A DNA stretch of 35,513 nucleotides. Source: an uncultured Sporosarcina sp. (GTDB taxonomy: Bacteria; Bacillota; Bacilli; Bacillales_A; Planococcaceae). Positions 1-35,513 of the stretch are shown here, piece by piece (position 1 is the stretch's first letter; each line of letters begins with the position of its first letter). The DNA lies in the NCBI GenBank assembly GCA_947644645.1, contig CANSAF010000026.1, forward strand, positions 1 through 35,513. The letters are read 5' to 3'. The notes beneath the pieces are model-generated. The model was not told the origin of the DNA. It did no database searches and saw nothing but the letters and a program-made list of their open reading frames with translations. The position numbers and the translations under genes were made by a program.

Positions 1-94
1 ATTGTCTGGTTGGTCTGAATGGAAAGTCGTTCTTGTTTTTTGGAGCGTTGCGTTAGTGGCAGTTCTCGTTCCAGTTTTGCTGGAGGTTATGTAA
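1..94 (+). CDS. mraY: MraY C-terminal end (partial)
   Basis: The last 30 codons of phospho-N-acetylmuramoyl-pentapeptide transferase, the membrane enzyme that makes lipid I. The gene enters from the left edge, with its reading frame starting at base 2. The visible tail reads LSGWSEWKVVLVFW and then a hydrophobic stretch, matching the conserved GWSE(W) region and last membrane helix of MraY. It ends one base before murD, the usual order in Bacillales dcw clusters. The call rests on this short tail plus context. Confidence 0.85.
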   Translation, partial: LSGWSEWKVVLVFWSVALVAVLVPVLLEVM

Positions 95-95
95 A

Positions 96-1448
96 ATGAA
101 AAATATAGACCAATTTAAAGGACAAAAGATTTTAGTATTAGGTCTTGCGAAAAGTGGTTATGCAGCGGCGGAACTTCTCCATTCATTTGGTGCCCAAGTC
201 ATCGTCAATGACGCATCGCCTTTAGAAAATAACGAAGAAGCGAAAGTTTTACTCGAGCAAGGACTTACGGTCATTTGCGGTGGGCATCCCAAAGATTTAT
301 TAGATGAATCATTTGATTTAATTGTTAAAAATCCGGGAATACCTTACTCAAATCCAATCTTACAACAAGCAGCGGACATGAATTTACCGATTTGGACGGA
401 AATTGAACTTGCTTATCGCATTAGCGAAGCACCAATTATTGGCATTACAGGTTCTAACGGCAAGACGACAACGACAACATTGCTTTATCATATGTTGAAT
501 ATCGGTGGCGAAAATCCATTAATTGCAGGGAATATCGGGACAGTGGCTTGTTCCGTTGCAAAAGAAGCAACAAAAGAGCAAAAAATTGTTTTAGAAGCTT
601 CTTCTTTCCAATTAATGGGCATTGACCAATTTAGACCTAAAATTGCGATTTTGACAAATCTATATGAAGCGCATCTTGATTATCATGGGGATCTCGAAAG
701 TTATCAAGACGCGAAAGCACAGATGATTAAAAATCAATTAGCAGATGATTATTTCATTTACAATGCAGATCAACCGCATGTAGTAGAAATTGCGGAGCAT
801 GCAGCCGCGGTGAAAGTCCCGTTTTCAGTTGAAGGAAAGAAAATGACAGGTATATCTGCTGATGATTTGCGAATATATTGGAACGGGGAACCTTTTATAG
901 ACCGTTCCGTTATTAAATTACCTGGGAAGCATAATTTAGAAAATATTTTATGTGCCATTGCCGCAGCGAATTTACTCGGCTGTAAAAAATCGGCAATTAT
1001 TGATGTGTTAAGTTCTTTTACAGGCGTTAAGCATCGCATGCAATTTGTAAAAGAGTTAAACGGACGAAAATATTATAATGATTCAAAAGCAACGAATACA
1101 TTGGCAACGAAAAGTGCGTTAACGGCGTTTGACGGTCCTGTTATCCTACTCGCAGGTGGTTTGGACCGTGGACATTCATTTGAAGAATTAAGGCCGTATA
1201 TGGACAATGTGAAAGCCGTCATTGCTCTTGGCGAAACGAAAGAACGTTTTGCAACGTTTGCGCGTTCATGCGGTGTGGAAGATGTAAAAATCGCATCATC
1301 GATGGAAGAAGCTGTCCAACTAGCGCAAGCCAATTCAGTAGAAAAAGATGTGATTTTACTATCTCCTGCAAGTGCGAGTTGGGATGAATACCCAAGTTTT
1401 GAAATTCGTGGCGATCGATTTATTACTGCAGTGCAAGCACTGGATTGA
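96..1448 (+). CDS. murD: UDP-N-acetylmuramoyl-L-alanine--D-glutamate ligase MurD
   Basis: Cytoplasmic Mur ligase that adds D-Glu to UDP-MurNAc-L-Ala using ATP. The protein has 450 residues, the normal length. An N-terminal Rossmann-like UMP-binding domain begins with GLAKSG at residues 16-21. The central ATPase domain has the P-loop ITGSNGKT at 117-124. The C-terminal domain carries the Mur ligase signatures KHRMQ and YYNDSKATN near 320-335. The start lies directly after the mraY stop, with the GGAGG ribosome site inside the mraY tail (82-86). It is followed by an 83-base gap before ftsW. Confidence 0.97.
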   Translation: MKNIDQFKGQKILVLGLAKSGYAAAELLHSFGAQVIVNDASPLENNEEAKVLLEQGLTVICGGHPKDLLDESFDLIVKNPGIPYSNPILQQAADMNLPIWTEIELAYRISEAPIIGITGSNGKTTTTTLLYHMLNIGGENPLIAGNIGTVACSVAKEATKEQKIVLEASSFQLMGIDQFRPKIAILTNLYEAHLDYHGDLESYQDAKAQMIKNQLADDYFIYNADQPHVVEIAEHAAAVKVPFSVEGKKMTGISADDLRIYWNGEPFIDRSVIKLPGKHNLENILCAIAAANLLGCKKSAIIDVLSSFTGVKHRMQFVKELNGRKYYNDSKATNTLATKSALTAFDGPVILLAGGLDRGHSFEELRPYMDNVKAVIALGETKERFATFARSCGVEDVKIASSMEEAVQLAQANSVEKDVILLSPASASWDEYPSFEIRGDRFITAVQALD

Positions 1449-1531
1449 GTGCAATAATCGATTTCGGAAGGATTTAAGCGAAGATGATATAAAGCGTCAT
1501 TGAAGAAGTTGGCGATCATAAATGCGGAAGG

Positions 1532-2626
1532 ATGCGTTCACTGGAAGATAAGCTGAAAATTGCGTTCGTTGTTTCGGCGCTCGCATTGTCGTTTATTGGC
1601 TTAGCATTTGTACATTCGGCGGGGTCTTATTGGGGGACAGTTCATTATGCAGATTCGTTTCCTTTTATTGTCAAACAAAGTTTATATATGTTGGTATCAG
1701 TCAGTATAGCGCTAATTATTATGAAAAGTTCGCTCGCATCGAATCCTAAAATGTGGACGATACTTTATGGGTTGGCAATTTTGTCGCTGATTGCCGTCAT
1801 GATTCCGGGACTGGGTGCAACGAGGAATGGTTCGCAAAGTTGGATAATACTAGGACCTCTCAGTTTGCAACCAGCGGAATTTGTGAAAGTCGCACTGATT
1901 GGTATGTTATCGAGTAGTTTAGTGAAAACTTCAACAGCTAAAAAAGTTTTCAGTTGGCGACATTTAGGGCTGATTTTATTGCCGGCTGGACTGATTATGT
2001 TGCAACCAGATCTAGGGTCGACGGTAATTTTAATTGTTTCGGCATTTGTCGTGTTGTTTATCGCTGGTTACTCTTTACGTTTTTTTACGTTCATTGGCGC
2101 TGCCGGTGTTTTATCGTTTATTGGATTAATTGCGGCAGCTCCTTATCGATTAGACCGGATTAAATCGTATATTGATCCTTGGAATGATCCGCTTGGAACA
2201 GGCTTTCAAAGTATCCAATCTTTATTTGCGATTGCGCCCGGCGGACTTTTCGGTCATGGATATGGCAATAGTCGGCAAAAGTATTTGTATTTACCTGAAC
2301 CGCAAAATGATTTTATTTTTTCGATTGTAGCAGAAGAATTAGGATTTATCGGTGCTGCATTCATTGTATTGCTATTTACAGTTTTTTTAGTTGCTTCATT
2401 TGGCATTGCAGTTCGGACGAAAGACCGTTTTTCAATGCTTGTCGTTTCTGGGATGAGCGCAATGATTTTTTTTCAAACATTTTTAAATATCGGTGTTGTG
2501 TCAGGGTTACTGCCTGTAACAGGAGTCACTTTACCATTTATTAGTTATGGCGGTTCTTCGCTATTAACGACATGGATGGCAGTAGGGGTTATTCTACATT
2601 TTATGACGCGAACGAATCATGTTTAG
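1532..2626 (+). CDS. spoVE: SEDS-family peptidoglycan polymerase, FtsW/SpoVE type
   Basis: Polytopic membrane glycosyltransferase that polymerises lipid II. At 364 residues it has the size of B. subtilis SpoVE (366). About ten membrane helices are visible. SEDS signatures are present: GLGATRNGSQSWI near 90-102, LQPAEFVK, LQPDLGS, the DPLGTGFQSIQSL loop, GNSRQKYLYLPEPQNDFIFS, and the terminal PVTGVTLPFISYGGSS. Context (after murD, before divIB) fits SpoVE, but the role could equally be FtsW in vegetative division. The start is awkward: GGAAGG at 1526-1531 abuts this ATG with no spacer. The frame is closed upstream by a stop at 1490-1492. CTG at 1541 would have ideal spacing. Confidence 0.93.
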   Translation: MRSLEDKLKIAFVVSALALSFIGLAFVHSAGSYWGTVHYADSFPFIVKQSLYMLVSVSIALIIMKSSLASNPKMWTILYGLAILSLIAVMIPGLGATRNGSQSWIILGPLSLQPAEFVKVALIGMLSSSLVKTSTAKKVFSWRHLGLILLPAGLIMLQPDLGSTVILIVSAFVVLFIAGYSLRFFTFIGAAGVLSFIGLIAAAPYRLDRIKSYIDPWNDPLGTGFQSIQSLFAIAPGGLFGHGYGNSRQKYLYLPEPQNDFIFSIVAEELGFIGAAFIVLLFTVFLVASFGIAVRTKDRFSMLVVSGMSAMIFFQTFLNIGVVSGLLPVTGVTLPFISYGGSSLLTTWMAVGVILHFMTRTNHV

Positions 2627-2638
2627 AGAGGGGGAGCG

Positions 2639-3445
2639 ATGATGAAAAAAGTAATTGATATTGAAGAACGTATTCCATCAATGCGTGAAAGAAGACGAAG
2701 ACGCGCAAACCGAAAATTTATTTTCATTGTATCGATCTTTCTAGTCGCTCTTCTGTCGATTCTTTATTTCCAATCATCTTTTAGTCGGATTGGGAAGATT
2801 CAATTGATTGGTGCAAGTATCCATGAGCCATCTGTCTATCTTGAAAAAAGTAGTATTCAAGAAGGAGAAGGATTATGGAGTTTTACGAAGAAGAAGGTTA
2901 AAGAGCGTTTGGCTGAAGTTGAAGGTGTACAAGAAGTCGAAGTGACGCGGAAGTGGTTTAGAGATGTGAAAATCCATATTACAGAATGGCGTCCCACTGC
3001 TTATATTGAAAAGGATGGACGTTATGATTTATTGCTCGAAAATGGGGAAGTGTTAAAACAAGCAAAAGTATCCCCTGAAAGCGATGCCCCTATTTTAAAT
3101 GGTTTTGAAGACGAAGAGATTCAAGTGAAATTGACGGCACAGTTGGAAAACATGGAAAATAATGTGTACCAGTTAATTTCTGAAATTTTATATACGGGGA
3201 CAAAGATAGAACCAAACCATATAACTGTTTTTATGGACGATGGCTATGAAGTCAAGGTGTTGATTCCGACTTTTGCAGAGAAGATGGTTTATTATCCACA
3301 AATTATTGCGCAACTTGGTGGGGATGAAAAAGGTGTCATCGATATGGAAGTCGGGACATATTTTACGCCTTATAGCCAAATATATGGATTAGAAGAAGCA
3401 TTTGCAGAAGAAATGGAAGAAGAGGAGGACGAAGAAAATGAATAA
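2639..3445 (+). CDS. divIB: Cell division protein DivIB/FtsQ
   Basis: Bitopic divisome protein thought to stabilise FtsL/DivIC and recruit septal synthesis. The 268-residue product has a basic cytoplasmic N-terminus rich in Arg (RERRRRRANRK), one membrane helix at roughly residues 26-45, then a POTRA domain (IGKIQLIGASIHEPSVYLEK onward), the beta domain, and a very acidic tail (EEAFAEEMEEEEDEENE). The start is either 2639 or the adjacent ATG at 2642 behind GAGAGGGGG. In B. subtilis murG and murB lie between spoVE and divIB; here divIB follows directly, 12 bases after the stop. The purine-rich codons of the acidic tail also supply the ribosome site of the next gene. Confidence 0.9.
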   Translation: MMKKVIDIEERIPSMRERRRRRANRKFIFIVSIFLVALLSILYFQSSFSRIGKIQLIGASIHEPSVYLEKSSIQEGEGLWSFTKKKVKERLAEVEGVQEVEVTRKWFRDVKIHITEWRPTAYIEKDGRYDLLLENGEVLKQAKVSPESDAPILNGFEDEEIQVKLTAQLENMENNVYQLISEILYTGTKIEPNHITVFMDDGYEVKVLIPTFAEKMVYYPQIIAQLGGDEKGVIDMEVGTYFTPYSQIYGLEEAFAEEMEEEEDEENE

Positions 3446-4154
3446 ATTTTTTGCCACAAGAAAAAGACCAATTTTATTTTCTGTCGTTTTCCTGATTATT
3501 GGTTTTATCCTTGCTTTTTCTTATCGCACTTTAGGAAAAGAAGCGAAGCAAGAACAAATTTCTTCCGCTGCTCTCGTCGCAGAAGAAGCTTACCGGGAAG
3601 ATTTAATTGAGCAACAAGAACGAAATCGAGAACTTTCCGATGAAATCGGCATCAAGCAGGAGGAGATTCAAGCGTATGAACGTTCCTTTTTAACGCAAGA
3701 GGAAGATCACGCTCATTTAGTTGAGGAAGCGAAAGATCTTCGCCTGCTGCTTGGTGTAGTTCCAGCAAAAGGACAAGGAATACGGGTTACATTGATGGAT
3801 GCCGATTATGATCCAATCGTGCAAAATCCAAATGATTATATTGTGCACGAAAGCCATATTTTTAAAGTGATGAATGAACTGAAAATTGCCGGAGCACAAG
3901 GGATTTCAATTAATGGTCAAAGAATTAAAGAAAATTCTTATATTAAATGTACAGGCCCAGTGATTATGATAGACGGAAAAACATTTCCGGCTCCTTTCGT
4001 TATAGAAGCAGTGGGCGAGATGGATATTTTACATGAGTCACTCCACTTAAAAGGTGGCGTGATTGATCGGCTTTTACTTGATAATATCGTTGTCACAACA
4101 GAACAAATTAAAAATCTTCATTTATCCGCAGTAGGTGAAGAGGCGAGTATGTGA
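3438..4154 (+). CDS. ylxW: DUF881 membrane protein YlxW
   Basis: A 238-residue protein of the DUF881 family. It has a short basic N-terminus, one membrane helix (about residues 11-28, PILFSVVFLIIGFILAF), a coiled-coil segment (about 45-90, rich in Glu/Gln/Arg) and a C-terminal extracytoplasmic domain with VTLMDAD, ISINGQRI and the KGGVIDRLLLDNI motif. The function is not established; the family is found in the division cluster of Bacillales. ATG 3438 is chosen because AGAGGAGG lies about ten bases upstream; an in-frame ATG at 3402 has no ribosome site. It overlaps the divIB stop by 8 bases. Confidence 0.85.
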   Translation: MNKFFATRKRPILFSVVFLIIGFILAFSYRTLGKEAKQEQISSAALVAEEAYREDLIEQQERNRELSDEIGIKQEEIQAYERSFLTQEEDHAHLVEEAKDLRLLLGVVPAKGQGIRVTLMDADYDPIVQNPNDYIVHESHIFKVMNELKIAGAQGISINGQRIKENSYIKCTGPVIMIDGKTFPAPFVIEAVGEMDILHESLHLKGGVIDRLLLDNIVVTTEQIKNLHLSAVGEEASM

Positions 4155-4168
4155 AAGGAGTGAGCAAA

Positions 4169-4882
4169 ATGCGGAGACAACTAAAGTTTACGGCCGTTTT
4201 GCTCATTATTGGCTTTTTAGTCGCCGTACAATATAACACGATTCAAAAACCAGAAGAGCGGGACACACGGGATATGTGGGCTATTCGAAATGATTTATCC
4301 AGTGAAAAAAAACTTCATTCTGAGCTCTTATCTGAAATTCGCAGTTTGGATGAAACGATTCGCACCTATGAATCACTGAGTGCGGAAAATACAGGAAGCG
4401 CATTAAAAGAAACGGTTGATAAATTGCATGATGAAATGGGCATGACGGATAAAATAGGTCCGGGCATCATTATTGAAGTAGAACCATCTCCAGAAAGTAT
4501 AGCCCTTGGTGCTGATATTGAACAAATTACACCAGATTTACTGACAAGATTTGTGAATGAATTAAACCGAGTAAAATGGAGTGCGTTGGAAATTGACGGA
4601 AAACGTTATACGACTTTAAGTTCGATTCGTGATATTAACGGCTTTACAACGGTGAATGGTTTGAATGTTTCATCGCCACCATTTACCATTAAAGTGGTTA
4701 CGGATACGATTGAAGATGGTGAAAAAGTGTATAATACATTGCATGCTTCAACGATTCATGATGATTTTTACTTGGATAATTTAATCTTAAAAATTAGTGA
4801 GCCAAAAGAACAAATAGAAGTTAAAGGCTGGAAAGAAGAAATTCATAACTTACAATTAAAAGAACTACGGAAGGGAGAATAA
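4169..4882 (+). CDS. ylxX: DUF881 membrane protein YlxX
   Basis: A second DUF881 protein, 237 residues, paralogous to the preceding one. It shows a basic start (MRRQLKF), a membrane helix at about residues 6-22 (FTAVLLIIGFLVAVQYN), a coiled coil to about residue 80, and the extracytoplasmic DUF881 domain (GPGIIIEVEPSP, RFVNELNRVKWSALEIDGKR, DDFYLDNLILKI). ATG 4169 is preferred over GTG 4151 because AAAGGAG at 4154-4160 sits 8 bases upstream. Function is unknown; the conserved pair beside sbp and ftsA suggests an envelope or division role, which is inference. Confidence 0.82.
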   Translation: MRRQLKFTAVLLIIGFLVAVQYNTIQKPEERDTRDMWAIRNDLSSEKKLHSELLSEIRSLDETIRTYESLSAENTGSALKETVDKLHDEMGMTDKIGPGIIIEVEPSPESIALGADIEQITPDLLTRFVNELNRVKWSALEIDGKRYTTLSSIRDINGFTTVNGLNVSSPPFTIKVVTDTIEDGEKVYNTLHASTIHDDFYLDNLILKISEPKEQIEVKGWKEEIHNLQLKELRKGE

Positions 4883-4884
4883 CG

Positions 4885-5265
4885 ATGTGGCTACCTTTGC
4901 TGGGACTCATATTAGGTGTGGCATTTGGTCTTTTATCAGATATTCAAATTCCACAAGTATATAGTAACTATTTATCCATCGCAATTTTAGCCGCACTCGA
5001 TTCATTATTCGGTGGTGTGCGTGCAAGTTTGCAGCAAGTGTACGATGATAAAATTTTTATTACCGGTTTTTTCTTTAATATCGTACTTGCAATTGGCTTA
5101 GCTTTTTTAGGCGTTCATTTAGGGCTCGACTTATATCTTGCTGCAATTTTCGCATTTGGGGTTCGGTTGTTTCAAAACATCGCCATCATTCGTAGAATTT
5201 TATTGGCAAATTGGACGGAAAAAAGCAAAAATCCGGAGGCGAATAGTGGAAATGAAAGGAAATGA
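4885..5265 (+). CDS. sbp: Small basic protein Sbp (DUF1290)
   Basis: A 126-residue integral membrane protein of the DUF1290 family, called sbp in B. subtilis. Four hydrophobic segments can be seen: WLPLLGLILGVAFGLL, YLSIAILAALDSLFGG, FFNIVLAIGLAFLGVHL and YLAAIFAFGVRLFQN. The conserved AALDSLFGGVRA motif is present. It starts two bases after the ylxX stop behind AAGGGAG, so the two are almost certainly cotranscribed. Biochemical role is unknown. Confidence 0.85.
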   Translation: MWLPLLGLILGVAFGLLSDIQIPQVYSNYLSIAILAALDSLFGGVRASLQQVYDDKIFITGFFFNIVLAIGLAFLGVHLGLDLYLAAIFAFGVRLFQNIAIIRRILLANWTEKSKNPEANSGNERK

Positions 5266-5298
5266 TAAGTGGTGTCGGAAATATTTAGACAATATGGT

Positions 5299-5304
5299 TA
5301 TAAT
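5299..5304 (+). promoter_or_regulatory. Candidate -10 element upstream of ftsA
   Basis: A perfect TATAAT lies in the 83-base sbp-ftsA gap. No good -35 is found at 16-18 bases upstream, so this is only suggestive of the extra ftsA promoter known from B. subtilis. Confidence 0.35.
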
Positions 5305-5348
5305 ACAATAGAATGGAAGATAAGAGTTGAATGGGGAGGTGTCAGTCA

Positions 5349-6632
5349 TTGAGCCAATCAGAATTATATGTTTCAGTAGATATTGGATCATCGTCAATTA
5401 AAGTATTAATTGGAGAAGTAGATGGAGAGAGTCTTCATGTGATCGGTGTAGGAAATGTGCAATCTACAGGGATTCGTAAAGGGACAATTATTGATATTGA
5501 TGCAACTGTTGCGTCAATTCAAAAAGCGGTTGAACAAGCTGAAAGAATGACTGGTATGGAAATCAACGAAGTTGTTCTTGGAATTCCAGCCAATGGAATT
5601 TTATTGCAAGACGTTAAAGGAGTTGTGGCGGTAAACTCTGAAAACCGTGAAATTACGGATGAAGATTTAGACCGCGTGATGGAATCTGCACTAGTTACGT
5701 CAATTCCTCCAGAGCGAGAATTCGTTAATCTCGTCCCAAAACAATTTATCGTAGATGATTATGATGAAATTACCGATCCGCGTGGTATGATAGGAGTTCG
5801 GTTGGAAATGGATGGGATCTTAGTGACGACATCCAAAACAATTGTTCATAATATATTGCGTTGTGTAGAACGTGCAGGTTTAACGATTCGTGAAATCTAT
5901 TTACAACCGTTAGCTGCGGGAACTTTTGCGCTAACAGATGATGAGAAAAATCATGGGACAGCTTATATTGATATTGGAGGCGGTTCTACAACAATTTCAT
6001 TATTTGGTGATAACCGTTTAATTGCAACAAGTGTCCTCCCAATTGGTGGCGATCATGTGACGAAAGATTTGTCAATTGTACTGAAAACACCTACCGAGCA
6101 AGCGAGGAAAATTAAACATAGATTTGGACATGCTTTCTATGATGATGCTTCAGATGATGATTTCTTTGAAGTCCCGATTATTGGCGCTGACACGAAAGAG
6201 CAGTATAGCCAAAGATACATATCGGAAATTATCGGCGTTCGTTTGGAAGAACTCTTTGATTTAGTGTTGGAAGAATTTTATAAAATGGGTATTCGTGATT
6301 TACCAGGTGGGGTCGTATTAACGGGTGGTATTACAAAGATTGAGGGAATGCTTCCGCTTGCAAGACATGTATTGCAAACGCGTGTCCGTATCCATGTTCC
6401 AGAATATATCGGAGTAAGAGAGCCGATGTATACAACAGCAGTTGGACTGATTCAATATGCATATGAACAAGACGCATTTTTTGGTGTGACATCTGAAGAA
6501 TCAGCTGTGCAAGTGAACCATGAACCATCTATGAATCCTCAAAAAGTTTCAAAGCAACATAATCAAGAACGAGAAGATAAACCGAGTATAATGTCTAAGG
6601 CAAAGAAATTATTTAATAATTTCTTTGAGTGA
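5349..6632 (+). CDS. ftsA: Cell division protein FtsA
   Basis: Actin-like ATPase that tethers FtsZ to the membrane. The phosphate 1 loop (YVSVDIGSSSIKVLIGEV) starts at about residue 6. The 1C domain and the phosphate 2 loop (AYIDIGGGSTTISLF) follow, then the adenosine motif LTGGITKIEGM near 325. The C-terminus ends in the amphipathic membrane-targeting helix MSKAKKLFNNFFE. I place the start at TTG 5349 because GGAGG at 5335-5339 lies nine bases upstream; the in-frame ATG at 5331 precedes this ribosome site and would add six unusual residues. That gives 427 residues, typical for Firmicutes. ftsZ follows after 50 bases. Confidence 0.95.
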   Translation: MSQSELYVSVDIGSSSIKVLIGEVDGESLHVIGVGNVQSTGIRKGTIIDIDATVASIQKAVEQAERMTGMEINEVVLGIPANGILLQDVKGVVAVNSENREITDEDLDRVMESALVTSIPPEREFVNLVPKQFIVDDYDEITDPRGMIGVRLEMDGILVTTSKTIVHNILRCVERAGLTIREIYLQPLAAGTFALTDDEKNHGTAYIDIGGGSTTISLFGDNRLIATSVLPIGGDHVTKDLSIVLKTPTEQARKIKHRFGHAFYDDASDDDFFEVPIIGADTKEQYSQRYISEIIGVRLEELFDLVLEEFYKMGIRDLPGGVVLTGGITKIEGMLPLARHVLQTRVRIHVPEYIGVREPMYTTAVGLIQYAYEQDAFFGVTSEESAVQVNHEPSMNPQKVSKQHNQEREDKPSIMSKAKKLFNNFFE

Positions 6633-6682
6633 AGAAATAGATAAAGAAAAACGAAGGTTAACCATATTTAGGAGGAGAGAAG

Positions 6683-7852
6683 ATGCTGGATTTTGATACG
6701 AACGTTGACGAGCTAGCTGTCATTAAAGTAATTGGAGTTGGCGGTGGAGGAAATAACGCTGTAAATCGAATGATTGAACATGGTGTAGAAGGTGTTGAGT
6801 TTATCGCAGTCAATACAGATGCTCAAGCACTGAATTTATCACAAGCTGAAGTGAAGTTACAATTAGGAACGAAATTAACACGCGGACTCGGCGCAGGTGC
6901 AAACCCAGAAGTAGGGAAAAAAGCTGCTGAGGAAAGTCGTGAGCAAATAGAAGAAGCATTACGCGGAGCAGATATGGTCTTCGTAACGGCTGGAATGGGC
7001 GGTGGAACTGGAACAGGTGCCGCACCAGTCATTGCACAAATCGCGAAAGATTTAGGCGCACTAACAGTAGGTGTTGTCACACGTCCGTTTACATTTGAAG
7101 GACGTAAACGTCAAACACAAGCAATTGGCGGGATTACAACGATGAAAGATTCGGTTGACACTTTAATTGTCATTCCGAATGACAAATTACTTGAAATCGT
7201 TGATAAAAATACACCGATGCTTGAAGCATTCCGTGAAGCAGACAATGTACTACGCCAAGGGGTTCAAGGTATTTCTGATTTAATCGCAGTGCCTGGACTG
7301 ATTAACTTAGACTTTGCGGACGTTAAAACAATTATGTCCAATAAAGGTTCTGCTTTAATGGGAATTGGGATTTCAACGGGTGAAAACCGTGCAGCAGAAG
7401 CCGCGAAAAAGGCTATTTCAAGTCCATTACTTGAAACGTCAATTGACGGCGCAAAAGGTGTCTTGATGAACATTACAGGCGGTTCTAATTTAAGTTTATT
7501 TGAAGTACAAGAAGCTGCAGATATCGTTGCTTCTGCTTCAGATGAAGATGTTAATATGATTTTCGGATCTGTCATTAATGATAATTTGAAAGATGAAATT
7601 ATCGTGACAGTGATTGCAACAGGATTTACGGAAGAACAATTAGTTGCTGGCAGACCGACAAGAGGTGCAGGTTTCGGTGGCACAATGCAAGGTGGTCGTC
7701 CATCGGCACCGGTGCGTGAAGAACGTCCACGTGAAATTGAAGAACCAGAACAATTTAAACAACCTGAACCAGAACAAACGCAACAACAAACAAGTTCAGC
7801 AGATGACGGCTTAGATATTCCAACATTTTTACGCAACCGTCGTCGCAGATAA
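6683..7852 (+). CDS. ftsZ: Cell division protein FtsZ
   Basis: Tubulin-like GTPase forming the Z ring. The 389-residue protein carries the [11 protein letters not shown] nucleotide loop near residues 20-30, the tubulin signature GGGTGTGAA at 106-114, and the T7 synergy loop [11 protein letters not shown] near 207-217. A variable Gln/Glu/Pro-rich linker (about 318-375) leads to the conserved C-terminal peptide [12 protein letters not shown] that binds FtsA, SepF and other partners. AGGAGGAGAG sits just upstream of the ATG. A strong terminator ends the cluster 10 bases after the stop. Confidence 0.98.
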
Positions 7853-7860
7853 TATGAGAT

Positions 7861-7897
7861 TCCCCGAACGAGCGTTTAAGTTCGGGGGATTTTTTTA
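7861..7897 (+). terminator. Intrinsic terminator of the ftsAZ operon
   Basis: CCCCGAAC (7862-7869) pairs with GTTCGGGG (7880-7887) around a 10-base loop and is followed by a run of seven T, a classical rho-independent terminator. Confidence 0.9.
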
Positions 7898-7937
7898 TTT
7901 AAGGTGAATTGAGCTTGTGATATACCTTGAATTCAAG

Positions 7938-8030
7938 GCACTGAAAAAGAATAGCGAGGCACTGAAAAACTCCCGGAAAGCACTGAAAACTTAGCGTCAA
8001 GCACTGAAAAATCATTATCAAGCAATGAAA
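7938..8030. repeat. Five-unit array, exact 21-base period, core GCACTGAAAA
   Basis: The core GCACTGAAAA occurs at 7938, 7959, 7980 and 8001, with a variant GCAATGAAA at 8022. All steps are exactly 21 bases and the 11 bases between cores vary. It lies 41 bases past the ftsZ terminator. Read as codons the core gives Ala-Leu-Lys every seven residues, but an in-frame TAG in the third unit argues against a protein. The rest of the 7853-8148 gap shows no gene. Confidence 0.85.
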
Positions 8031-8148
8031 GTCGAAAAAAAATCCTGATTCTCAATCTCAATTCCCCACAAAATCCTTCATATCAGCCGATTCTCCATCG
8101 AACTTGACATAAATGCGCTGTGAAGAACATACCTTAAATTAATAAAAA

Positions 8149-8214
8149 TTGTCGAAAGTTTTTAAGAAGCGACTACGCTAGTTGACAAAATATTCATCCA
8201 TCTCGTGCTATCTT
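8149..8214 (+). promoter_or_regulatory. Spo0A-controlled spoIIG promoter
   Basis: TTGTCGAA at 8149-8156 is a perfect Spo0A box. A consensus -35 TTGACA (8182-8187) is embedded in TTGACAAA, which itself matches the box at 6 of 8 positions, 33 bases from the first. The best -10 is TATCTT (8209-8214), giving a 21-base spacer. The B. subtilis spoIIG promoter is known for a 22-base spacer bridged by Spo0A~P with sigma A, so the long gap supports rather than weakens the call. A further partial box AAGTCGAA is at 8029-8036. The predicted start would leave only about 15 bases of leader before spoIIGA. Confidence 0.75.
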
Positions 8215-8234
8215 TGGATAAAGGAGGGCGTGAT

Positions 8235-9086
8235 ATGTACGCGGAACTAATAATCGGACTCAATATGATGTTTAATTTTACCGTTCTATCCTTCGCGAAT
8301 AAAATGCAAAACGTGAAAATTAAGTTAAGCCGTTTATGTTTTGCTTCTTTCGTTGGTGCAATTCCTGTCGTATTTTTTTCTACTTCAATCTGGACAATGA
8401 TTTTAACTTTTATTGGTATGACGCTTATTGCTTATGGAAAAGCCTTTACCCAGTGGCGAAAGTCGGCATCTGTTGCTTTACTTGGTGCATTGTTTGCGGG
8501 GGGATTATTAACGGCGCTCCAACTTCAAATTCAAAGTTTTTCGGGGTATAAAGCTGTCTTTTTTTATTCATTGACCGCTTATGGTGCGCTATATTATGTC
8601 AAAGTGAAATGGCGAGAAGTACGCACTGCTGAAAGTATTTCTGAATTAAAAGCCGAGTCAACCTTATCGATTTGGGAAAGTGAAATTCCAGTTAAAGTTT
8701 TTGTAGATTCTGGAAATAATTGTACAGAACCACTATCTGGAAACCCTGTTCACTTCGTATCGTTTTCCGCAGTAGAAGATTTTATCGAAAAAGATTTAAA
8801 ACAATTTTTATTCGCATGGGATCCGCAAAAAAGCCCTTCAATTGTTGATTTTCCAAGCCAATACCAAAAAGAATTGCGCCTTGTAAAATTATTAACTGTA
8901 CAAGGTGTATCTTGGGCGATTGGATTGAAATATAAAAAATGGTTCATTGAAGGAGGGGAAGAACTGGCACCGGGCTATATCGTGTTGACAAAAGATGACC
9001 AGCGTTACCCAGAAAATGCACAAGCTATTTTACATGTATCCGCAATGGAATCAATAGGAGAAAGGGGAAAAAAATATGTTCAATAA
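8235..9086 (+). CDS. spoIIGA: Sporulation sigma-E processing peptidase SpoIIGA
   Basis: Membrane aspartic protease that removes the pro-sequence of SigE in the mother cell after a signal from the forespore. The 283-residue product has about five N-terminal membrane helices (residues 1-125), then a soluble protease domain with the Asp-Ser-Gly active-site motif [19 protein letters not shown]; the catalytic Asp is residue 158. ATG 8235 is chosen because AAGGAGGG at 8221-8228 sits six bases upstream; an in-frame ATG at 8205 lies upstream of the predicted transcription start. Its 3' end overlaps sigE by 11 bases, the conserved spoIIG operon arrangement. Confidence 0.95.
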
Positions 9087-9786
9087 AATGAAGAAATGGC
9101 TCACGATCTTATTCGCATTTTTCAGAGGAAAACAAGGAACATACTATATTGGTGGGCATGCATCACTGCCTAAACCATTAACACGGGAAGAAGAAGCGAA
9201 AGTGATTCAAGCATTTATGGATGGGGATGCAGAAGCGAGAGATACATTGATTGAAAAAAATTTACGATTAGTTGTTTATATTGCGCGTCGTTTTGACAAT
9301 ACGAATACGCATATTGAAGATTTAATTAGCATTGGGACAATTGGACTTATTAAAGCGATTGAAACATTTAAACCAGATAAAAAAATTAAGTTGGCAACTT
9401 ATGCGTCCCGTTGTATTGAAAATGAAATTTTAATGCATCTTAGAAAGACAAACCGTACGAAGTCTGAAATTTCTTTCGACGAACCGCTAAACTCAGATGC
9501 GGATGGCAATGAATTATTACTTTCAGATATATTAGGCACAGAGGCGACAATTATTATTGATAATGTTGAAAGGAAAATTGAGCGTCAACATATGATTGAA
9601 GCGGTTCGGACATTAAACGAGCGAGAAAGATATATTATGGCTTGTCGATTTGGTTTAACAGGAAAAATGGAAATGACACAAAAAGAAGTAGCTGAAATGC
9701 TTGGAATTTCACAGTCTTATATATCGAGACTTGAAAAGAAAATTATACTTGAGTTACGAGAGCTCTTAAATCAACCAACGGGATAA
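9076..9786 (+). CDS. sigE: RNA polymerase sporulation sigma factor SigE (pro-form)
   Basis: Mother-cell early sigma factor, made as an inactive precursor. Residues 1-20 form a hydrophobic, membrane-binding pro-sequence ([19 protein letters not shown]) unlike other sigma factors. It is followed by GTYYIGG, where SpoIIGA is expected to cut. Region 2 contains [28 protein letters not shown] and [18 protein letters not shown]; region 4 has the helix-turn-helix [23 protein letters not shown]. Length is 236 residues against 239 in B. subtilis. The start overlaps the spoIIGA stop; AGGAG and AAAGGGG lie upstream. Confidence 0.97.
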
Positions 9787-9813
9787 TGGTTGAAATTGGT
9801 GATTCCATTTTAC

Positions 9814-9842
9814 GCATATTCTGAAGGAGAGAGGATAGACTA
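9814..9842 (+). promoter_or_regulatory. Candidate sigma-F promoter of sigG
   Basis: GCATA (9814-9818) matches the sigma F -35 consensus. GGATAGACTA (9833-9842) fits the GGnnAnAnTR -10. The spacer is 14 bases, slightly short. The position 39 bases upstream of sigG agrees with the known forespore control of sigG by sigma F. Confidence 0.5.
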
Positions 9843-9880
9843 CTTTTTACAGTCATCTAAAGAATGCGGAGGAATGGAAG

Positions 9881-10666
9881 ATGGTACGTACAAGAGTTGA
9901 AATATGTGGCATCGATACATCTGAATTACCGTTATTATCGAGTGAAGTGATGCGTGAAACATTTATTAGACTGCAAAGTGGCGATGAATCTGCCAGGGAA
10001 GAACTCGTCATCGGAAATTTAAGATTAGTGCTGAGCTTAGTGCAACGCTTTATTTACCGCGGAGAACAAGCAGATGATTTATTTCAAGTTGGATGCATCG
10101 GCTTACTTAAATCAATTGATAACTTTGATTTGAAGCATAATGTTCGGTTTTCAACATATGCTGTTCCGATGATTTTGGGAGAAATCAAAAGGCATTTAAG
10201 AGATCATCATGCCATTCGTGTTTCAAGATCACTCCGAGATATTGCATATCAAGCAATGCGGGCGAGGGAAGCTTTTATCAATGAACATCAACATGAACCA
10301 AAACTTACCGAGTTGGCGGAACTAATTGACATACCAGCGGATGATATTTTATATGCACTCGATGCAATTCAAGATCCAATGTCACTTCATGAGCCAATGA
10401 ATAGCGGAGACGGGGATCCTGTTTATTTAATGGATCAGTTGCAAGATAAAACAATATCGGAGGATCGTTGGTTAACGTATGTTTCAGTAAAAGAAACGAT
10501 GACTGAATTGGACGAGCGACAACAATATATTTTAAATAAACGTTTCTATCTAGGTGAAACGCAAACTGAAATTGCGAAAGAACTCGGTATTTCCCAAGCG
10601 CAAATTTCACGACTCGAAAAAAATGCGGTAAAAATTATTCGGAACCAAATGGAAGAAGAAATATAA
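9881..10666 (+). CDS. sigG: RNA polymerase sporulation sigma factor SigG
   Basis: Late forespore sigma factor. The 261-residue protein (260 in B. subtilis) opens with the SigG-specific VEICGIDTSELPLL segment. Region 2 has NLRLVLSLVQRF, ADDLFQVGCIGLLKSIDNFDL and VRFSTYAVPMILGEIKRHLRD. Region 3 has IRVSRSLRDIAYQAM and region 4 has TQTEIAKELGISQAQISRLEKNA. ATG 9881 has GCGGAGG at 9866-9872 eight bases upstream. It follows sigE after 94 bases, carries its own predicted forespore promoter, and is closed by a terminator. Confidence 0.97.
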   Translation: MVRTRVEICGIDTSELPLLSSEVMRETFIRLQSGDESAREELVIGNLRLVLSLVQRFIYRGEQADDLFQVGCIGLLKSIDNFDLKHNVRFSTYAVPMILGEIKRHLRDHHAIRVSRSLRDIAYQAMRAREAFINEHQHEPKLTELAELIDIPADDILYALDAIQDPMSLHEPMNSGDGDPVYLMDQLQDKTISEDRWLTYVSVKETMTELDERQQYILNKRFYLGETQTEIAKELGISQAQISRLEKNAVKIIRNQMEEEI

Positions 10667-10687
10667 AAACGAATCGATGTATTGGTT

Positions 10688-10747
10688 AAAACAAGGAATG
10701 TCTAGACAGTCGAGAAGATGACTAACTAGGGATTCCTTGTTTTTATT
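10688..10747 (+). terminator. Terminator after sigG
   Basis: AAAACAAGGAAT (10688-10699) pairs with ATTCCTTGTTTTT (10732-10744). The 32-base interior contains a small AGTC/GACT stem. A T-rich tail follows. Confidence 0.75.
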
Positions 10748-10760
10748 CGTATTGAATGTG

Positions 10761-10768
10761 CATATAAT
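10761..10768 (+). promoter_or_regulatory. Candidate -10 of ylmC
   Basis: CATATAAT 20 bases before the ylmC start contains TATAAT for sigma A and also fits the CATAnnnT pattern of sigma E. No clear -35 for either was found, so the sigma factor cannot be decided. Confidence 0.35.
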
Positions 10769-10788
10769 GGTAAAAAAGGAGCGATACG

Positions 10789-11034
10789 ATGAGGTTTTCT
10801 GAAATTCAAAAAAAGGAAGTCATTGACGGAGAAAAAGGTTCATTCCTCGGATATGTTCAAGATGCGACAGTTGATGTGGAAAAAGGTGTCATTGAAAAAC
10901 TTCATGTAAGTAGTGGAGAAAAAGGTTTGTTTTTTGATACGAAGAAAAGTGAATTGAAAAAAATTCGAATACGCGATATTTCTGTCATTGGAAAAGATAT
11001 TATTCTTGTCAATGAAAAAGCGGAAAAAGAATGA
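10789..11034 (+). CDS. ylmC: YlmC/YmxH family PRC-barrel protein
   Basis: An 81-residue PRC-barrel-like protein, the size and context (after sigG) of the YlmC/YmxH sporulation family. Visible features are the FSEIQKKEVIDGEKGSFLGYV opening with the Gly-x-x-Leu-Gly turn, alternating short beta strands and a KIRIRDISVIGKDIILV end. It is highly charged, with no membrane segment. AAAAGGAGCG precedes the ATG. Its function is not known; the family is widespread in spore formers. Confidence 0.75.
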   Translation: MRFSEIQKKEVIDGEKGSFLGYVQDATVDVEKGVIEKLHVSSGEKGLFFDTKKSELKKIRIRDISVIGKDIILVNEKAEKE

Positions 11035-11040
11035 TTTTAA

Positions 11041-11069
11041 TTGATAAGTCGGTGTTTGATTGCTACAAT
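11041..11069 (+). promoter_or_regulatory. Sigma-A promoter of ylmE-sepF
   Basis: TTGATA (11041-11046), a 17-base spacer, then TACAAT (11064-11069) preceded by TGC, an extended -10. This is the best vegetative promoter in the sigG-divIVA region. It would start RNA near 11076, shortly before ylmE. Confidence 0.65.
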
Positions 11070-11102
11070 AAAAGGAATGATATATGAAAAGTAGTGATTA
11101 GA

Positions 11103-11792
11103 ATGAGCAAACTTCAACAACGTATACAAAAAATCGAAGAAAATATTCAAGCTGCTTGTGAAAAAGCTGGGCGAAAACGTTCTGATATTCATGTAGTCGC
11201 TGTTACGAAAAGTGTTTCTTCCACACGAGCAAAAGAAGTCATTGATGCTGGTTTCACGCATTTAGGTGAAAATCGTCCAGATGGATTAACTGAAAAAATT
11301 GAACAAATTACAGATGATGTAAATTGGCATTTTATAGGGAACCTACAAAGTCGACGTGTGCGAGATATCATCGACCATGTAAGTCATATTCATTCATTAA
11401 GTAGAACGAGCATTGCAAAAGAAATCCAAAAACGTGCAGAAAATCCGATTAATTGCTTTATCCAAGTGAATGTTTCAGGAGAAGCATCAAAATCTGGCAT
11501 AGCACCTAAAGAGTTAGAATCATTTATTGAAGCAATGACGAATTATGATAAAGTGCGTATCGTCGGTTTAATGACGATGGCTCCAAATATCGAAGACGAG
11601 GCGGAAATTCGTATGATTTTTAAAGAAATGCGCGCGCTTCGTGACCGTATTCACGCTTTGAATTTACCAAATGCACCTTGTACTGAATTGTCAATGGGGA
11701 TGTCAAATGACTATGAAATAGCGATTGAAGAAGGGGCGACTTATGTAAGAATCGGCACTGCTTTAGTCGGAGAGGAAAGCGGGGGAGACTGA
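11103..11792 (+). CDS. ylmE: PLP homeostasis protein, YggS/YlmE family
   Basis: Pyridoxal 5'-phosphate-binding protein of the YggS/PLPBP family, a single-domain TIM barrel without known enzyme activity that balances vitamin B6 pools. Motifs: VVAVTKSV (the PLP lysine, near residue 36), [43 protein letters not shown] and [28 protein letters not shown] with the phosphate-binding end. Start: ATG 11103; GTG 11094 is also in frame. Neither has a strong ribosome site. A six-codon frame, ATG 11084 to TAG 11101, lies just upstream. The stop overlaps the sepF start by one base. Confidence 0.9.
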
Positions 11793-12268
11793 TGAGTTTA
11801 AAGAACAAATTCCAAAACTGGTTTTACCTTGATGAAGAAGAGGAAATGCAGGAAGAACGAAAGCAAACACCTGCCAAGCAGTCTAAAAAAGAAGTACGTG
11901 TACCAGCGACTGAACAACAAAAGCCTAAGAGACCTAAAAACAAAAAAACTGTACCAATTGATGGAGAGCAAGAGTCTCCAAGAATTGTCAGTTTGCAAAG
12001 TGCTCAAAAATCGTCTAAAGTAGTTCTTGCTGAACCGCGTGTTTATGCAGAAGCACAAGATATTTCGGAGCATTTAAAAAATAAAAGAGCCGTTGTCGTA
12101 AATTTACAACGCATTGATAGAGATCAAGGCGTTCGCATTATCGACTTTTTAAGCGGAACGGTTTATGCACTTGGTGGAGACATTCAGCGAATCGGAACAG
12201 ATATTTTTCTCTGTGTGCCGGATAACGTAGAAGTTGCTGGTGCTATATCCGACTATTTTGAACAATAG
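11792..12268 (+). CDS. sepF: Cell division protein SepF
   Basis: FtsZ-bundling protein that also binds membrane and can substitute for FtsA. The 158-residue protein has the N-terminal amphipathic membrane helix ([14 protein letters not shown]), a low-complexity Lys/Glu/Gln linker (about residues 15-75), and the compact C-terminal domain (about 78-158) with [52 protein letters not shown] and a final strand. It begins at ATGA overlapping the ylmE stop, so translation is probably coupled. Confidence 0.95.
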
Positions 12269-12294
12269 AAACTGAATGAGAGGTTCGTTTGATT

Positions 12295-12579
12295 ATGTAT
12301 GAAATGCTTTTTAAATTGCATAATCTCCTAATACAGGGGATTGGTGTGTATCGAATTGTAATTTTTATTTATATTTTAATGTCATGGGTGCCATCGATGC
12401 GTGAAAATGTAGTTGGACAATTCATTGGCAAAATTGCTGAACCATATTTAGCATTCTTTAGAAAGTTCATCCCGCCACTCGGTATGATTGACTTCTCGCC
12501 AATTGTTGCGTTAATCGCATTAAGCTTTATTTCGCAAGGTGTTACAATGGTGTTTAGAATGATTTTACAAATGATGTAA
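12295..12579 (+). CDS. ylmG: YggT family membrane protein YlmG
   Basis: Small membrane protein of the YggT family with two hydrophobic segments (IYRIVIFIYILMSWVPSM region and IVALIALSFISQGVTMVF) separated by the signature PYLAFFRKFIPPLGMIDFSPIVA. It lies between sepF and ylmH as in B. subtilis. Its role is uncertain; homologues are linked to division or membrane organisation. The start is undecided: GAGAGG (12278-12283) lies 5 bases from TTG 12289 and 11 from ATG 12295. I chose the ATG. Confidence 0.85.
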   Translation: MYEMLFKLHNLLIQGIGVYRIVIFIYILMSWVPSMRENVVGQFIGKIAEPYLAFFRKFIPPLGMIDFSPIVALIALSFISQGVTMVFRMILQMM

Positions 12580-12596
12580 TAAAAGATGAATGTTCT

Positions 12597-12644
12597 ATCT
12601 GTAGACTAAGTTTTAAAGAACTTCGTCTGCAGATATTTTTATTT
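12597..12644 (+). terminator. Terminator between ylmG and ylmH
   Basis: ATCTGTAGAC (12597-12606) pairs with GTCTGCAGAT (12625-12634), with an inner AAGTT/AACTT extension, and is followed by ATTTTTATTT. The tail ends at the ylmH ribosome site, so it may lower rather than stop ylmH transcription. Confidence 0.7.
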
Positions 12645-12658
12645 AGGGGGAAATGGTC

Positions 12659-13435
12659 ATGGATTCGATTTTACAACATTTTAGAAAAGATGAGCAACCA
12701 TTTATCGAAAATGCAATTGGCTGGATTCGAGAAGTGGAAAATTTATATGTGCCCAAACTGACAGATTTTTTAAATCCACGAGAGCGCTATATTGTCGAGA
12801 CATTGGCGAATAATAGTGATTTACTCGTTTCAAAAGAAGGGGCTTTTGAGAACGCGGAAAGAATGCGGATGTTAATTTATCCAAATTATTATGAACCTAC
12901 GGAAGAAGATTATCGTGTCACAGTTTTTAATATCAATTATCCGACGAAGTTTATGACGTTGAATCATAAGGACGTGCTCGGTTCTTTAATGGGGTTAGGC
13001 ATTGACCGTTCGAAATTTGGCGATATTCAAATTGCTGGGGAAGAAGTACAGTTTGCTGTCACCAGTGAGTTGAAGGATTATATGATCGCCAATTTTACAG
13101 CAGTTGGAAAATCGAAAATATCGATTTCTGAAGTTGACGAAATGAGCGAGTGGATTACTTCTGATGAAACATGGATTGAATCGACACAAATTGTCAGTTC
13201 TATGCGTTTAGATGTTGTCGTTGCAGCACTTGCAGGTTTTTCCAGACAAAAAGCAGTAGCGCTTATTAAAGGCGATAAAGTACGGGTCAATTGGACATCA
13301 GAAAATAATGTGGCTGCAGAATTATTCGAAGAAGATATGCTTTCCATTCGCGGTTTTGGTCGGTTTAAAATGATTGCGATTGAAGGACGCACGCGGAAGG
13401 ATAAAATTCGCCTAATTACTGGAACGCTCGCGTGA
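12659..13435 (+). CDS. ylmH: S4-domain RNA-binding protein YlmH
   Basis: A 258-residue RNA-binding protein. The N-terminal part (MDSILQHFRKDEQPFIENAIGW, then LTDFLNPRERYIVE) is the YlmH-specific domain. The C-terminal S4 domain starts at about residue 178 (SSMRLDVVVAALAGFSRQKAVALIKGDKVRVNWT) and ends in DMLSIRGFGRFKMIAIEGRTRKDKIRL. In B. subtilis YlmH takes part in rescue of stalled large ribosomal subunits, which links it to RqcH later in this window. ATG 12659 has AGGGGG eight bases upstream; ATG 12653 would leave only two bases. Confidence 0.9.
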   Translation: MDSILQHFRKDEQPFIENAIGWIREVENLYVPKLTDFLNPRERYIVETLANNSDLLVSKEGAFENAERMRMLIYPNYYEPTEEDYRVTVFNINYPTKFMTLNHKDVLGSLMGLGIDRSKFGDIQIAGEEVQFAVTSELKDYMIANFTAVGKSKISISEVDEMSEWITSDETWIESTQIVSSMRLDVVVAALAGFSRQKAVALIKGDKVRVNWTSENNVAAELFEEDMLSIRGFGRFKMIAIEGRTRKDKIRLITGTLA

Positions 13436-13472
13436 CTTTTCAGAAAATGATAAAGGGAATACAGAAAAAAGC

Positions 13473-13500
13473 TGGATTCTGTCCCGTAAAAATGTATAAT
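13473..13500 (+). promoter_or_regulatory. Candidate promoter of divIVA
   Basis: A perfect TATAAT (13495-13500) lies 30 bases before divIVA. The matching -35 (TGGATT, 13473-13478, 16-base spacer) is weak. Confidence 0.45.
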
Positions 13501-13530
13501 GAAAAGAGAGAAGTAAGAGGAGGTATTTAG

Positions 13531-14034
13531 ATGGCTTTAACACCGCTTGATATACATAATAAGGAATTTAGCAATAAATGGCGCGGTTATGATGAAGATG
13601 AAGTCAATGAGTTTTTAGAGCAGATTATGAAGGACTATGAGAACTTAATTGAAGAAAATAAATCATTGAAAAATGAATTAACACAAACGAATGCGCAAAT
13701 TTCGCATTTTAATACAATCGAAGAAACTTTACAAAAGTCGATTATGACTGCACAAGAAGCAGCGGAAGATGTGCGTAGAAATTCGATGAAAGAGTCGAAG
13801 TTAATCATTAAAGAAGCTGAGAAAAACGCGGATCGTATTGTCAATGAAGCTCTTTCTCGTGCTCGTCAAGTGTCGCTTGAAGTGGAAGATTTAAAAAAGC
13901 AATCTAAAGTATTCCGCAATCGTTTTAAAATGTTAATCGAGGCACAGTTAGATTTAGTCAACGCAGAAGATTGGGATGGTCTACTGGATTATGAGTTAGA
14001 CACAGAACAACTTCAGGGGCTTACAGAAGAATAA
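13531..14034 (+). CDS. divIVA: Cell pole and septum protein DivIVA
   Basis: Coiled-coil protein that senses negative membrane curvature at septa and poles; in Bacillus it positions MinCD and, during sporulation, helps anchor the chromosome. The 167-residue protein has the conserved lipid-binding N-terminus (LTPLDIHNKEFSNKWRGYDEDEVNEFLEQI) followed by long heptad-rich coiled coils (about residues 30-62 and 75-140). The end is acidic. AGAGGAGG lies upstream. ileS follows behind its own promoter and T-box. Confidence 0.96.
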   Translation: MALTPLDIHNKEFSNKWRGYDEDEVNEFLEQIMKDYENLIEENKSLKNELTQTNAQISHFNTIEETLQKSIMTAQEAAEDVRRNSMKESKLIIKEAEKNADRIVNEALSRARQVSLEVEDLKKQSKVFRNRFKMLIEAQLDLVNAEDWDGLLDYELDTEQLQGLTEE

Positions 14035-14044
14035 TATTAAAAAC

Positions 14045-14073
14045 TTGACGCTTAATCATTTCACAATTATAAT
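14045..14073 (+). promoter_or_regulatory. Sigma-A promoter of ileS
   Basis: TTGACG (14045-14050), a 17-base spacer and a perfect TATAAT (14068-14073), 11 bases after divIVA. Transcription would begin near 14080, giving a leader of about 310 bases. Confidence 0.85.
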
Positions 14074-14109
14074 GATGAGCATATCATATCAGTATAAATT
14101 AAAAGATTA

Positions 14110-14360
14110 ATTTGAATTTATTTATAATGACGTTGAAAGAGACAGTACTTTTTTGTTAATTATAAAGCGAGCTAGGGATGGTGAAAGCCTGGTTAAAAGA
14201 CAAATTAGGAAAATCACTCTGGAGTTGGATTACAGAAATAATGTAAGTAATCCCGGTCTATACCTCCGTTACTGGTAACTTAAGTGGCAGCAAGCTTTTT
14301 TCGCTGCAAGTAGGGTGGTAACGCGAGCGAAACTCGTCCCTTTTTAGGGGCGGGTTTTTT
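14110..14360 (+). promoter_or_regulatory. Isoleucine T-box riboswitch
   Basis: tRNA-sensing leader that lets transcription into ileS continue when uncharged tRNA-Ile accumulates. Stem I contains the CACTCTGGAG segment directly after an ATC triplet (14213-14215), read here as the isoleucine specifier. The conserved T-box bulge sequence AGGGTGGTAACGCG begins at about 14312. The alternative terminator is AACTCGTCCC (14331-14340) with AGGGGCGGGT and a T run at 14346-14360. The stem I internal details were not modelled. Confidence 0.92.
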
Positions 14361-14391
14361 GTGTTTTAAAATTTAAAAGGAGGATTTTAAC

Positions 14392-17157
14392 ATGGAGTAT
14401 AAAGATACATTATTAATGCCGAAAACAGATTTCCCGATGCGTGGTAATTTACCGAAAAGAGAGCCAGCACTGCAAACAGAGTGGGATGAAAAAAATATTT
14501 ATGAAAAAGTCCAAGAACGTACGAAAGGAAGACCTTTCTTCGTTCTACATGATGGACCGCCGTACGCGAATGGTGATATCCATATGGGGCATGCGTTAAA
14601 TAAAGTGCTAAAAGACATTATCGTTCGTCATAAATCAATGACAGGTTATCATGCGCCTTATGTTCCTGGTTGGGATACGCATGGTTTACCAATCGAGCAA
14701 GCTTTAGTAAATACAGGTGTAGATCGTAAAGAGCATTCATTAGCAGAATTCCGTCGTATGTGTGAGGAATATGCGCTAGAACAAATCGATCGTCAACGTA
14801 CACAGTTTAAACGTTTAGGTGTTCGTGCAGATTGGGAAAATCCATATATTACATTAAAGCCTGAATATGAATCACGTCAAATTGAAGTATTCGGTGAAAT
14901 GGCGAAAAAAGGCTATATTTATAAAGGTTTAAAACCAGTTTACTGGTCACCATCAAGTGAATCGGCATTAGCGGAAGCTGAAATTGAATATAAAGATAAG
15001 CGTTCACCATCTATTTATGTGAGTTTCCCGGTAAAAGACGGCGGAGATGTATTAGCTGAAGACGTTCATTTCTTAATCTGGACGACGACGCCTTGGACAA
15101 TTCCGGCAAACTTAGGAATTACAGTGCATCCTGACTTTAACTATATTGTGGTTCGTGCAAATGATAAAAAGTTTGTCATTGCTGAAGATTTACTGGACTT
15201 TGTTTCAAAAGAACTTGAGTGGGAAGAGCATACAATTGAAAAAGTTGTGAAAGGTACAGAACTTGAAAGATTGGTTGCGAAACACCCAATTTATGACCGT
15301 GATTCACTGATCATGTTAGGCGATCATGTTACAACAGATGCGGGTACGGGTTGTGTTCATACAGCACCAGGTCACGGGGAAGATGACTTCTATGTTTCTA
15401 AAGAATACGGTATTGATGCACTTTCTCCAGTAGACCATAAAGGTGTTATGACTGCTGAAGTTCCAGGCTTTGAAGGATTATTTTATGAAGATGCAAATAA
15501 AGCAGTTGGCGAAGCATTAGAAGAAGCTGGTGCTTTAGAGAAAATTTCATTCATCAAACACTCTTATCCACATGACTGGCGTACGAAAAAACCGGTTATT
15601 TACCGTGCAACAGCACAATGGTTTGCATCGATTGAATCATTCCGTGACGAATTATTAGAGGCGATTAAAGAAACAACATTCACACCTTCATGGGGTGAAA
15701 CAAGACTTCATAATATGGTTCGTGACCGTGGAGACTGGTGTATTTCTCGTCAGCGTGTATGGGGTGTTCCAATTCCAGTGTTTTACGCTGAAAACGGCGA
15801 AGAAATTATTACAGATGAAACAATCGCACATGTTGCGAAATTATTCCGTGAGCACGGTTCAAATGTTTGGTTTGAGCGTGAAGCGAAAGAGTTACTGCCA
15901 GAAGGCTTTACACATGCAGGTAGTCCGAACGGCGAGTTTACGAAAGAAACGGATATTATGGACGTTTGGTTCGACTCTGGTTCATCACACCGCGGTGTGC
16001 TTGTAGAAAGAGACGATCTTGTGTATCCAGCTGATTTATATTTAGAAGGATCTGACCAATACCGTGGTTGGTTTAACTCATCATTAACGACAAGTGTTGC
16101 GATGCATGGTCATGCACCTTATAAAGGTTTATTAAGTCATGGTTTCGCGTTAGATGGTAAAGGACATAAGATGAGTAAATCTGTTGGGAACGTTGTTGTC
16201 CCAACAAAAGTAATGGATCAATTCGGTGCGGAAATTTTAAGATTATGGGTATCATCTGTTGATTATACAGCGGATGTGCGTGTTTCTGATTCGAACTTTA
16301 AACAAGTTTCGGAAGTTTACCGTAAAATCCGTAATACATTCCGTTTCTTACACGGAAATACATCGGACTTTAACCCAGCGACAGATCGTGTTGAGTTCGA
16401 TGATTTACGTCCAGTTGACCAATATGTCTACGTGAAACTTCAAGATTTAATCGAAGAAGTGCGCAGTGCTTATGATCGTTTTGATTTTGCAGCTGTTTAT
16501 CATGCAGTGAATAATTTCTGTACAGGAATTTTAAGTTCGTTCTATTTAGATATCGCAAAAGACGTTGTCTATATCGAACATAAAGAACATTTACACCGTC
16601 GTGCAATGCAAACAGTGATGTACGATACATTGCTTGCACTTGTGAAATGTTTAACACCTATCTTACCGCATACAGCAGATGAAATGTGGGCGCATTTAGA
16701 GCATGTTGAGGAAGAAAGTGTTCAATTAACAGATATGCCAGAAGCACAAGACTTAGGTGAAAAAGCGACAGAATTGAAAGAGCGTTTTGCAACATTAATG
16801 GCAGTGCGTGATGATGTCTTAAAAGCATTAGAAGTTGCACGTAATGAAAAAGGCATCGGGAAATCACTTGAAGCAAAAGTAACAGTGTTTGTCAAAGAAG
16901 GACTTGAAGATGTATTTAAAGCAGAAGATGTCGATTTTGCACAGTTCTTCATTGTTTCTAAATTCGTTGAAGGTGACGCAGCGAATGTTCCAGCTGAGGC
17001 ACTTGAACTTGAACATGCACATGTTTTAGTTGAAGAAGCAGACGGCGAGAAATGTGAGCGTTGCTGGACAATTTCTGAAACAGTCGGCAACAACGAAAAG
17101 CATCCAGAAGTTTGTGAACGTTGTGCGGATGTTGTTGTGAATCATTACGAAGCTTAA
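14392..17157 (+). CDS. ileS: Isoleucine--tRNA ligase (zinc-finger type)
   Basis: Class I aminoacyl-tRNA synthetase charging tRNA-Ile. The 921-residue protein has the HIGH motif as HMGH at residues 64-67 and the CP1 editing domain with [14 protein letters not shown] is at 593-597, followed by the anticodon-binding domain. The C-terminal zinc site has Cys 888, 891, 908 and 911 (CERCW...VCERC). This is the bacterial type 1 form, in line with the T-box control. AAAGGAGG precedes the ATG, and a terminator follows within 10 bases of the stop. Confidence 0.98.
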
Positions 17158-17165
17158 TTAATTTT

Positions 17166-17211
17166 AAAAAACAGTTGTGGCGAATGTAGAAAATGCCGCA
17201 ACTGTTTTTTG
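17166..17211 (+). terminator. Terminator after ileS
   Basis: AAAACAGTTGTGGC (17168-17181) pairs with GCCGCAACTGTTTT (17195-17208), 13-base loop, ending in six T. Confidence 0.9.
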
Positions 17212-17267
17212 TGTTGTGGAAAATATTTGATTAAAATGAAAGAGATTTGTTAAAAATATTGCATAGC

Positions 17268-17378
17268 GCGGATAAACGGTGCTCGAACGCGGATAACGAG
17301 GTCCTGAGCGCGGATAAAGTAGACTCGAACGCGGATAAACGATGCCTGAAAGCGGATAAATATCTCGAGTCGCGAAAA
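17268..17378. repeat. Five-unit array, exact 21-base period, core GCGGATAA
   Basis: GCGGATAA is repeated at 17268, 17289, 17310, 17331 and 17352, always 21 bases apart. A decayed sixth unit (GCGAAAA) is near 17372. The second half of each unit loosely follows TGCTCGAAC or CCTGAGC. The array starts 57 bases past the ileS terminator. A weak reading frame with Ala-Asp-Lys every seven residues runs through it (17247-17432), but it has no good ribosome site. The remainder of 17212-17521 shows only a CTTACGC/GCGTAAG hairpin (17406-17433) and the lspA promoter area. Confidence 0.9.
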
Positions 17379-17478
17379 CATACCCACCACTCAGTGAGCC
17401 AACTTCTTACGCCTCATTATTTTTTCGCGTAAGCTTTGTTCATTTTGACATATATATAAACAGTCATCACGCTTTTTG

Positions 17479-17487
17479 TGGTAAACT
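17479..17487 (+). promoter_or_regulatory. Candidate extended -10 of lspA
   Basis: TGGTAAACT fits the TGnTAnnnT extended -10 pattern, 35 bases before lspA. A TTGACA at 17445-17450 is too far away (31 bases) to serve as its -35. Confidence 0.35.
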
Positions 17488-17521
17488 AAACAATGAAACT
17501 GTTGGACGGAGGTTTTGGGAT

Positions 17522-17998
17522 TTGTTGATTTATTACGCGATTGCTGGACTTGTCATTTTGCTCGATCAAATTACAAAATGGCTCGTCGTTAAAAACATGG
17601 AACTTGGTGAAAGAATTGACGTACTTGAGCCGTATCTTTCTTTATTCTCCCATCGAAATCGCGGGGCGGCTTGGGGTATGTTAGAAGGACAAATGTGGTT
17701 ATTTACCATCGTAACAATTGTTGTTATAGTTGGTATTCTTTATTATTTCCATAAAGAAGCAAAAGGACATGCGCTTTTTAGTTTAAGTTTAATGTTATTA
17801 CTCGGCGGAGCGATTGGGAATTTTATCGATCGTTTATTCCGCGGAGAAGTGGTAGATTTTGTCAGTGTGTTAATTCCTATTATTCAATATGATTTTCCAA
17901 TCTTTAATATTGCGGATGCTGCGCTTTCGGTTGGAGTAGGTTTACTTATTATTCATATTATTTTAGATGAAAAAAAGAATAAAGAAAAGGTGTCATAA
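17522..17998 (+). CDS. lspA: Lipoprotein signal peptidase LspA
   Basis: Membrane aspartic peptidase (signal peptidase II) that cleaves prolipoproteins after lipid attachment. The 158-residue protein has four hydrophobic segments. The conserved motifs are LLDQITKWLV near residue 13, NRGAAWG at 46-52, GNFIDRLFRGEVVDF and FNIADAAL. The catalytic aspartates are predicted at 112 (VVD) and 132 (IAD). Start TTG 17522 is supported by GGAGG at 17508-17512, nine bases upstream; no ATG fits. The next gene begins at the base after the stop. Confidence 0.95.
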   Translation: MLIYYAIAGLVILLDQITKWLVVKNMELGERIDVLEPYLSLFSHRNRGAAWGMLEGQMWLFTIVTIVVIVGILYYFHKEAKGHALFSLSLMLLLGGAIGNFIDRLFRGEVVDFVSVLIPIIQYDFPIFNIADAALSVGVGLLIIHIILDEKKNKEKVS

Positions 17999-18916
17999 AT
18001 GGAAAAAATCCAAATTACAATCGATGCAGAAATGGCAGGGACGCGTATCGATAAAGTCATTTCTACGCATCAACCGGAAGTATCTCGTACACAAATTCAA
18101 ATGTGGATTAAAGACGGGCATATTCTTGTGAATGAAAAAAATGAAAAAACAAATTATAAAGTGAAAGAAAATGATGTCGTTACGATTGACGAACCAGAAC
18201 CGGAAGAATTAAATATTATCGCAGAAGATTTAGATTTAGATATTATTTATGAAGACGAGGATGTACTTGTTGTCAATAAAAGACGTGGAATGGTCGTTCA
18301 CCCTGCAAAAGCGCATGCGAGTGGGACATTGGTCAATGGACTGATGCATCATTGTACAGATTTATCGGGCATTAACGGCGTACTTCGTCCAGGCATTGTC
18401 CATCGAACGGATAAAGATACGTCTGGTTTATTAATGGTTGCCAAAAATGATAAAGCACATGTATCACTCGTCGATCAGCTTGTTGCAAAAACAGTCAAAC
18501 GTGTTTATGTTGCGTTGGTACATGGGCATATTCCGCATAATAATGGCACAATTGACGCACCAATTGGCAGAGGCGAGCATGATCGTCAAAAAATGATGGT
18601 GACGGATCGTGGGAAAAATGCGGTGACTCATTTTAAAGTATTAGATCGTTTTGATGACTATACATTAGTTGAATGTGAATTAGAAACAGGACGTACACAT
18701 CAAATTCGTGTGCATATGGAATATATTGAACATCCACTTGTAGGGGATCCAAAATATGGACCGAAACAGACGATTCCGTTTGGCGGGCAAGTTTTACATG
18801 CCAGGACAATTGGTTTTATTCATCCGTCAACTGAAGAATATATGGAGTTTACAGTGGAACCACCAGCGGATTTCCAAGAATTAGTAAATAAAATCAGAAA
18901 TGATGTTGACAAGTAA
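17999..18916 (+). CDS. ylyB: RluD-family pseudouridine synthase
   Basis: RNA pseudouridine synthase of the RluA/RluD family. An N-terminal S4 domain (residues about 12-70, TRIDKVISTHQPEVSRTQIQMWIKDGHILVN) is followed by the catalytic domain with VVNKRRGMVVHPAK, the active-site motif HRTDKDTSGLLMVAKN (catalytic Asp in RTD) and LETGRTHQIRVHM. It has 305 residues, normal for the family. By synteny it is B. subtilis YlyB, a 23S rRNA enzyme candidate; the exact target is not shown by the sequence. The pyr promoter overlaps its stop codon. Confidence 0.93.
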   Translation: MEKIQITIDAEMAGTRIDKVISTHQPEVSRTQIQMWIKDGHILVNEKNEKTNYKVKENDVVTIDEPEPEELNIIAEDLDLDIIYEDEDVLVVNKRRGMVVHPAKAHASGTLVNGLMHHCTDLSGINGVLRPGIVHRTDKDTSGLLMVAKNDKAHVSLVDQLVAKTVKRVYVALVHGHIPHNNGTIDAPIGRGEHDRQKMMVTDRGKNAVTHFKVLDRFDDYTLVECELETGRTHQIRVHMEYIEHPLVGDPKYGPKQTIPFGGQVLHARTIGFIHPSTEEYMEFTVEPPADFQELVNKIRNDVDK

Positions 18917-18935
18917 GAAACAAGTATTGTATACT
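18906..18935 (+). promoter_or_regulatory. Sigma-A promoter of the pyr operon
   Basis: Consensus TTGACA (18906-18911), 18-base spacer, TATACT (18930-18935). The -35 lies inside the last codons of ylyB and the stop codon falls in the spacer. Confidence 0.85.
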
Positions 18936-18941
18936 ACGTTC

Positions 18942-19160
18942 AGCGAATAAAATAACAGTCACTTGAAATCCTGTGAGATGAACAGTCACTGTTTCATTCG
19001 TCGAAAAGATTCGATGAAAATTCAATAGCGATACCTTTAAAGTCAGTCCAGAGAGGCTGGGAAGGTTGCACGGAACGTACAGTGGCATCTTTATGCCCAT
19101 TTTACTGTACAATTTTTCTGCAAGTTTACCTCCCGTCCTAAATGGCGGGAGGTTTTTTTG
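18942..19160 (+). promoter_or_regulatory. PyrR-dependent transcription attenuator
   Basis: Leader RNA of the pyr operon. The PyrR-binding loop is very clear: AGTCCAGAGAGGCT followed by GGGAAGGTT (about 19045-19067), framed by an ACCTT/AAGGT stem (19033-19066). A GTACAGT/ACTGTAC hairpin (19078-19109) follows. The terminator is ACCTCCCG (19128-19135) with CGGGAGGT (19146-19153) and seven T. When UMP-bound PyrR holds the binding loop, the terminator forms and transcription stops. Confidence 0.93.
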
Positions 19161-19205
19161 TCTGCATTTAGCAGAAGTTCCAAAACAACATAAATTCCCA
19201 AGTGA

Positions 19206-19769
<564 letters not shown>

Positions 19770-19796
19770 AGAAAAGATAAGAGGAGTTGTTGTAAA

Positions 19797-21077
19797 ATGA
19801 ATGGAAAAGTTTTAGATGTACATGAAAAACCGACAGCGGGTAAATGGTTAACGCTTAGTCTGCAGCATATGTTTGCGATGTTTGGGGCAACGATTTTAGT
19901 CCCACAACTCGTTGGATTAAGCCCAGCAATTGCCCTTTTAACAAGCGGGATTGCAACGATTATTTTTATCATCGTTACACGCTTTCAAGTGCCAGCTTAT
20001 TTAGGATCATCATTTGCTTTCATTATTCCAATTCAAATCGCCACAACAACGGGTGGAATTGGCAGTGCAATGATTGGAAGCATGTTCGTCGCACTCGTTT
20101 ATGCGATTGTTTCACTCGTCATTTGGAAAACAGGTTATGAGTGGATTATGAAAATTTTACCGCCGATTGTCGTCGCGCCAGTCATTATGGTTATCGGACT
20201 TGCGTTAGCACCAACAGCGGTAGGAATGGCAAGCACAATTGACGTGGACGGAGAATCAGTTTACAGCTTACTCCATTTCTCAGCTGCACTTGTGACTTTA
20301 ATCTCAGCAATTATTTGTATTATGTTTTTCAAAGGTGTTATTAGTTTAATGCCGATCTTAATCGGAATTATTACAGGATATATTTACTCAGCATTCGTTG
20401 GCATTTTAGATTTTACAGCAGTAAAGGAAGCAAAATGGTTTGCGATGCCGGAATTACTAATACCAGGAATCGACTATGAATTTGTCGTCACACCAACATT
20501 ACTTGCAGTTATGGTCCCAATCGCGATCGTAACAATTTCAGAACATATTGGGCATCAACTCGTACTTGGACGCATTGTAGACCGCGACTATATTAAAGAA
20601 CCGGGCTTACATCGTTCATTACTTGGAGACGGAATTGGAACACTGATCAGTGGATTTGTTGGCGGACCACCGAAAACGACATACGGTGAAAATATCGGTG
20701 TCTTAGCAATTACGCGCGTTTACAGTGTTTACGTCATTATGGGTGCAGCGGTGTTTGCGATTATCTTCTCTTTCTTCGGAAAAGTGATGGCAATGATTGG
20801 CACAATTCCACCAGCAGTACTGGGCGGCATTTCAATTCTACTGTTCGGAATTATCGCGTCATCTGGTTTACGCATGTTCGTCGACCATAACATCGACTTT
20901 GGCAATCAACGTAATTTAGTGATCGCATCAGTCATCCTAGTCATTGGAATCGGTGGTGCATCGATTCAGTTCACTGAAACATTCGCAATAGAAGGAATGG
21001 CATTAGCTGCAATCGTTGGTGTTCTGTTAAACTTAATATTACCGGGTAAAACAGAGAAGAAATTAACGGATTTATAA
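19797..21077 (+). CDS. pyrP: Uracil permease (NCS2/UraA family)
   Basis: Membrane symporter importing uracil. The 426-residue protein has 12 or more hydrophobic segments. Family motifs include the N-terminal WLTLSLQHMFAMFGATILVP, AYLGSSFAFI, ISEHIGHQLVLGRIVDRDY and GFVGGPPKTTYGENIGVLAITRVYS, where the conserved Glu residues of helices 8 and 10 are present. It follows pyrR after 27 bases. The 113 bases between it and pyrB hold an AT-flanked hairpin but no PyrR site. Confidence 0.95.
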   Translation: MNGKVLDVHEKPTAGKWLTLSLQHMFAMFGATILVPQLVGLSPAIALLTSGIATIIFIIVTRFQVPAYLGSSFAFIIPIQIATTTGGIGSAMIGSMFVALVYAIVSLVIWKTGYEWIMKILPPIVVAPVIMVIGLALAPTAVGMASTIDVDGESVYSLLHFSAALVTLISAIICIMFFKGVISLMPILIGIITGYIYSAFVGILDFTAVKEAKWFAMPELLIPGIDYEFVVTPTLLAVMVPIAIVTISEHIGHQLVLGRIVDRDYIKEPGLHRSLLGDGIGTLISGFVGGPPKTTYGENIGVLAITRVYSVYVIMGAAVFAIIFSFFGKVMAMIGTIPPAVLGGISILLFGIIASSGLRMFVDHNIDFGNQRNLVIASVILVIGIGGASIQFTETFAIEGMALAAIVGVLLNLILPGKTEKKLTDL

Positions 21078-21100
21078 TGAGAAACCTGAAATGAATTTTA

Positions 21101-21145
21101 ATCTGCATTGAGTGCTGTAAATGTATCGCGGCGCTCTAAGCAGAT
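21101..21145 (+). other. Hairpin between pyrP and pyrB, function unclear
   Basis: ATCTGC with GCAGAT and an inner GAGTGCTG with CGGCGCTC form a stable imperfect stem. An A-rich, not T-rich, stretch follows, so it is not a normal terminator. The PyrR-binding consensus is absent. It may be an RNA processing or stability element. Confidence 0.5.
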
Positions 21146-21190
21146 AAATAATAAAAATATAAAACCTTGCAATATAGGAAGGGGATTTAC

Positions 21191-22069
21191 ATGGAACATT
21201 TCGTATCAACAACAAACCTTACAATAGAAGAAATTGATTCATTATTAGACCGTGCTGAAAATTTCAGTAAATATGGATCAAGAGAATTGCCCGGGAAATA
21301 TATCGTAAGTAACTTATTTTTCGAACCGAGCACGAGAACGAAAATGAGTTTTGAAGTTGCCGAGCGAAAACTTGGATTAGATGTAATTCCTTTTGAATCA
21401 GGTTTCTCGAGTACATTAAAAGGGGAAACATTGTACGATACTGTGAAAACTTTTGAAGCAATTGGCGTAGATGCACTCGTCATTCGTCACGAAGATGAAG
21501 GCTACTACGAAGAGTTAATCGGTAAAACAAATGTTGCTATCATTAATGGTGGAGATGGTTCGGGACAGCATCCGACACAATCCCTACTCGACTTATTTAC
21601 AATTCGAGAAGAGTTCGGCACATTTGAAGGTTTGAATATCGTCATTGCAGGGGATATCGCACATAGTCGTGTCGCAAAGTCGAATCGTGATACACTGACA
21701 AGACTTGGTGCAAACGTAACATTTCTTTGTCCAGATGAATGGAAAGGCGAATTCGACGCTGTCCATGAATGGAATGATGAAATTTTAAAGAGTGATGTCA
21801 TTATGCTTTTACGTGTTCAACACGAAAGACATGACGGCAAAATGACATTTACAAAAGAAGCTTATCATGATCAATACGGTTTAACTGTTGAACGTGCAAA
21901 TCAAATGAAAGAAAATGCAATCATCATGCATCCAGCACCTTTTAACCGCGGTGTGGAAATCGATGAGGAATTAATTGAATGCGAAAAATCAAGAATTTTC
22001 AAGCAGATGGAAAATGGTGTTTATGTCCGAATGGCAGTATTAGAAGCAATACTAAATGGGAGGAATTAA
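21191..22069 (+). CDS. pyrB: Aspartate carbamoyltransferase catalytic subunit
   Basis: Joins carbamoyl phosphate to aspartate, the first committed step of pyrimidine synthesis. The 292-residue chain has the carbamoyl phosphate motif [11 protein letters not shown] near residues 43-53, the SSTLKGET loop, the [12 protein letters not shown] motif, the aspartate-binding [10 protein letters not shown] and the closing [12 protein letters not shown]. No regulatory subunit gene is nearby, as is usual in Bacillales. ATG 21191 is chosen behind GGAAGGGG; the upstream in-frame codon at 21167 lacks a ribosome site. The next start follows one base after the stop. Confidence 0.97.
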
Positions 22070-22070
22070 C

Positions 22071-23348
22071 ATGACAAAACTTATTCAAGCAGTTCAATTA
22101 TTAAACGAAGCAGGCGAAATGGTTACAGGAGACGTTCGAATTGAAGGCAATAAAATTGCAGAAATCGGCGAAAATCTTCCAGTGAATGATGCAACAACAA
22201 TTGATGGAAAAGGTTTGTTTTTATCGCCAGGATTTATCGATGTACATGTTCATTTACGTGAGCCAGGCGGCGAGCATAAAGAAACAATTGAAACAGGGAC
22301 ATTAGCAGCAGCAAAAGGCGGTTACACAACGATTTGTGCAATGCCAAATACACGTCCAGTACCAGATACGAAAGAAAACTTAAACTATGTCAATGAATTA
22401 ATCGAAAAAAACGCAAAAATCCGAGTTTTGCCATATGCGTCAATCACAATTCGCGAAGCAGGAAAAGAACGTACAAACTTAGCGGAATTAAAAGAACACG
22501 GTGCGTTTGCTTTCACAGATGACGGTGTTGGGGTACAAGCGGCTGGCATGATGTATGAAGCTATGCAAGACGCTGCAAAGCTTGATATGGCAATCGTTGC
22601 CCATTGTGAAGATAATACACTTATTTACGGCGGCGCACTTCATGAAGGTAAGCGCAATAAAGAATTAGGTTTACCAGGAATTCCTTCCATTGCAGAATCA
22701 GTACATATTGCAAGAGATGTGTTACTCGCAGAAGCTGCGGGCGCACATTACCACGTCTGCCACGTCAGTACGAAAGAATCTGTTCGTACAATTCGCGATG
22801 CGAAAAAAGCAGGTATTCGCGTAACGGCAGAAGTGAGTCCCCACCACCTTCTATTATCAGAAAACGATATTCCAGGGGATGATGCAGACTGGAAAATGAA
22901 CCCACCACTTCGCGGAGAAGATGATTTACAAGCGTTACGTGAAGGTTTATTAGATGGCACATTAGACTTTATCGCAACAGATCACGCACCACATACAGCT
23001 GAAGAAAAAGCAGCAGGCGTTGCGAAAGCACCATTCGGTATTACAGGTTTTGAAACAGCTTTCCCACTTCTTTACACAAACTTTGTAAAAACAGGGAAAT
23101 GGACAATGAAACAACTGATTGACTGGATGACAAAGAAACCAGCTGAAGTATTCAACTTACCATACGGCACATTAGCAGTTGGTGAAGAAGCTGACTTAGT
23201 GTTAATCGACTTAAATAAAGAAGAGAAAATTGACCGCAATACATTTTTATCAAAAGGAAAGAATACACCATTTGATGGTTGGGCATGTGCTGGATGGCCA
23301 GTGAAAACAATTTACGGCGGAGAAATCGTTTGGGAGGATGAGCAATAA
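22071..23348 (+). CDS. pyrC: Dihydroorotase, type I
   Basis: Zinc amidohydrolase that cyclises carbamoyl aspartate to dihydroorotate. The 425-residue protein has the metal motif [11 protein letters not shown] (His 59 and 61), the FTDDG segment, the VAHCED and YHVCHVST histidine motifs and [12 protein letters not shown]. The amidohydrolase beta-sandwich end ([15 protein letters not shown]) closes it. ATG 22071 has GGGAGGAATT upstream. The stop overlaps the next start by one base (TAATG). Confidence 0.97.
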
Positions 23349-24451
23349 TGAAGAAAAGAATGCTGATTTTAGAGGATGGAACGACATTCGAAGGCTATGC
23401 TTTCGGATCAGACGAAGCATCTGTAGGTGAAACAGTTTTTACAACAGGCATGACTGGTTACCAAGAAACGATTTCTAACCCATCAAACTGTGGACAAATT
23501 ATTGTTATGACGTATCCGCTAATCGGCGCATATGGCATTAATCGTGATGATTTCGAATCAATCGACTCTTCGATGAACGGAATTGTTGTTCGTGAATTAG
23601 AAGATGCACCGTCGAACTTCAGAAATGATATGACATTAGGCGAATGGTTAGTACAGAAAAATATTCCGGGTATCGAAGGTGTAGACACGAGAAAATTAAC
23701 GCGTTTACTGCGTGAAAAAGGTCCATTAAAAGGAAAATTAACAGCGGCAAACGAAGAAATTCAAAACGTAGACGCGGAAGTTGAAGCAGTGAAAAATACA
23801 GAACTACCAACAGATTTAGTGGCGCAAGTATCAACGAAACGTCCTTACCCAAGCCCAGGAAGAGGCAAGCGCGTTGTTGTGATTGACTATGGTATGAAAC
23901 ACGGGATTTTACGTGAATTAAATAAAAGAAACTGCGATGTGATTGTCGTTCCTTACAATACAACATCTGAAGAAATTATTTCATTATTCCCAGATGGCAT
24001 CGTCTTAACAAATGGTCCGGGAAACCCAGCGCATGTAGAAGATGCAGTAGAAACGATTCAATCATTAGTCGGTAAAGCGCCGATTTTCGGGATTGGATTA
24101 GGTCACCAATTATTAGCTTTAAGCCAAGGAGCAGAAGTTGTTCAACTACCATCTGGTCACCGCGGCAGCAATATTCCGGTGAAAGACTTAAAAACAGGTC
24201 GCACAGAATTAACAGCACAAAATCATGGCTATGCAGTTGATCAAAAATCAATTGAAAAGACAACTTTAAAAGTGACACATATCGCTTTAAATGATGACTC
24301 AATTGAAGGGTTAGAATGTACGAAAGAACCGATTTTCTCGGTACAATTTTATCCGGAAGCAGCACCAGGACCGGAAGATGCAAACCATTTATTCGACCGC
24401 TTTATGGACTTAATGAACGCGCAAAACCGAAAGGAGCAAAACAATGCCTAA
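23348..24451 (+). CDS. pyrAA: Carbamoyl phosphate synthase small subunit lacking its catalytic Cys and His
   Basis: By family and place this is the glutaminase subunit that releases ammonia from glutamine for the synthetase subunit. It has 367 residues and an intact frame: N-terminal CPSase domain ([36 protein letters not shown]), then the class I amidotransferase domain with TNGPGNP. The nucleophile motif, normally GICLGHQ, reads GIGLGHQ: the catalytic Cys is Gly 250 (codon GGA at 24095). The triad motif HPEASPG reads YPEAAPG: the catalytic His is Tyr 335 (TAT at 24350). Glu 337 is kept. Glutamine hydrolysis should therefore be lost, leaving ammonia as the nitrogen donor. The family call is certain; the loss of activity is inferred. 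Confidence 0.93.
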
Positions 24452-27400
24452 ACGTACAGATATCGAAACGATTTTAGTAATTGGATCAGGACCAATCGTC
24501 ATTGGTCAAGCAGCAGAATTTGACTATGCGGGAACACAAGCTTGTGTTTCATTAAAAGAAGAGGGGTACCGAGTTATTTTAATTAACTCAAACCCAGCGA
24601 CAATTATGACGGATACAGAAATTGCAGACAAAGTGTATATTGAACCAATTACATTAGAATTCGTCAGCCGCATTATTCGTAAAGAACGTCCAGATGCATT
24701 ACTTGCGACACTCGGTGGTCAAACAGGACTAAATATGGCGATTGAATTACATGAGTCAGGCATTTTAGATGAATTAAACATCGAAATTTTAGGAACGAAA
24801 TTGGATGCGATTCATCAAGCGGAAGACCGTGATTTATTCAGAACATTAATGAATGAACTTGGAGAGCCAGTTCCAGAAAGTGATATCATCCATAATCTTG
24901 AAGAAGCTCATACATTTGTTAAACGTATCGGCTATCCAGTAATCGTTCGTCCAGCCTTTACTTTAGGCGGAACGGGTGGCGGAATTTGTCATAATGATGC
25001 AGAGTTAGAAGAAATCGTTTCATACGGATTGAAAGCAAGTCCTGTAACACAATGTTTATTGGAAAAATCGATTGCAGGCTTTAAAGAGATTGAATATGAA
25101 GTGATGCGCGATAGCCAAGATAACGCAATTGTTGTATGTAATATGGAAAACGTTGACGCAGTTGGAATTCATACAGGAGACTCAATCGTTACAGCGCCAA
25201 GCCAAACATTAACAGATCGTGAATACCAAATGTTACGAAATGTTTCACTGAAAATCATTCGCGCACTTGGAATCGAAGGTGGTTGTAACGTACAATTAGC
25301 ACTCGATCCAGATAGCTTTAACTATTATATTATTGAAGTAAACCCGCGTGTGAGCCGTTCTTCAGCGCTAGCATCGAAAGCAACAGGATATCCGATTGCG
25401 AAGTTAGCAGCGAAAATTGCGGTTGGTTTAACATTAGACGAAATGAAAAACCCAGTAACAGGCACGACTTATGCATGTTTCGAGCCGACACTTGACTACG
25501 TTGTAACGAAAATTCCACGTTGGCCTTTCGATAAATTCGAATCGGCAAAACGTAATTTAGGTACACAAATGAAAGCGACTGGAGAAGTCATGGCAATTGG
25601 CCGTAGCTTTGAAGAGTCAATTTTAAAAGCGGTACGTTCACTTGAAATGGGCTTCTTTGACCTATCTTTAAAAGACGGTGCTGAAAAAGATATGGCATGG
25701 ATTGAAAAACGAATCCGTCGTGCAGGTGATGAGCGTTTATTCTACGTTGGTGAAGCACTGCGCAGAGGCGTTTCAATCGAAACATTACATGAGTGGAGCA
25801 TGATCAACGTCTTCTACTTACGTAAATTCGAGAAAATTGTTCAATTCGAAGCGAAGATTAAAGACGCACCGATGGATGTTGAAGTACTTTATGAAGCAAA
25901 AAGAATGGGCTTCAGTGATGTTACAATTGCGAAGCTTTGGAATAAAACAGAAATGGACATTTATAAACTGCGTAAAGAAAATGACATTATTCCGGTTTAT
26001 AAAAAAGTCGATACATGTGCAGGTGAATACGAGTCAGATACACCATACTTCTACGGTACTTACGAAGAAGAAAACGAATCGATTCGCACGGATAAGAAGA
26101 GCGTGATCGTATTAGGTTCAGGTCCAATTCGTATCGGACAAGGTGTTGAATTTGACTATGCAACAGTTCACTCTGTATGGGCAATCCAAGAAGCAGGTTA
26201 TGAAGCGATTATTGTCAATAATAACCCTGAAACAGTTTCAACAGACTTCTCGATTTCGGATAAGCTTTATTTTGAACCGTTGACATTAGAAGACGTTATG
26301 AACATTATTGATCTAGAGCAACCAGAAGGTGTTATCGTTCAGTTTGGTGGCCAGACGGCGATTAACTTAGCAGATGGGCTTGAAGCACGCGGTGTGAAAA
26401 TTTTAGGGACAACTTTAGAAGATATCGACCGTGCAGAAAACCGTAATAAGTTTGAAAAAGCATTAAGAGAAATTGAAATCCCACAACCACTTGGAAAAAC
26501 AGCAGTATCTGTTCCAGAAGCAGTAGCGATTGCGACTGAAATTGGTTATCCAGTACTTGTAAGACCATCTTACGTACTAGGTGGACGTGCGATGGAAATT
26601 GTTTATCAAGAAGAAGAACTCATTTATTATATGGAACATGCTGTTGAAGCAAGTCCAGAACATCCAGTATTAATTGACCGTTATTTAACGGGAACTGAAA
26701 TTGAAGTCGATGCAATTAGTGATGGAGAGAATGTATTAATTCCAGGAATTATGGAACATATCGAGCGTGCGGGTGTTCACTCAGGTGACTCAATCGCCGT
26801 ATATCCACCACAAAAATTGTCAGAGAAACATGTTGAGACAATCGTTGATTATACGACAAGATTGGCACAAGGTTTAAAAATTATCGGGTTATTAAATATC
26901 CAATACGTTATTTCAAAAGATGAAGTATATGTGATCGAAGTAAACCCACGTTCAAGCCGTACAGTACCATTCTTAAGTAAAATTACGAATGTACCAATGG
27001 CAAATGTAGCAACGAAAGCAGTCCTTGGTCAATCATTACCAGCACAAGGCTATCCAAACGGACTCGTTCAAGCACCAGCAGGCGTTTATGTAAAAGTTCC
27101 TGTCTTCTCGTTCGAAAAATTAGGTCGTGTAGATATTACACTTGGACCTGAAATGAAATCGACTGGGGAAGTTATGGGGAAAGATACAACATTAGAAAAA
27201 GCACTTTATAAAGGGCTTGTTGCAGCAGGTATGGAAGTCAAAGAACATGGCTCAGTATTAATGACTGTGTCAGATAAAGATAAAGAAGAAATTGTGGATA
27301 TTGCAAAACGCTTTAGAGAAATTGGTTACCATATCTTAGCAACATCAGGTACGGCAACAGTTTTACAAGAAGCAGGCATTCGCGTTGAAAAAGTCGATAA

Positions 27401-27637
27401 AATTGGTTCAGAAGGTCCTAATTTACTCGATGTTATTCAAAATGGCGGTGCGCAACTTGTCATTAACACATTGACGAAAGGAAAAGAACCAGAAAGAGAT
27501 GGCTTCCGTATCCGTCGTCAAACAGTAGAAAATGGCATTCCATGTTTAACATCATTAGATACGGCAAACGCGATGCTACGTGTGATTGAATCAATGACAT
27601 TCCAAGCAGAAGCAATGCCAGCTCAGGAGGTAAAACT

Positions 27638-27641
<4 letters not shown>
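24444..27641 (+). CDS. pyrAB: Carbamoyl phosphate synthase large subunit
   Basis: Synthetase subunit that makes carbamoyl phosphate from bicarbonate, ammonia and two ATP. The 1065-residue protein has two homologous ATP-grasp halves: the first opens with [21 protein letters not shown], the second with [22 protein letters not shown] near residue 555. Both contain the [10 protein letters not shown] or [10 protein letters not shown] motif, the ATP-binding [13 protein letters not shown] or [15 protein letters not shown], and EVNPR-S-RSSA or [14 protein letters not shown]-terminal MGS-like allosteric domain ([29 protein letters not shown]) is present. Nothing looks damaged. It overlaps the small subunit gene by 8 bases, behind AAAGGAG. 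Confidence 0.98.
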
Positions 27642-30034
<2,393 letters not shown>

Positions 30035-30035
<1 letters not shown>

Positions 30036-30661
30036 TGAGTCAAAAAGAAATTGCAAAAGTATTGCTGCGCGTTGGTGCAGTTGAATTAAGTCCAAATGAT
30101 CCATTCACATGGGCATCAGGGATCAAATCACCAATTTATTGTGATAACCGTTTAACAATGTCAGATCCAGTCGGACGTATGGATATTGCCAAAGGTTTAG
30201 CAGAATTAATCCGCACAAACTACCCAGAAACAACAGTTATCGCAGGAACGGCAACAGCTGGGATTCCGCATGCGGCATGGGTAGCGGATATTTTAGGATT
30301 GCCAATGGTATATATCCGTTCATCTGCAAAAGGTCATGGCAGAAGCCGCCAAATTGAAGGGAAAATTTCTAAAGACGATAAAGCGATTATCGTTGAAGAT
30401 TTAATTTCAACAGGCGGAAGTAGTTTAAATGCTGCGGCAGCACTTCGTAGTGAAGATGTAGAAGTAACGGGCATCGTATCGATTTTCACGTACGAGTTGA
30501 AAAAAGCGGACGAAGCTTTTGCGGAAGAAAACTTAACATACCATAGCTTAACGAATTTTGGTGCACTTATTGAAGCATCAAATGAAGAAGGTGCAATCGA
30601 AGAATCAGCAATTACTGGTTTACTTGATTGGCATGGTAAATTAAAACAAGATCTTTTATAA
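30035..30661 (+). CDS. pyrE: Orotate phosphoribosyltransferase
   Basis: Makes OMP from orotate and PRPP. The 208-residue protein carries the PRPP motif AIIVEDLISTGGSSLNAA at about 117-134 and the orotate-binding FTWASGIKSPIYCDNRL near 24-40. The flexible loop is RSSAKGHGRSRQIEG. ATG 30035 overlaps the pyrF stop by one base (TAATG); the upstream in-frame codon at 30014 lies well inside pyrF. It is the last gene of the pyr operon, followed by a terminator. Confidence 0.97.
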
Positions 30662-30668
30662 GTTAGGG

Positions 30669-30701
30669 AGGGCGTCTGATTTTATCGGGCGTTCTTTTTT
30701 A
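30669..30701 (+). terminator. Terminator of the pyr operon
   Basis: AGGGCGTCTGA (30669-30679) pairs, with several G-U pairs, with TCGGGCGTTCT (30685-30695), followed by T residues. Confidence 0.8.
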
Positions 30702-30755
30702 TGGGATAATTTATCGGGAGGATTTGATGTGTTTTTGTTAAAAATTGTTGATTGC

Positions 30756-30860
30756 GCGGATAAACTAGGCTGAGCCGCGGATAACGAGTGCGCGAACGCG
30801 GATAAAGTATGCTCAAGCGCGGATAACGGATGCTTGAACGCGGATAAACTTAGAACGTTT
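30756..30860. repeat. Five-unit array, exact 21-base period, core GCGGATAA
   Basis: Second copy of the array type seen after ileS. GCGGATAA is at 30756, 30777, 30798, 30819 and 30840, exactly 21 bases apart, with second halves such as TGCTCAAGC and TGCTTGAAC. It begins 54 bases past the pyrE terminator. An in-frame TGA in the first unit breaks the Ala-Asp-Lys reading frame, so it is not protein coding. Confidence 0.9.
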
Positions 30861-30875
30861 TTCGGAAAAATAAAT

Positions 30876-30917
30876 GAGGCTGTCCAATAGTTTTGCTATT
30901 GGACGCCTCATTTTTAT
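30876..30917. terminator. Bidirectional terminator between pyrE side and rqcH
   Basis: GAGGC-T-GTCCAATAG (30876-30890) pairs with CTATTGGACGCCTC (30896-30909) around TTTTG. T-rich tails lie on both strands, so it should end rqcH (minus strand) and any read-through from the left. Confidence 0.88.
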
Positions 30918-32602
30918 TTTGCCAATGCTCTCACGATATCTTCATCAGGCGTGACAAATAATGTTTTTTGTTCAAAATAAATGACAAAACCTGGCTTCGA
31001 ACCATTCGGCTTTTTCACTTGTTTCACCGCTGTATAATCAACCGGAACAGAGGAAGATTCTCTTGCTTTACTGAAATAAGCTGCGAGTATCGCTGCCTCA
31101 TTTAAAGTTTGTTCATCGGGTGCATCACTATGGATGACGACATGAGAACCTGGTATGTCTTTCGTATGCAACCAAATATCATGACGGTTAGCCATTTTAA
31201 AAGTTAAATAGTCATTTTGTTTATTATTTTTGCCGACTGAAATTGAAATCCCTGTAGATGACTCGTACGTTTCAGGTTTCGGCTTTTTCACTTTTTGACG
31301 CTTGTTTTTTCCACGCGCTTTCATCAATCCAAGTTCATTCAACTCTTCACGGATTTCCGCGATATCATCTGGAGATGCTTGAAGAACTTGTTGTTTCACC
31401 ATTTCGAAGTATTCAATATCATCTTTGGCAATTTCGAGCTGCTCTGCAATCATAATAAGCGCATTTTTCGCTTTTGAATATCTTGAAAAATAACGTTGCG
31501 CATTTTCGATCGCTGTCTTTTGCGGATCTAATGGAATGGTCACCGTCGTTCCTTGTTCATAATAGTTTTCAACAGTTGCTTCCGTTTGTCCTTTTTCAAT
31601 ATGATAGCCATTGGCAGTTAAAAGTTCCCCGTATAATTGAAAAGTATCCAATTTTTCCGCGGCTTTTACTTCTTTTTCCAACTTCTTCATTTTAGTTTTT
31701 AACTTTGCGATTTCATTATTTAACCAACGTTCTAAATCTGCCGCTTGTGATTTAACTCTTTCTCTTTTCGCACGTTCAAAATAAAATTTATCGAGTAACT
31801 CACTTGCTGTTGGAAACTTTGCAATGATTTGATCGGCATGTGTTAAAGTAGCTGCAGAATATATGCTACGGCCTGGTTTTTCCGCAATGGTCGAAACCGC
31901 ATCATCCGTTTGAAAAGATGTAAGAAACGTTTGGAAAATTGTATAAGCTGGTTCATTTGAATGTTGTAAACGATAAAACAACTCATCTCCGTTGACTGGT
32001 GAAAAGCCTGAAAACGTTTTGACGAAATCACGTCCTGTTTCAATCGTTGGAAGAAGTTGTGAAAAGTCTTCCGATGAAACTCTGAATGGATTTGTTTTAT
32101 CTTGTGCTGGTGCTGAAATAAATGGTTGTCCCGGCAATACAGTTCGGTAACTATTTACGGAAGGAGGTAAATGTTTTAAACTGTCAATAATCATATTTCG
32201 CGAGGGATCTACGAGAATCATATTACTATGCCTACCCATAATTTCGATGTACAATTTACGTTCTACTTCATCGCCAATTTCATTTCTTGCACGAATCGAT
32301 AGCTCAATGATTCTATCTGTTCCAGATTGCTCGATCGCTGTAATAAATCCGCCTTCAAGATGTTTGCGAAGGACCATACAAAAATTTAATGGTTCAGGTG
32401 GATTTGTAATCGCTTCGTCTGTAAAATGAACACGAGAATAAGATGGGTGAATCGAGCTTAATAATTTATAATTTTTGCGTCCAGCACGGATCGTGAAAAT
32501 GACTTCATGTCCGTTTGGTTGATGGATTCTAGAGATACGTCCATCTTGTATACTTTGGAGTTCATGTACTATTTTTGTTGTAAATAAACCATCAAATGCC
32601 AT
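30914..32602 (-). CDS. rqcH: Rqc2 homologue RqcH (NFACT family)
   Basis: Ribosome quality control factor that binds stalled 50S subunits with peptidyl-tRNA and adds C-terminal alanine tails. The 562-residue protein has the NFACT-N domain (MAFDGLFTTKIVHELQ) with the Asp-Arg pair of GTDRIIEL at 96-97, needed for tailing in B. subtilis RqcH. A coiled-coil middle part lies at roughly 275-325 and 380-430. The C-terminal NFACT-R domain has NDYLTFKMANRHDIWLHTKDIPGSHVVI. Older annotation calls it a fibronectin-binding protein (YloA). It is the only clear gene on the minus strand and shares a short intergenic region with divergent gmk. Confidence 0.94.
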   Translation of the reverse strand: MAFDGLFTTKIVHELQSIQDGRISRIHQPNGHEVIFTIRAGRKNYKLLSSIHPSYSRVHFTDEAITNPPEPLNFCMVLRKHLEGGFITAIEQSGTDRIIELSIRARNEIGDEVERKLYIEIMGRHSNMILVDPSRNMIIDSLKHLPPSVNSYRTVLPGQPFISAPAQDKTNPFRVSSEDFSQLLPTIETGRDFVKTFSGFSPVNGDELFYRLQHSNEPAYTIFQTFLTSFQTDDAVSTIAEKPGRSIYSAATLTHADQIIAKFPTASELLDKFYFERAKRERVKSQAADLERWLNNEIAKLKTKMKKLEKEVKAAEKLDTFQLYGELLTANGYHIEKGQTEATVENYYEQGTTVTIPLDPQKTAIENAQRYFSRYSKAKNALIMIAEQLEIAKDDIEYFEMVKQQVLQASPDDIAEIREELNELGLMKARGKNKRQKVKKPKPETYESSTGISISVGKNNKQNDYLTFKMANRHDIWLHTKDIPGSHVVIHSDAPDEQTLNEAAILAAYFSKARESSSVPVDYTAVKQVKKPNGSKPGFVIYFEQKTLFVTPDEDIVRALAK

Positions 32603-32657
32603 GTTTATGCCTCTTTCATTTCATTTTATTCTATTTTAGCATTCCTTTAAGGGTTTA

Positions 32658-32666
32658 TGCTATAAT
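32658..32666 (+). promoter_or_regulatory. Extended -10 promoter of gmk
   Basis: TGC-TATAAT (32658-32666) is a perfect extended -10, 45 bases before gmk. The -35 region is poor, as is common for extended -10 promoters. Confidence 0.6.
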
Positions 32667-32711
32667 ATGAGGAAGTTGTTTGCATTCATTTTATTTTAAA
32701 AGAGGGATTAA

Positions 32712-33332
<621 letters not shown>

Positions 33333-33557
33333 ATGTTATATCCATCAGTAGACGCATTACAAGAGAAAATCGAATCAAAATACACACTCGTCACAATCGC
33401 TTCAAAGCGTGCGCGTGAAATTCAAGAAGAGGATAATAAACTTCTTCAATCTTACAGAGCAAAAAAAGACGTAGGTAAAGCACTAGAAGAAGTCGCAGCA
33501 GGTGTCCTAACAAAAAAACAACAAGACGAGTCTATCGTATACGAGGATGAAATCTAA
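33333..33557 (+). CDS. rpoZ: RNA polymerase omega subunit
   Basis: Small subunit that helps assemble RNA polymerase. The 74-residue protein has the omega core LYPSVDALQEKIESKYTLVTIASKRAREIQ and a family-typical ALEEVAAGVL segment. It directly abuts gmk, the conserved order. The ribosome site (AAGGAGAC) lies in the last gmk codons. A block of 123-base repeats starts right after the stop. Confidence 0.95.
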   Translation: MLYPSVDALQEKIESKYTLVTIASKRAREIQEEDNKLLQSYRAKKDVGKALEEVAAGVLTKKQQDESIVYEDEI

Positions 33558-33960
33558 TAAAAAGCGGATGGCGCTCTTTCTGACTCGACAGGCATAAGGC
33601 GAATCAACGAAGTGGCGCTCTTTGCCACGTAGTTGAGTTGACTTATGACCCGAGAGGCAAGCGCCAGTAGCTAGATTAGATAAAAAGCGGATGGCGCTCT
33701 TTCTGCCACGACAGGCACTGGAAGACTATCCAGAAAAGGCGTTTTTTGCCTTTTTGGAAAGTCTGAAGTGACCCGAGAGGCAAGCGCCAATAGCTAGATT
33801 AGATAAAAAGCGGATGGCGCTCTTTTTGCCACGACAGGCACTGGAAGACTCTCCAGAAAAGGCGTTTTTTGCCTTTTTGGAAAGTCTGAAGTGACCCGAG
33901 AGGCAAGCGCCAATAGCTAGATTAAATAAAAAGCGAAAGGCGCTCCCACTGCCTTTCCTC
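33558..33960. repeat. Tandem 123-base palindromic units
   Basis: Units begin (AAAGCGG) at 33561, 33684 and 33807, with a truncated fourth (AAAGCGAAAGGCGCTC) at 33930: an exact 123-base period. Units 2 and 3 differ at about three positions. Each unit has outer arms GGCGCT and AGCGCC and an inner stem. In units 2 and 3 the inner stem is AGACT..CCAGAAAAGGC with GCCTTTTTGGAAAGTCT. In unit 1 the centre is a different stem, AATCAACGAAGTGGC with GCCACGTAGTTGAGTT, inside CATAAG/CTTATG. No real gene is present; minus-strand reading through it is only repeat sequence. Confidence 0.92.
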
Positions 33961-33980
33961 ACAAGACTTTTAAAAAACAC

Positions 33981-34020
33981 AACACTCCCAAGAACAAGCG
34001 CTTCTTCGGGAGTTTGTTTT
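33981..34020 (+). terminator. Terminator upstream of coaBC
   Basis: ACTCCCAAGAA (33984-33994) pairs with TTCTTCGGGAGT (near 34002-34013), followed by TTGTTTT. It probably ends gmk-rpoZ transcription only about 20 bases before coaBC. Confidence 0.78.
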
Positions 34021-34040
34021 ATTTAGAAAGGAAGAACGAC

Positions 34041-35258
34041 ATGTTAAAAGATAAAAAAGTTTTAATTTGTGTAACAGGTGGAATTGCGGTTTATAAAGCA
34101 GTTGCGCTCGTTAGTAAATTGGCACAAGCTGGTGCAGATGTGAAAGTCATGATGACAGAATCAGCAAAAGAATTTGTGACGCCGCTGTCATTTCAAGTGA
34201 TGTCACGAAACGATGTTTTTTTCGATACATTTGATGAAAAGGACTCCAGTGTTATCGCACATATCGATCTAGCAGATTGGGCTGATTTAATTATTGTGGC
34301 GCCGGCTACAGCAAATGTGCTTGGAAAAGTTGCGAATGGAATTGCGGATAATATGGTTACGACAACACTTCTTGCGACGACTGCAGAAGTTTGGTTTGCA
34401 CCTGCGATGAATGTTGATATGTATCAAAATAAAGCTGTGATGCGTAATATTGAAATGCTTTCGAATGATGGGTATCGTTTTATCGAACCGTCGGAAGGTT
34501 TTTTAGCATGTGGTTATGTAGGAAAAGGACGTTTGGAAGAACCGGAAAAAATTGTAGAACTTGTCTTTGAACATTTCACACCGAGAAACTTACCACTTAA
34601 AGGAAAGAAAGTTGTCATTACAGCAGGTCCAACACGTGAAAGAATCGATCCTGTCCGTTATGTATCTAATTTTTCGAGTGGAAAAATGGGGTATAGTATG
34701 GCAGAAGCGGCGAGGGATTTAGGCGCTGAAACGGTGTTAATTTCAGGACCGGTTTCATTGGACAAGCCGTCAGGTGTGCGAGTTGTCGATATTGAAAGTG
34801 CAGAAGATATGTTTCAAGCTGTCGTAAAAGAATATGAAGATGCGGCGATGGTTATTAAATCGGCAGCAGTTGCAGATTATAAGCCAGCTGAAATTCATCA
34901 TCAAAAAATGAAGAAATCAGACGGCGATGCTGTGCTTCAAATGGCGCGTACAACGGATATTTTAAAGACGCTTGGTGAACGAAAAGATCAACAAATTCTT
35001 GTAGGTTTTGCGGCTGAAACAGAAAATGTCTTGGCATATGGACAAGACAAATTACAGCGTAAAAACTTAGATTATATTATTGTCAATGATGTCACAGATC
35101 CTGACGGTGGCTTCGGAAATGATACGAATGTCGTCACTTTATTGTCTAAAAAAGGCCTTGTCCAACCGCATGAATCGATGCCTAAACGTCAACTTGCGAA
35201 AGTGTTATTGGAAGAAATTATAGAGGAAGAAGGGCTTGATGGATTCAATGATCGCTGA
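34041..35258 (+). CDS. coaBC: Phosphopantothenoylcysteine synthetase/decarboxylase
   Basis: Bifunctional enzyme of coenzyme A synthesis: it joins phosphopantothenate to cysteine, then decarboxylates the product. The 405-residue protein has an N-terminal flavoprotein (CoaC) domain: TGGIAVYKAV, IAHIDLADWADLIIVAPATAN with the active-site His, FAPAMNVDMY, and the GFLACGYVGKGRL loop with the catalytic Cys. The CoaB domain follows from about residue 187: VVITAGPTRERIDPVRYVSNFSSGKMG, KSAAVADYKP and NDVTDPDGGFG. ATG 34041 has AAGGAAG upstream. The end overlaps priA by 20 bases. Confidence 0.96.
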   Translation: MLKDKKVLICVTGGIAVYKAVALVSKLAQAGADVKVMMTESAKEFVTPLSFQVMSRNDVFFDTFDEKDSSVIAHIDLADWADLIIVAPATANVLGKVANGIADNMVTTTLLATTAEVWFAPAMNVDMYQNKAVMRNIEMLSNDGYRFIEPSEGFLACGYVGKGRLEEPEKIVELVFEHFTPRNLPLKGKKVVITAGPTRERIDPVRYVSNFSSGKMGYSMAEAARDLGAETVLISGPVSLDKPSGVRVVDIESAEDMFQAVVKEYEDAAMVIKSAAVADYKPAEIHHQKMKKSDGDAVLQMARTTDILKTLGERKDQQILVGFAAETENVLAYGQDKLQRKNLDYIIVNDVTDPDGGFGNDTNVVTLLSKKGLVQPHESMPKRQLAKVLLEEIIEEEGLDGFNDR

Positions 35259-35513
35259 AATCATTGTAGACGTCTCCGCATATCCGATTGATCGTCCGTT
35301 TGATTATCTCGTTCCAGATCGATTTAAGTCGACCATTGCATGTGGAATTCGTGTGAAAGTACCGTTTGGTCGCAGAAAAGTCGTTGGATATGTCGTTCAA
35401 TTAAAAGAAGAAACAGACTTAGAATTAGCCAAATTACGTCCGATTGAAGAGTTGATTGACTTAGATCCTGTCTTATCAAAAGAACAATTAGCGCTTTCAA
35501 GCTGGCTTGCGAC
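35239..35513 (+). CDS. priA: Primosomal protein N' PriA, N-terminal part (partial)
   Basis: Start of the helicase that reloads the replisome at stalled forks. About 91 codons are visible: IAEIIVDVSAYPIDRPFDYLVP, GIRVKVPFGRRKVVGYVV and the EELIDLDPVLSKEQLALSSWLA segment, all from the PriA 3'-DNA-binding domain. The start at ATG 35239 has AAGGG just upstream; ATG 35248 is an alternative. The gene runs off the right edge. Position after coaBC matches B. subtilis. Confidence 0.93.
   Translation, partial: MDSMIAEIIVDVSAYPIDRPFDYLVPDRFKSTIACGIRVKVPFGRRKVVGYVVQLKEETDLELAKLRPIEELIDLDPVLSKEQLALSSWLA

Follow-up and report, generated by a model that had tools for sequence, protein, structure and literature searches.

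The locus raises the question of how a carbamoyl phosphate synthase (CPSase) is supplied with nitrogen when the glutaminase site of its small subunit, CarA, has been altered. The window, by which is meant the whole stretch of DNA that was analysed (35,513 nucleotides from an uncultured Sporosarcina sp.), carries both CPSase genes within a pyr operon, in which the following features were located.

19030..19161, + strand, PyrR binding site in the leader of the pyr operon (match to Rfam RF00515)
19227..19769, + strand, pyrR (model match)
19797..21077, + strand, pyrP-type uracil permease (442.5 bits with the best model, short of the required 477; the score with the NCS2 superfamily model does exceed its cut-off)
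21191..22069, + strand, pyrB, aspartate carbamoyltransferase, the consumer of carbamoyl phosphate (model match)
22071..23348, + strand, pyrC, dihydroorotase (model match)
23348..24451, + strand, carA (pyrAA), CPSase small subunit of 367 aa, reading frame open, glutaminase site predicted to be inactivated
24095..24097, + strand, GGA (Gly) where the catalytic Cys is expected (E. coli Cys269; alignment)
24350..24352, + strand, TAT (Tyr) where the catalytic His is expected (E. coli His353; alignment)
24444..27641, + strand, carB (pyrAB), CPSase large (synthetase) subunit, the sole copy found (curated models and E. coli alignment)
27638..28414, + strand, pyrK (model match)
28411..29322, + strand, pyrD (model match)
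29319..30035, + strand, pyrF (model match)
30035..30661, + strand, presumably pyrE, named by us from its position and sequence (no model matched under the strict E-value limit)

The PyrR binding site is thus followed by pyrR-pyrP-pyrB-pyrC-carA-carB-pyrK-pyrD-pyrF-pyrE. The carA gene shares one base (23348) with the end of pyrC and overlaps the start of carB at 24444, and neither a fusion nor an additional gene was seen in the operon. CarB was aligned with residues 1-1040 of the 1065 of the E. coli large chain (1123 bits) and scored above the curated cut-offs, in agreement with the initial annotation, which had described an intact large subunit encoded in a tight operon.

The same annotation had stated that CarA retains an open frame and has lost both its catalytic Cys and its catalytic His, and both statements were confirmed. 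The 367-aa product contains both Pfam domains of CarA (the CPSase small-chain domain and the class I glutaminase domain) and its scores with the two curated CarA models (TIGR01368 / NF009475) far exceed the cut-offs (473.5 bits against 221, and 451.5 against 307.35). When it was aligned with E. coli CarA (PDB 1c30, which itself reads FGISLGHQ at the nucleophile motif), its Gly and Tyr fell on the nucleophile and on the His of HPEA. The nucleophile motif is FGIGLGHQ where glutamine-hydrolysing CarA has FGICLGHQ; at the HPEA site the sequence is FYPEA, with His replaced by Tyr and Glu (355) retained, and the Asn of QNHG (E. coli 311) is also retained. The protein therefore has the domains of the glutamine-hydrolysing class and a full-length CarB partner in one operon, but lacks the catalytic Cys and half of the His-Glu pair. 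In E. coli CPSase, Cys-269 and His-353 are described as essential for glutamine hydrolysis (PMC6245113, in the part available). The loss of glutamine hydrolysis by the window CarA can be predicted with high confidence. The curated models nevertheless label CarA, and likewise GuaA and PyrG of the same genome, 'glutamine-hydrolyzing', which is a trap for annotation.

A second, intact CarA, for which the initial annotation had suggested a search, was not found in the 160 contigs of the window's genome (a draft of 3.36 Mb, 99.88 percent complete). The only other CarA match fell within GuaA. CarB is likewise single, the remaining matches being partial and 26-27 percent identical.

Comparison with relatives, also proposed in the initial annotation, placed the change at the level of the genus. 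A carA match was obtained in 46 of 68 Sporosarcina genomes, and the nucleophile position is Gly in all 46, encoded by GGA (23), GGT (9), GGC (7) or GGG (7). The use of four Gly codons indicates an old state. The outgroup set of 28 CarA (22 proteins representing 12 further genera of the family, and six from the class) had Cys, His and Asn intact throughout, with TGC (20) or TGT (8) as the Cys codon. The His has become Tyr in nine of the 46 Sporosarcina proteins and is kept in 37. A third change at the glutamine site, absent from the initial annotation, was observed at the Asn311 position, which has lost its Asn in 40 of 46 (Ser 24, Cys 10, Gly 6; Asn 6). Most simply, the Cys would have been lost once, before the genus or early in it, followed by loss of Asn or His in parts of it. 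The ratio of glutaminase-domain to partner-domain divergence in CarA was 1.39 (1.04-1.94) in the genus and 0.79 (0.59-1.04) in the outgroup, intervals that just touch; they were obtained by column bootstrap, for CarA on every second protein (23/46), and figures from all 46 agree.

Although most species keep CarA, some do without it. By profile search (E up to 1e-100) carB was found in 50 of 68 genomes, and 46 of these 50 also have CarA; the other four (G004, G036, G065 and G084) gave no carA match at E 1e-20, and there the gap between pyrC and carB is just 54-85 bases. In the remaining 18 genomes both genes are gone and pyrC is followed by pyrK, with pyrR, pyrP, pyrB, pyrC, pyrK, pyrD, pyrF and pyrE all retained; pyrB was present in 68/68. 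By comparison, CarA was found in 192 of 193 other genomes of the family. On a tree of pyrC DNA (a single gene), in which the 68 genus rows were separated from eight outgroups by a branch with support 99/94, the presence of carA changes at least three times and that of carB at least six times. The suggestion in the initial annotation that the dead subunit is kept for structure holds therefore only in part, since carA comes or goes repeatedly and four genomes have carB alone.

Another supply of carbamoyl phosphate was sought in these genomes. Carbamate kinase (arcC, TIGR00746, E 1e-20) was matched in 18/18 genomes without CPSase, 4/4 with carB only and 6/46 with both genes. The score was above the curated cut-off in 25 of these 28 and below it in G009, G030 and G022, the match in G022 being split between two frames. 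The association of arcC with the absence of carA is strong as a table (Fisher p ~1e-12, kinship ignored), but when arcC and the loss of CPSase were compared on the tree, the independent pairs were too few for significance. A gene of one family adjoins arcC in 25 of the 28 genomes, and the one member scanned was AllG; a further gene beside some arcC loci was AllH. Four wider arcC stretches were inspected: L301-L303 each combine an fdrA-like gene with one of AllG type, joined in two of these stretches by a gene of AllH type, and L304 has neither an fdrA-like nor an AllG-type gene. Such an fdrA/AllG/AllH-type neighbourhood is the setting in which oxamate carbamoyltransferase is discussed in the portion of PMC3364942 available. 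In genomes lacking CPSase, carbamoyl phosphate could come from carbamate by the kinase or be released from a ureide. These 18 genomes resemble Pyrococcus and Thermococcus, with their supply fed by carbamate kinase or citrulline, in having no glutamine-dependent CPSase and, for their part, a carbamate kinase match. The comparison also carries a caution: in T. kodakarensis ArcE and ArcB, and not carbamate kinase, are reported to have proved necessary (PMC13260591, in the part available), so arcC in a Sporosarcina genome need not mean that its carbamoyl phosphate comes from the kinase. The window's genome gave no arcC match at E 1e-20, which leaves CarAB as its only source of carbamoyl phosphate found.

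CarA is not the only affected amidotransferase of the window's genome. Its PurQ reads GVGNGFQ and LPER, with Cys and His lost; PyrG reads GISLGMQ, with Cys lost and HPE kept; GuaA reads GICYGTQ, with Cys kept, and FEPA in place of FHPE, with His and Glu lost. The closest PDB relatives of all three have intact motifs. PurF retains its N-terminal Cys (EECGVFG), which makes some remaining use of glutamine probable. A PF00117 search of the genome gave six places, namely CarA, PyrG, GuaA, PurQ (below the cut-off) and two proteins identified by their motifs, one a PuuD-like hydrolase and the other DJ-1/PfpI-like. TrpG/PabA and HisH were not among these six matches; since PurQ itself fell under the cut-off of this one search, a divergent glutaminase could be missed, and the absence of TrpG/PabA and HisH is a judgement.

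PyrG, PurQ and GuaA were surveyed in 33 of the 68 Sporosarcina genomes and in 11 of the 193 other genomes of the family (10 other genera). The PyrG Cys was lost in 33/33 Sporosarcina proteins against 0/11 in the outgroup. Cys and His of PurQ were both lost in 29/32 against 0/11, with PurQ intact in G007, G010 and G064; G088 gave no PurQ match and was left out of this count. In GuaA the aligned position has no Cys in 24/33 proteins against 0/11. Eight of these 24 lack a block of the glutaminase domain and are 433-468 aa long instead of 511-517; the complete Cys-His-Glu triad was kept in 8 of 33. All three enzymes were intact in each of the 11 outgroup genomes. The Cys is replaced by Gly, Ser or Ala in PyrG, and by Gly, Ser, Ala, Asn, Asp or Glu in GuaA. 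Divergence of the glutaminase domain relative to the partner domain was 2.52 (2.02-3.06) in the genus and 1.42 (1.11-1.74) in the outgroup for PyrG, without overlap, and 2.43 (2.08-2.91) and 1.94 (1.47-2.36) for GuaA, with overlap.

Enzymes that make glutamine or use it elsewhere were examined next to these. No glutamine synthetase match (PF00120, E up to 1e-10) was found in the window's genome, nor in 27 others of the genus (28/68 in all), whereas one was present in the other 40 and in 14/14 controls. Seven of the genomes without it are nearly complete single-contig assemblies (G005, G017, G069, G070, G084, G086 and G091). Absences reported here and for the other genes come from one profile search each, in genomes of which some are drafts. 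Loss of glutamine synthetase and loss of carA were not associated (p 0.79). No protein of the window's genome exceeded the cut-off for GlmS (TIGR01135), which was present in 14/14 controls; its best matches to this model were the N-terminal part of PurF and then SIS-domain proteins.

The initial annotation had proposed an ammonia-rich, for example ureolytic, niche. A urease alpha gene is present in the window's genome and a match was found in 52 of 68 Sporosarcina genomes. Urease alpha was absent, however, from 16 of the 68 and from 8 of the 18 genomes without CPSase, so the trait does not depend on urease. As a cause urease was accepted only in part: genomes without glutamine synthetase are richer in urease alpha (26/28 against 26/40 of the others, p 0.009, kinship ignored), whereas those without CPSase are poorer in it (missing in 8/18 against 8/50, p 0.023). 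In the available portion of PMC7775470, strain DSM33 of S. pasteurii is described as growing without glutamine and other strains are reported to need it; this species is used for calcite precipitation, which gives its ammonia physiology practical weight (PMC7775470).

These results point strongly to a CPSase in the pyr operon whose small subunit no longer hydrolyses glutamine and which is fed by ammonia, as one element of a wider abandonment of glutamine as a nitrogen donor across the genus. The ammonia-fed enzyme had been suggested in the initial annotation and is supported by the shared change in 46/46 congeners, the lack of a second carA among the contigs searched and the full-length carB, from which we infer the activity itself. 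The reading of that annotation as a matter of a single enzyme was right as to CarA but proved too narrow: the loss is genus-wide and extends to PyrG, PurQ and mostly GuaA, and 28 of 68 genomes are without a glutamine synthetase match.

In the mechanism proposed here, CarB would use free ammonia, together with bicarbonate and two ATP, to form carbamoyl phosphate. In habitats that are rich in ammonia, and often ureolytic, most of these amidotransferases would have come to draw their nitrogen from free ammonia; hydrolysis of glutamine would no longer be of use, and the glutaminase parts would decay stepwise. Ammonia from the cell water would serve CPSase, FGAM synthetase and CTP synthetase, and in most species GMP synthetase as well; an efficient route for ammonia into the Sporosarcina CPSase is an assumption of the model. 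The retention of CarA by most species may reflect a continuing need of CarB for it, in folding, in stability or as a gate, perhaps for ammonia, or else a role in regulation. The nucleophile turn of the glutaminase is strained, and Gly has probably been kept at this position since the turn tolerates it best.

From the gene content and motifs it can be concluded with good confidence that Sporosarcina would rely on ammonia for most of these amidotransferase steps, and with moderate confidence that its nitrogen economy is nearly free of glutamine; free ammonia is probably the main nitrogen source for nucleotide synthesis in the window strain. Somewhat more tentatively, though we favour it on balance, Sporosarcina may be a free-living lineage that is dismantling glutamine as its nitrogen currency, with purine, pyrimidine and CTP synthesis running mainly on ammonium, glutamine synthetase and GlmS lost in the window strain, and CPSase exchanged in some species for carbamate kinase or oxamate carbamoyltransferase. 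Bacterial versions of these amidotransferases are not known to run on free ammonia normally. The whole genus appears to break that rule, in CPSase and in two or three other amidotransferases, and living species still show intermediate stages; the question of why amidotransferases keep their glutaminases becomes directly testable in cultured soil bacteria. A literature search, with most subscription journals outside its scope, found no paper on glutamine amidotransferases of Sporosarcina, on its carbamoyl phosphate or pyrimidine synthesis, or on such a loss of glutaminases; nothing about glutamine was seen in the available portion of PMC6979283.

Among known systems, E. coli carAB has the same two-subunit architecture, and both window chains align with it over nearly their full length; unlike E. 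coli, Sporosarcina has its Cys naturally replaced throughout the genus and the Asn or His of the glutamine site lost in parts. For the E. coli enzyme, ammonia is described as a substrate only when its concentration is very high and likely of no physiological relevance (PMC6245113, in the part available). Vertebrate CPS1 is alike in that the glutaminase Cys is replaced and the inactive domain kept: as described in the available text of PMC4655335, human CPS1 has Ser294 in place of the catalytic Cys, uses external ammonia and retains the inactive domain, and it is one multidomain chain that requires N-acetylglutamate and serves ureagenesis. The Sporosarcina enzyme differs in consisting of two chains (23348-24451 and 24444-27641) in a pyr operon, in having Gly and not Ser, and in sharing its loss with PyrG, PurQ and GuaA of the same cell. 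It would thus be a two-chain ammonia-dependent CPSase that works like CPS1 without being a member of that group. Syntrophaceticus schinkii and T. acetatoxydans (PMC5113046) and Blochmannia vafer (PMC3017870) are also reported to lack glutamine synthetase and are ammonium-tolerant or urease-bearing; unlike in Sporosarcina, lost glutaminase nucleophiles are not mentioned in the portions of these two papers available.

Other explanations of the altered CarA were weighed against an ammonia-fed enzyme. The window's genome is a draft, and an error of sequencing or assembly, or a pseudogene, might be suspected; this was ruled out, its probability being negligible, since the same Gly in 46/46 CarA with four codons excludes chance and sequencing error, and none of the 46 matches has an internal stop. 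Alternatively, CarAB could be a dying enzyme, with carbamoyl phosphate coming, now or in future, from carbamate kinase or oxamate carbamoyltransferase. The 18 genomes without either gene speak for this, as does the arcC match in all of them and in the four with carB only, against 6/46, together with the gene of one family (AllG in the member scanned) beside arcC in 25/28; but the arcC association has too few independent pairs behind it on the tree and CarAB is the only source found in the window's genome, so we regard it as unlikely there. It is also conceivable that glutamine is still the source and that a separate glutaminase, or urease, feeds ammonia to CarB, with CarA as a docking part. 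The retention of CarA in 46 of 50 carB genomes and of urease alpha in 52 of 68 would agree with such a hidden supply, which is nevertheless judged quite improbable: the window's genome has no glutamine synthetase match, its PF00117 places were confined to the six named above, and the pyr operon has no fusion or extra gene.

The most serious competitor, to which we assign a little less than an even chance, is neutral decay, by which ammonia is never limiting, the glutaminase sites drift without selected gain, and CPSase works on ammonia with nothing in it adapted to ammonia. The varied replacements in PyrG and GuaA and the faster divergence of the glutaminase domains do look like relaxation. 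Against it, CarA has Gly in 46/46 while its Asn311 position drifts among four residues; this uniformity suggests that Gly is favoured, and argues for a selected role of some kind over pure decay. The same bias was seen more widely. One genome per species (84,980 species) was scanned with the motif PxFGI[not Cys]LGHQ, in a form that allowed codons starting with A, C or G and so excluded Cys and all residues with T-initial codons. At least 117 stretches were obtained. Among the matches listed, 114 were CarA homologues, with Gly (100), Ser (5), Ala (4), Asp (3), Asn (1) or Glu (1) as the nucleophile residue; 15 of the 114 were from Sporosarcina or Filibacter, and without those Gly is found in 85 of 99. 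This is more uniform than drift alone suggests, although shared ancestry may add to it.

Some observations are set against the ammonia-fed, genus-wide reading itself: 40/68 genomes keep glutamine synthetase, the GuaA triad is kept in 8/33, PurQ is intact in 3/32 and urease alpha is missing in 16/68. The Cys retained in PurF, the S. pasteurii strains reported to need glutamine and the very high ammonia concentrations described for the E. coli enzyme weigh on the same side. The draft state of the window's genome also counts here, though seven single-contig congeners are likewise without glutamine synthetase.

Cys-less CarA is not confined to Sporosarcina and, from the sequences compared, is considered to have arisen elsewhere too. 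The matches listed include Lederbergia, Siminovitchia, Oceanobacillus, Allobacillus, many gut Clostridia, Syntrophomonas, Alistipes and two archaeal MAGs. On a tree of 59 Bacilli CarA (18 of the 46 from Sporosarcina, the 28 outgroup proteins and 13 Bacilli hand-picked from the 114) the state of the nucleophile changes at least four times. The hypothesis that all the Cys-less CarA among these Bacilli go back to a single origin was rejected (p-AU 0.0007, with long branches in the set). Many of the matches listed carry titles that refer to samples from ruminant caecum, colon or rectum, which gives the impression, from the titles, of plausibly ammonia-rich sites.

CarA lacking the catalytic cysteine was also found outside Sporosarcina. 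Among the matches listed from the motif scan (loci L085-L201), such proteins, most of them with glycine at this position, were found in many gut Clostridia, in Syntrophomonas and Alistipes, and in two archaeal MAGs; the genes were mostly close to carB and often close to other pyr genes. These matches constitute a lower bound, with at least this many cases and further ones existing. CarA of Edaphobacillus lindanitolerans (L105) reads GINLGHQ and QFNPEA, with asparagine in place of both the cysteine and the histidine, and neighbours Sporosarcina in the CarA tree on a long, unstarred branch. A glycine-type CarA was also present in a record titled Bacillus subtilis DE0224 (L149); this protein clusters with Lederbergia in the tree, and the title may be a misnomer. 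Among the 193 family genomes from other genera, G271 was by elimination the sole genome without a CarA match: it does not appear among the genomes listed as having one, and three that have none are unlisted.

A carbamate kinase match was obtained in all 18 Sporosarcina genomes lacking carA and carB. AllG-type (oxamate carbamoyltransferase) genes usually adjoin carbamate kinase in this genus (L256-L284 and the wider stretches L301-L303), and it is possible that ureide breakdown is linked to pyrimidine synthesis. The arcC gene of G022, like several of its pyr genes, is broken between frames (L253, L283, L284); sequencing error is likely, since completeness of this genome is 83 percent and contamination 9 percent.

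In eight Sporosarcina genomes GuaA is missing a block within its glutaminase domain (L381-L388; 433-468 aa versus 511-517 aa), and the shortened protein is a natural trimming of GMP synthetase.

Elsewhere in the window one T-box leader was located:

14124-14344, forward strand, T-box leader (Rfam RF00230, 143.1 bits)

Downstream stands a long open reading frame at 14392, which, judged by its motifs, we take to be isoleucyl-tRNA synthetase.
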